Part shown: positions 1 to 64,000 of the stretch, piece after piece | Layout: every line of letters starts with the position of its first letter | Position numbering within the stretch: the first letter of the stretch is position 1 | Assembly (NCBI RefSeq): GCF_017901175.1 | Contig: NZ_CP072793.1 | Location: 3,348,001-3,412,000 of the forward strand | Reading direction: 5' to 3' | DNA length: 64,000 bases | Origin: Thiothrix unzii | Lineage (GTDB): Bacteria; Pseudomonadota; Gammaproteobacteria; Thiotrichales; Thiotrichaceae | Translations under genes and position numbers: made by a program | Notes under the pieces: model-generated | Databases searched by the model: none | The model's input: the letters and a program-made list of their open reading frames with translations, nothing else | Told to the model about the DNA's origin: nothing

Positions 1-636
1 TTACGTGATTCACGGATACCTGACACATTGGTGCATCCCAAAGCGCAATCTAAATCATTGCAACATGTTCTGGATGGATGGTTAAGTGAGATTGCCCCCG
101 GCATCGAGTTTTCATTTGAACCCGATGCAAAAGCGGATGTATCACGGGCAGAGATTGATACATTCCGTCCAGTCAATGTGGGTTTTGGCTTGAGCTATAC
201 CTTGCCTATTTTGGTAGCGGTTTTGGGTATGGTTGCACAAGCACCTGCTGATGGATGGGTTAATAATTGGGGTGAACGTTGGGATGAGAAGCGGCAATCG
301 GAAGGGAGATTGGTGATTCTGGAAAATCCAGAGGCTCACTTGCATCCACAGGGGCAGACGGCAATGGGACGTTTATTAGCTTTAGCGGCTGCTTCAGGCG
401 TGCAGGTATTGGTGGAAACACACAGTGATCACTTGATGGATGGTATTCGACTGGCAGTAAAAGAAGGTTTGCTGGATGCAGATAATGTTGCTTTTCATTA
501 TCTGACTAAAAATAAGGAGGGAGTGACTGAAGTTAAATCTCCTAAAATCTATCAAAACGGTAAACTGGATTTTTGGCCTGATGGCTTCTTTGATCAAGCC
601 TTGAAAAACAGTGCATTGTTGGCGAAGCGGGGCTGA
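1..636 (+). CDS. AAA-type ATPase, DUF3696-like C-terminal part (5' end outside window)
   Basis: The reading frame is open from base 1, so the gene enters from outside the window and only about 211 C-terminal residues are visible; the TTG at 28 is not a convincing start. The segment LENPEAHLHPQGQ looks like the Walker B/D-loop of SMC/OLD-like AAA ATPases and is followed by ETHSDHL, the H-loop region. The tail containing ITKNKEG-like and KSPKIYQNGKLDFWP residues resembles the DUF3696 domain that ends many stand-alone predicted ATPases. Such ATPases often sit in defence or accessory islands. The P-loop would lie upstream and cannot be checked. The sequence is visibly richer in A+T than the glg genes that follow, suggesting acquired DNA. 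It probably forms an operon with the next gene, 3 nt away. Confidence 0.7.
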   Translation, partial: LRDSRIPDTLVHPKAQSKSLQHVLDGWLSEIAPGIEFSFEPDAKADVSRAEIDTFRPVNVGFGLSYTLPILVAVLGMVAQAPADGWVNNWGERWDEKRQSEGRLVILENPEAHLHPQGQTAMGRLLALAAASGVQVLVETHSDHLMDGIRLAVKEGLLDADNVAFHYLTKNKEGVTEVKSPKIYQNGKLDFWPDGFFDQALKNSALLAKRG

Positions 637-639
637 TGC

Positions 640-1548
640 GTGGATATTAGTTTGTGCTTGAATCCAAACAGCTTCCCCGCTGCTTCTGCTGAGCAGGCTT
701 ACCAATTATTTGAAGATTCTTGGCAGGGTGTTTTAGCTTTATACCAGAATGGTGATCGTTACCTTCTGTATTTGGATACGCTTTCTAATGATAATTTGCA
801 TGATTTTTCTTTGGCGGAATCCTTCACTTACGATGATTTCTTGAACCTTTTAATGGCACGAGGAGAGCGGGATCTTCATAACTTTCTAACTCAGTTAGAG
901 GATAAAAGTCCTGCTTTAGATTATTTAGACACAGAAACACTAGACGATATAGCCAGTTATTCGTTTTATATGCCGAATCATCCTATACCTAGATACGCGG
1001 ACACCTTCTCCTTAGCTTATTTCCTCGATGCTATTTTGCTGAGCATCAACACATCGCCACAATGGGCTAGTCACCAAGTGACAATTGCACGGATAGCGGA
1101 TGATGGGCGTTATATTGATGAGCAACTGGCTTTACACCATATTGCCACTCAGACACATGGGCAGCAATTATTTCAGCAGTTTTCACAGGATGATATTAAA
1201 GCTGTGTGTACTCAAGCGGTGATGACAGTTGAGTTCGTTAGTTGGTATCAAGAGCTTGCTGCTGAAAATAAACGGCGAGTGTTTGATAAGTTTAAGTTGG
1301 CTTGCGAACGCCAGTTTCAGGGAGCAAAACCTTTATTTGATTCACTCATCAATAGTGATGGTATCCGTGAAATACGCTTTAGTGCTTATTCCGGTGGAGC
1401 AATTCGCATCTTGTTCAAGGCGATGAGTGATGCTAAACACGCTATTTTGTTGGGCTTTATTAAGAAAAGTAACAGTGGTGGATATACTGAGAATATCCCT
1501 AAAGCAGAAGCGTTATTTCACCAGTTACAGATGCGAAATAACACATGA
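640..1548 (+). CDS. Unknown protein with RelE/Gp49-like C-terminal domain
   Basis: A 302-residue protein starting at GTG, one codon after the ATPase stop and in the same frame (TGA TGC GTG). Residues 1-215 are acidic and aromatic-rich and match no family I recognise. The last 80 residues, with GIREIRFSAYSGGAIRILF, then AILLGFIKKS and a closing KAEALF helix, resemble the RelE/HigB-type phage Gp49-like fold (PF05973), whose members are ribosome-dependent mRNA interferases or inactive relatives. No antitoxin gene is adjacent. One reading is that the N-terminal region or the ATPase acts as the control part. A two-gene defence or toxin module is inference; the domain call rests on motif resemblance alone. 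A+T-rich like its partner. Confidence 0.55.
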   Translation: MDISLCLNPNSFPAASAEQAYQLFEDSWQGVLALYQNGDRYLLYLDTLSNDNLHDFSLAESFTYDDFLNLLMARGERDLHNFLTQLEDKSPALDYLDTETLDDIASYSFYMPNHPIPRYADTFSLAYFLDAILLSINTSPQWASHQVTIARIADDGRYIDEQLALHHIATQTHGQQLFQQFSQDDIKAVCTQAVMTVEFVSWYQELAAENKRRVFDKFKLACERQFQGAKPLFDSLINSDGIREIRFSAYSGGAIRILFKAMSDAKHAILLGFIKKSNSGGYTENIPKAEALFHQLQMRNNT

Positions 1549-1612
1549 CAGAGCCACTAATTAATTTCTTCTCTAAAACTGTATTTTCAATGAGATTGTA
1601 GAGATCAATGCC

Positions 1613-3076
1613 ATGAAACTGTTGTTTGTTGCCAGTGAGGTGTTTCCTTTGGTGAAAACCGGGGGATTGGGGGATGTGGCCTACAGCTTGCCGTGTGCAT
1701 TGCAGGCGCAAGGGGTGGATGTGCGTTTATTGTTACCTGCTTACCGCGATGTGTTGCGGAAGTTGGGGACAATTCGCATTTTGGGTTGGCTGGATGTGCA
1801 AGGTGCAAACCGTCAGCATAGTGTACGCGTGGTGGAAGCAGAGCACCCGGATTTTCCGTTTCCGTTGTGGTTAGTGGATTGTCCGGCATTGTTTGACCGC
1901 CCCGGCAACCCGTATTTGCAGCCGGAAGGTTACGATTGGGGCGATAATGCCGAGCGTTTCACCGTGTTTGCGCGGGTTGCTGCTGCCTTGGCGGAAGATG
2001 CACAGGGCGTTGGTTGGTTGCCAGAGGTGGTTCATGCGCACGATTGGCAAACCGGTTTAGTGCCTGCGTTTTTGGATCATTTGCCGCAACGCCCGCAACG
2101 GGTGTTTACCATTCATAATCTGGCTTACGGCGGGCATTTTTCCCAAGCGGATTTCGCCGCGCTGCAATTGCCACACCATTGGTGGTCGGCGGAAGGGGTG
2201 GAGTTTTACGGCGGCTTTTCCATGCTCAAAGCAGGCGTTGTGTATTCAGATGCAGTGACGACGGTTAGCCCGACTTACGCGCAGGAAATTTGTACCCCGG
2301 CGTTTGGTTACGGCATGGACGGCTTGCTGCAATCACGTCGTTATAAATTACACGGTATTCTCAATGGGATTGATACGGTTGCGTGGAATCCTGCGAGTGA
2401 TCCGCATCTTGCCGCTTGGTATTTCGCCGGACAAGTTGAACCGGGCAAGAGCCGCAATAAACGCGAGTTGCTGAAACGTTTTGGGGTGGATAATCCCGGT
2501 GCGCATTTGCAACACCCGTTACTGGGCATGGTGAGCCGTCTGGTGGAGCAAAAAGGGGTGGATTTGGTGGTGAATGCCATTCCGACCTTGCTGGAAACGA
2601 CCGAGGCGCGTTTGGTGCTGATTGGTGCGGGACACGGTTATTTTGAGCAACGTTTGCGCGAACTCGCGGCGCGATACCCGGAACGTGTGTTCGTTTTCAT
2701 TGGTTACGATGAATCGCTGGCGCATCTGCTGGAAGCCGGTTCAGACGTGTTTTTAATGCCTTCGCGGTTTGAACCGTGCGGGTTAAATCAAATGTACAGT
2801 TTGCGTTACGGTACGCCGCCCGTGGTATTTCATACCGGTGGTTTAGCCGATACGGTGATTGACGCAACCCCGGAAGCCCTGAAGGCGGGAACCGCTAATG
2901 GTTTCGTGTTTCATGAGCTGAGTACCAAGGGTTTGTTGCAGGCGATTCAACGCGCTTTGGCGTGTTTTGCCAATCCCGCACAGTGGGAAGCGGTGCAAGC
3001 CACCGGAATGCAGCAGGCGTTTGGCTGGGAAAAAAGCGCGGCACAGTATTTGCATCTTTATCGTGCAGACCGCTAA
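1613..3076 (+). CDS. glgA: Glycogen synthase (ADP-glucose type)
   Basis: GT5-family glycogen synthase of 487 residues, a normal length. It transfers glucose from ADP-glucose to the growing alpha-1,4-glucan in the cytoplasm. The N-terminus [22 protein letters not shown] holds the KTGGL nucleotide-sugar binding motif typical of bacterial GlgA. The C-terminal Rossmann half contains [12 protein letters not shown] and, later, [19 protein letters not shown], the GT-B donor-site glutamate region. The ATG at 1613 was chosen because it gives exactly the family N-terminus. It is followed after 18 nt by glycogen phosphorylase, so the pair likely forms an operon for synthesis and breakdown of glycogen. 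glgC and glgB are not in the window. Confidence 0.95.
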
Positions 3077-3094
3077 CGACAACGAGGAATTCCT

Positions 3095-5593
3095 ATGACA
3101 TCACAGTTTTCAACGCACGTGCCTTATGTGCCGGTTCCGCTTGACCCTTTGCCCAATGATGCGGAATCGTTAGGCAGCGATTTTCAGCGTTATTTGTCTT
3201 ATCACTTAGGGCGTTTTCAGGGGTGTCCGCCGGTTTATTTGTATCAGGCGTTGGCGTATACCCTGCGGGATCGTTTAACCGTGGATTGGCGGGCGACGTG
3301 GGGCGATTATTTACAGCCGGGGAAACGCCGTGCGTATTACATGTCGCTGGAATTTTTGATTGGGCGTTCCCTCAGTAATAACTTATTAAACATGGGCGTA
3401 GGGGATGCGACTCAACAGGCATTACTCAACTATTGCGCCGATTTAGAAGAAGTGGTTTCGGAAGAGCCGGATGCGGGCTTGGGCAATGGCGGTCTGGGGC
3501 GGTTAGCGGCGTGTTTCATGGACAGTTGTGCGAGTTTGCGTTTGCCGGTGATTGGCTACGGGATTCGTTACGAATACGGTATGTTCCGCCAGCGCATTGA
3601 GCAAGGCTATCAGGTGGAAGACCCTGATCATTGGTTGCGCGATGGGCATCCGTGGGAAGTTGAACGCGCTGAATATACGCAGCGGGTGCAATTCGGTGGG
3701 TATACCGAGCACTATATTGATGCAAATGGCACGCGCAGGGTGCGTTGGAATAGCAAAGATGACGTGTTAGCGATTCCGTTTGATATGCCGATTTCCGGTT
3801 ATCAAAATAATACCGTCAATACGCTGCGTTTGTGGAAAGCCACGGCGACAGATGAATTCAATCTGGATGAATTTAACGCGGGCAGTTATTCCGAAGCGGT
3901 GGAGGCGAAAAATCACGCCGAACACATTTCGATGGTGCTTTACCCTAACGATAGCAGCGAAAACGGTAAAGAATTACGCTTGCGCCAACAGTATTTCCTC
4001 GCCTCTGCCAGTATCAAAGATGCGGTGCGCTTGTGGGAACGTCAGGGTAACAGCGATTACAGCCTGTTTGCTGCCGACAATGTGTTCCAGATGAACGACA
4101 CGCACCCGACCGTTGCGGTTGCGGAATTGATGCGTATTTTAGTCGATAAAAAAGGCATGGGTTGGGACGAGGCTTGGGCGATTACCACGAAATGCATGGC
4201 GTACACCAACCACACGTTATTGCCAGAAGCCTTAGAGCGTTGGCCGCTACACCTGTTTGAAAAGTTGTTGCCGCGTATCCTCGAAATTATCTACGAAATC
4301 AATGCGCGATTCCTGCGCGAAGTGTCGATGAAATGGCCGGGCGATACCGAACGTCAACGCCGCATGTCGATCATCGAAGAGGGTAACGTTAAGCAAGTGC
4401 GTATGGCTTGGTTGGCGATTGTGGGCAGTTTCTCGATCAATGGTGTGGCAGCGTTGCATTCGCAGTTGCTGGTGGATGGTTTGTTCCACGATTTTTACGA
4501 GTTATGGCCGGATAAATTCAACAATAAAACTAATGGCGTGACTCCGCGCCGCTGGGTAGCGCACGCCAACCCCGGCATGACGGCGTTGATCAGCAGCAAA
4601 ATTGGTAACGGCTGGATTGCAGACCTGAGCGAATTGCAACGTTTGAAAAGCCTCACTACCAAATCCAATGATGACTTTTTTGCGGACTGGCAAGCGGTTA
4701 AATTTGCCAATAAACAGCGTTTGGCGAAACTGGTGTTGCAAGAGTGCGGGGTTGAATTTGACCCGTCCGCACTGTTCGATGTGCAGGTGAAGCGCATCCA
4801 CGAATACAAACGCCAGTTGCTGAATTTATTGCACGTTATCCACTTGTACCGTCGGATTAAGCTGGGGCGTGTGGAAAATTGGGCAAACCGTTGCGTCCTG
4901 ATTGGGGGCAAAGCCGCACCGGGTTACGTGATCGCAAAACGCATTATCAAGCTGATTAATAGCGTTGCGGACATGGTGAACAATGACCCGGAAGTCGATG
5001 GCAAGTTGAAAGTGGCTTTCCTGCCTAACTACCGGGTGTCGAGCATGGAAATCATTGCTCCGGCAGCGAATTTGTCAGAACAAATTTCCACTGCTGGGAA
5101 AGAAGCATCCGGCACGGGCAATATGAAGTTCATGATGAACGGTGCGTTGACTATTGGCACGTATGACGGTGCGAATATCGAAATTCTGGAAGCAGCGGGT
5201 GAAGAGAATTTCTTCCTGTTTGGGTTGCGTGCTGACGAGGTGGATGCACTGCGCCACGATTACCGCCCTTGGACTTATGTGGAACAGGATGAGGATTTAC
5301 GCGGGGTGATTGACTGGTTGCGCAGTGGTCACTTTAACCCGTGCGAACCGGGCATTTTCGATATGGTGCTGGATGGGTTGTTGAGTCCGCACGATCCGTG
5401 GATGACTTTGGCTGACTTCCGCAGTTATGTGGATGCGCAGGAACGGGTATCGCAAGCTTGGCAGGATCAAACCCACTGGACGCGCATGAGTATTCTCAAC
5501 ACCGCATCGAGTGGCTTTTTCTCCACTGACCGCACCATGCTGGAATACAACCGCGACATCTGGAAATTAGTCCCCGGTGGCGCGGTCGAGTAA
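3095..5593 (+). CDS. glgP: Glycogen/alpha-glucan phosphorylase
   Basis: GT35-family phosphorylase of 832 residues, full length. It releases glucose-1-phosphate from glycogen using a pyridoxal-phosphate cofactor. The segment EASGTGNMKFMMNGALTIGT near residue 670 is the family PLP-binding signature, with the lysine in GNMKF forming the Schiff base. GNGGLGRLAACFMDS near residue 130 and VFQMNDTHPTVA near residue 330 are further conserved blocks. An AAGGAATTC-like purine-rich stretch precedes the ATG at 3095. It follows glgA by 18 nt and is the last gene of that unit; the next gene is convergent. Confidence 0.96.
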   Translation: MTSQFSTHVPYVPVPLDPLPNDAESLGSDFQRYLSYHLGRFQGCPPVYLYQALAYTLRDRLTVDWRATWGDYLQPGKRRAYYMSLEFLIGRSLSNNLLNMGVGDATQQALLNYCADLEEVVSEEPDAGLGNGGLGRLAACFMDSCASLRLPVIGYGIRYEYGMFRQRIEQGYQVEDPDHWLRDGHPWEVERAEYTQRVQFGGYTEHYIDANGTRRVRWNSKDDVLAIPFDMPISGYQNNTVNTLRLWKATATDEFNLDEFNAGSYSEAVEAKNHAEHISMVLYPNDSSENGKELRLRQQYFLASASIKDAVRLWERQGNSDYSLFAADNVFQMNDTHPTVAVAELMRILVDKKGMGWDEAWAITTKCMAYTNHTLLPEALERWPLHLFEKLLPRILEIIYEINARFLREVSMKWPGDTERQRRMSIIEEGNVKQVRMAWLAIVGSFSINGVAALHSQLLVDGLFHDFYELWPDKFNNKTNGVTPRRWVAHANPGMTALISSKIGNGWIADLSELQRLKSLTTKSNDDFFADWQAVKFANKQRLAKLVLQECGVEFDPSALFDVQVKRIHEYKRQLLNLLHVIHLYRRIKLGRVENWANRCVLIGGKAAPGYVIAKRIIKLINSVADMVNNDPEVDGKLKVAFLPNYRVSSMEIIAPAANLSEQISTAGKEASGTGNMKFMMNGALTIGTYDGANIEILEAAGEENFFLFGLRADEVDALRHDYRPWTYVEQDEDLRGVIDWLRSGHFNPCEPGIFDMVLDGLLSPHDPWMTLADFRSYVDAQERVSQAWQDQTHWTRMSILNTASSGFFSTDRTMLEYNRDIWKLVPGGAVE

Positions 5594-5610
5594 ATCTGTT
5601 TTGTTTTTAC

Positions 5611-5637
5611 GCCCTTCATCCGTCGCGGGTGAAGGGC
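5611..5637. other. Inverted repeat between convergent genes
   Basis: GCCCTTCA (5611-5618) and TGAAGGGC (5630-5637) pair as an 8-bp stem in the short gap between the convergent ends of glgP and the thioredoxin-fold gene. There is no clear T-run on either side in the right orientation, so a rho-independent terminator is possible but not well supported. Confidence 0.4.
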
Positions 5638-5648
5638 TGTAACGCATC

Positions 5649-6230
5649 TTAGTGACCGTAATAATCCGGTTCGTTGCCCACTTTCCATTTGATATTGCAA
5701 CCCAGCGAGGCTTTTTGCTCATCGGGCGGGTACATATTGTCTAACAGCCGATCCAAAGCATGACGCAAATCACTTCCGCTTGCCGTTACCCCATTGCTGG
5801 GGCGAGCATCATCAAATTGCCCCCGGTAAAACAACTTGTGATCCGCATCAAACAGGTATAAATCTGGGGTGCAGGCGGCTTGGTAGGCTTTTGCTACTGC
5901 TTGGGTTTCATCAAAAAGATAGGGAAAGGTGTAACCGTGCTGCTGTACTTCTTCCACCATTTTCTCAGGACTGTCATCCGGGTAATTTTCAACATCATTG
6001 GCATTAATCGCCACAATCGCCACGCCGCGTTCCTGATATTCACGGGCGAGTTGCGCGAAAGCTTCACGAATTAAAATCACGTAAGGGCAGTGGTTGCAGA
6101 TAAAAGCAACCAGTAACGGTTTTCCGGAGAAATCTTCGCGTGCCACGACATTGCCGCTGGCGGGTTCGAGCAGGGCGAAGTCGGGAGCTTGTGTGCCAAG
6201 TTCCAGCATGGTTGACGGGGTGCGAGCCAT
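5649..6230 (-). CDS. Thioredoxin-family (peroxiredoxin-like) protein
   Basis: A 193-residue thioredoxin-fold protein without a signal peptide, so cytoplasmic. Residues 1-50 (GTQAPDFALLEPASG, then KPLLVAFICNHCPY) match the AhpC/TSA-redoxin family, with a CNHC motif where the redox-active cysteine sits. QAACTPDLYLFD and a conserved C-terminal LGCNIKWK segment are typical of the group annotated as thioredoxin family protein. It probably acts in thiol redox or peroxide defence; the substrate is unknown. GGAG lies 8 nt before the ATG at 6230. It is divergent from the MBL gene at 6370. Confidence 0.85.
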   Translation of the reverse strand: MARTPSTMLELGTQAPDFALLEPASGNVVAREDFSGKPLLVAFICNHCPYVILIREAFAQLAREYQERGVAIVAINANDVENYPDDSPEKMVEEVQQHGYTFPYLFDETQAVAKAYQAACTPDLYLFDADHKLFYRGQFDDARPSNGVTASGSDLRHALDRLLDNMYPPDEQKASLGCNIKWKVGNEPDYYGH

Positions 6231-6369
6231 AGGAGTGTCTCCTTATTGAAATTGAAACGAGATAACAGTGGTTTGCTGAATTATACCCAGAGTTGTCGTG
6301 CTGAAGACAACAAACCTCCGTTTTCAGGTAGAATGCTGCGTTGCGATAACACACCAACGGAGGCATAAC

Positions 6370-7332
6370 ATGACGGCACGCTATCAAGATTTAGGCAATG
6401 GGATTTACTGCATTGACACCGATTTGTACCGCCCGCACATGGCGGCGTGTTATCTGGTGCGCGAAGGTGATGCGGTAGCGTTTGTGGATACGGGGACTTA
6501 CCACACGATTCCACTGTTAATCGCAGTGTTAGCCGATTTGGGTTTGGGCGTTGAGCATGTGCGTTATGTGATTCCGACTCACGTTCACCTTGATCACGCA
6601 GGGGGCGCAGGCGAGTTGATGGCGCGTTGTCCGCAGGCGCAATTAATCGTGCACCCCAAAGGTGCGCCGCACATGATTGATCCGTCGCGGTTACAAGCCG
6701 GAGCAACTGCCGTTTACGGTGAGGAAGGTTTTGCTAAAGATTACGGCAAATTGATTCCAATTCCTGAAGCGCGGGTAACATTGGCACAAGACGGTCATAC
6801 CGTGGATCTGAACGGACGCATCCTGACGTTTTACGATACTCCCGGTCACGCAAATCACCACGGCTGCATCTGGGATGAACGCAGTGCTTATTGTTTCACT
6901 GGCGATACCTTCGGGATTTCTTACCGTGAATTTGATACGGCAAAGGGTGTATGGATGTTTGCACCGACTACTCCCGTGGCATTTTCACCCGATGAATGGT
7001 TGGTAAGTTTGGATAAGCTGCAAGCCCTGCAACCCGCTGCGATGCTGTTAACCCATTACGGTCGAGTCACTGATGTACCACTGCTAATGGAAACTTTACG
7101 TAAAAGTATCAGTAAGTTAAGTGAGATAGCACTGGCATTGCGTGGTACTCCGCAAGATCGTGTAGCCCAGTTACGTGAGCAAATCATGCAGTACTGGCTT
7201 GAAGAGATAGCAGCTCATGGTTGTAACCTGTCCGAAAGGGATAGCCGGGAGTTACTGGCTGTTGATTCGGAATTGAATGCACAAGGATTGGATGTTTGGT
7301 TGCAGCGTTTGGATAAAGTAAAACATCGTTAA
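6370..7332 (+). CDS. MBL-fold metallo-hydrolase
   Basis: A 320-residue metallo-beta-lactamase-fold protein. The zinc motif THVHLDHAGG lies near residue 76, with later ligands in TPGHANHH, FTGDTFG and LTHYG. There is no signal peptide, so it should be cytoplasmic. The extra helical tail (residues 240-320) is typical of MBL hydrolases that act on thioesters or similar small molecules; the substrate cannot be told. The start was set at ATG 6370 because GGAGG lies 8 nt upstream; the reading frame extends further 5' without a better start. It stands alone, divergent from the thioredoxin-fold gene. Confidence 0.85.
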   Translation: MTARYQDLGNGIYCIDTDLYRPHMAACYLVREGDAVAFVDTGTYHTIPLLIAVLADLGLGVEHVRYVIPTHVHLDHAGGAGELMARCPQAQLIVHPKGAPHMIDPSRLQAGATAVYGEEGFAKDYGKLIPIPEARVTLAQDGHTVDLNGRILTFYDTPGHANHHGCIWDERSAYCFTGDTFGISYREFDTAKGVWMFAPTTPVAFSPDEWLVSLDKLQALQPAAMLLTHYGRVTDVPLLMETLRKSISKLSEIALALRGTPQDRVAQLREQIMQYWLEEIAAHGCNLSERDSRELLAVDSELNAQGLDVWLQRLDKVKHR

Positions 7333-7369
7333 TATTCAGTAGATTGGAATAGTATATGAATAAAGTCAA

Positions 7370-7392
7370 CTAATCCAAGCATTAAGGATTAG
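7370..7392. promoter_or_regulatory. Inverted repeat in the sat upstream region
   Basis: The 295-nt gap 7333-7627 before sat is strongly A+T-rich. It contains CTAATCC (7370-7376) and GGATTAG (7386-7392), a perfect 7-bp inverted repeat, followed by AAATTATAATATAATTAT, which includes a TATAAT-like -10 element. The repeat could be a regulator site for the sat-aprBA unit or the 3' hairpin of the MBL gene; no T-run follows. I see no gene in the gap. Confidence 0.35.
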
Positions 7393-7627
7393 TAAATTAT
7401 AATATAATTATCTTCTTGAAAATTAATGAGATAGCATGGCTTTTGATAAAAAAAACTTATGCACCAACAAGAACAAACTCATAGGCTTACGCACTAAAAG
7501 CGTATAAAGTATGCGTGTTTCAAAATTCCGCGAACACTACCAATGGAAAATTTATATATATAATAGATTTTTGTTATTGGCGGTGCGATTTTGTAAAAAA
7601 ATTAGCCTATCAGGAATGCGCAGATCC

Positions 7628-8830
7628 ATGTCTAAGTTAGTAGCACCACACGGTTCCGACGAACTCAATCCACTATACGTATCAGATGCTGCTGAGCGAG
7701 AAGTGTTACAGCAAGAAGCTGAAGGATTACCATCCATTGTCGTTAGCTCTGCCACTGCTGCGAATGCTGTCATGCTTGCTGGTGGTTACTTCAATCCGCT
7801 TACTGGTTACATGAATAAGGCTGATGCATTGTCAGTCGCTAACAATATGCATACCACTTCGGGTCTGTTCTGGCCGACACCCGTTCTCAATCTGGTTGAA
7901 GATGCTGGTAGTATCAAAGCAGGCGATCGTATCGCGCTGAGAGACCCTAATGTTAGCGGTAATCCGGTTTTGGCGGTGATGGATGTGGAAGCTGTTGAAG
8001 CATTCACTGACGAAGAAATGGCTACCATGACCCAGCAGATTTATCGTCCTGCTGAAGGTGAAGCGCATATCGGCGCGGATACGTTCAATTCCCAAGGCAA
8101 AGTTTGCCTGTCAGGGGCGATCAAGGTACTGAACTTCTCCTACTTCCAGAGCGAATTCCCGGATACTTTCCGTACTGCTGTTGAAATCCGCAATGAAATT
8201 ACCGAGCGTGGCTGGAACAAGGTCGTTGCCTTCCAGACCCGTAATCCGATGCACTTAGCACACGAAGAACTGTGCCACATGGCGATGGATCGTCTCGGCT
8301 GTGATGGCTTGGTCATCCATATGCTGTTGGGTAAGCTGAAGAAAGGCGACATCCCTGCTCCAGTACGTGATGCTGCAATCCGCAAAATGGTAGAACTGTA
8401 CTTCCCGCCAAACAGCGCGATGGTAACCGGTTACGGTTTCGACATGTTGTATGCAGGGCCTAAAGAAGCGGTATTACATGCCGTGTTCCGCCAAAACATG
8501 GGTGCGACGCATTTCATTATTGGTCGTGACCATGCGGGTGTTGGTGATCATTACGGTGCATTTGATGCTCAGGAAATCTTCGATAAGGAAGTGCCTAAGG
8601 ATGCGCTTAAGATCGAAATTTTCCGTGCAGACCACACGGCTTACTCCAAGAAGTTGGATAAGGTTGTGATGATGTGCGAAGCACCGGATCACAAGAAGGA
8701 AGATTTTGTACTTCTTTCTGGTACCAAAGTTCGTGAAATGCTTGGTCAGGGCATTGCACCACCGAAGGAGTTTTCTCGTCCTGAAGTGGCTCAGATCCTG
8801 ATCGATTATTATCAAAGTGAAAACGACTAA
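7628..8830 (+). CDS. sat: Sulfate adenylyltransferase (ATP sulfurylase)
   Basis: A 400-residue homotypic ATP sulfurylase of the Sat type, not the assimilatory CysDN type. In sulfur oxidisers it runs toward ATP: APS plus pyrophosphate gives ATP plus sulfate, conserving energy from sulfite oxidation. QTRNPMHLAHEEL is the QxRNPxHxAH nucleotide-binding motif; IIGRDHAGVG and LSGTKVREML are the other conserved blocks. The ATG at 7628 was chosen because MSKLVAPHG is the typical N-terminus; the frame runs 39 codons further upstream into non-conserved sequence. It lies 156 nt before aprB on the same strand, consistent with one sulfite-oxidation unit. Confidence 0.95.
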   Translation: MSKLVAPHGSDELNPLYVSDAAEREVLQQEAEGLPSIVVSSATAANAVMLAGGYFNPLTGYMNKADALSVANNMHTTSGLFWPTPVLNLVEDAGSIKAGDRIALRDPNVSGNPVLAVMDVEAVEAFTDEEMATMTQQIYRPAEGEAHIGADTFNSQGKVCLSGAIKVLNFSYFQSEFPDTFRTAVEIRNEITERGWNKVVAFQTRNPMHLAHEELCHMAMDRLGCDGLVIHMLLGKLKKGDIPAPVRDAAIRKMVELYFPPNSAMVTGYGFDMLYAGPKEAVLHAVFRQNMGATHFIIGRDHAGVGDHYGAFDAQEIFDKEVPKDALKIEIFRADHTAYSKKLDKVVMMCEAPDHKKEDFVLLSGTKVREMLGQGIAPPKEFSRPEVAQILIDYYQSEND

Positions 8831-8850
8831 GATAAGTCGAAATGAAAATC

Positions 8851-8880
8851 TCTGGGCATTCGGCAATATAGCCGCCCAGA
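8851..8880 (+). other. Stem-loop in the sat-aprB intergenic region
   Basis: TCTGGG (8851-8856) pairs with CCCAGA (8875-8880), with an inner CGGC/GCCG stem closing an AATATA loop. It is followed by AAAAAGT, not a T-run, so it is not a standard terminator for sat. It could be an mRNA processing or stabilising hairpin that sets aprBA levels above sat; this is inference. Confidence 0.4.
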
Positions 8881-8986
8881 AAAAGTATCTCTGGTGCAGT
8901 CTGAGCTTTGAGGAAAGGGCACAGGCTTCACTGGTTGAGTTCTGTGACCGTATGTAGCAATACAATTAATTTGAAGGAGTTACACA

Positions 8987-9457
8987 ATGCCTACGTTTGT
9001 ACGTACTGACAAATGTGATGGCTGCAAGGGCGGCGATCGCACCGCTTGCATGTACATCTGCCCGCACAACCTGATGAAGCTGGACGTTGATGGTTCTGCC
9101 ACAGGTCACGCGATGAAAGCGTATAACCAAGAGCCGGATCAATGCTGGGAATGCTATTCCTGCGTTAAAATCTGCCCTTCTAACGCAATCGAAGCACGTC
9201 ACTATGCTGACGTTGTACCACTCGGTGGTTCTGTACAGCCTTTGCGCGGTCAAGACTCCATCATGTGGTCTATCAAATTCCGTAACGGCGTAATGAAGCG
9301 TTTCAAATTCCCGATCCGCACTACCCCAGAAGGTTCCATTGATTGCTACGGCGGCAAGCCTAAAGCTGATCTGGCTAACTTGGGTAAAGCACTGTTGACT
9401 CGTGATGTCATGGGCGGCTACCGCGCTGGCAACCCGGCTGAACTGATCTGCAAGTAA
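8987..9457 (+). CDS. aprB: Adenylylsulfate reductase, beta (iron-sulfur) subunit
   Basis: A 156-residue AprB, the ferredoxin-like subunit of dissimilatory APS reductase. It carries two [4Fe-4S] clusters: TDKCDGCKGG with TACMYICPHN near the N-terminus, and QCWECYSCVKICPSNA near residue 50. In sulfur oxidisers the enzyme runs in reverse, forming APS from sulfite and AMP, and this subunit passes electrons from the FAD of AprA to the membrane acceptor. GAAGGAG lies 8-9 nt before the ATG. Cofactor pattern and length match the family. It is 41 nt from aprA and surely co-transcribed. Confidence 0.97.
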   Translation: MPTFVRTDKCDGCKGGDRTACMYICPHNLMKLDVDGSATGHAMKAYNQEPDQCWECYSCVKICPSNAIEARHYADVVPLGGSVQPLRGQDSIMWSIKFRNGVMKRFKFPIRTTPEGSIDCYGGKPKADLANLGKALLTRDVMGGYRAGNPAELICK

Positions 9458-9498
9458 TTACGCTTCGTTATTAACATTTAAGCATTGAGGAAACACAA

Positions 9499-11526
9499 AT
9501 GGCAGGTACATTTGGTAATCCAGAAGTTGTCCAAGAAGAAGTGGACATCCTGATCATCGGTGGCGGTATGGCTGCGTGTGGCGCGGCGTATGAAATCATG
9601 CCGTGGATCGGCGCAGCGAAAGACGCTGGCGTTGACATCACCGTTAAGTTGGTTGACAAAGCAGCAATGGATCGTTCCGGCGCAGTTGCACAAGGTTTGT
9701 CTGCAATCAACACTTACATCGGTCCAAACCAAGACCCAGCGGACTACGCTCGCATGGTCTCCAACGACCTGATGGGTATCACCCGTGACGACTTGGCTTA
9801 CGACTTAGGCCGTAACGTTGACGATTCCGTACATTTGTTTGAAGAATGGGGTCTCCCAATCTGGAAAACTGTAAACGGCGAACGTTTTGACGGTGCTACT
9901 TGGCCGAAAGAAGGCGGCAAGCTGTTGAAAGACGGCGGCGATCCAGTTCGTTCCGGTAAATGGCAGATCATGATCAACGGCGAATCCTACAAGTGGATCG
10001 TTGCTGAAGCTGCTAAGAAAGCACTGGGTTCTGACAACATTCAGGAACGTGTGTTCATCGTTAAGCTGGTCAATGATGCTAACGACAAAAACCGCGTTGC
10101 GGGTGCTGTTGGCTTCTCTACTCGTGAAGACAAAGTATACGTTTACAAATTCAAGGCTTGCCTGCTGGTAGCTGGTGGTTGCGTAAACATCTTCCGTCCA
10201 CGTTCCGTTGGTGAAGGCCAAGGTCGTGCATGGTATCCAGTATGGAACGCAGGTTCCACCTACACCATGGCTGCTGAAGCCGGTGCAGAACTGACCATGA
10301 TGGAAAACCGTTTCGTTCCAGCACGTTTCAAAGACGGCTACGGTCCGGTTGGCGCATGGTTCCTGTTGTTCAAAGCTCAAGCGACTAACGCCTATGGCGA
10401 AGTCTACATGACCAAGAACAAAGAATTGCTGAACGACTATCCTCCGTATGGTCAAGCAGCGGTTCCAGCATCTTGCTTGCGTAACCACTTGATGCTCAAG
10501 GAAATGAAAGAAGGTCGCGGTCCAATCTATATGGATACCGTTACCGCTTTGGCAAAACTGCGTGAAACACTGTCTCCTCGTGAAGTAAAGCACTTGGAAG
10601 CAGAAGCGTGGGAAGACTTCCTTGACATGTGTATCGGTCAGTGCGGTATCTGGGTTGGTGAAAACATCGAACCAGAAAAGAAAAACTCCGAACTGATGCC
10701 TACCGAACCGTACCTGCTGGGTTCACACTCAGGCTGCTGCGGTATCTGGGCTTCTGGTCCAGATGACGTTGGTGCACCGACTACTGAAGAACATCCAGAC
10801 GCAGCTCTGATCCCTGCTCACCTGCCACAAGGCTGGAACTGGGGCTACCGCTCCATGACTACTGTACGTGGTCTGTTCACAGCGGGTGATGGTGTTGGTG
10901 CTTCTGGCCACAAGTTCTCTTCTGGTTCACACACTGAAGGCCGTATGTGTGCACAGTCTATGGTTAAGTTCGTCATGGACAACAAAGACTGGGTTCCTAC
11001 ACTGGATACACCGGTTGAAACACTGGTTGAAGAAATCTACCGCCCAGTTCGTACTTTCTTGGAACACAAAGACTACACCACTGCGATTGATGTAAACCCA
11101 CACTACATCACTCCACGTATGTTGCAGTTCCGTCTCCAGAAAATCATGGACGAGTATGTTGCAGGTGTTGCGACTTACTACACTACCAACGGTCACATGT
11201 TGGCAGTAGCGGAAGAAAAACTGGGTATGTTGAAAGAAGATGCGATGAAAATGCGTGCAAAAGACCTGCACGAATTGCTCCGCGCATGGGAAAACTATCA
11301 CCGTATCCTGACGGCGGAAGCGCACATGAAGCACATCCAATTCCGTAAGGAAAGCCGTTACCCTGGTTTCTACTACCGTATGGACTACAACCTGGTAGAC
11401 GAAGAAAACTGGCATTGCTTCGTAAACTCTGTTTACGACAAAGAAACCAAAACTTGGACTGTGTTCAAACGCGCTCACAAGGACTTGGTTGATAAGTCTA
11501 AGCTGTTTAAGCCTGCTGCCCACTAA
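9499..11526 (+). CDS. aprA: Adenylylsulfate reductase, alpha (FAD) subunit
   Basis: A 675-residue flavoprotein catalytic subunit of APS reductase. DILIIGGGMAACGAAYE near residue 16 is the FAD-binding motif of the fumarate reductase/succinate dehydrogenase flavoprotein superfamily. AQGLSAINTYIG, SGKWQIMINGESYKWI and SGSHTEGRMCAQS are AprA-type conserved blocks. It interconverts sulfite plus AMP and APS. Its A- and C-ending synonymous codon pattern looks like a highly expressed gene. A strong terminator follows directly. No aprM membrane-anchor gene is adjacent; the electron acceptor is presumably the Qmo/Hdr complex encoded at 17.2-22.3 kb. Confidence 0.97.
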   Translation: MAGTFGNPEVVQEEVDILIIGGGMAACGAAYEIMPWIGAAKDAGVDITVKLVDKAAMDRSGAVAQGLSAINTYIGPNQDPADYARMVSNDLMGITRDDLAYDLGRNVDDSVHLFEEWGLPIWKTVNGERFDGATWPKEGGKLLKDGGDPVRSGKWQIMINGESYKWIVAEAAKKALGSDNIQERVFIVKLVNDANDKNRVAGAVGFSTREDKVYVYKFKACLLVAGGCVNIFRPRSVGEGQGRAWYPVWNAGSTYTMAAEAGAELTMMENRFVPARFKDGYGPVGAWFLLFKAQATNAYGEVYMTKNKELLNDYPPYGQAAVPASCLRNHLMLKEMKEGRGPIYMDTVTALAKLRETLSPREVKHLEAEAWEDFLDMCIGQCGIWVGENIEPEKKNSELMPTEPYLLGSHSGCCGIWASGPDDVGAPTTEEHPDAALIPAHLPQGWNWGYRSMTTVRGLFTAGDGVGASGHKFSSGSHTEGRMCAQSMVKFVMDNKDWVPTLDTPVETLVEEIYRPVRTFLEHKDYTTAIDVNPHYITPRMLQFRLQKIMDEYVAGVATYYTTNGHMLAVAEEKLGMLKEDAMKMRAKDLHELLRAWENYHRILTAEAHMKHIQFRKESRYPGFYYRMDYNLVDEENWHCFVNSVYDKETKTWTVFKRAHKDLVDKSKLFKPAAH

Positions 11527-11553
11527 GAAGGGGTTGCTTGACTACAGCTCTAA

Positions 11554-12294
<741 letters not shown>

Positions 12295-12311
12295 ATCGCT
12301 AGTGTTGGGGG

Positions 12312-12339
12312 GTAGAGACGCAAGATTTTGCGTCTCTAC
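12312..12339. repeat. 28-nt palindromic repeat, copy A
   Basis: Two arms, GTAGAGACGCAAGA and TTTTGCGTCTCTAC, form a nearly perfect 28-nt palindrome (one mismatch) between adk and the SlyD-like gene. A perfect version lies at 60716-60743. The conserved arms and intergenic positions suggest a dispersed REP/MITE-like family. It may also work as an adk 3' hairpin. Confidence 0.8.
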
Positions 12340-12376
12340 GTCTTGTGTCACTAAACGTAAAATATCAGGAGCAACA

Positions 12377-12889
12377 ATGACTGCATCTCCCGAAAAAGTG
12401 GCTGCTGGCAAGGTAGTCCAGTTCACTTACCGCATCGCTGACCGCCATGGTGAGATTATGGAGCAAGTGGATTTACCCTTGAGCATGGTGTTCATGCGCC
12501 ATAACCGTTTGTATGACGTGGTGGAAAAAGCCTTGGTCGGTTGCCGCGTGGGTGATGAAGTGTCTGTTGATGTTCCAGCCGTTGATGGCGCATGGGGCGA
12601 AGCTGATGCTGACCTGATTTTGGTGCAAGATATTGAGCATGTGCCACCGCCTTACCGCAAAATCGGTGCGGAAGCACAATTTCAAGCCGAAAATGGCGAA
12701 ATTAAAACCTTCCGCGTGACCAGTGTTACTGAAGAATCCGTGACTTTGGATGGCAATCACCCATTTTCTGGGCAAACCATGACCTTCCATGTCAAAGTTA
12801 TCGCGATCCGTGATGCCAGCAAGGATGAGTTATTGCACGGGATTGAATCCGGCGCACCGACCGATTTTGGCAGTACAACCATTCACTAA
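12377..12889 (+). CDS. SlyD-like FKBP-type peptidyl-prolyl isomerase
   Basis: A 170-residue FKBP-family protein of the SlyD type. The N-terminal half (VVQFTYRIADRHGEIMEQ, then ALVGCRVGDEVSVDVP) is the FKBP domain interrupted near residue 70 by an insert-in-flap chaperone region, with GNHPFSGQTMTFHV closing the fold. It should speed proline isomerisation and act as a folding chaperone in the cytoplasm. The histidine-rich metal-binding tail of E. coli SlyD is absent. The start was set at ATG 12377, preceded by CAGGAG 8 nt upstream; the frame continues 5' into adk but without a better start. Confidence 0.87.
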   Translation: MTASPEKVAAGKVVQFTYRIADRHGEIMEQVDLPLSMVFMRHNRLYDVVEKALVGCRVGDEVSVDVPAVDGAWGEADADLILVQDIEHVPPPYRKIGAEAQFQAENGEIKTFRVTSVTEESVTLDGNHPFSGQTMTFHVKVIAIRDASKDELLHGIESGAPTDFGSTTIH

Positions 12890-12907
12890 CAACAGAGGCA
12901 GCATGTT

Positions 12908-13261
12908 ATGGCAGTTCCTGATCTGACCGCCCTCGAAAAATCCATTATTCAGCAAAGCATTAATGAACGTTGGCGCAACGGCGGCATCGTGGCGGAAGAG
13001 GTCGATGTCGAACTGCGCCTCTCCAAAGCCGACCGCGAAGTCACCGAATGCCCCGCACTGTATTGGGAACACGATGGCTGTACTTTCCTCGTCGCCAAGA
13101 CCGGCGAGAACCGCTACCGCTCCCAATTTTTCTACTCTGCCAAAGAACAATTCAACACCGGCATTGAAGAATACACCGATTTAGGCGACTGCGTTCTCTT
13201 CCTGCTGCGTTTGCAGGCAGACCACGAGAGCGAGCGCAATAAGAATTTTCCCACAGCTTGA
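12908..13261 (+). CDS. Conserved-looking hypothetical protein, 117 aa
   Basis: I do not recognise this 117-residue protein. It is soluble and mixed alpha/beta in appearance, with no signal peptide or membrane segment. Residues 55-80 (LYWEHDGCTFLVAKTGENRYRSQFFY) look like beta strands. It lies 18 nt after the SlyD-like gene with AGAGGCAG upstream, and 46 nt before pfp, so it is probably in the same transcription unit. Codon use resembles its neighbours, so it is likely a real gene; no function can be assigned. Confidence 0.65.
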   Translation: MAVPDLTALEKSIIQQSINERWRNGGIVAEEVDVELRLSKADREVTECPALYWEHDGCTFLVAKTGENRYRSQFFYSAKEQFNTGIEEYTDLGDCVLFLLRLQADHESERNKNFPTA

Positions 13262-13307
13262 AGAATCCACACGTTAGTTTGAGAGATTGCATAGAGGAGT
13301 TTGTGTT

Positions 13308-14567
13308 ATGACCGTTAAGAATGCTTTTTACGCACAGTCCGGTGGTGTTACCGCCGTTATCAACGCTTCAGCCTGCGGCGTGATTGAAACCGCTCGCCAA
13401 CACAGCGACAAGATCGGTACTGTCTACGCCGGTCAAAATGGCATTATCGGCGCATTGCTGGAAAACCTGATTGATACCAGCAAGGTTTCCGATGCAGATG
13501 TTGCAGCCTTGCGCCACACCCCATCCGGTGCATTCGGTTCTTGCCGCTACAAAATGAAGAGCTTGGAAAAGAATAAGCGTGAATACGATCGTCTGATCGA
13601 TGTGTTCAAAGCGCATAACATTGGCTACTTCTTCTACAATGGCGGCGGTGACTCTGCCGATACGTGCCTGAAAGTTTCCCAACTGGCGGATGCGATGGGC
13701 TTCCCGATTCAAGCTATCCACGTTCCTAAGACCGTGGATAACGATTTGCCTGTGACCGACAACTGCCCCGGTTTTGGTTCCGTAGCGAAATACATCGCGG
13801 TTTCCACCCGTGAAGCCAGCTACGACGTGGCTTCCATGTGTGCCACTTCCACCAAGATTTTCGTGCTGGAAGTCATGGGTCGTCACGCAGGCTGGATTGC
13901 CGCAGCAGGTGGTTTGGCAGCCGATGCTAACAACGATATTCCGGTTGTTATCCTGTTCCCTGAAGTTGAGTTCAATCAGGAAAAATTCCTCGCGACAGTC
14001 GATGCGAAAGTTAAACAGTATGGCTATTGCAGTATCGTGGTGTCCGAAGGTTGCCATTACCCTGACGGTACGTTCCTGGCAGAGCAGGGGACTCGTGACT
14101 CGTTCGGTCATGCGCAATTGGGCGGTGCTGCTCCGGTTGTTGCCAATATGATCAAAGACGCGCTGGGGTATAAATTCCACTGGGCGGTTGCGGATTACCT
14201 GCAACGTGCGGCGCGTCACTTGTCGTCCAAGTCTGACGTTGAGCAGGCGTATGCACTGGGCAAAGCAGCAGTTGAATTGGCGTTGGAAGGCAAAAACTCT
14301 GTCATGCCAGCAGTTATCCGTGATTCCAACAATCCGTACACATGGCACATTGGTTCAGGCGAGTTGAAAGACATTGCCAACGTCGAAAAAATGATGCCGC
14401 TGGATTATATCAGCGCAGATGGCTACGGCATTACCGACGCTTGCCGCGAATACCTGCAACCGTTGATCGAAGGCGAAGATTATCCGCCATACGAAAACGG
14501 TATGCCGAAGTATGTGACGCTGAAGCACGTATTGCTGGATAAAAAGCTGCCAGCGTTCGAGCTGTAA
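13308..14567 (+). CDS. pfp: Pyrophosphate-dependent 6-phosphofructokinase
   Basis: A 419-residue phosphofructokinase reading as PPi-dependent. The phosphoryl-donor site is NGGGDSADT, with Asp where ATP enzymes have Gly (E. coli position 104), and PKTVDNDLP, with Lys where ATP enzymes have Gly; both mark PPi use. MGRHAGW is the substrate-side motif. The enzyme is reversible: fructose-6-phosphate plus PPi and fructose-1,6-bisphosphate plus Pi. In autotrophs it can also act on Calvin-cycle bisphosphates and return PPi. The start was set at ATG 13308, preceded by GAGGAG; an upstream in-frame start at 13287 is less likely. Followed by a strong terminator. The pyrophosphatase pump hppA lies 8 kb away. 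Confidence 0.9.
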   Translation: MTVKNAFYAQSGGVTAVINASACGVIETARQHSDKIGTVYAGQNGIIGALLENLIDTSKVSDADVAALRHTPSGAFGSCRYKMKSLEKNKREYDRLIDVFKAHNIGYFFYNGGGDSADTCLKVSQLADAMGFPIQAIHVPKTVDNDLPVTDNCPGFGSVAKYIAVSTREASYDVASMCATSTKIFVLEVMGRHAGWIAAAGGLAADANNDIPVVILFPEVEFNQEKFLATVDAKVKQYGYCSIVVSEGCHYPDGTFLAEQGTRDSFGHAQLGGAAPVVANMIKDALGYKFHWAVADYLQRAARHLSSKSDVEQAYALGKAAVELALEGKNSVMPAVIRDSNNPYTWHIGSGELKDIANVEKMMPLDYISADGYGITDACREYLQPLIEGEDYPPYENGMPKYVTLKHVLLDKKLPAFEL

Positions 14568-14587
14568 ACCTTAACTTCCCCACAAGT

Positions 14588-14622
14588 AACGCCCCTGTTT
14601 GCACAACAGGGGCGTTCTTTTT
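14588..14622 (+). terminator. Rho-independent terminator after pfp
   Basis: A 12-bp stem, AACGCCCCTGTT (14588-14599) with AACAGGGGCGTT (14605-14616), a 5-nt loop and a T-run at 14618-14622. It lies 20 nt after the pfp stop. Confidence 0.92.
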
Positions 14623-14666
14623 ATACTGATCGTTTCATACAGTACATACCCCGGTAACTAAAGATC

Positions 14667-15584
14667 ATGGCTGAAAAACTCGACATTCCTGAGGAATTCC
14701 AAAGCTCCCTCATTCCTGAACTGCTGACGGATGACACCACTATCCAGTTTAACTGCCACCCTGGTGTTTCCTGTTTCAATATTTGCTGTAAGGCTGCGGA
14801 TGTAACCCTCGCACCGTATGACATCCTGCGCCTGAAAAAACGCTTGGGCATGACTTCCAGCGAATTCCTCGACAAGCATACCGTGCCGTTTGAGACAGAT
14901 GGTCACGGCACTCCCGGCATCAAATTGCGTACCGACGACAACAAAACCTGTTTGTTCGTGCGTGAAGAAGGTTGCAGCGTATATGAAGATCGCCCTGCCG
15001 CTTGTCGTTATTACGGGCTGGGGCTGTTATCACACCGTGCAGCAGATACTTACCAAGATGTGCAATATTATTTTCGCAACAAGGAAGAGCATTGCCAAGG
15101 TTGGAATACTGACAAGGTGATGACCGTGCGCGATTACCGTGCCGCACAAGGCGTGCCGGAATACGACGAAATCAATCGCGAATGGATGCAGTTGATGCTG
15201 AAAAAGAAATCAGCGGGCCCTGCGATTGGCAAGCCTGATCCACTGAGTTTCCAGTTGTATTTCATGGCAAGTTTCGACATTGACCGCTTCCGTCGCTTTG
15301 TGGAAAGCCCCGCGTTTGCCAAGGCTTACATGATAAGTGATGACGAGCGTACTGCTTTCCAAGATGACGTGGTTTTGCAGAAATTTGCATTCCGCTTGCT
15401 GCGCCAAGTGTTGTTTGATGAGCAAACCATTCCGACGCACGAAAATGTTCTCGAAAAACGTTGGGAAGAGCGTAAGGATATTATTGAGTTACGCCATAAG
15501 GCTGCCGTGGATTTGCATTTGAAACGCGCCGAAGAAGAACGCCAAGCCGCATTGAACAGTGGCTTAGAACCCGGCGCGGTTTAG
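14667..15584 (+). CDS. YkgJ-family cysteine-cluster protein
   Basis: A 305-residue protein of the YkgJ (CxxCxxxCC, PF03692) family. Residues 28-38 hold NCHPGVSCFNICC and a later block has CSVYEDRPAACRYYG; together these cysteines form the presumed zinc or iron-sulfur site. The rest is helical and charged. The family is common in proteobacteria with no settled function. It is monocistronic between two terminator-bounded genes. Start at ATG 14667; no strong ribosome-binding site is seen (CTAAAGATC upstream). Confidence 0.8.
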   Translation: MAEKLDIPEEFQSSLIPELLTDDTTIQFNCHPGVSCFNICCKAADVTLAPYDILRLKKRLGMTSSEFLDKHTVPFETDGHGTPGIKLRTDDNKTCLFVREEGCSVYEDRPAACRYYGLGLLSHRAADTYQDVQYYFRNKEEHCQGWNTDKVMTVRDYRAAQGVPEYDEINREWMQLMLKKKSAGPAIGKPDPLSFQLYFMASFDIDRFRRFVESPAFAKAYMISDDERTAFQDDVVLQKFAFRLLRQVLFDEQTIPTHENVLEKRWEERKDIIELRHKAAVDLHLKRAEEERQAALNSGLEPGAV

Positions 15585-15763
15585 TAAAAACTAAGCAAGT
15601 CACACGAATTTTCAGGTTATTTCGGTTTTATCCGACTGGCGGGCTATCTACCCGCCGGAAAACCTGTATACTGAGCACTTCATTTTACATCGTTTCTTTC
15701 GAGTCTGCGGGCATCCTGTCTACATCCTCTTGAACGGTTTACGAAAACCTTAAGGAGGTTCTC

Positions 15764-16090
15764 ATGGCTACTAAACTTTACGTTGGCAATTTGCCTTATT
15801 CCGTCACTCAACAAGGTTTGCAAGAAAAATTCTCTGCATACGGCGAAGTGACATCTGTTAGCGTTATCACTGACCGTGATACCGGGCAAAACAAAGGCTT
15901 TGCATTCGTAGAAATGTCCAGCAGCAGCGAAGCTCAAAAAGCTATCGACGGCCTGAATGGTGCTGATATGGGCGGTCGCGGTATGAAAGTTAACGAAGCG
16001 AAACCACAAGCACCACGCGATAACAATCGCAGCGGTGGCGGTGGTTTTGGCGGTGGTCGTAGCGGTGGTGGCGGCGGCGGTCGCTGGTAA
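15764..16090 (+). CDS. RRM-domain RNA-binding protein
   Basis: A 108-residue single-RRM protein. KLYVGNLPYSVT (residues 4-15) is RNP2 and KGFAFVEM (residues 45-52) is RNP1, with the aromatic residues that stack on RNA. A Gly/Arg-rich tail (residues 85-108) follows, as in the cold-responsive RNA-binding proteins of cyanobacteria and many proteobacteria. TTAAGGAGG lies 7-8 nt before the ATG. A long leader of about 180 nt (15585-15763) contains a CCGGCGGGTAGATAGCCCGCCAG-like G+C block that may fold and regulate translation; this is inference. A terminator follows. Confidence 0.93.
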   Translation: MATKLYVGNLPYSVTQQGLQEKFSAYGEVTSVSVITDRDTGQNKGFAFVEMSSSSEAQKAIDGLNGADMGGRGMKVNEAKPQAPRDNNRSGGGGFGGGRSGGGGGGRW

Positions 16091-16117
16091 TAAGCCCTCG
16101 GCTTAACCAAGCATTCC

Positions 16118-16144
16118 AAAAACCCGGCCTTGTGCCGGGTTTTT
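16118..16144 (+). terminator. Rho-independent terminator after the RRM gene
   Basis: AAAAACCCGGC (16118-16128) pairs with GCCGGGTTTTT (16134-16144) around a short loop and ends in T's. It lies 28 nt after the RRM stop. It also rules out the in-frame extension of the following phosphoesterase gene upstream of 16192. Confidence 0.92.
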
Positions 16145-16191
16145 GCTTTTGCGACAATCACAACCAAATTAAGAGTTTTAGGGTAAAAATA

Positions 16192-16683
16192 ATGACTGTT
16201 TCTGTCGCTATTATTTCCGATACGCACGGACATCTTGACCCGCGCATTATCGAAATCATCCGTGAGTGTGATTACGCCATTCATGCAGGGGATATTTGCG
16301 GGGAAAATGTACTCGCAGCAATGCAACCCAAAAGTGCAATGGTGATTGCGGTAGCGGGTAACAACGAACCACGTTGCATGATTGATTTTCCGCTGCCATC
16401 CATTAGTGAATTGGAATTGCCGGGCGGTAAGATTTGCATTGAGCATGGTCACGAACACGGGCATCACACCCCTTGCCACGATTCTTTACGTGCGCAACAC
16501 CCTGATGCTCGCGTGATTGTTTACGGACATACCCATAAGATGGTGCAAGATAAAAGTGCGTTGCCGTGGGTGGTAAATCCCGGTGCAGCAGGGCTGACCC
16601 GCAATCATGGCGGGCCATCCTGTTTGGTGCTGAGTGCGAATGACCAGAGCTGGGATATTCGCGAAATCCGTTTTGCGGATTAA
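16192..16683 (+). CDS. YfcE/MJ0936-type metallophosphoesterase
   Basis: A 163-residue small calcineurin-like phosphoesterase. All metal motifs are present in order: ISDTHG near residue 8, HAGDICG near 31, GNNE near 53, HGHEHGHH near 80 and YGHTH near 103. The size and the GNxE variant fit the YfcE/MJ0936 group, which hydrolyses phosphodiesters in vitro; the natural substrate is unknown. The start is at ATG 16192 just after the RRM terminator. Its stop overlaps the convergent FKBP lipoprotein gene by 4 nt. Confidence 0.88.
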
Positions 16684-17165
16684 TTTACGCCGAGCAATTC
16701 AACGTCAAATACCAGCGTGGCGTTCGGTGGAATTACGCCACCCGCGCCACGCGCACCGTAGCCCATTTCCGCAGGGATAATCAGGGTGCGTTGCCCGCCG
16801 ATTTTCATGCCTTGTACGCCTTCATCCCAGCCTTTGATCACTTGACCACCAGCCAGTGGGAATTGGAAGGGCTGCCCACGGTCGCGCGAACTGTCAAATT
16901 TCTTGCCGTGCTTGTCGGCAGCGGCTTCGTCATACAACCAGCCCGTGTAATGCACAGAAACCATCTTGCCAGCGGTAGCTTCTGCGCCGTCGCCTACTTT
17001 TACATCCGTTTTAACTAAATCGACCATTTTAATATCCGTTACTTGTGGGGAAGAAGTGCCAGTGGTACTCGTCGTGGCAGTTTTGTCCGAACATGCTGCC
17101 ATAAAAACGCTGCCGGAGAGTGCCACAGCCAATGCTAATAATGTGGTTGTTTTCATATTTATCAA
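16680..17165 (-). CDS. FKBP-type peptidyl-prolyl isomerase lipoprotein
   Basis: A 161-residue exported PPIase. The N-terminus has a lysine, a hydrophobic stretch ([13 protein letters not shown]) and the lipobox MAAC, so it should be lipid-anchored in the envelope. After a Thr/Ser-rich linker, residues 50-160 form a standard FKBP domain: [44 protein letters not shown] and [23 protein letters not shown]. It probably helps fold periplasmic or outer-membrane proteins. A TTG at 17165, 5 nt after AAGGA, gives MINMKTT; ATG 17156 is the alternative start. Confidence 0.92.
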
Positions 17166-17182
17166 TCAATTCCTTGGCAAGA

Positions 17183-17207
17183 AAAAAGGGGCATTATGCC
17201 CCCTTTT
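17183..17207 (-). terminator. Terminator after the qmo-hdr operon
   Basis: An inverted repeat around GGGGCATTATGCCCC, flanked by A's on the left and T's on the right, lies 33 nt past the hdrB stop. Read on the minus strand it ends in a T-run, as expected for the end of the qmoAB-hdrCB transcript. Confidence 0.85.
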
Positions 17208-17239
17208 CCCTAAACGTGCGATAAACGGTTAGTTATCGC

Positions 17240-18139
17240 TTATTTGTCGGCAATTTCACGCAATTTCTTGGATTGGATGATATTGCCATTCAACGCGGCA
17301 TCCAGTGCCGAACGCCCAAATGCCACATCCATCAACTGGCTGTAGTACATGACCGGCATGTCGAAATTGGTCTTGTAACGCGCATTGATGTCATCTTGGT
17401 AGATTTCAACGTTGGCTTGGCACAGTGGGCAAGGGGTGACGATCATGTTCGCACCGCTGTCGTAAGCGGATTCGATGATGTCCTTGACCAATGCCTGGCC
17501 TTTTTCGGGTTCGGAGAACATCAGTGCACCGCTACAGCAAGCGACTTTTTTGTCGTACTTGGTGAGGGCTTCAGCGCCGAGGGTTTCGACCATCTTATCC
17601 AGATACATCGGGTTCTCGAACGATTCACCGGCAATCCCGAATGGGCGGTTGGTTTGGCAACCGACGTAACCGGCGATTTTCAGACCTTCCAACGGCTTTT
17701 TAACCTTGGAACCCAGTACGTCGTAGCCGATGTCTTCGATCAGCACTTCCACCATGTGGCGGACTTTCTTGTTACCCTTGTATTCCAGCTTCACCGATTG
17801 CAGCGCAATATTGGTTTCCGCTTTTAGGGTCGGGTTGTGGTTCAGACGTTCCTGCACTTCGCGGGTGTTGAGCCAGCAAGCGGCGCAAGTGGCTACCACG
17901 TCCTGATCCGGGTGATGCTTTTCGGACAAGGCCAAGTTACGTGCGGAAAGCGTCATGCGCGGCAGTTCGCCACCGCCCGCGTAGCCGATGGATGCGCCAC
18001 AGCAGTTCCAATCCGGGATTGGATTCAGCTTGATGTCCAGCTCTTCGCACAGGGTTTCCACCGACTTTTCCAAGTTGGAAGACGATGCTCCCTTCTGGGA
18101 AGAACAGCCGGGGTAGTAAGAATATTCATGCTTTGCCAT
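17240..18139 (-). CDS. hdrB: Heterodisulfide reductase subunit B-like protein (Qmo-associated)
   Basis: A 299-residue HdrB-type protein with two CCG domains. WNCCGASIGYAGGG near residue 40 and VACCSGALMF near residue 190, with the spaced cysteines in TCAACWLN and TPCPLCQAN, bind the non-cubane [4Fe-4S] clusters of this family. YYPGCSSQKG opens the protein. In APS-oxidising sulfur bacteria, HdrB and HdrC replace the membrane subunit QmoC. ATG 18139, preceded by GAGG and an upstream AGGAGG, is the start; the frame extends 15 codons further. It is last in the qmoA-qmoB-hdrC-hdrB operon, 16 nt after hdrC. Confidence 0.9.
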   Translation of the reverse strand: MAKHEYSYYPGCSSQKGASSSNLEKSVETLCEELDIKLNPIPDWNCCGASIGYAGGGELPRMTLSARNLALSEKHHPDQDVVATCAACWLNTREVQERLNHNPTLKAETNIALQSVKLEYKGNKKVRHMVEVLIEDIGYDVLGSKVKKPLEGLKIAGYVGCQTNRPFGIAGESFENPMYLDKMVETLGAEALTKYDKKVACCSGALMFSEPEKGQALVKDIIESAYDSGANMIVTPCPLCQANVEIYQDDINARYKTNFDMPVMYYSQLMDVAFGRSALDAALNGNIIQSKKLREIADK

Positions 18140-18155
18140 TGTTACCTCATCCTCC

Positions 18156-18791
18156 TCATTTCGCGTCAGTGTTTGCGCCGACACGTGCTGCTTCCAGCTC
18201 TTCGGCTTTTTTCAGCATGGCGTGGAAGCCAGAAAGATCCTTAACGCCATGCCCACCGAGCATTTCCATCGGTGACATACGCTTGGCTTTCATCATGTTT
18301 AACCCTAGCTTTTGCTTGCCCATCGACACTTTCACGCCTTCCGCGAAACCGTCTTTGAAGTACAAGCCCAGACCCAGTTTTAGCTCGTTGACACGGCCTT
18401 TCTTGATCAGGTTATCCCAGAACATTTGCCCGAATTTTTCGGTCGGCTGGTTCTTGGGTTTCATGCCCATGCGCTTACCGTAGTGCGCCAAGCCGTGCAT
18501 GATGTGCGTAATCGGCAGACCACGCGGGCAACGTGCCACACAGTTGTAGCACGAGGTACACATCCACATCGAGGTGGATGACAGCACTTCCTCACGCTTG
18601 TTGGCGCGGATCATCATGAACAGCTCTTGCGGCGGGTGATCCCAGTGCGGCCCTAGCGGGCACGAACCGGAACATACGCCACATTGCATACACATTTTGA
18701 CCCAGTTGCCTTCCTCGACGTTATCCGTCACTTCTTTGAGGAAGTTGCCTTTGTATTTTTCAACCATCGCTTGATTGACAGCAGTAGTCAT
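18156..18791 (-). CDS. hdrC: Heterodisulfide reductase subunit C-like protein (Qmo-associated)
   Basis: A 211-residue iron-sulfur protein. CMQCGVCSGSCP near residue 33 and CTSCYNCVARCP near residue 77 are the two [4Fe-4S] ferredoxin motifs of HdrC. It should carry electrons between QmoAB and HdrB. The C-terminal 100 residues are basic and partly amphipathic, with no clear transmembrane helix, so membrane contact, if any, is peripheral. ATG 18791 with GGAGG 7-8 nt upstream was chosen over an in-frame start inside qmoB. It lies 13 nt after qmoB. Confidence 0.9.
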   Translation of the reverse strand: MTTAVNQAMVEKYKGNFLKEVTDNVEEGNWVKMCMQCGVCSGSCPLGPHWDHPPQELFMMIRANKREEVLSSTSMWMCTSCYNCVARCPRGLPITHIMHGLAHYGKRMGMKPKNQPTEKFGQMFWDNLIKKGRVNELKLGLGLYFKDGFAEGVKVSMGKQKLGLNMMKAKRMSPMEMLGGHGVKDLSGFHAMLKKAEELEAARVGANTDAK

Positions 18792-18804
18792 TCCAGCATC
18801 CTCC

Positions 18805-21021
18805 TTAGAACTTGAACGGGCTGAGGCCGACACGGTTAATCACTTCAACCATCTCATCCAGCAGTTTGGGTGCGCGGTCGATGTCGGTAATGGCGACTTC
18901 ATGCACCGCGACGCGATCGGATTCGAGGTTCATGGTAGACAGGGTGTCGCCAATTTTCGCCATCCTAACATGCGCCATTTCCGAGCCTTTGACAAAATGG
19001 CACTGATAATCTGCGCCTTTTTTGCAGCCCATCATGACCACGCCGTCGTAACCGCTACCCAATGCATCCTTGATCCAGATGGTGTTGGTAGAGCCGAGGC
19101 AACGCACCGGAATCACGCGGATAAACGCGCTGGATTCGTTACGTTTCATCGCTGCCATGTCGAGGGCAGGGTAAGCATCGTTTTCGCAGGCCAGTACCAG
19201 AATACGTGGCTTTTCTTGGAACTCATCTGGCACGTCGACAGCTTTCAATTGCGCCCCGACGGTTTCGATGGAATAGTTCTTGAAGGAAATAACCTGTACC
19301 GGGCAAGCACCCATGCACGTCCCGCAACGGCGGCAACGCGCTTCGTTGTATTTCGGGTAGCCTTTTTCGTCTTCGTCAATCGCGCCGAATGGGCATTCCA
19401 CGGTGCAGCGTTTGCACTGGGTGCAGCCTTCTTTACGGAATGACGGGAAGCTCAAATCGCCGGAACGGGGGTGTGCAGCGCGACCAATCGCGGAGTTTTC
19501 AATCGCTTGAATCGCTTTCATCACCGCGCCCATCGCGTCGGTTTGCGCTTGCGCGGCATCCATCGGGCGGCGTACCGGGCCTGCGCTGTAGATACCCGTG
19601 CGGCGGGTTTCATACGGGAAGCAGATGAAATGCGAATCGGTGAAACCATTCACCAATTGCGGCATATCTGGGCCTTGGCGATAGTTCAGGTTAAGGATGG
19701 ATTGGACGGAGACTTTGACTTCGCCGCTTTCGTCCTTGTCCTTCATGGTGTCGATGTCAGTACCGGAGTTGGGTAACATCCCCGTCGCCAATACCACCAG
19801 ATCAGCACCCATCTGCGCGTCTTCGTCAAGGATCAAGTCTTTGAAATTGACTTGCAGCTCATTGCCCTTAACGTCAACCGTGGAAACTTTGCCTTTACGG
19901 AATGTCACGAATTTATCTTGCGCACTGCGGTAGAAGTTTTCGCCGCCTGCACCCGGTGTACGGATGTCGTCAAACAAGACGGTGGTTTCAATGTCAGGGT
20001 TACTGTCTTTGAAATACATCGCCTGCTTGATGCTGGTGGCGCAGCAATGACCCGAACAGTAGGACAAATGCCCTTCTTTGGTACTGCGTTGACCCGCGCA
20101 TTGCACGAATACCACGTTTTCGACCACTTTACCGTCAGCACGTTTGATCGGGCCATCGCCTGCGGCGCGAGCCAGTGCTTCCAATTCCAGTTGAGTCACC
20201 ACGTTCGGCGATTTGCCGTAGCTGAATTCCGGCAGGTTATTGGCATCGTAAGGGGTGAAACCAGTGGCTTGCACAATCGCGCCAAACTCAGCGTGCGTGC
20301 CAGCGCCTACGGTAGAGGCAATATCCACCTCGAAACGACCCGGTGCACCCGCTGTTTTCGCGATGCTGGAATTCAGGTAAACGGTGATTTTGTCATCCGC
20401 TTCCACCGCTGCGATCAAGGCTGCAACGCCGGTATCTTGCGGGTTTTGGAACGGGGAATGTTCTGGCTGGCGTTGCTTGAGTTGCCCCATGACACCACCC
20501 AAACGGTCGGACTTTTCGATAATGCTGGCGTAGTAACCGGCTTTGGAGGCTTCGAGTGCCGCCGTCATGCCGGTAATGCCGCCGCCGACCACCATAATGT
20601 GGTTGTTTTTGCCTTGTTCACCACTGGCATCGGCTTGTTGCATCGCCTTGACTTCGGCGCAACCCATGCGGATGTAGTCGGCTGCCATTTCCTGCGTGGT
20701 TTCGTCGTGTTCGCTGCCTTCGGGACGAATCCAGATGACACCTTCACGCAAGTTGACGCGCGCGGTTGGTACTGCCCCGAAGTTGAAACTTTCGGTTTTG
20801 GCACGGCGCGAACACGCCATAATGACCGCTTTGGTTACTTTGTCGTCGCCTTCCGCCGCCATGTCGGCTTTGATCATATCCACGCCTGCCTGACTGCACA
20901 GGAAGTCGTGGGTCTTGCAGAAGCCAATCCGACCTTCGCGCACGGCTACTGATTCGAGGGATTTAGTGTCAAGACGGTCGCCAATACCGCAACCCGTACA
21001 CAGATAACCACCAATTTTCAT
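18805..21021 (-). CDS. qmoB: Quinone-interacting oxidoreductase subunit B, HdrA/MvhD-like
   Basis: A 738-residue flavo-iron-sulfur protein. Order of parts: an N-terminal CTGCGIGD site, an FAD domain with MVVGGGITGMTAALEASKAG near residue 145, the CSGHCC block near residue 325, a double ferredoxin segment CTQCKRCTVECP and CRRCGTCMGACP near residues 535-575, and a C-terminal MvhD-like domain with MMGCKKGADYQCHF. This is the QmoB layout (HdrA plus MvhD parts). It should take electrons from AprBA toward the quinone pool or a cytoplasmic carrier. It starts 1 nt after the qmoA stop, so the two are tightly coupled. Confidence 0.93.
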   Translation of the reverse strand: MKIGGYLCTGCGIGDRLDTKSLESVAVREGRIGFCKTHDFLCSQAGVDMIKADMAAEGDDKVTKAVIMACSRRAKTESFNFGAVPTARVNLREGVIWIRPEGSEHDETTQEMAADYIRMGCAEVKAMQQADASGEQGKNNHIMVVGGGITGMTAALEASKAGYYASIIEKSDRLGGVMGQLKQRQPEHSPFQNPQDTGVAALIAAVEADDKITVYLNSSIAKTAGAPGRFEVDIASTVGAGTHAEFGAIVQATGFTPYDANNLPEFSYGKSPNVVTQLELEALARAAGDGPIKRADGKVVENVVFVQCAGQRSTKEGHLSYCSGHCCATSIKQAMYFKDSNPDIETTVLFDDIRTPGAGGENFYRSAQDKFVTFRKGKVSTVDVKGNELQVNFKDLILDEDAQMGADLVVLATGMLPNSGTDIDTMKDKDESGEVKVSVQSILNLNYRQGPDMPQLVNGFTDSHFICFPYETRRTGIYSAGPVRRPMDAAQAQTDAMGAVMKAIQAIENSAIGRAAHPRSGDLSFPSFRKEGCTQCKRCTVECPFGAIDEDEKGYPKYNEARCRRCGTCMGACPVQVISFKNYSIETVGAQLKAVDVPDEFQEKPRILVLACENDAYPALDMAAMKRNESSAFIRVIPVRCLGSTNTIWIKDALGSGYDGVVMMGCKKGADYQCHFVKGSEMAHVRMAKIGDTLSTMNLESDRVAVHEVAITDIDRAPKLLDEMVEVINRVGLSPFKF

Positions 21022-21022
21022 C

Positions 21023-22303
21023 TTATGCTCCTGCTACCTGATTGACGACTTGCACCGCACGCAAGGCCGCAGCCGTGGCGTGTTGCACTGCGCGGTTTAC
21101 GTCCAGCGCGTCGGAGGCAACCCCAGCCGCAAAAATGCCGCCGTTGCTGTCGTCATGTTCGATGAAGCCTTCATCGTTGACCAGAATCTTGATCGGGAAA
21201 CCTTTGAAATCCACACTCGGTTCCATGCCCGTTGCCAATACCACCAGATCGTGTTGGTTGGCGTAACGGTGGTAGCCTTCGGTGTTCACGCCGTGTAGGA
21301 CAGGGTTGCCGGTCGCTTTGTCTTCGTCGATTTTCGCAACTTTAGACTTGATGAAGCTGACGTTCGGGTTGTTCTGCACGTTTTGGTAGAAATCGTCAAA
21401 ACGGTCAATCGCCCGCATGTCGATGTAGTAAATCGTGGATTTGCCGTCGTCACCAAACTTTTCCTGCACGTAGTTGGTTTGCTTGAGGGAAGCCATGCAG
21501 CAAATGCGTGAGCAATGTGCCAGATGGTTTTTATCCCGCGAACCCGCGCACTGGATAAAGGCGATGTTTTTCGCTTCTTTGCCGTCGGATGGGCGCAGCA
21601 ATTTGCCGTTGGTGGGGCCGTGTGGATCCATCAAGCGTTCAAATTCGACGTTGGTAATGACGTTAGCAAAACGGTCGTAGCCGTAAGCCTGAATCTTGTT
21701 CGCGTCGTAAGGTTTCCAGCCTGTCGCAAATACCACCGCACCGGCTTTCAGGTCGAGGGTTTCGACTTGCTGATCCAGCTCGATTGCGCCGTATTTGCAG
21801 GCCGCTTTGGCAGCGTCGGCTTCGGCAGTGCCAATGATGCGCTGGTCAATCACGTATTGCTGCGGGAATGCCATCGCGTTAGGCAGGTAAACGCTCTTGC
21901 GCTTGCCGAGGTTGTAGTTGAATTCGTCGTCAAATTCAGTCGTGGCAGCCTTGGCGCAGTCGCCGCAAGCGGTGCAATTGCTGTTGACGTAACGCGGGGT
22001 AATGGTCACGGAAACCGTGTAATCACCTTTGTCTCCGCTGATGTTGGACACTTCCGCTTGGGTAATCACCGTGAGATTTTTGTTCATCTTGATGCGGCGT
22101 TGATTGATTTCTTGACCGCAGGTCGGGTGACACATTTTAGGGAAGTATTTGTAAAGCTGGGAAACACGTCCCCCTAAGTAAGGGCGTTTTTCTAGCAAAA
22201 TGACCTGCTTACCCGTTTCGGCTGCTTCGAGTGCAGTGGTCATGCCACTGATACCGCCGCCGACGACGATAATGGTCTGGTTGGTTGCAACGACATCCGT
22301 CAT
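21023..22303 (-). CDS. qmoA: Quinone-interacting oxidoreductase subunit A, HdrA-like
   Basis: A 426-residue HdrA-like flavoprotein, first gene of the operon. VVGGGISGMTTALEAAETG (residues 13-31) binds FAD; PKMCHPTCGQE near residue 77 and the CTACGDC block near residue 113 supply cluster cysteines; LAHCSRICCMASLKQ near residue 265 is the conserved HdrA block. It lacks the extra ferredoxin domains of full HdrA, which marks QmoA. GGAGG lies 7-8 nt before the ATG. A 22-bp palindrome 58 nt upstream may be its control site. Confidence 0.93.
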   Translation of the reverse strand: MTDVVATNQTIIVVGGGISGMTTALEAAETGKQVILLEKRPYLGGRVSQLYKYFPKMCHPTCGQEINQRRIKMNKNLTVITQAEVSNISGDKGDYTVSVTITPRYVNSNCTACGDCAKAATTEFDDEFNYNLGKRKSVYLPNAMAFPQQYVIDQRIIGTAEADAAKAACKYGAIELDQQVETLDLKAGAVVFATGWKPYDANKIQAYGYDRFANVITNVEFERLMDPHGPTNGKLLRPSDGKEAKNIAFIQCAGSRDKNHLAHCSRICCMASLKQTNYVQEKFGDDGKSTIYYIDMRAIDRFDDFYQNVQNNPNVSFIKSKVAKIDEDKATGNPVLHGVNTEGYHRYANQHDLVVLATGMEPSVDFKGFPIKILVNDEGFIEHDDSNGGIFAAGVASDALDVNRAVQHATAAALRAVQVVNQVAGA

Positions 22304-22698
22304 TGAGGCTCCTCCGTCAAAGACAGTATTTGGGAATCCTTGTGTTAGTACCTGATTTATTTGTCATGTGTACAAATGACAAGCGGGCACTGCGCGTATT
22401 GATCGCAGAGAATACTATATTTACCGCGTTCTATGCCATGCCATACTACCACGAGCGTATGTATATTTTTTAATTTGCAAATAAATAATTTTAATCAAGA
22501 TCCAGAAATGTGATAAATATCAACTATTCATAATATTCTACTTTTCTGATGCTTACCCAATGATTTTACAGGAAAAACTCACTTGACAGCGATTCATCGA
22601 CTATGTTTGAGTGGACGTGACCTTTTTCCGCCATTTCACCACAGTTTGGCGTGTCGACCGTTACTTCATAATTACTATCAATCTTTGGAGGTGTTCCG
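22304..22698. other. Divergent intergenic region qmoA / hppA (395 nt)
   Basis: No convincing gene. The qmoA side (to about 22450) holds the 22-bp palindrome described separately. The middle part is strongly A+T-rich (AATTTGCAAATAAATAATTT near 22472), as expected for a promoter region. The right side carries the hppA ribosome-binding site GGAGG at 22686-22690. Confidence 0.7.
22361..22382. promoter_or_regulatory. 22-bp palindrome upstream of qmoA (candidate operator)
   Basis: The half-sites TTGTCAT (22361-22367) and ATGACAA (22376-22382) are a perfect inverted repeat around a central TGTACA, itself a palindrome; only one base pair of the 22-bp whole is mismatched. This symmetry and its place 58 nt before the qmoA start suggest a dimeric transcription factor site. 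The regulator is unknown. Confidence 0.55.
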
Positions 22699-24708
22699 AT
22701 GTCAACAGGACTTGCTATTGCAATCTTGTGCGCAGTAGCCGCACTGGTTTATGGACTCATCACGATCCGCTGGGTGCTTGCCAAACCCGAAGGCAGCGAG
22801 ACAATGCGCAACATTGCTCAGGCTGTGCAAGAGGGTGCGCAGGCTTATCTTAATCGTCAATACACCACGATTGCAGTCGTCGGTATCTTATTGTTCGCGC
22901 TTATTTTTATTACTTTAGGTTGGGCAACCGCCATCGGCTTTTTATTAGGGGCGGTGTTGTCCGGTGCGACGGGTTACATCGGCATGAATGTGTCGGTACG
23001 CGCCAATGTGCGCACCGCTGAAGCTGCGAAACACGGTTTGAATGCTGCGTTAGATGTGGCGTTTAAAGGTGGTGCAATCACCGGGTTGCTGGTGGTGGGT
23101 TTGGCGTTGCTGGGCGTGGCTGGGTATTACGCGCTGTTAATTGCGATGGGAATGCCTGCTCGTGAAGCTACCCACGCTTTGGTAGGTTTGGCTTTCGGTG
23201 GCTCGTTAATTTCTATTTTTGCGCGTTTAGGTGGTGGCATTTTTACCAAGGGCGCGGATGTCGGCGCGGATTTGGTGGGTAAAGTGGAAGCGGGTATTCC
23301 CGAAGATGATCCACGTAATCCGGCAGTTATTGCTGATAACGTTGGCGATAACGTCGGCGACTGCGCAGGCATGGCAGCCGATTTATTTGAAACTTACGCG
23401 GTAACGATTATTGCGACAATGTTGTTGGGCGGTTTGCTCATGAACGGCTCGGAAAACGCGATTATTTACCCGTTGGTGTTGGGTGGATTTTCCATCTTGG
23501 CTTCGATTTTAGGCACGATGTTTGTGAAAGCTTACGCGGGCGGCAAAATCATGAATGCTTTGTATCGCGGTTTGGCAGTAGCGGCAGGGGCATCGTTGGT
23601 GCTGTTTTACCCGATTACCCAGATTATGATGGAAGGTAATGGGATGTATTCGGTAAATGCGCTGTATGGTTCGGCAGTGATTGGGTTGGTGTTAACGGCG
23701 GCAATGGTGTGGATTACTGAATATTACACCGCGACGGAATACGCGCCAGTGCGCCACATTGCGCAGGCTTCGACCACAGGACACGGCACGAACGTGATTG
23801 CGGGCTTGGGTGTTTCGATGCGCTCTACCGCCGCGCCGGTATTGGCAGTGTGTGCAGCGATTTGGGGTGCGTATGAACTGGCAGGTTTGTACGGTATTGC
23901 GATTGCGGCGACTTCGATGCTGTCAATGGCGGGGATTATTGTGGCATTGGATGCTTACGGGCCGATTACCGATAATGCGGGTGGGATTGCGGAAATGGCG
24001 GGTTTGCCAGAAGAAATTCGCACCATTACTGACGCGCTGGATGCGGTGGGCAATACAACGAAAGCGGTTACTAAAGGTTACGCGATTGGTTCGGCGGGCT
24101 TGGCAGCATTGGTGTTGTTTGCGGATTATACCCACGCGCTGGGTAACGCCATGACGTTTGATCTTTCTAACCACATGGTCATTATCGGCCTGTTTATCGG
24201 CGGGATGGTTCCGTATCTGTTCGCGGCAATGGGGATGGAAGCGGTCGGACGTGCCGCTGGTTCGGTAGTGGTGGAAGTGCGTCGTCAGTTCCGCGACATT
24301 CCCGGCATTATGGAAGGCACGGCGAAACCAGAATACGGTACGTGCGTGGATATGCTGACTAAAGCAGCGATTAAAGAGATGATTATTCCATCGTTGTTGC
24401 CGGTAGTCATTCCGGTGGTTGTGGGTTTGACTTTGGGTGCGCAGGCATTGGGCGGCGTGTTGGTGGGGGCGATTGTCACCGGTATTTTCGTGGCGATTTC
24501 CATGACCACAGGTGGCGGTGCGTGGGATAACGCCAAGAAATACATCGAAGAAGGTAATTTCGGTGGTAAGGGTTCTGAGGCGCACAAAGCGGCAGTGACG
24601 GGCGATACCGTAGGCGACCCGTACAAGGATACCGCAGGCCCGGCAGTTAACCCGCTGATTAAGATCATTAATATTGTTGCTTTGATGATTGTGCCGTTAT
24701 TGGCTTGA
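22699..24708 (+). CDS. hppA: Membrane proton-pumping pyrophosphatase (K+-independent type)
   Basis: A 669-residue multi-helix membrane pyrophosphatase that couples PPi hydrolysis to proton export, or makes PPi from the proton gradient. The substrate motif [13 protein letters not shown] is near residue 190, followed by [13 protein letters not shown], the Mg-PPi acidic block; the C-terminal [15 protein letters not shown] completes the site. [10 protein letters not shown] near residue 455 has Lys where K+-dependent enzymes have Ala, so this is the K+-independent proton-pumping class. GGAGG is 8 nt before the ATG. A palindromic repeat/terminator follows. The gene complements pfp and sat, which also use PPi. 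Confidence 0.96.
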
Positions 24709-24731
24709 TTCAGCCTATTCCCTCACCCCAA

Positions 24732-24758
24732 CCCCTCTCCCGCTAAGCGGGAGAGGGG
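24732..24758 (+). terminator. Repeat-like hairpin after hppA
   Basis: CCCCTCTCCCGC (24732-24743) and GCGGGAGAGGGG (24747-24758) form a 12-bp perfect stem with a TAA loop, embedded in CCCTCACCCCAA...CTAAGAGGGAA. This text is typical of dispersed intergenic repeats found in many proteobacteria. It sits between hppA and the next gene and may end the hppA transcript, although no T-run follows. Confidence 0.7.
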
Positions 24759-24798
24759 CTAAGAGGGAATTCCTCCAACTATCACTATAAAGTTTCGT

Positions 24799-25980
24799 AT
24801 GAAAACAGCACCTCGTGAAATTGCTACACCCTGCCCGCAAATGAGCTTGAATGTGCCGCAAGGCATGACGCAAGTTGAGTTTTTCAATAGTCCGGCGAAT
24901 TTGAAAAATCTGGCGGAAGAAAACGGTTTGTTCCGCACCCCTGATGATTTATTGATGTACCGTAAGTTAGTGGGGCACAGCGTTGAGTTTGATACTTCGA
25001 TTATTCTGGATACGTCGAGGCGGATTCTTGACCCGTTAGGTCGTCCGGTGCGGCGTGATCAAATGAAGCGTCAGGAAAAGAAAGTATGGTCGCAGATGAC
25101 GCAAATTATTTGTGATTATATGTTTGAAAAGTACCCCGACCCGGCGGAGCATTTGGTGTTGTGTGGGGAAGCGAGTTTGGATTCCACTTGGCCTTTGAAT
25201 AAGCCGGGTGTGCCCAGTATCCGCATGATTCACAATCACTTTATGGTATTTCCCATGGCGCAGTTGCGCGATGCGAAAGAGGCTGATCCTAATAACCCGA
25301 ATTTAACCGATAGCGGGCATAACACCTTGTTCTTGCGGCAACTGAGCGAAGTTTACCGTAAGTTTTTGGAAGTGTTGGATTTACAGATGCTAAGTCTGTT
25401 GCCAGCGGAAGATGCGGCGTTAAGCTTGACGGGTTATCCGCAAGGTTTGCCGTGTTGGGAAGTAAAAGGCGGGCGCGATAAATTATCGGATCGTTATTTC
25501 TGGTACGAATACGAGCAAGTATTGCGTGGTTTCTTGGACTTTTACCGCACCTTTTTCTCGTTGGTGGCAACAGGCGAAGAGCGCGTGCCGGATAATGCGA
25601 ATTTCCCGCACCAGATTGACGATGTATTGCTGGGTAACTCGCGGTTTTTGCGGGTAGCGCGGGATTTGCGCGAACGGGTGATTCAAGACCCGCAGTTTGC
25701 CAATGAAATCCGCTGGCGACCGGCTTACAAACAGATTCTATTCCGCGATGATCAGGGGCGGTTAATTGTCACCATTTCCCAGAACTCGGTGGGTAATGCG
25801 ATTACCGAATTGCTGGGGATTGTGGTGAAACGCCAAGTGGATTCAGCAGCTTATGCAGCGGTTGAAGAAGGCTTGGTCAGCCGCTTATTAGAGGTGCGCG
25901 AACGCTTGCTGGCAGCGAATTTGGGCGAAGCCATCGCTGCCCCGTGTTGGCCTAACGGTCAATACCAAGCGTGTCGTTAA
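24799..25980 (+). CDS. Unknown cytoplasmic protein, 393 aa
   Basis: I do not recognise this family. It is a 393-residue soluble protein without signal peptide or membrane helices. Notable segments are RRILDPLGRPVRRDQMKRQEKK (about residues 70-91), SIRMIHNHFMVFPM (about 140-153), where the His-x-His hydrophobic pattern recalls HIT/galactose-1-phosphate uridylyltransferase sites, and ITISQNSVGNAITELLGI near 340. The HIT resemblance is weak, since only one HxH is seen. It follows hppA in the same direction after the hairpin repeat. Codon use matches its neighbours. Its stop overlaps the convergent CBS-protein gene by 4 nt. Confidence 0.6.
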   Translation: MKTAPREIATPCPQMSLNVPQGMTQVEFFNSPANLKNLAEENGLFRTPDDLLMYRKLVGHSVEFDTSIILDTSRRILDPLGRPVRRDQMKRQEKKVWSQMTQIICDYMFEKYPDPAEHLVLCGEASLDSTWPLNKPGVPSIRMIHNHFMVFPMAQLRDAKEADPNNPNLTDSGHNTLFLRQLSEVYRKFLEVLDLQMLSLLPAEDAALSLTGYPQGLPCWEVKGGRDKLSDRYFWYEYEQVLRGFLDFYRTFFSLVATGEERVPDNANFPHQIDDVLLGNSRFLRVARDLRERVIQDPQFANEIRWRPAYKQILFRDDQGRLIVTISQNSVGNAITELLGIVVKRQVDSAAYAAVEEGLVSRLLEVRERLLAANLGEAIAAPCWPNGQYQACR

Positions 25981-27272
25981 GCATCCGCGATGGGTTCAAG
26001 CGCACTGGCAAGCACCTTGTCAATGCGCGTGCCGTCCATGTCGATGACTTCCAACCGCCAGCCTTCCCAATCGCAGTGGTCGGTGGTTTGCGGTAAACGC
26101 CCCAGTTGCAGCATTAACATCCCGCTTAAGGTGTGGTAACGGCCTTTGTCTTCTTCGGGGACACTACGCAATCCTAAGCGGTCTTTGAGTTCAGGAATGG
26201 GAATCAGGCCATCCATTAACCAACTGCCATCCTCGCGCTGTACCGCCCAAGCATCGTCTTGGTGTTGCGGTTTGAACTCGCCGGTAATCGCTTCCATCAT
26301 GTCGTGCAGGGTGACAATGCCTTGAATTTCACCGTATTCGTCGATAATAAACACCATCTGCCCGCCGGAATCTTTGAAGTTTTCCAGCAACTCCATGCCG
26401 GTGAGGGACTCAGGTACAAACACCGCAGGGTTGAGGTGTTCCGTTAAACTCGGTGATGCGCCGCGCAACATTTGATTAAGCAATTGACTGGTACTGACAA
26501 TGCCCAGCACTTCTTCCCAATTGCCGCGTACCACGGGGAAGCGTGAATAACGGTGGGCTTCCACTTGGCTGAGGTTTTCTTCCAGCGATTTATCTGCATC
26601 CAGAAATACCACGTCGTTACGCGGAACCATAAACGAGGCAATCTGGCGATCATCCAAGCGGAATACATTGCGTACCATTTGGTGTTCTTGCTCTTCAATA
26701 ACGCCCGCGTCTGAGCCTTCGCTCAACAGCATGTGAATGTCTTCTTCGGTTACGCCCGCGCCGCCGTCATCTTTAATACCGAGGATGCGTAACAATAAGT
26801 GCGTAGAACCAGACAGCAGCATCACAAACGGTTTCGCAATAATCGCCAGCCATAACATCGGGCGAGCCACAAAACGCGCAATGCCTTCGGGGTTGAGTTG
26901 CCCCATGCGCTTAGGCACGAGTTCGCCTAATACGATGGAAAAATAGGTAATGCTGACGACGACCAACACGGTAGCTAAAGGATTAGCAATCTCGGCAGTT
27001 AAGCCCCAGCTTTGTAACCAAGTGCTAAACGGCGGGCTTAAAGCGGCTTCACCCACAATCCCGTTTAATACGCCGATGGAGGTAATGCCGATTTGCACCG
27101 CCGACATGAAATAAGTGGGGTCTTCGCCAAGACGCAATGCGGTAGCAGCGGAACTATCACCTTGTTGTGCGAGGTTTTGTAGGCGGGCTTTACGTGCTGC
27201 GACGAGGGCAATTTCAGACATGGCAAAGAAGCCATTTAATAAAATCAGGCCAAATAAAATGGCAATATCCAT
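25977..27272 (-). CDS. CNNM/CBS-domain membrane protein (CorC/HlyC family)
   Basis: A 431-residue protein with the family order: an N-terminal DUF21/CNNM membrane domain with three or four helices (residues 1-175, including AEIANPLATVLVVVSITYF and IVLGELVPKR), two CBS domains (about 200-330, MVPRNDVVFLDADKS and GQMVFIIDEYGEIQGIVT), and a C-terminal CorC_HlyC domain (about 345-425). Relatives are linked to magnesium or cobalt transport; the old name hemolysin is historical. It is single-gene, convergent with the unknown protein and divergent from the SH3 gene. Confidence 0.92.
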   Translation of the reverse strand: MDIAILFGLILLNGFFAMSEIALVAARKARLQNLAQQGDSSAATALRLGEDPTYFMSAVQIGITSIGVLNGIVGEAALSPPFSTWLQSWGLTAEIANPLATVLVVVSITYFSIVLGELVPKRMGQLNPEGIARFVARPMLWLAIIAKPFVMLLSGSTHLLLRILGIKDDGGAGVTEEDIHMLLSEGSDAGVIEEQEHQMVRNVFRLDDRQIASFMVPRNDVVFLDADKSLEENLSQVEAHRYSRFPVVRGNWEEVLGIVSTSQLLNQMLRGASPSLTEHLNPAVFVPESLTGMELLENFKDSGGQMVFIIDEYGEIQGIVTLHDMMEAITGEFKPQHQDDAWAVQREDGSWLMDGLIPIPELKDRLGLRSVPEEDKGRYHTLSGMLMLQLGRLPQTTDHCDWEGWRLEVIDMDGTRIDKVLASALEPIADA

Positions 27273-27416
27273 GAGATAACGGGTTCCGTTTTAACTAACA
27301 AGTGGGCGCATTCTACCCGTGAGCGCGGGTTGCTGGCTATTTGTCTTTACTAAACAGGAACTTTAGCGCATTGATGCTACCCTAAGCAGTAATAACCCTC
27401 ACGCAAGGAGCGCATC

Positions 27417-27917
27417 ATGAAACCCTATTTTTTAACCCTGTCGTTGACTGCAATACTGGCATTCGGCGCGGTGAATACCGCTTATGCCACCGCCGATGGC
27501 CCTGATTTTTACGCAGTGACCCGTGTAGCAGGGACAGACAGTCTCGCCTTACGTCACATTGCCTCCAGTCGTGGGCGGATAGTGGCACGAATTCCGTTCA
27601 ATGCGGTACGAGTACAAAACAAGGGCGACCGCAGCGGCAGTTGGTGCAAAGTGCAATACGCTACCTCGGTAGGTTGGGCAAGTTGCCAGCACCTCACAGA
27701 ATCGGACGGCAATCGCTATTACTCCACCCAAGGTTACACTGACCGTTTAAATATCCGTAAAACGCCGAGTACCAGTGCCGCTGTTGTAGGCACGATTCCG
27801 CCGCTGGAAACGGGATTGCAAGGCACAGGCGAATGTTCGGCGAGCTGGTGTCCGGTGGATTATCAGGGTAAACGCGGTTGGGTCGGGCGGCGTTACCTTG
27901 CGAGTTGGTCGTTTTAA
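27417..27917 (+). CDS. Exported protein with two bacterial SH3 domains
   Basis: A 166-residue secreted protein. Residues 1-25 are a signal peptide ending near NTAYATA. Two SH3b repeats follow: about residues 35-98 (LALRHIASSRGRIVARIPFNAV, then GWASCQHL) and 102-163 (LNIRKTPSTSAAVVGTIPP, then GWVGRRYL). Each holds a paired cysteine pattern (WCKV/SCQH and ECSASWC) that could form disulfides in the periplasm. Such proteins usually bind peptidoglycan or other envelope parts. CAAGGAGCG precedes the ATG. It ends 53 nt before the FAH-family gene. Confidence 0.85.
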   Translation: MKPYFLTLSLTAILAFGAVNTAYATADGPDFYAVTRVAGTDSLALRHIASSRGRIVARIPFNAVRVQNKGDRSGSWCKVQYATSVGWASCQHLTESDGNRYYSTQGYTDRLNIRKTPSTSAAVVGTIPPLETGLQGTGECSASWCPVDYQGKRGWVGRRYLASWSF

Positions 27918-27970
27918 TTTCTGCTACACTGGCAAGTCTTGATCATTTGCCAGTGGACAAAAACAACGCC

Positions 27971-28849
27971 ATGAAACTCGGAACCTGCCAATATCAACAT
28001 CAAACTTACGTGTGCATTGCCGCTGGCGATCAGGTCTTGATTCCAGCCCTTGACCCCAGTGTGGAACAGTCGCCCTGGCGCGATATGCTTACCTTGATTG
28101 AGCGCGGCGTTGATTACGCTGCGGTGGCGGCTAATGCCACACCCGTCATGCGCGAGCCAGCAACGGCGATTACGTTACTTGCGCCGATTCCGCGCCCGCG
28201 TAAAAACGTCATGTGTTTAGGGCTGAATTATCTGGAACACGCCGAAGAAACCGCCAATCAAATCGGGCGCACCGGCAAAGCACCGCAATACCCCATTGTT
28301 TTCACCAAATGCCCGACCAGCGTGATTGGGCACGAAGCACCCGTACCGTTTGACCCGGAAACCTGTTCCCAACTGGATTGGGAGGTGGAATTAGGCGTGA
28401 TACTGGGCAAAGGCGGTAAAAAAATTACCCGCGAAAATGCGCTGGCGCACGTTTTTGGTTACACCGTTATCAATGATTTGAGTGCGCGGGATATTCAGTT
28501 GAATCACAAACAGTATTTTCTGGGGAAAAGCATTGATGGTGGTTGCCCGATGGGGCCTTGGTTGGTCACGGCGGATGAGATTGCCGATCCACAGGCACTG
28601 GCGATTAGCTGTCGGGTCAATGGCGTAACTAAGCAGGCATCGTCAACGCGCCAGATGATTTTTGATGTTGCCAGTATTATTGAATGGTTGTCGCGGGGCA
28701 TGACCTTGGAAGCAGGTGATGTGATTGCGACCGGAACACCCAGCGGCGTGGGCTTTGTGCGCGAACCCCCGGAATATTTACAGCCCGGTGATGTGGTGGA
28801 GTGCGAAGTGCAGGACGTGGGTGTGTTACGCAATCGCATTGTCGCATAA
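27971..28849 (+). CDS. Fumarylacetoacetate hydrolase family protein
   Basis: A 292-residue FAH-superfamily enzyme. The metal site is visible as LDWEVELGVILGKGG (two glutamates) and, 30 residues on, TVINDLSARD (aspartate); GLNYLEHAEE near residue 80 is the family block. Members cleave or decarboxylate 2-keto or beta-diketo acids such as acylpyruvates. The ATG at 27971 gives the usual N-terminus; the frame extends into the SH3 gene. Only 13 nt separate it from the ketosynthase fusion, so it is probably the first gene of a four-gene unit and might act on a beta-keto product of that pathway (inference). Confidence 0.85.
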   Translation: MKLGTCQYQHQTYVCIAAGDQVLIPALDPSVEQSPWRDMLTLIERGVDYAAVAANATPVMREPATAITLLAPIPRPRKNVMCLGLNYLEHAEETANQIGRTGKAPQYPIVFTKCPTSVIGHEAPVPFDPETCSQLDWEVELGVILGKGGKKITRENALAHVFGYTVINDLSARDIQLNHKQYFLGKSIDGGCPMGPWLVTADEIADPQALAISCRVNGVTKQASSTRQMIFDVASIIEWLSRGMTLEAGDVIATGTPSGVGFVREPPEYLQPGDVVECEVQDVGVLRNRIVA

Positions 28850-28862
28850 GGAAAACAAACCG

Positions 28863-30770
28863 ATGGTTGCACCGACCTTTTTCGATGACATTTACGTGTT
28901 GACGGCGAGTCAGTATTTGCCGGGGCAGCCTGTGGATAACGCGCACATTGATACTTATGTCGCGCAGTTGGATCACACTTCACGGCGTATTAAACAGCGG
29001 GTATTGGCAGAAAACGGGATTGAAACCCGCCATTACGCGCTGGATGAACACGGCAATACCACCATGAGTCACACTGCGATGGCGTGCGCGGCGGTGCATG
29101 GCTGTTTGCAGCAAGCGGCATTGCCATTGGCGGAGCTGGATTTGTTGATGGCGGCATCATCGGGTGGTGATGTGTTAATGCCGGGTTTGGCGAATATGAT
29201 TCAAGGCGAACTTCACGCCCCGCCGATGGAAGTTCACAGTCATCACGGGGTATGCGCCTCCAGCGTGTTGGCGTTAAAAGACGCGGCGCAATCGCTGACC
29301 CAAAACCCACAACAACGGCTGGCAATGGTGGTAGCGGCGGAAATGCCATCGCGGATTTTCAAGCGTTCACGTTTCGCCAGCCAAGCCTATTCCGCCGACT
29401 TTGAAGCCCACTTTTTACGCTGGATGCTGTCCGATGGCGCGGGCGCGGTGTTATTGGGTAAAGCCGCACACGCCCAGCGTCAGGCTAAACTCGCCTTGAA
29501 ACTGCACTGGGTACACGTGAAATCGTTTTCCGGCGATTACCCCGTGTGTATGCAATTTGGGCAAGGCAGTCACCGCGCCAAGCAACGCGATACCAGTTCC
29601 GGGGCGTTGGGTGCGGAAGCCTCGTTTTTGGATTTTCCGAGTGTTGCGGAAGCAGAAGCGGCGGGGCATTTTGCATTGCGCCAGAATCTACGCATTTTGC
29701 CGAATTTGTTTGAAGTCGCAGTGCATGAATACGCGGCGTTGGTGCAAGCAGGGCATGTGCAACCCGATGCGGTGGATGTGTTTTTGTGCCATTACTCGTC
29801 GGAAGCCTTGGGCAAAACCTGTGATGACATGATGCAACAAGCAGGGTTGGGGATTGCGCGTGAAAAATGGTTTAGCAATCTGAAACGCTGCGGCAATACC
29901 GGTGCGGCTTCGATTTTCATTATGCTGGCGGAATGGATGGCGCAAAATCCGCTGCGGGTTGGGCAGAAAATCTTTGCGTTTGTGCCGGAATCAGGGCGTT
30001 TTACCGTCAGTTATTTTATGCTGGAAGTGGTAGATATGACTGCCACAGCACCTGAAATGACTGCGATGGCATTACCCGCGCCACCGCATGAATTTACCCA
30101 ACACGAGGGGCGTACTCGCGATACTTTGCTGGAGTTGGCGGATATTTGGCACGGTTTCCGTTCGCGGATGTGGCGCACCCCGTTGGTGGAAAAAATTAAC
30201 GCGGGCAAATTGACTTCCGCCGATTACGTGACTTGGATGGCGCAATGGATTCCGCAAGTACGCGAAGGCAGTTTGTGGATGCGCCAAGCCGTCGCGCAGT
30301 TGAGTGCGGAATGCCAGCCGTTAGCCAGCCTGATTACCCAGCACGCCGATGATGAACAACACGATTTCAAGCTGTTGTTTGAGGATTACCAATACGCGGG
30401 TGGCACGGCGACGCATATTGAGGCGTTATTACGCAATCCCGGTGGTGAAGCACTGAACAGTTACATGTACCGCAAGGCGGCTACGCCGAATCCGTTTGGG
30501 TTATTGGGCGGCATTTACATTATTGAAGGTACGGGGCAACGCATTGTGCCTTGGCTATTGCCGTTGGTGAAACAGCAATTGGTGTTGCCGGAGCGGTGTT
30601 ACCGTTTCCTGCGTTATCACGGTGAAAACGACGAGAACCATTTGCAGCGTTGGTTATTAGCATTGCAATGGGTATTAGCGGCGGGCGGTGCAGCAGCGCA
30701 AGCGGATATTGTGCGGACTGCGCGGGATGTAGCGACGCTTTATCACCTGCAAATGGAGCATATCCTATGA
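28863..30770 (+). CDS. KAS III-like (StlD/DarB-type) ketosynthase fused to haem-oxygenase-like diiron domain
   Basis: A 635-residue two-domain protein. Residues 1-390 are a thiolase-fold ketosynthase like those of dialkylresorcinol/stilbene pathways; the triad is complete: Cys131 (HHGVCASS), His310 (FLCHYSSEA) and Asn345 (RCGNTGAAS). Residues 420-630 resemble the haem-oxygenase-like diiron (iron-containing redox enzyme) fold, with candidate ligands in HADDEQH (494-500), E555 (IIEGTGQR) and DENH (590-593). A linker with Ala/Pro-rich sequence joins them. Such a fusion suggests condensation of acyl chains followed by oxidation of the product. The start is ATG 28863 after AAGGAAAAC. Its stop overlaps the next start (ATGA). 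Substrate and product are unknown. Confidence 0.75.
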   Translation: MVAPTFFDDIYVLTASQYLPGQPVDNAHIDTYVAQLDHTSRRIKQRVLAENGIETRHYALDEHGNTTMSHTAMACAAVHGCLQQAALPLAELDLLMAASSGGDVLMPGLANMIQGELHAPPMEVHSHHGVCASSVLALKDAAQSLTQNPQQRLAMVVAAEMPSRIFKRSRFASQAYSADFEAHFLRWMLSDGAGAVLLGKAAHAQRQAKLALKLHWVHVKSFSGDYPVCMQFGQGSHRAKQRDTSSGALGAEASFLDFPSVAEAEAAGHFALRQNLRILPNLFEVAVHEYAALVQAGHVQPDAVDVFLCHYSSEALGKTCDDMMQQAGLGIAREKWFSNLKRCGNTGAASIFIMLAEWMAQNPLRVGQKIFAFVPESGRFTVSYFMLEVVDMTATAPEMTAMALPAPPHEFTQHEGRTRDTLLELADIWHGFRSRMWRTPLVEKINAGKLTSADYVTWMAQWIPQVREGSLWMRQAVAQLSAECQPLASLITQHADDEQHDFKLLFEDYQYAGGTATHIEALLRNPGGEALNSYMYRKAATPNPFGLLGGIYIIEGTGQRIVPWLLPLVKQQLVLPERCYRFLRYHGENDENHLQRWLLALQWVLAAGGAAAQADIVRTARDVATLYHLQMEHIL

Positions 30771-31648
30771 AACCGGGCAATGATTGGGCGCACTGGCAGC
30801 ACGATTGGGACGACCCTAACCCGTGGTATGCCTTGTATATGGACAGCGTTACCCCGTTGTCGCCAGCAGTGAAACAGGCTTGGTTGGAAGATAGTAGCCG
30901 TAAAAGTCGTCAATATTTGTTGCCGGTGGTGCGCCCGTTAGCGCGAGCCATGATTGTGGTGTTGCAGCTTGTTAAAAGCGTGTTACCGCAATGGCGTAAT
31001 TCGGCTGCATTGCATCGGGCGATTGTGTGGGGCTTAAAGCATTTCGTCAGCCCACAGGCGAATCAGTTTATCTTGCGGCATTTTCATTTGGGTAGCGAAA
31101 TCCAGCGGTTCATTTTGGATAATGTGCCGGGGGTGGAGATTCCGGCGTTGCACTTCATGCGCTTTCAAACCTTGGATGAGCTATTGGATGATGCGTTTGT
31201 GCGTCATGATCTGAATTTGTTTAATTTCATTACGGCGTTAAATACCGAGCTGCAAGCGCAGGGGCGTAGTTTGGTCGCGCCGCCAACGCTGGATTTTTCC
31301 GCGATTACCGATGGTGAGTTTCCGTTGGAGGCATTACCGCAGGGGCGATTCAATAAGCTGGATATTCAAACGGCGATTGAAATTTACACCCCGGTGTTCC
31401 AGTTTTTTCTGACAGACAGCGACTTTTGGCGGTCAGTGAATTCGTTGCAATTGGATGAAACCATTGCGATGTACGTGGCGCGAATTATCAATGATCCGTT
31501 GCCGTTATTGATGGTGAATAATCGCCATCCATTAGTGCCGCATTCGACCTTACGCGCAGGTTTCCGGTTGGTATTGCACGGCTTGGGAACTGAGATGTTG
31601 CACCACCATTTGGTATTGCTGAAACGTCAGCAGGCGGCAAGCGCGTGA
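30767..31648 (+). CDS. Unknown protein in the ketosynthase operon, 293 aa
   Basis: I do not recognise this 293-residue protein. It has an amphipathic or weakly hydrophobic helix near residues 52-72 (VRPLARAMIVVLQLVKSVLP) that may touch membranes, a Trp/Asp-rich N-terminus (DWAHWQHDWDDPNPWYALY) and a His-rich C-terminus (GTEMLHHHLVLLK). It starts by an ATGA overlap with the ketosynthase fusion and ends by a GTGA overlap with the fatty-acid hydroxylase gene, so translation of the three is coupled. By context it may be an accessory or acyl-handling factor. Confidence 0.7.
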   Translation: MKPGNDWAHWQHDWDDPNPWYALYMDSVTPLSPAVKQAWLEDSSRKSRQYLLPVVRPLARAMIVVLQLVKSVLPQWRNSAALHRAIVWGLKHFVSPQANQFILRHFHLGSEIQRFILDNVPGVEIPALHFMRFQTLDELLDDAFVRHDLNLFNFITALNTELQAQGRSLVAPPTLDFSAITDGEFPLEALPQGRFNKLDIQTAIEIYTPVFQFFLTDSDFWRSVNSLQLDETIAMYVARIINDPLPLLMVNNRHPLVPHSTLRAGFRLVLHGLGTEMLHHHLVLLKRQQAASA

Positions 31649-32382
31649 TGCTGGCGTTTGATCAATGGTGTCATGTCCAGCTTGCGCAATTGCACGGCTG
31701 GGAAGTGTACTTTCTGGCAGTATTAGCTTTCAGCAGCTTGTATTTTGGCAGCGCAGGTTTGATGCAAGGGTTAATCCGTTGGGCGCAACGGCAGCAAGTA
31801 GGTGCGGTGGTAACGCCCAGTTTGCCGCGCTCCGGGCAGGTGCGTGAGGAAATCCGTCACAGTTTACTGTCGATTCAGGTGTTTGCGTTGCAGGGCGTGG
31901 GCTTGTGGTGGCTGTTGCAACACGGTTATTTGAGTGCTGCACCGTTAACCAGCACGACGGCTTGGGTGCTGCAAGTGGTGGTGTTATTTGCCTTCAATGA
32001 AGTGCATTTTTACCTTGCGCACCGTGGTTTGCATCATCCTTGGTGGTTGCGGCGGGTGCATGGGGTGCATCACCGTTCACGGATTCCAACCCCGTATGCC
32101 ACTTATGCCTTTCATTGGGGCGAAGCGGCGTTGCTGGGGTCGGTGATGCCGCTGGCTTTGCTGGTTTACCCGTTTGCGTTGAGCAGTTTGCTGGTGTTGC
32201 CGCTGCTGAGTATCGTGATTAATGTGCAAGGGCATTGCAATTACACCCTGTTTCCGGGGTCGCGGCGTGGGGCGTTGCGCGGTTATGTGCAACATCATCA
32301 GGCGCACCACGAAAAGTTACGCGGCAATTTCGGGTTTGCATTGCCTTGGCTGGATCGGTGGTTGGGGACGGCGTTGCGGTAA
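31645..32382 (+). CDS. Fatty-acid hydroxylase / sterol desaturase family membrane protein
   Basis: A 245-residue membrane diiron enzyme. Hydrophobic segments lie near residues 20-40, 75-98, 105-125 and 155-185. The histidine clusters of the family are present: HFYLAHRGLHH (about 120-130), HGVHH (about 139-143) and HHQAHHE (about 218-224). It should hydroxylate or desaturate a lipid-like substrate at the membrane. It starts at GTG 31645 (or ATG 31648), overlapping the previous stop. As the last gene of the FAH/ketosynthase/unknown operon it may modify the product of that pathway. Confidence 0.88.
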   Translation: MMLAFDQWCHVQLAQLHGWEVYFLAVLAFSSLYFGSAGLMQGLIRWAQRQQVGAVVTPSLPRSGQVREEIRHSLLSIQVFALQGVGLWWLLQHGYLSAAPLTSTTAWVLQVVVLFAFNEVHFYLAHRGLHHPWWLRRVHGVHHRSRIPTPYATYAFHWGEAALLGSVMPLALLVYPFALSSLLVLPLLSIVINVQGHCNYTLFPGSRRGALRGYVQHHQAHHEKLRGNFGFALPWLDRWLGTALR

Positions 32383-32412
32383 AGGCTTGAATATTTAGGC
32401 GTTTCAACCCGA

Positions 32413-32994
32413 TCATTCTTCAGACAAGGTAACACCGGCGTAGATGTCCGCAAGACCCAGCATGATTTCCAGACAGGGGAGCGTGATTTCATCTTGCAAC
32501 TGATCGAATTGTTGCAACGCCCAACCACCGTCGGTATCACGCACCAGCATATCGACCTGCGGTTTGTCTTGCGCCACGATCAGGTAGGCTTGCAGCGAGG
32601 GGATGGACTGGTAAACCAGTGCCTTTTCCAGATAATCCTTGCGCAGGGTAGAAGCGGAGGTGACCTCAACAATCAGGCAGGGTTTTTCCAGATAGTAGTT
32701 ATCGGCATCATCGTCTTCTGCACAGCCAACCACCACGTCGGGGTAGTAATAGGTTTTGCGTTGCTTGGATGCGCGGACTTTCAAATCACCCATGAAGGCT
32801 TCGCATTGGCTGTTGCCCGCATCCATGAAGGCGCGATAACAATTGCCAGCAATCCGGTTATGCCGTTTGCTCGCGCCTGCCATCAGGTAAACCTGCCCAT
32901 CCACATACTCATGGCGTTCGCTGGAAAGCTTTTCACCTTCTAGGTACTCTTGCTCACTGATGTAGTGCTTGTGTACTTCGCGTGCTACTGACAT
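32413..32994 (-). CDS. Uma2-family (PD-(D/E)XK-like) protein
   Basis: A 193-residue protein of the Uma2/DUF820 family. YISEQEYLEGEKLSSERHEYVDG opens the fold, YYYPDVVVG and CLIVEVTSAST supply the PD-(D/E)xK nuclease-like motif, and KALVYQSIPSLQAYLIV follows. These genes are abundant in cyanobacteria and in Thiothrix-like bacteria, often in many copies; function is mostly unproven. The start was set at ATG 32994, preceded by AGGAGG 9 nt upstream; the frame continues 37 codons further without conserved sequence. It lies 97 nt downstream of cobS. Confidence 0.87.
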   Translation of the reverse strand: MSVAREVHKHYISEQEYLEGEKLSSERHEYVDGQVYLMAGASKRHNRIAGNCYRAFMDAGNSQCEAFMGDLKVRASKQRKTYYYPDVVVGCAEDDDADNYYLEKPCLIVEVTSASTLRKDYLEKALVYQSIPSLQAYLIVAQDKPQVDMLVRDTDGGWALQQFDQLQDEITLPCLEIMLGLADIYAGVTLSEE

Positions 32995-33091
32995 GGCGCA
33001 TAACCTCCTGCCTTTGATAGGGCAAAGCATAGCATTTGCCAGACTTGGCAGGAATCTCCTTGTCGCTCGTCCGGCTGTAAAGCAGGAAGCA

Positions 33092-33826
33092 TCAGTAGCT
33101 GCCACTGACGCAGCAGCCCACTAACCACAACATTTCGCCGATTTCTACGGTGGCTCCGGCAGTATCCCCGGTGCAACCTTGTAAGCGTTGCAGCATCAAT
33201 CGCCGCAATAGCCAAAACCCCAGCAATACAGCGAGCAAACCACTACCGGAAACCGTGAAACCCAGCAGTAAACCGCCAGTAACTATCCAGATAGCTGTGG
33301 TGCGAGGTAAATGCGCAGTAACGGCACTCGCTAAACCTTCCGCCCGCACATACGGCGTGGTTAAAAATAGCAGTAAAATCAATAGCCGCCCAATAATGGG
33401 AGCCATTAGAATTAGCCACCAAGCAGCATGTTCCAGCACTGCCACTAATGCCGCGAATTTCAGCAATAACACCCCGACCAAGGCAATTACACCCGCCGCA
33501 CCTACCAGCGGATCTTTGAGGATGCGGTGCGTTTTTGCGGGATCACCAAACCCGCCCAGCCAAGCATCTGCACTATCCGCCAGCCCGTCTAGGTGCAAAC
33601 CACCCGTCACCATTGCCCAAATGACAGTGAGTATGGCTGCGAGTAACAGCGGCGGGGCGTGCGGAAATAGCAGCAACGGTATGCATAAGATTACGCCGAT
33701 AACTGCGCCTACTGCGGGGTAAAACAGCGCGGCACGGGCGAAGTCAGGTGGTTCTAGCTGCCCCAAGTTTGGGATGGGGATGCGAGTGAGGAAGGATAGG
33801 GCGAGGAAAAAGTGTTTTAGTTTCAT
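33092..33826 (-). CDS. cobS: Adenosylcobinamide-GDP ribazoletransferase (cobalamin synthase)
   Basis: A 244-residue integral membrane enzyme that joins adenosylcobinamide-GDP and alpha-ribazole in the last steps of coenzyme B12 assembly. The N-terminus FFLALSFLTRIPIP is the family signature, HLDGLADSADAWLGG near residue 80 holds the acidic catalytic block, and DPLVGAAGV follows. Several hydrophobic helices are spread through the chain. Its ATG overlaps the stop of hipA (ATGA), an odd neighbour for a biosynthetic gene. cobT and cobU lie just beyond the hipBA pair on the same strand. Confidence 0.93.
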   Translation of the reverse strand: MKLKHFFLALSFLTRIPIPNLGQLEPPDFARAALFYPAVGAVIGVILCIPLLLFPHAPPLLLAAILTVIWAMVTGGLHLDGLADSADAWLGGFGDPAKTHRILKDPLVGAAGVIALVGVLLLKFAALVAVLEHAAWWLILMAPIIGRLLILLLFLTTPYVRAEGLASAVTAHLPRTTAIWIVTGGLLLGFTVSGSGLLAVLLGFWLLRRLMLQRLQGCTGDTAGATVEIGEMLWLVGCCVSGSY

Positions 33827-35121
33827 GATCGTAACCGCTGCACCATATCGTTGATAATGACATGAAGAATGGCGCGTAAGCAGCGTACTTCCCCCGCAAA
33901 AAAGCGATTCAAGGCGGGGCGTTGCTGCAATAGGGTGTGGTTTTCCTGCTCAATAGCGGTCAGCAATTGCGTTGCGGCAGGTTTGATACGCTCAAGCTGG
34001 AAATCCAATAAGCGTTGAGCCGTGTTAACGTGAATCCCCAACACTGCACCCGCATTGAGCAAGGTCGTGCGATCCAGTTCCGCGAAAGTGCGCTTGTCTA
34101 ATATCGGCCATGCCAGTGTGGTATGAGGCCAGACATCGCGTTCCATTGCTTTGGTGTCGTACACTCCAATGGCGAGTAAATCGTAATGTGGGGCAAGGCT
34201 TACGCCTTGTTTGCTCATTAAAAACGACAAGTTTTTCAAGTGTGCATCGCTATTGCCCACCAGCACATTGAACACCAGCCAAGAAAATAAGCGTAAGCGG
34301 GCAGCCGCAGGCGCATGACAGCGGCTCGCCAGTAGGCTTAAGCGTTCGACGCTGGCTTGGGCGTATTTGAACTGTCGATCCAAATCAAGAACTTGGCAGG
34401 CATCGACCACATGCAGTCGGGCGGTATTCGCCAGTGTTATCTCGCGGTCAAAACGCTCAATCAAGTATACCGGCTCTGGCACGTAATGCCGTGTTACCTC
34501 CGGTACGATAAGGTTGAGTGCTTTCGCCAAGCGCATGGTGAAATATTCATTAATCACGCTGTGCGCATAGTGAGTATCAGGGTGATCAGGTTTCAGAATA
34601 TGCGTTGAAGGCGTTACCCCGATTGGCTCGAATAATTGCCCATTCCGCAAAATGACTGGCAGCTTATGTTGCGCCCCTGCCAATGACATGCGTTTTGCCG
34701 CGCCTGTTGATAGGGAAGCTGTCGGTAAACGTTGAATACGCTCATGCAAGTGAGCATCGCTGAGTGGCCTTGTACCGCTATCCAGTGTTTCATCCGGGGA
34801 GGTGCGTAATATTAAAGAGCCAGCAGATTCCGCGCCGTAATACGCCAGTAAGCCAAAGGCATCGGCACTTTCCAATTGCGCATCGCGTGCCAGCAAGGTG
34901 CGTGCGCCTTCTTCAGGGAGCAGATTATCGAAAAACCACTGTACACTGCGTTGCGAACTGTTATCGACGTGCGGCACTAACTGGCGCGGCAATATCGGAC
35001 TAATGTCATAGCCATCAACGGCATCAATCCAAGTCGGATCGTAGGTAAATGACCAAATGCCATTGGTGTCATGCAGTTCTCCAACCCGACGGGTATTGAT
35101 GTAAACATGCAGCACTTTCAT
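33823..35121 (-). CDS. hipA: HipA-type serine/threonine kinase toxin
   Basis: A 432-residue HipA. Residues 1-100 are the Couple_hipA-like N-terminal domain (VYINTRRVGELHD). SLAGAQHKLPV near residue 147 is the nucleotide-binding loop, the kinase core has LIERFDRE near 222, NVLVGNSDAHLKNLSF near 290 with the catalytic aspartate, and PHYDLL with the metal aspartate. All key residues are present, so the kinase is probably active; known HipA toxins phosphorylate glutamyl-tRNA synthetase. It overlaps hipB by ATGA and cobS by ATGA. Confidence 0.92.
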   Translation of the reverse strand: MKVLHVYINTRRVGELHDTNGIWSFTYDPTWIDAVDGYDISPILPRQLVPHVDNSSQRSVQWFFDNLLPEEGARTLLARDAQLESADAFGLLAYYGAESAGSLILRTSPDETLDSGTRPLSDAHLHERIQRLPTASLSTGAAKRMSLAGAQHKLPVILRNGQLFEPIGVTPSTHILKPDHPDTHYAHSVINEYFTMRLAKALNLIVPEVTRHYVPEPVYLIERFDREITLANTARLHVVDACQVLDLDRQFKYAQASVERLSLLASRCHAPAAARLRLFSWLVFNVLVGNSDAHLKNLSFLMSKQGVSLAPHYDLLAIGVYDTKAMERDVWPHTTLAWPILDKRTFAELDRTTLLNAGAVLGIHVNTAQRLLDFQLERIKPAATQLLTAIEQENHTLLQQRPALNRFFAGEVRCLRAILHVIINDMVQRLRS

Positions 35122-35387
35122 GATTTAGCCGCTTTCGTGCGCTGTAATGTGGTGTATTGCACCGCAATATCATCATTGACTTCGACTTGGAGTACCAAGC
35201 CTAAGCCGTGTAATACTTGCAATAATTTATCCAAACGAACACCGGGTGCGCCGTTTTCCAAACCACTCAGAAACATGTCGGAAACCCCCATTGCTCCGGC
35301 GGCATCATCTTGGCGTAGTTTTTGCGCTTTGCGGGCGGCTCTAACCAGATGACCGACATCGGTAGGGGTGGCTAAGGTGATAGCCAT
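35118..35387 (-). CDS. hipB: HipB-type antitoxin, XRE-family regulator
   Basis: An 89-residue helix-turn-helix protein. VGHLVRAARKAQKLRQDDAAGAMG and VSDMFLSGLENG form the XRE-type HTH; the rest (LDKLLQVLHGLGLVLQVEV) is the usual HipB dimerisation strand region. It should neutralise HipA and repress its own promoter. Two near-identical inverted repeats lie just upstream (35401-35422 and 35452-35473). Its stop overlaps the hipA start by 4 nt. Confidence 0.92.
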   Translation of the reverse strand: MAITLATPTDVGHLVRAARKAQKLRQDDAAGAMGVSDMFLSGLENGAPGVRLDKLLQVLHGLGLVLQVEVNDDIAVQYTTLQRTKAAKS

Positions 35388-35400
35388 AAATGCTCCATAA

Positions 35401-35422
35401 AATCCTAACAGTTATTAGAATT
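35401..35422. promoter_or_regulatory. HipB operator candidate 1
   Basis: AATCCTAA, 6 nt, TTAGAATT: an 8-bp inverted repeat with one mismatch, 13 nt upstream of the hipB start. The ATCC...GGAT-type symmetry recalls E. coli hip operators (TATCC N8 GGATA). It pairs with site 2, 51 bp away centre to centre, roughly five helical turns. Confidence 0.7.
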
Positions 35423-35451
35423 GTAGGCGGATTGTACTGTTTTTCAATAGA

Positions 35452-35473
35452 AATCCTAACGATTATTAGGATT
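35452..35473. promoter_or_regulatory. HipB operator candidate 2
   Basis: AATCCTAA (35452-35459) and TTAGGATT (35466-35473): a perfect 8-bp inverted repeat with a 6-nt spacer, the better copy of site 1. It begins only 65 nt upstream of hipB and ends 7 nt short of the cobT stop codon, so the hipBA promoter is squeezed between these genes. Confidence 0.75.
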
Positions 35474-35480
35474 TTTCAAA

Positions 35481-36524
35481 TCACAACTTCCCCGCTACCG
35501 CTGCTTCGGCAAATGTCGCCATACCAGCGTGCAACGCACACGCCATGCGCAATAACGGCACTGCCACCGCCGCGCCACTGCCTTCCCCAAGGCGCATTCC
35601 TAAGTCCAGCAACGGGCGTAATTGCAAGGCATCAATCGCGAAAGCGTGCCCCGGTTCAGCGGAGGTGTGCGACAAAAACAACCACGGATGCATTGACGGC
35701 TGAATCCGTGCCGCCAGCAATGCCGCAGCAGTGCTGATAAAGCCGTCCACCAATACCGGAATCCCCAGTTGCGCCGCCCGTAAATACGCACCGGTCAGTG
35801 CTGCAATTTCAAACCCGCCCATGCAGCGTAAGCTTTCCAGCGGGTCGTGGTGTGCCGCGCGGTGCAGATTAAGAATACGTTGCACCACCGTGACCTTGTG
35901 CAATATGCCAGCCCGATCCAAACCCGTGCCTGCGCCCGTTACTTCCAGCGGGACTAAATCCAGCAAAGCGCAATACAACGCGGTGGCAGCAGTGGTATTA
36001 GCAATGCCCATTTCCCCACCAATAAACAAATCGGCTTGTTGGGTGTGAGCGCGGTTGGCGGCATCAGCACCAGCTTGCAGCGCGAGGTGTAATTGCGCAT
36101 GGCTCATGGCGGGGTGTAAGGCACTATTCGCCGTGCCATCACCCGCACGTTGACTGATCAGGGCGGGGTGGGTTAACGCGGTTTTTACCCCTACGTCAAT
36201 CACTTCCAAGGTGGCACCCAATGCCTGCGCCAACACGTTAATCGCCGCGCCGCCGTGCAGAAAGTTAGCCACCATTTGCGTTGTTACCGCCTGTGGAAAT
36301 GCCGAAACCGCTTCATCCGCCACCCCGTGATCTGCTGCAAACACGCTAATGTGTACGGCATTCAACGTGGGCAATTCCCGGCGTTGCAAAGCGGCAAGGC
36401 GCATCACCACCGTTTCCAGTTCACCTAACGCGCCCGTTGGTTTGGTCAGTTGTGCTTGTCGTTGTTGCGCGGCTTGGTACAGCGCAGCGTCGGGAATTGG
36501 GCAAGGCTGGGTCAACCAATGCAT
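35481..36524 (-). CDS. cobT: Nicotinate-nucleotide-dimethylbenzimidazole phosphoribosyltransferase
   Basis: A 347-residue CobT that makes alpha-ribazole-5'-phosphate for the lower ligand of cobalamin. [20 protein letters not shown] near residue 170 is the family substrate-binding motif, [10 protein letters not shown] near 29 is the N-terminal block, and the catalytic glutamate lies in the C-terminal [15 protein letters not shown]. Its start overlaps the end of cobU by 13 nt, so cobUT is one unit. hipBA and cobS follow on the same strand. Confidence 0.94.
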
Positions 36525-37042
36525 AGCGGAGTTCCTTTTAACGTTTGTGGCAAGCCTGCCACTAAAAAAGTCACGTGCGGCAGTTGTGCGGCGAGTTGTT
36601 GGTGCAAGCGTCCGGCGGTATCCAGGTAACGGCGGGTTAACTCGCCCAGCGGTACAACGCCCAAACCGACCTCATTGCTGACCAGCAACACATCACCGGG
36701 TAATTGTGCCAAACCCGCGAGTAATCCTTCTGTTTCCATCTGGAGGCGATTTTCATCGTCAAGACACAGTAAATTCGTCAGCCATAATGTCAGACAATCA
36801 ACCAGTAACAAACGTTCCGGCGCGGCGTGCTGTTGCAAACACGTCGCCAAAGCCAGTGGCTCTTCCACTGTGAGCCAGTGCGCGGGACGTGAAACGCGGT
36901 GATGGGCAATGCGTTGCTGCATTTCGTGGTCATGCGCTTGCGCGGTTGCAATGTAGACCACAGGTTGCCCGCTGTGCTGCGCCACCCGTTCAGCAAAAGC
37001 ACTTTTGCCGGAACGTGCACCGCCAAGAATCAGGGCTTGCAT
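36512..37042 (-). CDS. cobU: Adenosylcobinamide kinase / adenosylcobinamide-phosphate guanylyltransferase
   Basis: A 176-residue bifunctional enzyme that phosphorylates adenosylcobinamide and adds GMP. The P-loop GGARSGKS is at residues 7-14, [17 protein letters not shown] near 45 carries the guanylylation histidine region, and [14 protein letters not shown] near 80 and [12 protein letters not shown] near 120 are conserved. First gene of the cobUT unit. The 93-nt gap to the divergent gene at 37136 is too short to hold a typical cobalamin riboswitch, and none is seen. Confidence 0.94.
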
Positions 37043-37135
37043 GATGTACCCCTAAAAAGCCCGATGGTACAGGATTCGGGGAGCTGAGGTATAATCACGC
37101 CATGCGTTACTGGAATCCGCCTTTGGAGATGAATC

Positions 37136-38383
37136 ATGAACCTCGTGAAACTGATGCAACGTCTTCGTTTGGGCGAAGACTCGACGTTGGAACTCAAACA
37201 ACTCATCACCAAAGACAACGGCAAAAGCTTTGAACCACATCCCGACGGCCTGTCTGATGAACTGGCAGCTATGGGTAATGCTAACGGCGGTCTAATGGTT
37301 TTCGGTGTGGATGATAAAACCCGCAACGTGACCGGTATTCCTGCGGAATACTTGGATAAAGTTGAAATGTGGTTAACCGCTATTTGCGTTGACCGTATCA
37401 AGCCCCCACTGGAAATCGCTACCCATCATCTCGAATTACCGGATGCAAGCGGACAATTACAAGCCGTGATCGTCGCGGAAGTGCCGCGCAGTTTGTGGGT
37501 ACACCAAAGTGCGAATGGCTATTTCAAACGCATTGGTCACGCCAAACGCGAAATGCAGCCGGATATGTTGGCGCGTTTATTCCAGCAACGTAGTCAGGCG
37601 CGGATTGTGCGTTTTGAGGAGCAAATCGTCCCCAAAGCCAGTTTCGATGATCTCGACGCACTGCTATTGCGCCGTTTTATCAAACCTGACCAAGGCGATG
37701 CCATCACGCAATTGGCACGGCTGCATTTGATTGACAATCGTGAGGGTGAAGCCCTGCCCACCATTGCGGGGGTATTGCTCTGCACGTTAGACCCGACCAA
37801 ATGGTTACGTAATGCTGAAATTCTTGCCGTCGCCCACAGTGGCTTGCGGAATGATCCCAACGAACAGCTTGATGCGCAGGAAATCCGGGGGCCATTGGAT
37901 AGGCAAATCCTCGATGCTTTCCACTTTGTGCGCCGTAATATGACCACAGCGGCACGTAAACCGTTAGGACGTGTGGATTACCCGCAATACCATTTAGGTG
38001 CAGTGTTCGAGGCGATTGTGAATGCGGTGGCGCACCGTGATTATTCCCTGCACGCGCAACGTATCCGCTTGTTTATGTTTGCTGACCGCTTAGAGATTCA
38101 CTCGCCGGGTGCGTTACCCAACACCTTGTCGTTGGAGTCGATGAGTCGTTTGTCAGTGCCGCGCAATGAAATACTTGCCAGTTTGTTTTCGCGTTACTAC
38201 CCCGTGGATGAGGTGGAATTGGGCAAAAGCTATTTGATGGACAGGCGCGGTTTCGGTGTTGAAATGATTTTGCGCGAAAGCGAAAAACTGTCTGGAAAAT
38301 TGCCGAAATACGAGTCGGTCAGTGATTTAGAACTGTGTCTAACGCTTTATGCTCAAGCGATTCCCATCGCAAATATGTCATGA
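37136..38383 (+). CDS. AlbA_2/Schlafen-like ATP-binding protein
   Basis: A 415-residue protein with an N-terminal AlbA_2 (Schlafen AAA_4) domain, seen in STLELKQL, LAAMGNANGGLMVFGVDD and GYFKRIGHAKREM, and a C-terminal GHKL-type ATP-binding segment with EAIVNAVAHRDYS and IHSPGALPNT, as in the RecG-like regulators of this class. Such proteins are common next to mobile or stress genes and are thought to bind nucleic acid; the role here is unknown. ATG 37136 is preceded by GGAGATG. It lies 13 nt before dusC. Confidence 0.85.
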   Translation: MNLVKLMQRLRLGEDSTLELKQLITKDNGKSFEPHPDGLSDELAAMGNANGGLMVFGVDDKTRNVTGIPAEYLDKVEMWLTAICVDRIKPPLEIATHHLELPDASGQLQAVIVAEVPRSLWVHQSANGYFKRIGHAKREMQPDMLARLFQQRSQARIVRFEEQIVPKASFDDLDALLLRRFIKPDQGDAITQLARLHLIDNREGEALPTIAGVLLCTLDPTKWLRNAEILAVAHSGLRNDPNEQLDAQEIRGPLDRQILDAFHFVRRNMTTAARKPLGRVDYPQYHLGAVFEAIVNAVAHRDYSLHAQRIRLFMFADRLEIHSPGALPNTLSLESMSRLSVPRNEILASLFSRYYPVDEVELGKSYLMDRRGFGVEMILRESEKLSGKLPKYESVSDLELCLTLYAQAIPIANMS

Positions 38384-38396
38384 TAGATCGACCAAG

Positions 38397-39374
38397 ATGC
38401 GCCTAATCCTCGCCCCGATGGAAGGCGTGATGGACTACACCATGCGCGATTTACTGACACGCATTGGTGGTTATGACCGTTGCGTTACCGAGTTCGTGCG
38501 CGTTACCCGTGAAGTATTGCCGCCGCGCGTGTTTTACCGCGCCTGCCCGGAATTGCATCATGGCAGTAAAACCCCGTCGGGTGTGCCGGTTTATGTGCAA
38601 CTGCTCGGCGGTGAGGTGCATTACATGGCGGCAAATGCTGCGGTTGTTGCCAACTTGGGTGCGGCGGGTATCGACATTAATTTCGGTTGCCCCTCGAAAA
38701 CGGTGAATAGCAGTGACGGTGGTTCGGTGTTATTACGTGAGCCGGAGCGGGTTCATGCGATTGTGCGGGCAATGCGTGCGGCGGTAGACCCGGCAATTCC
38801 GGTGACGGCGAAAATCCGTTTAGGCTTTCATGATGGCAGTTTGTTTGAAGACATTGCGTTAGGCATTGTGGACGCGGGGGCGACGGAATTGTGTGTTCAT
38901 GCGCGTACCAAACAACACGGCTACCAACCGCCCGCATATTGGGCAGAAATCGGCAAGGTTAAACCCAAGCTGCACATTCCGGTGATTGCGAACGGAGAAA
39001 TTTGGTCGGCAGCCGATGCCCGTGATGCGCAAGCCCAAAGCGGCTGCGTGGATTTAATGCTAGGGCGCGGCGCGTTGAGCTTTCCTGACCTTGCACTCAG
39101 TATCAAAGCGCACCACAACGGCACACCTTATACGCCGTTACCTTGGGCAACGATTTTGCCGTTAGTGATCAACTTAGCCAGCGATTTGGGGCAACGCGAA
39201 CCGCGTTACGCGGCTGGATTTGTCAAACAATGGTTCACCTATTTGCGCCGCCAGTACCCGGAAGCCGAAACCCTGTTCCAACACATAAAACGCATGAAAG
39301 ATGCGAATCACATAAAAGCCGCTATGATGCAGCCCACCGAACTCACAGGATACGACGATGAACGACACGGCTAA
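38397..39374 (+). CDS. dusC: tRNA-dihydrouridine(16) synthase
   Basis: A 325-residue FMN-dependent dihydrouridine synthase. MRLILAPMEGVMDYTMRDLL opens the barrel, DINFGCPSKTVNSSDGG near residue 97 holds the catalytic cysteine, ELCVHARTKQHGYQPPA near 165 is the FMN/tRNA block and GRGALSFPDL near 222 the phosphate-binding part. The N-terminus and the HARTKQHGYQPPA form point to the DusC subgroup over DusA or DusB, but this is by memory of motifs. ATG 38397 was chosen over an in-frame start inside the previous gene. It overlaps cobO by 17 nt. Confidence 0.9.
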   Translation: MRLILAPMEGVMDYTMRDLLTRIGGYDRCVTEFVRVTREVLPPRVFYRACPELHHGSKTPSGVPVYVQLLGGEVHYMAANAAVVANLGAAGIDINFGCPSKTVNSSDGGSVLLREPERVHAIVRAMRAAVDPAIPVTAKIRLGFHDGSLFEDIALGIVDAGATELCVHARTKQHGYQPPAYWAEIGKVKPKLHIPVIANGEIWSAADARDAQAQSGCVDLMLGRGALSFPDLALSIKAHHNGTPYTPLPWATILPLVINLASDLGQREPRYAAGFVKQWFTYLRRQYPEAETLFQHIKRMKDANHIKAAMMQPTELTGYDDERHG

Positions 39375-39963
39375 AAACCAACGCCACCAACAGCGTATGG
39401 CACGCAAAAAAGCCTTGATTGATGCCAGCATTGCGCGTGCGGATCAGGAAAAAGGGCTGCTGCTGGTGTTGACTGGCAATGGCAAAGGTAAATCCAGTTC
39501 CGCCTTCGGGATGGTCGGGCGTTCTTTGGGGCATGGCATGAAAGTCGGGGTTTGCCAGTTCCTCAAAAGCCGTACCGATACCGGCGAAGAAGCTTTTTTT
39601 GGTAAACAAAGCGATTGTGAATGGCACGTACTTGGCGACGGTTTCACCTGGGAAACGCAAAACCGTGAACAAGACATCGCCACTTCACAACGCGGCTGGG
39701 CGGTAGCACAACGCATGTTAACCGACCCCGCTTATCAACTGGTGGTGCTGGACGAACTCACCTACTTGCTGAACTACGGGTATCTGGATGCGGATCAAGT
39801 GCTGGACGAGCTTGCTGAACGCCCACCGATGCAACACGTGGTGGTGACGGGGCGAGCCGCGAGTGAGGCATTGCGCGAGTTGGCGGATACCGTCGCGGAA
39901 ATTGCAGATGTGAAACACGCTTATCGGGATGGTGTGATGGCGCAGCGGGGGATTGATCTATAA
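39358..39963 (+). CDS. cobO: Cob(I)yrinic acid a,c-diamide adenosyltransferase
   Basis: A 201-residue CobO/BtuR/CobA-type ATP:corrinoid adenosyltransferase. The P-loop [13 protein letters not shown] begins near residue 41; [31 protein letters not shown] and HVVVTGRAA are family blocks. It adds the adenosyl group to cobalt for coenzyme B12. It overlaps the dusC end and abuts the convergent ubiD gene; the cobUTS genes are 3-6 kb upstream on the other strand. Confidence 0.94.
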
Positions 39964-41421
39964 CCCTAAATCCTTCCAAATTGAATCCACGCGGGATTTG
40001 ACCGCCGCATCCATCACAATCGGCGTACCCCACTCCCGCGTGGTTTCCCCCGGCCATTTATTGGTCGCATCCATGCCCATCTTCGACCCTAAGCCCGACA
40101 CGGGCGAAGCAAAATCCAGATAATCAATCGGCGTATGTTCAATCAACGTGGTATCCCGTGCCGGATCCATCCGCGTGGTCATTGCCCAAATCACATCCTC
40201 CCACTTGCGCGTATTCACATCATCATCCACCACGATAATGAACTTGGTGTACATGAACTGGCGCAGGAACGACCACACCCCCATCATCACCCGTTTGGCG
40301 TGACCGGGGTATTGCTTCTTGATGCTCACCACTGCCATGCGATACGAACAGCCTTCCGGCGGCAAGTAAAAATCCACAATCTCAGGAAACTGCTTCTGCA
40401 AAATCGGCATGAATACTTCATTCAACGCCAAGCCCAAAATCGCCGGTTCATCCGGCGGTCGCCCGGTATACGTGCTGTGGTAAATCGGGTCTTTGCGGTG
40501 GGTAATGCGCTCGATGGTAAACACCGGAAAGCTATCAATCTCATTGTAATAGCCGGTATGGTCGCCATAAGGCCCTTCGGGTGCGAAATCATCGGGGTAA
40601 ATATGCCCCTCCAACACAAATTCCGCCGAGGCGGGCACTTGCAAATCCACCCCCATCGCTTGCACCAGCTCCGTCCGCGAGCCGCGCAACAACCCCGCAA
40701 ACGCATACTCCGACAACGAATCCGGCACAGGCGTGACTGCCCCCAAAATCGTTGCCGGGTCAGTGCCAATCGCCACTGCGACCGGAAACGGCTTACCCGG
40801 ATTCGCCTGCTGAAACTCCCGAAAATCCAACGCGCCACCGCGATGCGACAACCAGCGCATAATCACGCGGTTTTTGCCCAACACTTGCTGGCGATAAATT
40901 CCCAGATTCTGACGTTTCTGATTCGGGCCTTTGGTAATCACCAGTCCCCACGTAATCAGCGGTGCAGCATCCCCCGGCCAGCAATGCTGAATCGGCAACT
41001 TGCTCAAATCCACCTTATCGCCTTCCACCACGACTTGCTGACACGCCGCTTTGCTGACTACTTTCGGTGCCATATCCAGCACTTTGCGGAAAATCGGCAG
41101 CGCATTCAGCGCATCCTTAAAGCCTTTCGGCGGATCAGGCTGCTTGAGCAACGCCAGCAATTTACCGACTTCACGCAAGGCATCGGTGGATTGTTCACCC
41201 ATCCCCAATGCCACGCGGCGCGGCGTGCCGAACAAGTTGGCGAGTACCGGCGTGTTATGCCCTTTGGGATTTTCAAACAGCAAGGCGGGGCCGCCAGCAC
41301 GCAAAACGCGGTCGGCGATTTCGGTCATTTCCAGATACGGGTCAACTTCGACGGTAATCCGTTTGAGTTCGCCCATTTTTTCCAGTTGTTTGATAAAGTC
41401 GCGTAGGTCATGGTATTTCAT
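39958..41421 (-). CDS. ubiD: UbiD family decarboxylase (4-hydroxy-3-polyprenylbenzoate)
   Basis: A 487-residue prenyl-FMN-dependent decarboxylase acting in ubiquinone synthesis. [20 protein letters not shown] is the standard N-terminus, [12 protein letters not shown] near residue 190 and [16 protein letters not shown] near 280 hold the metal and prenyl-FMN residues and the catalytic glutamate; [20 protein letters not shown] follows. ATG 41421 was chosen on this N-terminus; the frame continues 117 codons upstream without similarity. Divergent from the prenyltransferase at 41505; its 3' end overlaps the cobO stop region. Confidence 0.94.
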
Positions 41422-41504
41422 GGCAAGGATAATAACGGAAATCCGCGCCGAGCGGCTATGGGCGTGCGTATAATCCGGTTTTTTGCAGCGCGATAGGCGA
41501 CACG

Positions 41505-42440
41505 ATGGCACAAGAACCCGATCTGAGTTTGCGGCAGCAGCCGTTGTTACGGTATTGGCTGGCAACCCGCCCCGCTTTTCTGGCGGCAAGTGTTGTACCG
41601 GCGGTGGTGGGCGCGGCGGCAGCGTGGGCGCAAGGCTATGCCTTGCATGGTTGGTTACTGGCGTGGACATTGCTGGCGGTGATGCTGGTACACGCGGGCA
41701 TGAATGTGTTGAACGATTACTACGACGAGCAAAACGGCACGGATCGGCGCAATACCCAACGCTTGTTTCCATTTACCGGCGGCAGTCGCTTTATCCAAAA
41801 CGGCGTATTGAGCGCGGGGGAAACCTTGGTGTTCGGCGCGTGCTTGCTTTCGGTGGCAATGCTGATTGGCATTGGGTTGGCATGGCAAAGCGGTATGGAT
41901 TTACTGTGGATTGGTGTGGCGGGTTTAGTGATTGGTTGGGGTTATTCCGCACCGCCGTTGAGTTTGAATAGTCGCGGCTTGGGAGAACCGACGATTGCCT
42001 TGAGTTTTGGCATTCTCACCCCGTTGGGCGCGTGGTTTGTACAAACCGGAACGTTGGCTTGGTATCCGATAGTGATCAGTTTGCCCTTGTCGTTGTTAAT
42101 CATGAATATTTTGCTGATTAACCAGTTTCCCGATCGCGAAGCCGATGCTGCCAGCGGTAAGCATCATTGGGTAGTGCGTTTTGGGGCGGATGCAGCGGCG
42201 AAGGTTTATGTGGCGGCGGTCTTGCTGGCAACGTTGTTGCTGGTTTTGTGGGTAATGCTGGATGTATTGCCACCGATGGCGTTGCTAAGTGCTTTGCCGT
42301 TGGGGATTGCATTGCGGGCAGGTTTGCAATTGGTGGAACACGCGCACGCCCCGCATCATCTCGAACCGGCGATTAAAATGACGATTGGCAGTGCCATTTT
42401 GCACGGAATGCTATTAAGCCTAGCACTGTGGTTGGTATAG
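41505..42440 (+). CDS. UbiA-family prenyltransferase (MenA-like)
   Basis: A 311-residue membrane prenyltransferase with about eight or nine hydrophobic helices. The two Asp-rich motifs are [14 protein letters not shown] (about residues 67-80) and [14 protein letters not shown] (about 206-219), which bind prenyl diphosphate through Mg. The spacing and GTD ending of motif 1 look more like MenA (naphthoate prenyltransferase) than UbiA, but the neighbouring ubiD means a ubiquinone-linked role cannot be excluded. It is followed by truD after 7 nt. Confidence 0.82.
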
Positions 42441-42447
42441 TCCGCGC

Positions 42448-43530
42448 ATGAATATGACAACCTTTGCGACCAGCGGTTTTGCCCGCGCTTATGCCGCGCC
42501 TTTGTGCGGTCAGTTTCGGGTATTGCCGGAAGATTTTATCGTTGATGAACAGATGGACATCGCCTTGTCGGGTGTCGGTGAACATTTGTGGCTGCAAATC
42601 CGTAAAACCAGCTCTAACACCGATTGGGTGGCGATTCAGCTTGCCAATATTGCCGGGATTGCGGCGAAAGACGTGGGTTATGCGGGGCAAAAAGACCGCC
42701 ATGCGGTGACGACGCAGTGGTACAGCGTGCAATTACCGGGCAAAGCCGACCCAGATTTTTCCGCATTGCCGCCGGAAATCGAAATCCTCCAGCAGTGCCG
42801 CCATGATAAAAAACTGCGGCGCGGCGCACTCAGCAGCAACCGTTTTGTACTGACCTTGCGTGAATGCAGCGGTGATTTTGCGCAAGCGCAGGCGATTTGC
42901 GAACAAATTTCCCAGCACGGCATTCCCAATTATTACGGCGAACAGCGTTTCGGACATGAAGGCGGTAATGTTGATAAAGCCTCGCGCTGGTTTCAGGGGG
43001 AATTACGTCCCAAAACCCGTAACCAGTGCAGTATGTATTTATCAGCAGCTCGGTCGTGGATTTTTAACCACATCCTCTCACAGCGGGTACAGGATGGCAC
43101 TTGGAATCAGCGTTTACCCGGTGATGTTTTTATGTTGGATGGCAGCAATGCGTGGTTTGCGGATGATGCGGCTGAAAACTTGCCGGAACGCTTGAGTAGT
43201 TTGGATATTCACCCCAGCGGTGTGCTGTGGGGTAAGGGCGAACTCGATACCCAAGCGCAAGCGCGTGAGCTGGAATTCACCCAAGCGGCGCGGTTTCCGG
43301 CATTGTGCGCAGGCTTAGAAAAGCAGGGCTTGAAAGCAGAACGTCGTGCGTTGCGGATCAAAGTCAGTGAGTTGCAGTGTGAGGTGTTGGATACGTCTAC
43401 GTTGCGCTTAGCGTTTGCATTACCACCGGGGGCGTTTGCTACGGTGTTGTTGGAACAGTTGGGTGAATTTGTTGCAGCGCATCCAGCAACCGCTCCACGT
43501 CCGCTGTTGAATGAGCCGCTGACAGCGTAA
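42448..43530 (+). CDS. truD: tRNA pseudouridine(13) synthase
   Basis: A 360-residue Tru[16 protein letters not shown] near residue 27 is the N-terminal block; [16 protein letters not shown] near residue 73 contains the catalytic aspartate; [14 protein letters not shown] near 165 and [15 protein letters not shown] near 220 are conserved. Modifies U13 in tRNA-Glu. Its last 92 nt overlap the end of the convergent bioF gene, an unusually long antisense overlap. Confidence 0.94.
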
Positions 43531-44635
43531 TCCGTAAGCGTGCGGTATTCGCTGGAACCGTAGGCGGGCGAATTGCAGTGACTAATAACCCGCGCTGCGC
43601 TAATTGCTGGCTGAGGGCTAAGGTTTGCTCGCTGCTACCAATCAATAACGGTTGAATCGCGGTATCAGAAGGCATTAACGGTAAACCCAGTTGTGCCGCA
43701 CCGTGCCGAAATTGCTGAATCAGGTCGTGTAAATGCTCACGTCGCCAGCTTTCGGTTTCTAGCAATTGCAGGCTTGCCAGCGTCGCAGCGGCAACGGCGG
43801 GTGGTTGTGCGGTGGTGTAAATCCAAGTACGTGCGCTTTGCTTGAGGTATTCGATCAAATCCCGACTACCCGCTACAAACGCGCCAGCAGTGCCAAGGGC
43901 TTTGCCGAGGGTTGCCATTAAAATGGGCACTGAATCCTGATCTAAACCGTGTGCTTCCAGCAAGCCCGCGCCGGTTTTCCCCAATACGCCAAAGCCGTGC
44001 GCATCATCCACCATTAACCACGCCTGATGTGCTTGTGCCACCCGTGCTAAATCGGTGACGGGGGCAACATCGCCATCCATGCTGAACACGCCATCGGTCA
44101 CAATCAGTTGCGTAACGCTGGGGTCGGTTTGTGCTTGTAAACGCACTTGCAATTGCGTGGTGTCATTGTGCGCATAACGCACCCGTTTTGCCCCAGACAA
44201 TAACCCCGCATCCACCAGCGATGCATGATTCAAGCGGTCTTGGTAAATCACATCGTGACGACTTGTCAGTAGCGCGTTAGCCACCCCTAGATTCGCCATA
44301 TAACCCGTGGAAAACAGCAACGCACTGTCACGTCCGGTAAAAGCGGCGAGAGCTTCTTCGAGTTGCTGGTGGGGGCGTGAATGTCCATTGACTAAATGCG
44401 CAGCACCACTGCCTACGCCGTAAGTATTAGCGGCTTGCTGAAAAGCGCGGATAACGTCAGGGTGATTCGCAAGACCGAGGTAATCGTTGCTGCAAAAAGT
44501 CAGCATTGCCTGACCATTGATGGTCATATGCGGTTGTTGCGGGGAATCAGCGAGTAAGGTGCGGCGGTAAAGGTGTTGGCTGCGGCGTGCGTCGAGTACG
44601 GCGCGAATTTTGGCAAATTTGGGATCAGATGGCAT
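43439..44635 (-). CDS. bioF: 8-amino-7-oxononanoate synthase
   Basis: A 398-residue PLP enzyme of biotin synthesis joining pimeloyl thioester and alanine. [13 protein letters not shown] near residue 47, [12 protein letters not shown] near 207 (PLP-binding aspartate) and [19 protein letters not shown] near 235 (PLP lysine) are present. ATG 44635 gives the usual N-terminus; the frame extends 14 codons. Other bio genes are not in the window. Its 3' end runs 92 nt under truD. Confidence 0.94.
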
Positions 44636-44683
44636 GGATGTGGGATTGATGCAGGGGCGAAAAACTTCCGCCCCCACCAGCTA

Positions 44684-44914
44684 TTACGCTTTCTGAATCA
44701 TGAAAGTGTATTCGCCGCCTGCTTCAGCCGTGCTGATCATTGCATTGCCAGTTTGCTTGCAGAATGCTTCCATATCTTTAACAGAACCGGGGTCAGTAGC
44801 AATAACTTTCAGAACTTGGCCAGAAGTTAAGCCGTTGATAGCTTTCTTCGTGCGTAAGATTGGCAGTGGGCAGTTCAAGCCGCGTGCGTCGAGTTCTTGT
44901 TGAAAATCAGACAT
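44684..44914 (-). CDS. tusA: TusA-like sulfurtransferase
   Basis: A 76-residue TusA/SirA-type sulfur carrier. DARGLNCPLPILRTKKAI holds the CPxP motif; the cysteine at residue 15 would carry persulfide sulfur. GSVKDMEAFCKQTGN and a C-terminal strand complete the fold. In sulfur oxidisers TusA proteins pass cytoplasmic sulfur from DsrE-type donors to oxidation enzymes, as well as serving tRNA thiolation. Which of these applies cannot be told here: it is not next to dsr or sHdr genes. GGAGAGGAAAT lies just before the ATG. Confidence 0.88.
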   Translation of the reverse strand: MSDFQQELDARGLNCPLPILRTKKAINGLTSGQVLKVIATDPGSVKDMEAFCKQTGNAMISTAEAGGEYTFMIQKA

Positions 44915-45037
44915 ATTTCCTCTCCTGATCTAACGATTAATCTAATGCGATCCGTAAAAATTTGCGGTATTAACATATCACCAAAATTGCTAGATCGCTA
45001 TATCTTTGTATACTAATACTTTGCTCAACGGGGATAG

Positions 45038-45880
45038 ATGATGGCGGCTGGCGAACTGTTATTTACTAAAATGCACGGAATCGGCAATGATTTTGTGGTG
45101 TTAGACGGCATCAATCAGGTCGTGAACCTGAGTTCCGCACAGGTGCAGCGCATTGCTGATCGCCATTTTGGGGTGGGTTGTGATCAGTTATTGGTGGTAG
45201 AAGCGTATCCGGGTGAGGAAGCTGATTTTCGCTACCGCATTTTTAACGCCGACGGAAGTGAGGTCGAACAATGTGGTAATGGGGCGCGTTGTTTCGCCCG
45301 GTTTGTGTATGATCAGGGTTTGACGCAAAAAACCACGATTCCGGTAATGACTGCCAGTGGTTTGATTGTGCTTAATATTCAGCCCAATGGACAGGTCATG
45401 GTGAACATGGGCGTACCAGAATTCTCGCCGGAACGCATCCCTTTCATTTCCGAACGGCAGCAAACGCTTTATAATCGGGAGATAGCCGGAGAATGGGTGT
45501 CCTTTTCCGCCGTGTCGATGGGCAATCCCCACGCCGTGTTGCAAGTCACGGATGTCGATACGGCTCCGGTTGGTGTACTTGGCCCCGCATTAGAGCATCA
45601 TCCGAGTTTCCCTCGGCGCGTCAATGTTGGGTTTATGCAGGTGTTGGGGCGTGATCGTATCCGTTTACGGGTATTCGAGCGTGGCTCCGGTGAAACCTTG
45701 GCGTGCGGTACGGGCGCGTGCGCCGCTGTGGTGGCGGGATGTATCCAAGGTTTGTTGGATACGCAGGTAACGGTGGCGTTGCCGGGTGGCGATTTGCAGA
45801 TACGCTGGGATGGCGAAGGTCAGCCCGTTTGGATGACAGGTCCGGCAGAAACGGTATTCAGGGGAACACTCAGACTATGA
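45038..45880 (+). CDS. dapF: Diaminopimelate epimerase
   Basis: A 280-residue DapF converting LL- to meso-diaminopimelate for lysine and peptidoglycan. [15 protein letters not shown] opens the protein, [13 protein letters not shown] near residue 75 has the first catalytic cysteine and [14 protein letters not shown] near 222 the second. GGGGATAG precedes the ATG pair at 45038/45041; either could be used. It is translationally coupled to the DUF484 gene (ATGA overlap) and then to xerC, the common dapF-DUF484-xerC order of gammaproteobacteria. Confidence 0.96.
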
Positions 45881-46593
45881 GCAAACACGACGGACAGGGT
45901 AAGGACATCAGCGCGGCGCAAGTGGCAGCGTGGTTGCGGGAGCATCCCGACTTTTTCCACGACCATGAGGATGTGCTGGATGTGCTGCGTATTCCGCATC
46001 CGCAAACGGGCGGAACGGTTTCCCTGTTGGAGCGTTTGGTGCAACGTCAGCGTGAACGTTATCAGGATTTGGAGCAACGCCAAGGCGATATGCTTAAAGC
46101 CGCTCGCGACAGCGAAAATGTGGTGCACCGTTTACACCACATGGCTTTAGAACTGATGATGTGTGACAGTCTGGACGACGTGGTAGCAACCTGTAATAGC
46201 TTGTTACGTGGTGATTTTAAAGCCGACAGCGTGGTGTTGCGCTTGATTGGGCGCGGTGAAGCGCGTGATGGCCTGCATTTTATTGACCCTGATGATAAAT
46301 ACCTCAAACAACTAGCCACGGTATTTCGTAAACGCCAGCCGGTGTGTGGGCGGTTGCGTCCGCGTCAGCAAACGTTCCTGTTTGGTGCGGCGGGGGCGGA
46401 TATTAAATCGGCAGTGTTGATTCCCTTGTATGAAGCGCGTGAAATCGGGGTTTTGGCACTGGGCAGCGAAAACGAAGCACGTTTTTACCCCGGCATGGGG
46501 ACATTATTCATTACCCAATTAGGGGAGTTAGTGGCGCGGGCATTATCGCGTCATTTGGCAATGCCGTTGCACGCCCTCGAAGCAGGTTCCTGA
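45877..46593 (+). CDS. DUF484 family protein (GAF-like)
   Basis: A 238-residue protein of the DUF484 family. [27 protein letters not shown] is the conserved N-terminal block, a helical coiled segment ([18 protein letters not shown]) follows and residues 90-235 form a GAF-like domain ending in [27 protein letters not shown]. Function is not well defined. It overlaps dapF by ATGA and abuts xerC, as in many gammaproteobacteria; a link to cell-division/recombination is guessed only from this conserved order. Confidence 0.9.
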
Positions 46594-47505
46594 GTGGATA
46601 CCACCCCTACCGATATTATTCTTGCCCGTTATCATCATCATCTCGTCAGCGAAAAGCGTTATTCGCCACGCACGGTGGTTAGCTACGAAAGCGATTTAAA
46701 CGATTTTCTGGCTTGGCTTGAAAAGCAAAAACCGGATACCGAACCCTCCTTACAACAGGTGCAAACTTGGCAGGTACGCCAGTGGGTCAGTCAGTTACAC
46801 CGCAAGGGACTGTCGGGGAAAAGTTTACAGCGTAAATTGTCTTCAATCCGGCGCGTTTACCGTTTTTTATTGCGCGAAAATCTGATCGAACACAATCCGG
46901 TGGTCGATGTGCAATCGCCTAAACACGTGCGCAAATTACCGGACACCCTTGATGCGGAAACCCTTGACCGCTTGTTATCACTCGAAACCGATGATGTGTT
47001 GGCGGTGCGTGATCGTGCGTTGATGGAATTGCTGTATTCCTCCGGGTTACGTTTGGCGGAATTGGTGGGGTTGGACGTGACGCATTTTGATCGCCATCAG
47101 CAGCAGGTGCGGGTGTTGGGTAAAGGCAATAAAGAACGTTATGTACCGGTTGGGCGGGTTGCGGTCACGGCTTTGCAAGCATGGTTGCAACAGCGTGGCG
47201 CGTTAGCAGCGCACGGTGAACCAGCGTTGTTTGTGAGTATGCGGGGGACGCGCCTGCACCCGCGTAGTGTGCAATTTCGCTTGAATCATTGGCGGTTGCA
47301 GCAAGGGCTGGATCAGCACGTGCATCCGCACAAGTTACGCCATTCGTTTGCCAGTCATATGCTGGAATCATCCGGGGATTTACGCGCAGTGCAGGAAATG
47401 CTGGGTCATGCCGACATTAGCACAACCCAGATTTATACCCATTTGGACTTTCAGCATTTGGCGAGTGTGTATGATAAAGCCCATCCACGCGCCCGCAAAA
47501 AATAG
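46594..47505 (+). CDS. xerC: Site-specific tyrosine recombinase XerC
   Basis: A 303-residue tyrosine recombinase that, with XerD, resolves chromosome dimers at dif. The N-terminal SAM-like domain spans about residues 8-95. Catalytic residues: Arg in LYSSGLRLAELVGL near 152, Lys in VLGKGNKERYVPV near 178, HxxR in HPHKLRHSFASHML near 245, His in LGHADISTTQIYTHL near 270 and its Tyr. The GTG at 46594 directly follows the DUF484 stop. It is the last gene of the dapF unit; the next gene is convergent, 2 nt away. Confidence 0.94.
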   Translation: MDTTPTDIILARYHHHLVSEKRYSPRTVVSYESDLNDFLAWLEKQKPDTEPSLQQVQTWQVRQWVSQLHRKGLSGKSLQRKLSSIRRVYRFLLRENLIEHNPVVDVQSPKHVRKLPDTLDAETLDRLLSLETDDVLAVRDRALMELLYSSGLRLAELVGLDVTHFDRHQQQVRVLGKGNKERYVPVGRVAVTALQAWLQQRGALAAHGEPALFVSMRGTRLHPRSVQFRLNHWRLQQGLDQHVHPHKLRHSFASHMLESSGDLRAVQEMLGHADISTTQIYTHLDFQHLASVYDKAHPRARKK

Positions 47506-47507
47506 CC

Positions 47508-48107
47508 TTAGTCTTCCATAATCCAGATGGAGCTAATGGTTGCCGCTGGGGAGGCAGTTACGGTAGCGGTTTCTCCGTTGGCGTAAACCCCTGCCATGCC
47601 ATCTTTGCCCATTACCTGAAATTCGGTGTTGTCTGGCATGTCTTTGAATTTGGCAAATTCGCGCGATTCAATTTCAGTGAAATCAATCCCAGTAAGGCCG
47701 CCGAGCTTGTCAGCCGCGCTTTGCACGGTTTCACCTACAGCAACACCTTCAGGGGTGGCAAATTGCGGGCTGAATACCCGTATCAGGGAAATGGTGTGGT
47801 CTTCATTGAGCAAGACGCTCATTAAGGTTTTACCCTCGACGGCGATTTCTATCCACTCAATACCTTCACCATCCGCAGCGGTGTTGCTAGTGGCATTGGG
47901 TAAGGCTGCAATGGCTTCACTCAGGCTCATGCCCAACTGTACCGTACCTGCTGCGGTACTGGTCAGGGTGCGATTGGGCGCGATTGGGGTTTGGGTGCTG
48001 CTTGTTGGCGATGCAGCGGGTGCGGCTGGCGTTTTGTCCTCACCGCACCCGTTCAACAACACGCTGACACTCAACAATAAGCTGATACTTAATACTTTGG
48101 GAAACAT
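47508..48107 (-). CDS. Hypothetical lipoprotein, 199 aa
   Basis: A 199-residue predicted lipoprotein: MFPKVLSISLLLSVSVLLNGC has a positive start, hydrophobic core and lipobox ending at Cys. A Pro/Ala/Thr linker follows. The mature part has two related-looking blocks beginning VQLGMSLSEAIAALPNA and VAVGETVQSAADKLGGL, a pattern also seen in SmpA/DUF-type small envelope domains. No known family is assigned. ATG 48107 follows GAAGG; the longer frame lacks a signal. It lies 39 nt from the remnant of the interrupted gene. Confidence 0.7.
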   Translation of the reverse strand: MFPKVLSISLLLSVSVLLNGCGEDKTPAAPAASPTSSTQTPIAPNRTLTSTAAGTVQLGMSLSEAIAALPNATSNTAADGEGIEWIEIAVEGKTLMSVLLNEDHTISLIRVFSPQFATPEGVAVGETVQSAADKLGGLTGIDFTEIESREFAKFKDMPDNTEFQVMGKDGMAGVYANGETATVTASPAATISSIWIMED

Positions 48108-48167
48108 AGTTACCTTCCGTGGATACTGATGGGGTATCAACGTGACTTAGGCTGGGTTCTCGAAAAA

Positions 48168-48174
48168 CACATAA
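48168..48174. repeat. Target-site duplication, left copy
   Basis: CACATAA directly outside the left terminal repeat of the insertion sequence; the identical 7 bases lie at 49283-49289 outside the right end. Confidence 0.88.
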
Positions 48175-49282
48175 CTGATGTTACGCAGCCCTAAGCACCT
48201 GTAGCTCATCAAAAGCGCCCCGAATTGCCTTGGCGTAGAGCTTTGAACGCAAGGCAAAGTGGTTAAGATGCTTGCTGATGGTCAAACACTCCATTTTGAA
48301 GACGGCGACGATGGAGGCGAATAAGTGATTCGCTTGTGTTTTAGCGGTGTGGGCAGGGGATTTCGCAAAGGCAGCATTGGATTTGAGCGATTTATGGAAG
48401 ACCTCGACTTTCCACCGTTTTTGGTAGGTTGTCGTGATTTCGTCCCACTCTGCTGCCAAGCGGCTACAGACCAGATACAAAATGCCGCTGCTGCCGTCTT
48501 TGTTCGTAAAGACTTGCCGGGCGAGCTTGACGGGGAAGGTTAGCCCCTTCAACCAGCCCTTGATGGCTTTTTGTTCTGTCCATACCAATTGGTCGAGTCG
48601 TGTGTAACGTTTTGCCTTGCTGTCTACTTCGCTCAATGCCACTAATCGGTTACTTTTCAATGCCATAATGAAGTCCTTTTGCCGTTTCTCCTTGATGTGT
48701 TCCATATTCTCGGCGGAGGCGAACCAAATGTCGCTCAACACCCATGAAAATGTCAGTTGGTTTTGAATGCAGGTGTCAATCATGGAGCGCATTTGCTCAT
48801 TTTTGGTGACATCGCTGCACCGCTTTTCTTGGCGTGTATTGATGTCACAGAAACGGAACGGTTTCCGTATCAGTTCAAATGCAACAGGAATGGATGCACC
48901 ATTGCTATGATATAGACAGTTTAACAAGTTGATTCCCTTGATATTACGCCCTTTGCAGTGGTCGTAATGCCAACAAATTAGATCGTTTTCGTCCATGTAG
49001 GGCTTTTCTTGCACCGTATCGTCGATGATCAGGATGCCATCGGCTGATTCGACCTCCCTGACGGTCTTTTTTACCTGTTTCCACAGGTCTTTCGAGGTGT
49101 ACTCATCTCCCGAAAGAAAACGACTGATCGCATCGTGGCTAATTTCGCCGTCCAATAATTGGGATAAACCCGTTGCTGTGGCGTAGCCAAAGGTCACGGT
49201 CAGGTAGTCGGTGTAGAGGTCAAGACGTGTTTGATTCATACCTGAAATATAGTCGAGGAGAGGTCGGACTGCGTAACATCAG
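48175..49282 (-). mobile_element. Insertion sequence, 1108 bp, IS4/IS701-like
   Basis: Ends are defined by perfect 14-bp inverted repeats, CTGATGTTACGCAG at 48175-48188 and its complement at 49269-49282. It carries a single transposase gene filling almost the whole element; the transposase stop lies inside the left repeat. It is flanked by a 7-bp direct repeat CACATAA, and removal restores an interrupted frame, so the element is complete and its insertion is likely recent. The exact IS family needs a database comparison. Confidence 0.9.
48181..49239 (-). CDS. DDE transposase (IS4/IS701-like)
   Basis: A 352-residue transposase. LIIDDTVQEKP near residue 70 holds the first catalytic aspartate, WVLSDIWFASAENM near 165 the second, and TYQKRWKVEVFHKSLKSN near 270 the glutamate in the Y(2)R(3)E(6)K-like motif, so the DDE triad is intact. 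ISHDAISRFLSGDEYT is the typical N-terminal DNA-binding helix. No frameshift or stop is seen; it should be functional. It starts 43 nt inside the right end of the element. Confidence 0.88.
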   Translation of the reverse strand: MNQTRLDLYTDYLTVTFGYATATGLSQLLDGEISHDAISRFLSGDEYTSKDLWKQVKKTVREVESADGILIIDDTVQEKPYMDENDLICWHYDHCKGRNIKGINLLNCLYHSNGASIPVAFELIRKPFRFCDINTRQEKRCSDVTKNEQMRSMIDTCIQNQLTFSWVLSDIWFASAENMEHIKEKRQKDFIMALKSNRLVALSEVDSKAKRYTRLDQLVWTEQKAIKGWLKGLTFPVKLARQVFTNKDGSSGILYLVCSRLAAEWDEITTTYQKRWKVEVFHKSLKSNAAFAKSPAHTAKTQANHLFASIVAVFKMECLTISKHLNHFALRSKLYAKAIRGAFDELQVLRAA

Positions 49283-49289
49283 CACATAA
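49283..49289. repeat. Target-site duplication, right copy
   Basis: Second copy of CACATAA, directly outside the right terminal repeat and still part of the coding sequence of the interrupted lipoprotein gene. Confidence 0.88.
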
Positions 49290-49618
49290 GACGTTGAGTA
49301 ATCACTGAACTCGAAATAGACTTTCTTTTCACCAGAATCAACCACGCCATTGAGGTTGGCATCCATAATGCCGTAGCCAAAACGGTAAGGACGGTCTTTG
49401 CTGGTGTCTGTGCCGAGTGCGGTGGTGAGTTTATCGACTTTGATAAAGCGACGCACCAGTTTGTCACCTGAGTAGATTTCCAGCACGCCGTTAACGCCTG
49501 TCCAGTTATTAATCTCACGCCCAATTTTGTTCTGGGTTTCTTGAGTACACGCGCCTAAGCCGAATAGCAGGCTGGCAGCCAGCAAAGTGTGGGTCAGTTT
49601 CATAAGATTTCCTTGTGG

Positions 49619-50353
49619 TTAATAGCCAAGGATTCGGGCAGTCCGCAAGTCGCCATTGTCTAAAGCCAACTGAACGGGGGTTTTACCAAAATCACTAGTT
49701 GGAGTATTGGGGTTCAGACCTTGCTGTTTCAAGTAATTGGCAATATCGGCTTTACCAAAACGTGCAGCAGTATGTATGGCTGTCCAACCGTTGGTAGTCG
49801 TGGCATTGATATTTACGCCACTTTTATGCAGGTAGATTACCAGCGGTAAAGAGCCGTATTGGGTCGCACCATGAATGGCAGTTGCGCCATTATCGTTGAC
49901 GGTGTTTGGGTTCGCCCCTTGCTGCAACATTTCCGCCACTTCGGTGGAATTGCCTTCTCTGGCGGCTAACCAGAATCTGGAATCTTTTTCCGCTTGGGAA
50001 ATTTGTGGCACTTCGGGTTGCGCAGGTGCAGCCGCTTCTGTCGCTGCAACAGGGTTGCCATTAGCATCTACCGCAGGTGCAGCGGCTGTGGGGTCAGGCA
50101 TATAACCTTCCGCATTAGCTACTGGCGCAGCAGCAGGAGCCGCCGCTGGGTCTGGCATAAAGCCATCAGGCGTAGCTACGGGCATGGTTAACGTTTCAGT
50201 GGTTGCTTCGGGGGCAGCGACTGCTTCTGCCGCAGCGGGTGCAGCAGGAGCGCGTGCGGTGAAAACGTCGTCAAAACCTTCCGCTAATAATGCAGGGCTG
50301 TGAGTCAGTGCGATTAAAATCGCGGCTGCTAGGCTGGTGTATTTGGTATGCAT
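49619..50353 (-). CDS. Exported ankyrin-repeat protein
   Basis: A 244-residue protein with a signal peptide (residues 1-24, ending near ALLAEG). Residues 30-120 are low-complexity Ala/Pro with two similar short blocks, DGFMPDPAAAP and EGYMPDPTAAAP. Residues 125-244 hold about four ankyrin repeats: FWLAAREGNSTEVAEMLQQG, TAIHGATQYGSLPLVIYL, TAIHTAARFGKADIANYL and TPVQLALDNGDLRTARIL. It probably binds a periplasmic partner. It lies 15 nt upstream of the interrupted lipoprotein on the same strand, so the two may be co-transcribed. Confidence 0.87.
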   Translation of the reverse strand: MHTKYTSLAAAILIALTHSPALLAEGFDDVFTARAPAAPAAAEAVAAPEATTETLTMPVATPDGFMPDPAAAPAAAPVANAEGYMPDPTAAAPAVDANGNPVAATEAAAPAQPEVPQISQAEKDSRFWLAAREGNSTEVAEMLQQGANPNTVNDNGATAIHGATQYGSLPLVIYLHKSGVNINATTTNGWTAIHTAARFGKADIANYLKQQGLNPNTPTSDFGKTPVQLALDNGDLRTARILGY

Positions 50354-50395
50354 GGGTGTCGCCTTGATTTTTGCTATTCACCGCCCCGTTAGCAT

Positions 50396-51151
50396 TTACG
50401 AGGCATGGCAATGGTTAAAGAAATGCCGCGCGGCACGTCCACTAGGGCCACCGCGTTCCGCAGCAAAGCTGACTGCTTCTTGGCGCAGCAGGTCGGTGTC
50501 TTGCACGCGGCCTTTGAAGAGGTTATCCACAATGCCCAGATACGTTTCTTCACTCATCGGGCTAAACGGTAATGACAGCCCAAAACGGTCGGACAATGAC
50601 AGGGTTTCTTCCAAATCCGCGCTTGGTAACGCATGATTACCCGCACTCAATTGCGCCGGTGTTAAGCGACGGCAGACTGATGTGCCATAAATCAACACAT
50701 TGGCGGGCGGCTTTTCGAGCGTGCCTTCCATCGTGCTTTTGAGCATCCGGTATTCGCCGTTACTTTCTTCAAACGTCAGGTCATCACAGTAAATGATGAA
50801 ACGGTGATGGGAGTCGACAATTTCATCAGTAATATCCACCAGCAAGTGCAAATCCTCTTTAGGGATCTGAATCATGCGCAACCCGTAAGTGTGGTAGCGG
50901 GTTAAGAGTGCTTTGATCAGTGACGATTTACCAACACCACGCGCACCCCACAACAAGGCATGGCTGGCAGGTTTGCCGCGCAAAAAGTTCTCAGTATTGC
51001 GAAACAGAGCTTCTTTTTGCTCATCAATGCCCATCAGGGTGTCAGGGTTTACCAAGTCAACGTTGGTAATAGGCTTGAGAAAATGCCGGTTGGAACGCCA
51101 GACCGCAGCGATGGTGCTACGCCAGTCAATTGTCAATTTGCCAAAAGCCAT
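50396..51151 (-). CDS. DUF815-family AAA ATPase
   Basis: A 251-residue AAA protein of the DUF815 family. GIDEQKEALFRNTENFLRG precedes the Walker A loop LLWGARGVGKSSLIKALL (about residues 67-84); FIIYCDDLTFEESNGEYR near 118 is Walker B; VLIYGTSVCRRL is sensor 1. DUF815 proteins are widespread in proteobacteria and lack a settled role. It is followed on the same strand by the ankyrin gene after 42 nt. The start at ATG 51151 has CAAGGGAGTTGAG upstream. Confidence 0.9.
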   Translation of the reverse strand: MAFGKLTIDWRSTIAAVWRSNRHFLKPITNVDLVNPDTLMGIDEQKEALFRNTENFLRGKPASHALLWGARGVGKSSLIKALLTRYHTYGLRMIQIPKEDLHLLVDITDEIVDSHHRFIIYCDDLTFEESNGEYRMLKSTMEGTLEKPPANVLIYGTSVCRRLTPAQLSAGNHALPSADLEETLSLSDRFGLSLPFSPMSEETYLGIVDNLFKGRVQDTDLLRQEAVSFAAERGGPSGRAARHFFNHCHAS

Positions 51152-51388
51152 CGAAACTCAACTCCCTTGGTGATGTGCTGCCATTACTGGTGAAATACAG
51201 TTTCCAAGTTTAGCTGTTTACGCAAGACTTTTCTGCTGCTTTCTGATAGCGGGGGCTATTTTTATGATGGATCAATATTTATACGCAAGGTATCTATTTG
51301 CGAATGTATGTGATAAATAGGCAATAGTGCATTAGAGAATGCTAATGTTCTTGAAGTGCGGCACGACCGCGAGGATGTATATCAAGCT

Positions 51389-52819
51389 ATGACAACACAA
51401 CATATGCCTAAACAGGCAACCGCTGGGACAAGTTCCAAATTTAACCTGATCAACGGGCTGATTGCCGTTGTGATTCTGTTTTTGACTGCTGCGAACGGCA
51501 TTTTTACTTATGCCGGTGCGTATCTATACCTTGAGGAAACCTTGTACGCGCTATTGTTTGCGGTAGCGGTGCAGTTTGCGATTGCGATTTCCTTATTAGC
51601 CTTCCCGATGGTGCACGGTTTGGGGAAAATTGCCCTGATCGTGGTGTACGCGGCGGCGTTATTGCTCTCGACGTTGAGCGCGTATACCTACATTTACATC
51701 AGCAGTTTACCGGGGCAAAACTCGGTTTACAGTGTGGATACGGGTATGAAAGCAGCGATTACCACCGGATTAAGTGATGTATTGGCGGCGGAACAACAAT
51801 TTTTACGCGATGCCGATGCCAAAGTGGTGGAAACCAAACGCTTAATGGATGAGGAAGGCCGTAGCGGCGGGCGTTCGGGCTTAGGGCCGGGCAAAGGCCC
51901 CGCATACTACGCTAAAGTGGATGATTACGAGCAAGCGCGGGCGCAACAGCAAGTCGCCCAAGACAATTTCAAAAACCTGCGGGAACAGTTAACGCTGGTG
52001 AATCAGCAATTGTCCGCCAGTGGTGACGACGTGGTGCGTGACGGTTTATTGGTTGAGCTTTCTAAATTACGCGCCGCCACCAATACCGAGACCAGCAAAC
52101 AAGCGTTAACCGGTTTGATTAAAAACGATTTGGGCAGTTTGCAAAATCCGGTGGAACGCGCAATGGGCACTTTGATAGAACCCAAGGAGTATTCCCTGCA
52201 AGTGATTGTCGGGATTATCTGGGCGGGTGTATTTGACTTGGTGGCGTTGTTTTTAGGGATCGTGCGTTATTATTTAATCAGCCCCGGCAAGCCGTTTTTC
52301 CAAGCGATGTACGATGGCTTGTTAGCCAGCGCGATGTTTGTGATGCGTTTGTTCCATTTGCGTAAAGAAGCAGCTTACCAGTTCAGTAAAGCGGCGGGCT
52401 ATCAACAGCATCAGCATGAAATTCCGTTGAATTCGCCGGAAATGCAAACCTTTGCCACGCGCTTATTGGTGGGCAGTCAAATGGCTTCGGCGGATGATGA
52501 AGACCCGGCAGAGCCATTACGCACCTTGATTGGCTTTATCCAGCCGTTGCATTTAGAAGGCGAGGAACAACAAGTCGGTATTCCGTTTGAAACCGTTGAC
52601 GAAGAGCCGCGCTTGAAAACCTTGCTGGCAATGCTGATCCAAAGTGGCGTGTTGCTATACCGCCGCGACGCAGATTGCTACGTTTTGAATGCGGCGGAAA
52701 ACATGGCACAAAAAGTTATGGTGTTCATCCGTATGGGGATGCGCAACAGCCCCGACAGTTTGCTGGCTCCGGCGGCGTTTTTGCTGGGGCCGGATCAGCG
52801 GCACGCGGCGTTGCAGTAG
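51389..52819 (+). CDS. Unknown multi-helix membrane protein with coiled coil
   Basis: A 476-residue protein I do not recognise. Residues 20-105 contain three hydrophobic helices (LINGLIAVVILFLTAANGIF, then ALLFAVAVQFAIAISLLAF and IALIVVYAAALLLSTLS). A periplasmic or cytoplasmic region of about 150 residues follows with heptad-like helices and a Gly-rich break (GRSGGRSGLGPGKGPA). A fourth helix (VIVGIIWAGVFDLVALFLG) lies near 275, and the last 150 residues are soluble. It may be a signalling or envelope-stress protein. The start is uncertain: GTG 51356 is the alternative, and neither has a good ribosome-binding site. The gap 51152-51388 shows only A+T-rich promoter-like DNA. Confidence 0.65.
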   Translation: MTTQHMPKQATAGTSSKFNLINGLIAVVILFLTAANGIFTYAGAYLYLEETLYALLFAVAVQFAIAISLLAFPMVHGLGKIALIVVYAAALLLSTLSAYTYIYISSLPGQNSVYSVDTGMKAAITTGLSDVLAAEQQFLRDADAKVVETKRLMDEEGRSGGRSGLGPGKGPAYYAKVDDYEQARAQQQVAQDNFKNLREQLTLVNQQLSASGDDVVRDGLLVELSKLRAATNTETSKQALTGLIKNDLGSLQNPVERAMGTLIEPKEYSLQVIVGIIWAGVFDLVALFLGIVRYYLISPGKPFFQAMYDGLLASAMFVMRLFHLRKEAAYQFSKAAGYQQHQHEIPLNSPEMQTFATRLLVGSQMASADDEDPAEPLRTLIGFIQPLHLEGEEQQVGIPFETVDEEPRLKTLLAMLIQSGVLLYRRDADCYVLNAAENMAQKVMVFIRMGMRNSPDSLLAPAAFLLGPDQRHAALQ

Positions 52820-52827
52820 GGCGTGCG

Positions 52828-53769
52828 TCAAAACACTCCCGCTGCTTGTTGATCCGCATGATACGACGAGCGCACCATCGGGCCACTTGCCACTTGGCTA
52901 AAGCCCATTGCTTTGGCAATCACTGCCAGCTCCGCAAATTCATCCGGGGTCACGAAGCGATCAACCGGTAAGTGGTGGCGGCTGGGTTGCAAATATTGCC
53001 CCAAGGTCAGCATATCGCAATCGTGATCCCGTAAATCTTGCAGGGTAACAATCACTTCTTCGTTGGTTTCGCCCAGCCCCAGCATTAAACCGGATTTGCT
53101 GGGTATGTGCGGAAACCGCTGTTTAAACGCCTTGATCAGGTTCAGTGAATACTGGTAATCCGCACCGGGGCGGGATTGTTTGTACAAGCGCGGCACGGTT
53201 TCCATATTGTGGTTGAACACGTCCGGCGGTGCACTTTCGAGAATGTGTAACGCAATTTCCATGCGTCCCCGGAAATCAGGGGTGAGGATTTCGATTTTCA
53301 GTTCGGGATTTAATTCACGCGCGGTTTGAATGCACTTGACGAAGTGTTCCGCGCCGCCATCGCGCAAATCATCGCGGTCTACCGAGGTAATCACCACGTA
53401 ACGCAAGCCCATTGCCTGAATGGTTTGCGCCATATTGAGCGGTTCATCAGCATCCAGCGGTAACGGTTTGCCGTGGGATACATCGCAAAACGGGCAGCGA
53501 CGTGTGCAAATATCACCCATGATCATAAAGGTTGCCGTACCGTGGGTGAAGCATTCGCCTAAATTCGGGCAGTTCGCTTCCTCGCATACGGTATGCAATT
53601 TTTGTTCACGCAACACCGCTTTGAGGCGTTTGACTTCGGGGGTGGACGGAGCTTTAGCCTTGATCCATGCGGGTTTGCGGCGAAATTCGGTGGTCGGCTC
53701 AATTTTAATCGGAATGCGAGCCACTTTATCTGCACCGCGTTCTTTATGACCGGGTTCCTTGCGTTCCAT
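52828..53769 (-). CDS. lipA: Lipoyl synthase
   Basis: A 313-residue radical SAM enzyme inserting two sulfurs into octanoyl chains. [12 protein letters not shown] near residue 60 binds the auxiliary cluster and [13 protein letters not shown] near 88 the radical SAM cluster; [19 protein letters not shown] and a final serine-containing [12 protein letters not shown], where the serine ligates the auxiliary cluster, are conserved. lipB is not adjacent. It is convergent with the membrane-protein gene, 8 nt away. Confidence 0.96.
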
Positions 53770-53916
53770 AGTAATTCTTGTCTCAGTTGGTGGATTGTCG
53801 ACACATTATAAGCCGGAATGCCCATATGTGTGCAAACCACGGTATTTGTCGGTGATCTTCCGGGGTGTCAGGGTGATTATTCCTTGCTACACTCTGTCAA
53901 AACATCGAATTGACGT

Positions 53917-54345
53917 GTGACTATGATAAAAATTACCCCCAATATTGATTACGCTTTTGCCTTGGCATTATCCCGCAGCAACATGGCGGACTATTACGCA
54001 CGACATGGCATGGTCTGGGATGACCCTTGTTATGCGCGATTCTGGGCTGCATCTGAAAATTTCGGACTGTATCAGGCGCAACGTTGCGTCGGTTTGGTGC
54101 GTTTGAATGCCTCTGAAACAGTCTGTCATCTTGCTGATTTACAAGTTATTCCTGATGTGCAAGGGCAGGGTGTGGGCAGCTACGCTTTAGACTATATGCG
54201 TCAACTTGCCAAAATTCGCGGTAAACAGTCTATGCGTTTGCTGGTGTTTATTGATAACCCGGTGCGTGAATTTTATCAGCGGTGCGGTTTTCGCATCCTT
54301 GAGCAGCAAGGGGTGTTTTATTACATGGAATGCGAATTGGGCTAA
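53917..54345 (+). CDS. GNAT-family N-acetyltransferase
   Basis: A 142-residue GNAT protein. ICHLADLQVIPDVQGQGVGSYALDYM-type sequence near residues 70-90 carries the acetyl-CoA loop QGQGVG, and RLLVFIDNPVREFYQRCGF with the tyrosine is the C-terminal motif B. The substrate is unknown. It begins at GTG 53917 or ATG 53923, with no strong ribosome-binding site. It is convergent with soxB; two hairpins lie in between. Confidence 0.82.
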   Translation: MTMIKITPNIDYAFALALSRSNMADYYARHGMVWDDPCYARFWAASENFGLYQAQRCVGLVRLNASETVCHLADLQVIPDVQGQGVGSYALDYMRQLAKIRGKQSMRLLVFIDNPVREFYQRCGFRILEQQGVFYYMECELG

Positions 54346-54372
54346 AGAAAAAGGCGAATCCGAAGATTCGCC
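54344..54372 (-). terminator. Terminator of soxB (minus strand)
   Basis: Read on the minus strand: GGCGAATC, TTCG loop, GATTCGCC, then TTTTTCTTT. This is a textbook intrinsic terminator with an 8-bp stem and a UUCG tetraloop, 53 nt after the soxB stop. Confidence 0.88.
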
Positions 54373-54376
54373 CAAG

Positions 54377-54399
54377 CTGCTGAAACGGGAATTCAGCAG
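54377..54399. other. Second hairpin downstream of soxB
   Basis: CTGCTGAA (54377-54384) pairs with TTCAGCAG (54392-54399) around a 7-nt loop. It lies between soxB and the terminator and may protect the soxB mRNA 3' end or add to termination for the convergent GNAT gene. No T-run of its own. Confidence 0.5.
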
Positions 54400-54424
54400 T
54401 AGTTAGGAAACATCATTAAGGTGC

Positions 54425-56170
54425 TTATGCCAAGCCTTCGTTGCCATCCACGTTTTTGAGTTTCGGCGTGTTCAGCTCGATCTTGCCAATGGTCTTTTTG
54501 TCGCGCAGGTAATCGGCGACCACTTCCCAGATTTGCTTGTTCTTCGGCACTTCTTCCTGCACGCTTGCCCAACCTGCCACGGGGTAGGTTTTCTTTGCAT
54601 CCAAGGGTTTGCCATCCAGCATCATGTCGGATACCCGTTCGCCCATTTTAGCGGTCGGGTCAAACGTGAATTTCAAACCGCCGACGCGCACCATGTCACC
54701 ACCTTGTTGGTAGTAAGGGTCAGCGTTGAACAGGTTATCCGCCACGTCTTCGAGGATGTTCTTGACAGTTTCGCCGGTCATTTCGTTACGTGTGACCGTG
54801 CCGTAAGTGATTGCGGTTTGGTCAGCAACGTGTTCAAACGTGATTGGCTGCCCCGGCAGTACGCTTGTGCCCCAACGGAAGCCCGGTGAAAACGCCATCG
54901 GCGCATCCAGCTCTTGCATCAGCGCGTCGCAGATCAACTGGTCAAATGTACCGTTGAAGTTGCCACGGCGGTACAATACGTCGTCGCACACCGCGAGTTC
55001 TTCCGCCAATTCTTTCTTGTACGGTTCACGGATTTTGTCGATGAGGGTTTGCATGTCCTTGTTGGCTTCCAACAAGTTGGAGAAGACCGGCAGCAATTTG
55101 TAACGGAAATCCGCCACTTTGCCGTCTTTCACATCCAGATCGAGCACACCGAGGAATTTGCCGTTGGAACCTGCGTTTGTGACCAGCGTTTTACCGCCTG
55201 CATTTTCAACAACCACCGGTTGGAATACGCCATCGTGCGTATGACCGCCCATGATCGCGTCAATGCCGGTGACTTTGCTGGCCATTTTCAGGTCAACGTC
55301 CATGCCGTTGTGCGACAGCATAATGACGACTTTCGCGCCTTTGCTACGCGCATCGTCAACCGCTTGCTGCATGTCGTCGTCACGGATACCGAAGCTCCAG
55401 TCTGCGACCATGTGTTTGGGGTTGGCAACTGGCACATACGGGAACGCCTGCCCAATAATCGCTACCGGCACGCCGTTGATTTCTTTGATCACGAACGGTT
55501 CAAATACGCGCTCATCAAAGTCGTTGCTGAAAACGTTTTGTGCGACAAAATCAATTTTGCCCGCGAAATCTTTCTCGACGATTTCTTTAACGCGATCCGC
55601 GCCGAAGGTCATTTCCCAGTGCGGAGTCATTACGTCTACGCCGAGAGCAAGCTGTGCGTCTACCATGTCTTGCGCGTTGGTTTTCAACGCTGTCCACGAA
55701 CCTTGCCAAGTATCACCGCCGTCCAGCAGCAATGAACCTGGGCGTTGCGCACGTACTTGGTCAACCAAGGTTTTCAGGTGGGCAAACCCGCCGACTTTGC
55801 CGTATTTTTTCGCGGCTTCAACGTAATCAATGTAGGTGAAAGCGTGCGCATCCATCGTACCGGCTCCGATGCCGTACTTTTTCAGGAAGTGTTCGCCGAC
55901 TAAGTGTGGCACTGCGCCTTTCATGCTGCCGATACCCAAGTTGACGTTCGGCTCGCGGAAATAAATCGGCAATAATTGCGCGTGGCAGTCGGTGTAATGC
56001 ATCAACGATACATTGCCGAAGGCGGGCAGTTCATACGGGTTGCTGGGGGCTTTGACAGCGGTTTTGTCGCCTTCTTTACTGGCATCTGCTGCAAAAGCGT
56101 TATTCAGGCTGAAACCGGCAACGCTGGCAGCGGCCAACATTTGCATAAATTCACGACGGGTTAAACTCAC
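54425..56170 (-). CDS. soxB: Thiosulfohydrolase SoxB
   Basis: A 581-residue periplasmic dimanganese enzyme that hydrolyses the sulfate group from SoxY-bound thiosulfate. The start is GTG 56170, preceded by GAGGAGAG; it gives a twin-arginine signal (LTRREFMQMLAAA), the usual route for SoxB. The 5'-nucleotidase-like metal motifs are LMHYTDCHAQLL, LLDGGDTWQGSW, MLSHNGMDVD and GGHTHDG. The C-terminal domain has FDQLICDALMQEL and a YGTVTRNEMTGE block. The gene is about 4.5 kb from the other sox genes and divergent from an ECF sigma factor gene. Terminator at 54344-54372. Confidence 0.96.
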   Translation of the reverse strand: MSLTRREFMQMLAAASVAGFSLNNAFAADASKEGDKTAVKAPSNPYELPAFGNVSLMHYTDCHAQLLPIYFREPNVNLGIGSMKGAVPHLVGEHFLKKYGIGAGTMDAHAFTYIDYVEAAKKYGKVGGFAHLKTLVDQVRAQRPGSLLLDGGDTWQGSWTALKTNAQDMVDAQLALGVDVMTPHWEMTFGADRVKEIVEKDFAGKIDFVAQNVFSNDFDERVFEPFVIKEINGVPVAIIGQAFPYVPVANPKHMVADWSFGIRDDDMQQAVDDARSKGAKVVIMLSHNGMDVDLKMASKVTGIDAIMGGHTHDGVFQPVVVENAGGKTLVTNAGSNGKFLGVLDLDVKDGKVADFRYKLLPVFSNLLEANKDMQTLIDKIREPYKKELAEELAVCDDVLYRRGNFNGTFDQLICDALMQELDAPMAFSPGFRWGTSVLPGQPITFEHVADQTAITYGTVTRNEMTGETVKNILEDVADNLFNADPYYQQGGDMVRVGGLKFTFDPTAKMGERVSDMMLDGKPLDAKKTYPVAGWASVQEEVPKNKQIWEVVADYLRDKKTIGKIELNTPKLKNVDGNEGLA

Positions 56171-56234
56171 GTTTTCTCTCCTCAAACGGGCTGAAGTTAT
56201 TCTAGCTACAGGGGTAGTGACGGGGTGCAGGTGA

Positions 56235-56261
56235 AAATATTCCATCTTTTTTGGAATATTT
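56235..56261. promoter_or_regulatory. Inverted repeat between soxB and the ECF sigma gene
   Basis: AAATATTCCA (56235-56244) and TGGAATATTT (56252-56261) form a perfect 10-bp inverted repeat with a 7-nt spacer, in the 146-nt divergent gap soxB/sigma factor. It could be an operator for either gene, or a hairpin in the leader. It lies 65 nt before the soxB GTG and 56 nt before the sigma ATG. Confidence 0.5.
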
Positions 56262-56316
56262 CGTCAATTTTCTGCATCATGTGCATTAGAACCGCTAAGA
56301 GAAACTTATAAACCAC

Positions 56317-56856
56317 ATGTTTAGTCAGTATTTTCGTTTTAACCGTCTCGACCAGCAGTTGTCGGAACACCGCGCCAAGCTGCATCGCATGGCAGTGGCA
56401 TGGTGTGGCGATAGCGCGTTAGCCGACGATCTGGTGCAAGACACCCTTGCAAAAGCCCTAGAAAAACAAGAACAACTGAAAGATGAAGCGCGTTTAGGTG
56501 CGTGGCTGTACAAAATCCTCCACAACTGCTGGATGGAGCATTTGCGCACCCAAAAGCCGACGCTGGACATCGACGACATGGAGCTAACCTGTACGGATTG
56601 CCCCGAAAAACACTTCGCCGATGATCAATTGGTCACGCAAGTGCGTACTGCTGTGGAATCGCTTCCGGTGAATCAATGCCAAGTGATGACGCTGGTGGAC
56701 TTGGAAGGGTGCAGCTACGAACAAGTTGCCGCGATCCTCGATATTCCGGTAGGAACGGTGATGAGCCGCCTCAGTCGCGCCCGCGAAACCATGAAAAAAC
56801 GCCTGCAAGGTATCCGTCAAACTGACAACGTTCACTATTTACGGAGAGTGAAATGA
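56317..56856 (+). CDS. ECF-type sigma-70 family RNA polymerase sigma factor
   Basis: A 179-residue ECF sigma factor. Region 2 spans about residues 18-80 (ADDLVQDTLAKAL and GAWLYKILHNCWMEHLR); region 4 spans about 106-165 (VESLPVNQCQVMTLVDLEGCSYEQVAAILD and IPVGTVMSRLSRARETMKKRL). A Cys-containing linker (CTDCPEKH) joins them, rather than a long region 3. It should direct RNA polymerase to stress or signal genes when released by its anti-sigma partner, encoded immediately after by an ATGA overlap. It is divergent from soxB. Confidence 0.92.
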   Translation: MFSQYFRFNRLDQQLSEHRAKLHRMAVAWCGDSALADDLVQDTLAKALEKQEQLKDEARLGAWLYKILHNCWMEHLRTQKPTLDIDDMELTCTDCPEKHFADDQLVTQVRTAVESLPVNQCQVMTLVDLEGCSYEQVAAILDIPVGTVMSRLSRARETMKKRLQGIRQTDNVHYLRRVK

Positions 56857-57548
56857 ATCCCGATCAGCTAACCATCCACGATCGTCTGCACGCATTGGCA
56901 GATGGGCAATTGGATGCTGAACAAACCCGTTACGTGTTAGCTCAAGTGGAAACTGACCTTGAGCTGCAAAAAGAATTGTGTGAAATCCAGCGCATCAAAC
57001 ATCTGGTTAAATCGGCTTACCCCTTACCCGCTTTGACCCGTCAGCCCGTGCGTCGCACGCAGGTATGGCAACAAGCGGCGATGTACTTATTGGTGTTCGG
57101 CCTGATCTTTCTTGCTGGCGCAGGCAGCAGCCACTACGCCCCGAAATTGTGGCAACCTGAAGGTTTGACACTAGAAAATGCGGCAGCATACGACGACCGT
57201 TTCATCGTGTTTCTGGACTCACATGAGCCTGCCAAACTGGAAAAAGCCTTGGTGAAAGCCGAAAATCTAGCGCAACAAGTCGCTCCTAAGGACGGCAGTG
57301 TTTACGTCGTTACCAGTGCGGAAGGCATTGATTTATTGCGCCTTGGTACGACCCGGCACGAAGGGCGTATTTTGCAAATGAGCGAACAATACCCGCACCT
57401 GAAATTTGTAGCGTGCAGCAATACGCTGTATTCCTTCAAACAACGTAACGAATTGGTCGAACTGGTCAATGACACCGAAGTTGCCCCATCCGCCGTGGAA
57501 TTTGTGGTAAACCACATGCGCGATGGGTGGCGTTATATTGCGATTTGA
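56853..57548 (+). CDS. Anti-sigma factor with periplasmic DsrE-like domain
   Basis: A 231-residue single-pass protein. Residues 1-56 form a helical anti-sigma-type domain (DRLHALADGQLDAEQTR), without the HxxxCxxC zinc site. A transmembrane helix lies at about 76-93 (AMYLLVFGLIFLAG). Residues 110-231 resemble the DsrE/F sulfur-trafficking fold: DRFIVFLDSHEPAKLEKAL, EGIDLLRLG, then Cys188 in KFVACSNTL, and VAPSAVEFV...GWRYI at the end. The DsrE-like protein at 59070-59645 shows the same blocks. By context it senses a periplasmic sulfur compound or redox signal and holds the ECF factor until then. That role is inference; the domain match is by motif. Confidence 0.72.
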   Translation: MNPDQLTIHDRLHALADGQLDAEQTRYVLAQVETDLELQKELCEIQRIKHLVKSAYPLPALTRQPVRRTQVWQQAAMYLLVFGLIFLAGAGSSHYAPKLWQPEGLTLENAAAYDDRFIVFLDSHEPAKLEKALVKAENLAQQVAPKDGSVYVVTSAEGIDLLRLGTTRHEGRILQMSEQYPHLKFVACSNTLYSFKQRNELVELVNDTEVAPSAVEFVVNHMRDGWRYIAI

Positions 57549-57967
57549 ATAGACTGCATTCCCAGCATTTTGGCGGCTAAGTTCAGACGTTTGTCGAAAC
57601 AAGCAAACAATAGCGGTAATGGCGTTTGTTGCTGCAAATGCCGTGCTGCTGCGAGATGCACGCTGTCATAGGCACGGAGGGAAAAGGCTTCCGCCAATTC
57701 TGCGGCACTTTGCAGTAAGCTCAGGTCAGTTTCGACTTGCAAATAATCGACCCAATCCTCTGCGAATGCTTGTTTTAAGGCTTCAAAGGTGGGCGTGTCC
57801 ACATCATCTTCACGGTGACGGCGTGCTAATGCTGCATGAAATTCAACAAAGGCAATTTGGTGCGAGGCGATAACGTCCGCTTGCTGTTGAAGTTCGTTAA
57901 CCACATCAGAATAGGCTTCCTGCACATACAACTTCACGAGGGCGGAAGTGTCCAGATAGAGCAGCAT
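57533..57967 (-). CDS. VapC-like PIN-domain ribonuclease toxin
   Basis: A 144-residue PIN-domain protein. The acidic residues are in place: YLDTSALVKLYV (Asp6), VEFHAAL (Glu near 43), RAYDSVHLAAA (Asp near 99) and CFDKRL (Asp near 118). It should cleave RNA and stop growth unless bound by the upstream antitoxin. Its ATG overlaps the antitoxin stop by one base (TAATG). Its 3' end overlaps the convergent anti-sigma gene by 16 nt. Confidence 0.88.
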   Translation of the reverse strand: MLLYLDTSALVKLYVQEAYSDVVNELQQQADVIASHQIAFVEFHAALARRHREDDVDTPTFEALKQAFAEDWVDYLQVETDLSLLQSAAELAEAFSLRAYDSVHLAAARHLQQQTPLPLLFACFDKRLNLAAKMLGMQSIQIAI

Positions 57968-58221
57968 TAGCGCATTTCCAACACAGTATCGGCAAGGGAT
58001 TTGCCGCGTAATGTGGGGCGTGGTCGATTCAGATTGGGTTTTTTACCCAGCCAATGCACATTGGGAATATTGCCCAGCAATGTTTGAGAAGCAGGAGCGG
58101 GGACCGAGATGAGACGTGCTACCACCTGTTTGTAGGAAGTCAGCCATACGGTATGCCCCGCCTGCGCTTGTCGGATGTAATGGGAGGGGTTTACTTTTAG
58201 TTCACGGATAGAGATTTGCAT
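57967..58221 (-). CDS. Phd/YefM-type antitoxin
   Basis: An 84-residue antitoxin: MQISIRELKVNPSHYIRQAQAG and TVWLTSYKQVVARLI form the Phd/YefM fold, and the C-terminal half is a charged, Pro/Leu-rich tail that wraps the toxin. It should repress its own operon and neutralise the PIN toxin next to it. It sits alone between the sox-linked DUF4395 gene and the anti-sigma gene. Confidence 0.87.
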   Translation of the reverse strand: MQISIRELKVNPSHYIRQAQAGHTVWLTSYKQVVARLISVPAPASQTLLGNIPNVHWLGKKPNLNRPRPTLRGKSLADTVLEMR

Positions 58222-58278
58222 GATATACCTAATGAGACTACGTTTTTCAGATAATTATAGTCTCAAGTAGGATTTTTA

Positions 58279-59001
58279 CTAGAGCTTTTTACTGGTGGAC
58301 TCACCCCAATCCAAATTGTTGCAAGCCTCGCACTCTTCTTTTAGCACGCCCATCCAGACTAACAAGGAGTGCACTTTGCAACCCGCGCAGAAACCCAATA
58401 CAGTTTCCATCCACATAAATCCAAAACAGACCCACACCATCACCAGTGGAATCCAGGACGGCATGTAGTTGTAGGTTTCAGGAAGTATTTCGCTGCCCGC
58501 AACGGCATTGACCCAGCCCGCGAAGATTTCGGGGTTAAAGAAAATCAAACAGGTGATGATAAAACTTGCGCCAATCGACCAAGCAAAACGTTTGGGCAAT
58601 AACGGCTTCCACACCGGACGTAGATTTTTAGCTAGAAAGCTGCTGAGCAAAATGGTGGGGGAAAGCCGTGAAGTGCTTACAAACATGCCGGAAATCATTT
58701 CAAACAGCGCGTAAAGCAGCACCAACGTTTGTGTGCTGTAGTCAAAGGTGCGCTTGATCGCTTCGACATTATACAAAATGTGTCCATCAAAATCGGTTTC
58801 GAGCGTGTCGGTAATTACCGCGCCCGTGATTACCCAATCTGAACCGAAGATGGCATCAAACAGCGTGAACGCCATGTAGATGGGAATCGCAAGCAATAGC
58901 CCCGCGCGGATGCGCACAGCGGTGTCGTTAATGTAGGGGCTGACTTCGTTGCGGTCGCGAAACCACAGATCCTTGCAGCAAGTGATGATCCAATTGACCA
59001 T
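58279..59001 (-). CDS. DUF4395 family membrane protein
   Basis: A 240-residue protein with several hydrophobic helices (about residues 30-50, 92-112, 140-160 and 185-210) and, near the C-terminus, the CAGCKVHSLL motif plus CEACNN. Paired cysteines at the membrane face are the mark of DUF4395, a family often found beside sulfur-transfer and rhodanese genes. Its role is not established. It lies 68 nt after the DsrE-like gene, on the same strand, at the end of the sox accessory run. Confidence 0.8.
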   Translation of the reverse strand: MVNWIITCCKDLWFRDRNEVSPYINDTAVRIRAGLLLAIPIYMAFTLFDAIFGSDWVITGAVITDTLETDFDGHILYNVEAIKRTFDYSTQTLVLLYALFEMISGMFVSTSRLSPTILLSSFLAKNLRPVWKPLLPKRFAWSIGASFIITCLIFFNPEIFAGWVNAVAGSEILPETYNYMPSWIPLVMVWVCFGFMWMETVLGFCAGCKVHSLLVWMGVLKEECEACNNLDWGESTSKKL

Positions 59002-59069
59002 GAGGGTAATTCCTAGCTTGATAAAGCAGAATGGAGCCGAATGAATTCAGCCCCATGCTTGTGCTGCGA

Positions 59070-59645
59070 TTACGGCTTCAGTAACTGATAGCCTTGCGAT
59101 TGCAAACGGCCTGCTTCCGCTACGCCAGAGGGAATCACGTCTTCCGGTTTGGCATCGTACAAGTCAGCAAACTTGATTTTGCGCCCGGTCAAGGTGTTGT
59201 AGCAGATTTGGAATTTCACGCCTTTTTCTTTCAATTCCGCGATTTTAGCGGGCAATTTAGAATCAGCATTCATTTCAACCTGCTTGGCGGTAGTCAGCAA
59301 GCCTAAACCATCGCCATTCATCACGACAATTGCGTCGGTTTTCTTGCCGGTTTGCTCCAGTGCTTTGATGTAATTACTGACATTGCCCAGCACGCCGAGG
59401 TATTTCTTCTCGTCACCTTCCATTGTGACGTGAACTACCACTTTTTCAGCTCCGGCGTAATAGTCGTCAGCGACTTTGGGCGCAGGCACACCGGGGTCAA
59501 ACTTGGCTTCGGCGGGTTTGGCATCCGCAGCCGGAGCAGCGGCGGCTTCTGCTTTCGGTTCAGCCGGTTTGGCATCGTCAGCGATTGCAAGACCAGCAAC
59601 GCTGCTGGCAGTCATCAATAAACCCAGTATGATTGGTTTTAACAT
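59070..59645 (-). CDS. Periplasmic DsrE-family protein
   Basis: A 191-residue exported DsrE-family protein. Residues 1-22 are a signal peptide (ending IADDA); a low-complexity Ala/Lys/Pro/Glu linker follows to about 48. The DsrE-like core has VVVHVTMEGDEKKYLGVLGN, VVMNGDGLGLLT, Cys148 in KFQICYNTL and VIPSGVAEAGRLQSQGYQLL. The single conserved cysteine suggests persulfide carriage in the periplasm. It is 49 nt after the SoxH-like gene. The anti-sigma factor at 56853-57548 carries the same domain. Confidence 0.85.
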   Translation of the reverse strand: MLKPIILGLLMTASSVAGLAIADDAKPAEPKAEAAAAPAADAKPAEAKFDPGVPAPKVADDYYAGAEKVVVHVTMEGDEKKYLGVLGNVSNYIKALEQTGKKTDAIVVMNGDGLGLLTTAKQVEMNADSKLPAKIAELKEKGVKFQICYNTLTGRKIKFADLYDAKPEDVIPSGVAEAGRLQSQGYQLLKP

Positions 59646-59694
59646 GGGTCGTCTCCTCCTACGGTTGATAAAATTGTTCTAATTCAAATTTTGT

Positions 59695-60645
59695 TTATTG
59701 CATTCCTTCCTGTTCCAGCGACAGGTATACCTGATAAGCATTGCGGCGGTTAGCTTCTTCAAATGCAGGCAGGTGGATGAAATCGCCCCAGTCGGTGGCG
59801 GCATAAGCTTCGTCAAACGGGGTCATGTCTTCGACGGCTTTGCCCATTGTTTCACGCAGGAATTCGATGTATTGCACCGTGGTTTTAATCACTTCCTGCG
59901 GTTTTTTGGACATCGGGCCGTGACCGGGAACCATCGCAGTGAGCTTGCCTTGCGCCATGTCTTTTAAGCGTTCCAGCCAGATTTTGGTATTGGCATCGCC
60001 CACGAAAGGCACGCGCCCTTCAAAAATCAAATCACCAATTAGCAATACGCCATCCGGCTCGACCAGCACACTTTGGTCGCCATCAGAATGCGCTTTGCCG
60101 TTGAAAATGAGTTTGAGGGTGACACCGCCGAGAGTGATTTCTTCATTGCCATCGACATAACGGTCGGGTTTAACCAAGCGGGTGTCAGCATTGACCCACG
60201 GGGCAAGGTCTGCGCGACGCGAAGCCAGCAAGGTTTCGGCGTTTTCAGAATTGAGATATTCCTCAGCACCGGCAGGGGCGATGATTTCCGCGCCTAAGTC
60301 TTTGAATACTTGTAAGCCGTAAATATGGTCGGCGTGATAATGGCTGACAATCACCTTTTTCACCGGCTTGTCAGTCACTTTTTTGAGTTTTTGCAGGAAT
60401 AATTGCGCCAAGGCTGGCGTGCCAAGGGTGTCGAATAAAATTACGCCTTCGTCAGTGACAATCACCGCAGCGTTGGAAATGAAACCGTGGTTTTGGGTGG
60501 CAGCACCTGGTGCGCCTTGCACATAGTAAACGTGTTCGGAAACTTTGATCAGCTCCATCACGACGGGGGGCAGTTTGTCATCAGCATGGGCATTCAGCCC
60601 GATGGTTAAACAGAGAAGGGTAAAGAATGCGGCGATAACGCGCAT
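59695..60645 (-). CDS. SoxH-like periplasmic MBL-fold hydrolase
   Basis: A 316-residue exported metallo-beta-lactamase-fold protein. Signal peptide at residues 1-21 (ending NAHAD). The zinc site is SHYHADHIYG near residue 102 with AHSDGDQ near 185, LIGDLIFEG near 202 and VPGHGPMS near 240. This layout matches the SoxH/quinoprotein-relay type hydrolases found near sox genes. The substrate is unknown; thiol-ester or persulfide products have been suggested for relatives. It lies downstream of soxZ copy 1, separated by the palindromic repeat. Confidence 0.85.
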   Translation of the reverse strand: MRVIAAFFTLLCLTIGLNAHADDKLPPVVMELIKVSEHVYYVQGAPGAATQNHGFISNAAVIVTDEGVILFDTLGTPALAQLFLQKLKKVTDKPVKKVIVSHYHADHIYGLQVFKDLGAEIIAPAGAEEYLNSENAETLLASRRADLAPWVNADTRLVKPDRYVDGNEEITLGGVTLKLIFNGKAHSDGDQSVLVEPDGVLLIGDLIFEGRVPFVGDANTKIWLERLKDMAQGKLTAMVPGHGPMSKKPQEVIKTTVQYIEFLRETMGKAVEDMTPFDEAYAATDWGDFIHLPAFEEANRRNAYQVYLSLEQEGMQ

Positions 60646-60715
60646 GAGTCCTCCGGTAAAGCGTGACAGTTGGGGGCGTGTGTGGGGCAGTGATCAGTGG
60701 TTATGGTTGTTTATG

Positions 60716-60743
60716 GTAGAGACGCAAAATTTTGCGTCTCTAC
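60716..60743. repeat. 28-nt palindromic repeat, copy B
   Basis: GTAGAGACGCAAAA joined to TTTTGCGTCTCTAC, a perfect 28-nt palindrome, between soxZ copy 1 and the SoxH-like gene. One base differs from copy A (12312-12339). It may act as a terminator-like hairpin or be part of a mobile repeat family. Confidence 0.85.
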
Positions 60744-60757
60744 GCGGGCGGCGCAGA

Positions 60758-61066
60758 TTACGCTACATCTGCTTCAGCAGAATCTTTCTCGCCTTTGTTG
60801 TCGGTCCAAGACAGCTTGATCTTGTCACCGGCTTTGCCTTTGTAGCTAAAAGCGAGGTACGGGTTTTTAGAAACGGAACCACCCCAGTTAGCGGTGAGGA
60901 CAGTTTTGTCACCAGCGGTCACGATGATTTCTTTAATGAAATGCGCCGGAACCAGTTCGCCAGTTTTCTTGTCCTTACGTTGCCCAGTTTCCATTGGGTG
61001 CGTCATCAGTGCCTTGACTTCGACGCTATCGCCTTCTGCTTTGGCTTTGAGTTTAATGCTAGACAT
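60758..61066 (-). CDS. soxZ: Sulfur-oxidation sulfur-carrier partner SoxZ, copy 1
   Basis: A 102-residue SoxZ. KVEVKALMTHPMETGQRKD-like sequence near residues 14-32 and VPAHFIKEIIV are the family blocks. It pairs with SoxY to form the carrier on which thiosulfate sulfur is processed. Protein identical to copy 2 at 62614-62922; the DNA differs within the repeat at one synonymous base (60971) and the last codons were changed (GTA GCG against GTC GCT). It starts 16 nt after soxY copy 1. Confidence 0.96.
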   Translation of the reverse strand: MSSIKLKAKAEGDSVEVKALMTHPMETGQRKDKKTGELVPAHFIKEIIVTAGDKTVLTANWGGSVSKNPYLAFSYKGKAGDKIKLSWTDNKGEKDSAEADVA

Positions 61067-61549
61067 GTGTGTTCTCCCCTAATTAACCGCCGCAGCCGCC
61101 GATGGTGACTTTGACTTCCTGTTTCGCTGAATAGGCTTTATCGCCTGCTTTGACTAAAGCCACTACGTTTGCGGTTTTGCCCATTTTGATACGGGTAGAC
61201 GCAGTAGGGTTAGCACCTTCACCGAGGATGAACGTTGCTGCCAGCGGGGTTGGGTTGCCATCTACCAGCAAGCTGATTTCTTTCACGTCAGCGATAGTGG
61301 TAGTCACTTCAACCGGTACAACCGCACCGTTTTCAGCGATTTCAGGGGCTTTAATGGTAATGTCTTTCGACTCTTCCGGGGTAACAGCCATCGCTTTGAG
61401 TGCGTCGTCCATTGATTTTGCATCAAATGCACCGCCGCCTTCTGCCATAACCATGCTTGGAGTCAGCAAGCCTGCGCTGACCGCAAGACCAGCCGCACCG
61501 GCTGCCAGTGTGCCTTGCAAAAATGTTCTGCGTTTCATAATTCCTCTCT
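60765..61549. repeat. 785-bp direct repeat, soxYZ copy 1
   Basis: This segment and 62621-63405 are the same across 785 bp except at 60971/62827 (G against A). It includes all of soxY with its ribosome-binding site and all of soxZ except the last two codons and stop. Identity stops sharply at both ends. Recent duplication or gene conversion. Confidence 0.92.
61083..61538 (-). CDS. soxY: Sulfur-carrier protein SoxY, copy 1
   Basis: A 151-residue SoxY. Twin-arginine signal MKRRTFLQGTLAAG; Ig-like core; and the C-terminal GGCGG whose cysteine (residue 149) carries the sulfur substrate. Identical in protein and DNA to copy 2 (62939-63394). Its upstream region differs from copy 2, so it has its own promoter or reads on from the soxA terminator. 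Within it, 61644-61651 has AATATTCC, half of the repeat seen beside soxB. Confidence 0.96.
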   Translation of the reverse strand: MKRRTFLQGTLAAGAAGLAVSAGLLTPSMVMAEGGGAFDAKSMDDALKAMAVTPEESKDITIKAPEIAENGAVVPVEVTTTIADVKEISLLVDGNPTPLAATFILGEGANPTASTRIKMGKTANVVALVKAGDKAYSAKQEVKVTIGGCGG

Positions 61550-61690
61550 ACAACGTGTTGTCATACTTGCTGTGTTATCAGGGTTACATGATTTTTAGTG
61601 GCAACCGCTGACTCACTCAGGGTTAGATGCGGAAACGGTGAAGAATATTCCGTTTTTGTAAAAAATAGTTGGGTGGAAGTATTGCACAAT

Positions 61691-61714
61691 AAAAACCCGG
61701 CCTGAGCCGGGTTT
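61691..61714 (-). terminator. Terminator after soxXYZA
   Basis: AAACCCGGC (61693-61701) pairs with GCCGGGTTT (61706-61714) around a CTGA loop; read on the minus strand it ends in TTTTT. It lies 29 nt after the soxA stop, so it should end the soxX-Y2-Z2-A transcript and separate it from copy 1 of soxYZ. Confidence 0.9.
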
Positions 61715-61742
61715 CTTCGATTGTCAGATCGAATTGAAGCGG

Positions 61743-62597
61743 TTACTTACGTGAACCGGGGCCGTTCCATTCCAAGCCGTTGGACATATAAGTCAGGAAG
61801 TATTCCAGAGCTTTATATTCGTCGCTTTGTGCTTTGAAGTTGTTAGCACGAACCATCGTGTTGCAACCCATGAAACGGTTATGCAGTGTGGTGATTTCAC
61901 CATCCGCAGAACGGTAAGTAGGCCAGTGAGTCACATGACCAACCGCAGGGCTAAGCAAATCCGCGCGGATCATTTTACCTGCATTGTTGGTGTGGCAATC
62001 TGCACAAGACATATTCAACTGACCACGCTTGGCGTAGTAGAAGTTTTTGCCTTTGTCGTACCATGCAACCGCTTTGCCTTCTGGTGTCGCGACTTCGATT
62101 TTGCTACCACGATTTTCCATCGCGATATGCGCCATCAACTGTGCGATTTTACCTTTGTTCAGTAACGGCTTGCCTTCTTTGTCGACAAAGCCTTCACCAT
62201 CACCGTCTGTTTTGCACGCATTCAACGCGCCTTCCAATGTGACAATGGTGTCTTTTTCGGCATCGTACATAGGGTATTTAGTGCGCAGCGTTTTGATGTC
62301 GCCCATGCACTCCGCGTAGGTTTTGCCGTTTTTCAACGGTTTTTCCCACATTGCCTTACCTGCATCAACATCAGGTTCGTAAGGGGGGAACTCTTCCATT
62401 GTCTGCCACTGTTCTTTCAGATTCGGATCCAGTGCGTAAGCACCGTCTTTGAAATCTGCGAACGGAACATCTTTAAAGGCTTCTTTAAAGTGACCTTGGA
62501 AGGCAGCTAAATCTTCTGTCGGACCTGCTTGTGCTGTGCTGAACGCAGAAGCTGCTAAAGCCAGTGCAACGGCTACCGCTGTAAATGCTTTTTTCAT
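61743..62597 (-). CDS. soxA: Thiosulfate-oxidation cytochrome subunit SoxA
   Basis: A 284-residue periplasmic c-type cytochrome, partner of SoxX. Signal peptide at residues 1-24 (ending STAQAG). One CxxCH is present, SCADCH (residues 198-202), and the active-site Cys245 in RFMGCNTMV; Cys97 and Cys128 likely form a disulfide where diheme SoxA proteins bind the other haem. So it is the monohaem type. It conjugates thiosulfate to SoxY. ATG 62597 was chosen for the signal peptide; the frame extends 57 codons into soxZ copy 2. It is 16 nt after soxZ copy 2. Confidence 0.95.
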   Translation of the reverse strand: MKKAFTAVAVALALAASAFSTAQAGPTEDLAAFQGHFKEAFKDVPFADFKDGAYALDPNLKEQWQTMEEFPPYEPDVDAGKAMWEKPLKNGKTYAECMGDIKTLRTKYPMYDAEKDTIVTLEGALNACKTDGDGEGFVDKEGKPLLNKGKIAQLMAHIAMENRGSKIEVATPEGKAVAWYDKGKNFYYAKRGQLNMSCADCHTNNAGKMIRADLLSPAVGHVTHWPTYRSADGEITTLHNRFMGCNTMVRANNFKAQSDEYKALEYFLTYMSNGLEWNGPGSRK

Positions 62598-62613
62598 GAA
62601 AACCTCCACGTAA

Positions 62614-62922
62614 TTAAGCGACATCTGCTTCAGCAGAATCTTTCTCGCCTTTGTTGTCGGTCCAAGACAGCTTGATCTTGTCACCGGCTTTGCCTTTGTA
62701 GCTAAAAGCGAGGTACGGGTTTTTAGAAACGGAACCACCCCAGTTAGCGGTGAGGACAGTTTTGTCACCAGCGGTCACGATGATTTCTTTAATGAAATGC
62801 GCCGGAACCAGTTCGCCAGTTTTCTTATCCTTACGTTGCCCAGTTTCCATTGGGTGCGTCATCAGTGCCTTGACTTCGACGCTATCGCCTTCTGCTTTGG
62901 CTTTGAGTTTAATGCTAGACAT
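62614..62922 (-). CDS. soxZ: Sulfur-oxidation sulfur-carrier partner SoxZ, copy 2
   Basis: A 102-residue SoxZ identical in sequence to copy 1. It is the copy inside the soxX-soxY-soxZ-soxA unit, 16 nt after soxY copy 2 and 16 nt before soxA. It forms the heterodimer with SoxY that carries sulfur intermediates. Confidence 0.96.
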   Translation of the reverse strand: MSSIKLKAKAEGDSVEVKALMTHPMETGQRKDKKTGELVPAHFIKEIIVTAGDKTVLTANWGGSVSKNPYLAFSYKGKAGDKIKLSWTDNKGEKDSAEADVA

Positions 62923-63405
62923 GTGTGTTCTCCCCTAATTAACCGCCGCAGCCGCCGATGGTGACTTTGACTTCCTGTTTCGCTGAATAGGCTTTATCGC
63001 CTGCTTTGACTAAAGCCACTACGTTTGCGGTTTTGCCCATTTTGATACGGGTAGACGCAGTAGGGTTAGCACCTTCACCGAGGATGAACGTTGCTGCCAG
63101 CGGGGTTGGGTTGCCATCTACCAGCAAGCTGATTTCTTTCACGTCAGCGATAGTGGTAGTCACTTCAACCGGTACAACCGCACCGTTTTCAGCGATTTCA
63201 GGGGCTTTAATGGTAATGTCTTTCGACTCTTCCGGGGTAACAGCCATCGCTTTGAGTGCGTCGTCCATTGATTTTGCATCAAATGCACCGCCGCCTTCTG
63301 CCATAACCATGCTTGGAGTCAGCAAGCCTGCGCTGACCGCAAGACCAGCCGCACCGGCTGCCAGTGTGCCTTGCAAAAATGTTCTGCGTTTCATAATTCC
63401 TCTCT
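62621..63405. repeat. 785-bp direct repeat, soxYZ copy 2
   Basis: Partner of 60765-61549, offset 1856 bp, one mismatch. Copy 2 lies inside the canonical soxXYZA order, so copy 1 is probably the added one, though gene conversion in either direction would look the same. Confidence 0.92.
62939..63394 (-). CDS. soxY: Sulfur-carrier protein SoxY, copy 2
   Basis: A 151-residue SoxY identical to copy 1: twin-arginine signal MKRRTFLQGT and sulfur-binding GGCGG end. It lies 35 nt after soxX. It carries the thiosulfate-derived sulfur on its C-terminal cysteine through the SoxAX, SoxB cycle. Confidence 0.96.
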   Translation of the reverse strand: MKRRTFLQGTLAAGAAGLAVSAGLLTPSMVMAEGGGAFDAKSMDDALKAMAVTPEESKDITIKAPEIAENGAVVPVEVTTTIADVKEISLLVDGNPTPLAATFILGEGANPTASTRIKMGKTANVVALVKAGDKAYSAKQEVKVTIGGCGG

Positions 63406-63429
63406 CCAGAATTTGAGCAAATCTTAGTA

Positions 63430-63828
63430 TTACAGGGTTGAAATGAAGTCCACAACTTTGTCCAATTGTTCATCGTTCAGAATGCCCATTGGGCCGAACG
63501 GAATCATAATGGTGTTGGGATTTGCAACGCGAGCATCGTAGATTTGCGCTTTCAGTTTCGCCTTATCAGGGAAGCGGGCAGCCATACCGATTAATGGCGG
63601 GCCAATGTTGCCGGGCAGTTCGCCGCCAGCAATCATGTGGCAAGCCAAGCAGTTACCCATAGCGCGGTCAAACGCGAGGTCTTTGCCGGTGACTTCCTTC
63701 TTCTCTTCTTTTTTAGGTTCCTCTGCCTTTTTGACAGGATCAGCCGCGTACACGGATGTCATGCCTGCATTCACAGCCAAAACCGAAACGGCTACTGACA
63801 TTGCCAAAGTGCGAAATAGTTTTCGCAT
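63430..63828 (-). CDS. soxX: Thiosulfate-oxidation cytochrome subunit SoxX
   Basis: A 132-residue periplasmic monohaem cytochrome. Signal peptide at residues 1-29 (ending SVYAAD), a Lys/Glu-rich linker at 33-45, haem motif CLACH (60-64) and the distal methionine in FGPMGIL (Met114). It forms the SoxAX complex that starts thiosulfate oxidation. ATG 63828 with GAGGAGG 5-6 nt upstream fits the signal peptide; the frame extends further. First gene of the visible sox unit. Confidence 0.95.
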   Translation of the reverse strand: MRKLFRTLAMSVAVSVLAVNAGMTSVYAADPVKKAEEPKKEEKKEVTGKDLAFDRAMGNCLACHMIAGGELPGNIGPPLIGMAARFPDKAKLKAQIYDARVANPNTIMIPFGPMGILNDEQLDKVVDFISTL

Positions 63829-64000
63829 GATTACCTCCTCTCTAACAGAAATATCACTATCGAAGCCCGGACCCAAGCGAAGGTGAAGTGCTGCGCGATC
63901 ACAACCAGCCCCTTTGCGCATTGAGATATGTCAAGACTTGGAATCGCAGCTTAACCGATTGTTTCCACTCACGCAAAAAAAACTTAATGAAATGAAGTAT
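63829..64000 (-). promoter_or_regulatory. Upstream region of soxX
   Basis: Non-coding DNA before soxX up to the window end. No inverted repeat or clear -35/-10 pair was found; the segment near 63970-64000 is A-rich. It presumably holds the soxXYZA promoter, but the site cannot be placed. Confidence 0.35.

Follow-up and report, generated by a model that had tools for sequence, protein, structure and literature searches.

The window analysed here, a 64-kb stretch of the 3.72-Mb genome of Thiothrix unzii, contains what looks like an autoregulated ECF sigma system with a new sensor domain, which would control sox genes in this organism and, more often in its class, a periplasmic DsrE protein. The sigma gene is paired with that of an anti-sigma factor in which a domain of DsrE fold with a single cysteine follows a membrane helix, and conserved promoter-like sites of one pattern precede the sigma gene, soxB and a soxYZ gene run (Table 1). 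In the genus of the window the link from sigma factor to sox genes is highly probable. That the signal is sulfane sulfur is plausible, at slightly less than even chances.

Table 1. Features of the sigma/anti-sigma locus and its predicted targets (window coordinates)
Feature	Coordinates	Strand	Basis or remark
ECF sigma factor gene	56317..56856	+	179 aa, regions 2 and 4 only
Anti-sigma factor with C-terminal DsrE domain	56853..57548	+	231 aa
Anti-sigma-type N-terminal domain, residues 1-55, three helices, presumed cytoplasmic	56853..57017	+	matches of family members
Membrane helix, residues 75-93	57075..57131	+	best hydrophobic 19-mer
DsrE-fold domain, residues 114-231, presumed periplasmic	57192..57545	+	profile search, model, Foldseek
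Cys188 codon, sole cysteine in presumed periplasmic part	57414..57416	+	93/93 aligned proteins
Predicted ECF promoter, sigma operon, GGAATATT...GCATC	56253..56278	+	14/15 genomes of genus
Predicted ECF promoter, soxB, GGAATATT...CCGTC	56219..56243	-	15/15 genomes of genus
Predicted ECF promoter, second soxYZ gene run	61626..61651	-	88 nt before soxY; 11/11 loci holding this soxYZ
soxB, longest ORF, likely start GTG 56170	54425..56245	-	TIGR04486 4.9e-261
soxY, second copy, predicted target	61083..61538	-	named by eye
soxZ, second copy, predicted target	60758..61066	-	named by eye
SoxH-like metallo-beta-lactamase-fold hydrolase, presumably soxYZ operon	59695..60645	-	TIGR04559 1.9e-54 (under its cut-off); Lactamase_B 1e-25
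Stand-alone, presumably periplasmic DsrE protein, presumably soxYZ operon	59070..59645	-	Pfam DsrE 1.1e-8; signal-peptide-like start by eye
DUF4395 protein, presumably soxYZ operon	58279..59001	-	PF14340 2.6e-13

The sigma protein matches Pfam Sigma70_r2 (5.4e-13, residues 17-80) and Sigma70_r4_2 (1.6e-15, residues 108-159). Regions 1 and 3 are absent, as befits an ECF factor, and among the NCBIfam matches listed the only cut-off reached is that of the TIGR02937 superfamily. The sigma and anti-sigma ORFs overlap by 4 nt. A same-strand sigma homologue stands beside 92 of 93 full-length anti-sigma ORFs, the lone exception (L136) beginning at a contig end. These ORFs were collected from 91 loci: 79 stretches around full-length matches in the class, one stretch of G008 and 11 named loci (a collection of 11 relatives, six of them named Thiothrix). 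Removal of one duplicate (L034, identical to L144) and addition of the window protein gave the aligned set of 93. Distance matrices of sigma and anti-sigma from 81 loci are correlated (r = 0.47 for the anti-sigma domain and 0.66 for the DsrE domain, with 0 of 1000 permutations as high), a correlation that shared ancestry alone would give. The anti-sigma factor presumably binds and holds the sigma factor.

The initial annotation had described such a pair, with an anti-sigma protein composed of an N-terminal helical domain, one membrane helix at about residues 76-93 and a C-terminal DsrE-type domain including Cys188 in the segment KFVACSNTL. Each of these elements stood up to analysis. Taken alone, the window protein falls short of every Pfam cut-off, its best match being zf-HC2 at E 0.2, and is assigned to no NCBIfam family; Pfam PF02635 does not match it up to E 1. 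The N-terminal anti-sigma domain is recognised in members of its family but not in the window protein by itself: searched singly at E<=0.01, 16 of 78 members match zf-HC2, 3 match RseA_N and 17 the NCBIfam anti-sigma family NF052375, while 24 match Pfam DsrE. The N-terminal part of a profile built from the 78 members detects MucA (0.19) and RseA (0.24) in a list of 15, matches that count for little because evidently unrelated proteins of the same list score better, down to 0.0025. The best hydrophobic 19-mer scores 1.82 in the window protein; scores are at least 1.6 in 74 of the 93 aligned proteins and 1.14-1.6 in the others, which by hydrophobicity corresponds to a single membrane helix. A modelled helix covers residues 71-88 at low confidence. 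With one helix and a cytoplasmic sigma factor, the DsrE domain would be periplasmic.

The C-terminal domain has the DsrE fold. A phmmer comparison of the window protein with 1l1s (MTH1491) gives 1.8e-4, and the 78-member profile reaches 3.1e-23 with the same structure over the C-terminal half and 1.5e-12 with 2pd2. In a second AlphaFold model, made from 78 sequences (mean pLDDT 84.5, pTM 0.54), the residue blocks 11-50 and 121-231 have a pLDDT of at least 90, residues 1-55 range from 79 to 97 by block of 10, and the helix and linker are low. Foldseek finds eight PDB matches to this model at E<=0.001, the best being 1l1s (TM 0.88, 1.9 A). They include five chains titled DsrE-type or DsrEFH (2hy5_A at 3.4e-4), the design 8uja, which is described as DsrE-like and resembles 2pd2, and 1l1s and 2pd2 themselves, which carry only hypothetical-protein titles and which we take to have the DsrE fold. 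A first model from 20 sequences (pLDDT 72) gave five matches, from the same group.

Cys188 lies within FVACSNTL, aligned with FCACSNTL of MTH1491. It is invariant in the alignment (93/93), as is Trp226, and Asp17 is found in 92 of 93 proteins. From residue 101 on, every one of the 93 contains exactly one cysteine, Cys188. An internal disulfide within the periplasmic part is therefore unlikely and was discarded as a candidate; the single cysteine speaks for a persulfide, a sulfenate, a mixed disulfide or a partner protein. ZAS (zinc) anti-sigma factors are marked by an HxxxCxxC zinc motif, which on reading is absent from the window protein; alignment position 43 is a cysteine in only 65 of the 93. 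The stand-alone DsrE protein at 59070-59645, in which the segment KFQICYNTL had been noted as the counterpart of that around Cys188, is indeed assigned to DsrE by Pfam, with an E value of only 0.01 in a single direct comparison with the anti-sigma factor. A second stand-alone DsrE (L167:4066-4548), elsewhere in the genome, has a signal-peptide-like start and FTACGNTL. The anti-sigma profile detects it at 2.2e-13, the protein at 59070 not being among the matches listed, and its stretch lacks the strict promoter motif defined below.

ECF-type promoters have a GGAAY -35 element and a spacer of about 16-17 nt. In an alignment of the soxB-sigma gap from 16 genomes (15 of the genus and one other), a palindrome, AAATATTCCA...TGGAATATTT in the window, is little changed elsewhere. 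CRTC is kept towards sigma and CCGTC towards soxB, with CATC in L017, where there is no soxB. This arrangement was read as two divergent ECF promoters with -35 boxes facing each other. At 56219-56278 of the window these boxes form a 10-nt perfect palindrome around a 7-nt centre, which may permit mutual exclusion of the two promoters or the binding of another protein. The ATG of the longest soxB ORF (56245) is upstream of the -10 box of the predicted soxB promoter; the GTG at 56170, preceded by GAGGAGAG, is therefore the more likely start.

The window has three matches to the strict pattern GGAATATT-N13-15-CRTC, where 0.02 would be expected; none of 100 shuffles contains three. The sites precede the sigma gene, soxB and the soxY of the soxYZ-MBL-dsrE-DUF4395 gene run, and are probably all read by this sigma factor. 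In the 15 genomes of the genus, that of the window included, a strict site is found before soxB in 15, before the sigma gene in 14 (that of L177 misses the pattern by one nucleotide of spacing) and before soxY in all 11 loci with this soxYZ in the stretch; with two other sites, 42 were counted. Spacers of these sites differ between genomes, while in column counts the boxes are fixed by construction, the sites having been picked by pattern. Since the pattern was read from the sigma-soxB gap, the sigma and soxB counts are partly circular, those for soxY and dsrE less so. No strict site was found before soxX in the genomes of the genus, and soxXYZA may thus be controlled otherwise.

The whole genome of T. 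unzii contains six strict sites, three of them within 5.5 kb at this locus, with none for the reversed control. Genus-wide, there are 3-12 sites per genome and 0-3 in reversed controls; G050, which belongs to the genus and lacks the pair, has three of each. Two further strict sites of the genome recur in several others, the GGAATATTGGTRTG... one also in G050, and were rejected as promoters because spacers so little changed suggest conserved coding sequence. The additional sites of L174 and L175, which have nothing convincing downstream, were also rejected. One strict match (L166:3897-3921) precedes the gene of an AAA ATPase, next to which comes a sulfur-transport gene (PF04143); the match was not seen again in the genus-wide list.

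Negative controls were taken from 36 genomes of the order that have SoxB and no full-length anti-sigma factor. Neither the strict pattern nor the loose one given below occurs in any of 20 soxB stretches (109,645 bases, that of G050 included), some of whose soxB ORFs are cut by the stretch end, with the upstream side inside. Five genomes of the family carry the pair away from soxB (G008, G012, G014, G017 and G018) and none has a site before soxB; in G018 a strict match was seen within soxB itself, on the opposite strand. The sox link is accordingly limited to the genus to which the window belongs; no such link is claimed for other members of the family.

When pairs of a 5-mer and a 4-mer separated by 14-19 nt were counted in 81 sigma upstream regions from across the class with no preset pattern, GGAAT...CGTC came first (49 of 81), against 7 for the best pair after one letter shuffle. 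A loose pattern, GGAATA-N15-17-CRTC (N15-16 before CGTC), precedes the sigma gene at 64 of 81 class loci and is missing at 17. It also precedes 18 of 25 divergent dsrE genes (position -2; seven are without it) and 1 of 14 same-strand dsrE genes (position +1), as expected if the latter are co-transcribed; across all 54 dsrE listings there are 25. The divergent SoxB-like nucleotidase genes (-2) have it in three of three cases (three of five over all positions). It is rare before porin-like genes (2 of 33) and before other genes (3 of 450). The reversed control gives 0 in each set, and 4 sites against 117 over 896,574 bases. For a whole-genome regulon the loose pattern is uninformative, with 56 sites against 23 reversed controls in the T. 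unzii genome.

The proposal that the sigma factor controls sox genes is supported for the genus by the conserved sites and the negative control, and proves too narrow beyond it. Across the class the architecture turns up repeatedly, with a stand-alone DsrE gene as its neighbour more often than sox genes. The same domain order next to sox genes does exist elsewhere: L093 and L106 have soxXYZAB after the sigma/anti-sigma pair on the same strand, and L134 has sox genes nearby. At most class loci, however, the pair has other neighbours, which together with the absence of soxB sites in the five family genomes rules out a sox-only device. A SoxB/nucleotidase cluster is present at 12 loci, five of them outside the named ones. 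A further cluster is found at 34 loci, mostly as the third gene upstream and in the same divergent orientation as the upstream dsrE; one of three members scanned matches Porin_O_P. At L092 and L099, two sigma/anti-sigma pairs stand in tandem, flanked by two stand-alone dsrE genes of different branches, one at each end.

We infer the following scheme of what is sensed, which way the signal runs and how a feedback loop could arise; as a whole it has in our estimate an even chance of being right. The anti-sigma factor, through a periplasmic domain of sulfur-carrier type with one invariant cysteine, would keep the ECF sigma factor at the inner membrane. On oxidation of thiosulfate or sulfide, sulfane sulfur would accumulate in the periplasm and be taken up by Cys188, either without an intermediary or by transfer from SoxYZ, the periplasmic DsrE protein or another donor. 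A change in shape or assembly of the DsrE domain would then set the sigma factor free to transcribe its own operon, soxB and the soxYZ-MBL-dsrE-DUF4395 run from GGAATATT-N13-15-CRTC promoters. The induced DsrE protein and SoxYZ would drain the sulfur and so close the loop. Extended to the class, this becomes a family of switches in which a sulfur-carrier fold was recruited once as a periplasmic sulfane-sulfur receptor, Cys188 being loaded by the organism's own periplasmic DsrE or SoxYZ, a reading that we advance tentatively. If it is true, the carrier whose gene is turned on is kin of the sensor that does the switching.

Alternatively, the DsrE domain could serve for oligomerisation and bind a protein partner, either the stand-alone periplasmic DsrE or SoxYZ; the sigma factor would be freed when this partner is missing or loaded with sulfur, in a manner similar to the guarding of RseA by RseB. 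Apart from sigma genes, no neighbour of the pair is commoner than stand-alone dsrE: within six genes on either side, 48 of 92 neighbourhoods hold it, as 52 distinct genes in all. In 26 listings it is divergent and two genes upstream; in 15 it follows directly downstream in the same orientation. These genes are also predicted targets, as the divergent copies indicate, and 48 of the 52 encode one cysteine after residue 25. Such partner sensing is nevertheless rather unlikely, as 44 of the 92 neighbourhoods, some cut by contig ends, have no stand-alone dsrE cluster member within six genes.

Sensing of oxidants is a somewhat weaker candidate and in our view unlikely. Hypochlorite, peroxide or disulfide stress would oxidise Cys188 to a sulfenate or mixed disulfide, and sulfur genes would be one output among others. 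A single invariant cysteine would suit this reading, and a three-member neighbour cluster resembles di-haem cytochrome c peroxidase by eye. DsbD genes lie near four class loci, two of them with an upstream motif match; these matches may be due to chance, and DsbD was not retained as a target. Oxidant sensing sits poorly with a fold that is that of sulfur carriers, and with sox genes as the predicted targets in the window and as neighbours of the pair in L093, L106 and L134.

Single-span anti-sigma factors commonly give up their sigma factor through proteolysis, and the DsrE domain might be a passive remnant while something else triggers such regulated proteolysis; invariance of Cys188 and Trp226, against a mean column identity of 30% over the 78 family members, makes this very improbable. 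That the pair has nothing to do with sox control and the promoter matches arose by chance is scarcely credible: the pattern was drawn after the sigma-soxB gap alignment had been seen and the five family genomes have no soxB site, but shuffles, reversed controls, conservation throughout the genus including soxY and absence from the 20 soxB regions of relatives lacking the pair all oppose it.

Several known systems resemble the one proposed here in part. The N-terminal helical domain, the single membrane helix, the presumably periplasmic C-terminal part and the anti-sigma gene directly after that of sigma are as in RseA/MucA-type ECF anti-sigma factors. Unlike these, the C-terminal part here is a DsrE fold with one conserved cysteine, and similarity to the N-terminal RseA/MucA structures is at noise level, though a few members match Pfam RseA_N. 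The MTH1491/ST0148 branch (1l1s, 2pd2) and the DsrE of DsrEFH (2hy5) share the fold, MTH1491 also the cysteine segment, whereas here the domain follows an anti-sigma-type domain and a membrane helix in one fused protein.

A precedent for sulfur-oxidation control by an ECF sigma factor with an anti-sigma factor comes from Sinorhizobium meliloti, where, according to the part of the report available to us, ECF26 RpoE4/RpoE1 and their anti-sigma factors control the oxidation of sulfur compounds (sorT) and the system is autoregulated and activated with thiosulfate (PMC3511301). In that part, the anti-sigma factors are assigned to COG5662 with no mention of a DsrE sensor, and the target is a sulfite dehydrogenase, not soxB or soxYZ (PMC3511301). 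In Hyphomicrobium denitrificans, the accessible text describes SoxR and sHdrR as ArsR-type sulfane-sulfur repressors of sulfur-oxidation genes (sox in the case of SoxR), with SoxT1B as signal transducer for SoxR, carrying sulfur inward (PMC12423496). The control of sulfur-oxidation genes and the response to sulfane sulfur on cysteines are alike; those regulators, as described there, are repressors with two conserved cysteines, in contrast to a presumed periplasmic sensor with one (PMC12423496). By the same text, they receive sulfur only after membrane transport (PMC12423496), whereas here the sensor would stand where Sox chemistry happens. The initial annotation knew of no described example of a DsrE-domain anti-sigma factor, and none was found in the literature searched, subscription papers and preprints aside. 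A class-wide family with no description found there gains a candidate regulator, promoter and set of targets, and one candidate residue.

Within the order, the anti-sigma factor is matched in 22 of 63 genomes (15 of 16 of the genus), the matches in G002 and G045 being weak and partial. SoxB is present in 56 of the 63 and a full-length anti-sigma factor in about 20, so most genomes of the order do without it; G050 has soxB and no anti-sigma match. In the class, 94 of 369 genomes match, many over the DsrE part alone. A phylum sample gives 20 of 398, the full-length matches besides the window being two, both of the same class, and a plasmid collection queried with the L110 anti-sigma factor alone gives none. 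A quick tree places the DsrE domains of 93 anti-sigma factors and 54 stand-alone copies on opposite sides of one branch (SH-aLRT 97, from few columns and with stand-alone ORFs >220 aa left out), a split that fits a single fusion without proving one. Elsewhere in the phylum, open frames some 190-230 aa long (L147-L150 and L152) match the profile only from about residue 62-75 to 231. They perhaps represent another kind of membrane-bound DsrE protein, with a membrane helix and no anti-sigma domain.

Several other features of these loci are variable or repeated. Between the anti-sigma gene and DUF4395, at 57533-58221 of the window (L165) and also in L168, L179 and L181, there is a PIN/Phd-type toxin-antitoxin pair, which was not found in L169, L170 or L180 and is a polymorphic insertion. 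The two soxYZ copies of the window (60758-61538 and 62614-63394), which flank soxA, are identical at 778 of 781 nt, and two copies are found in other genomes of the genus as well, which suggests ongoing gene conversion. Finally, the 27-mer GGAATAGCCACGCATCTGCATGGCATC is identical at five places in G000 (C1:11004 and C2:1448185, 1917242, 1988172 and 2168155) and probably belongs to a repeated mobile element.
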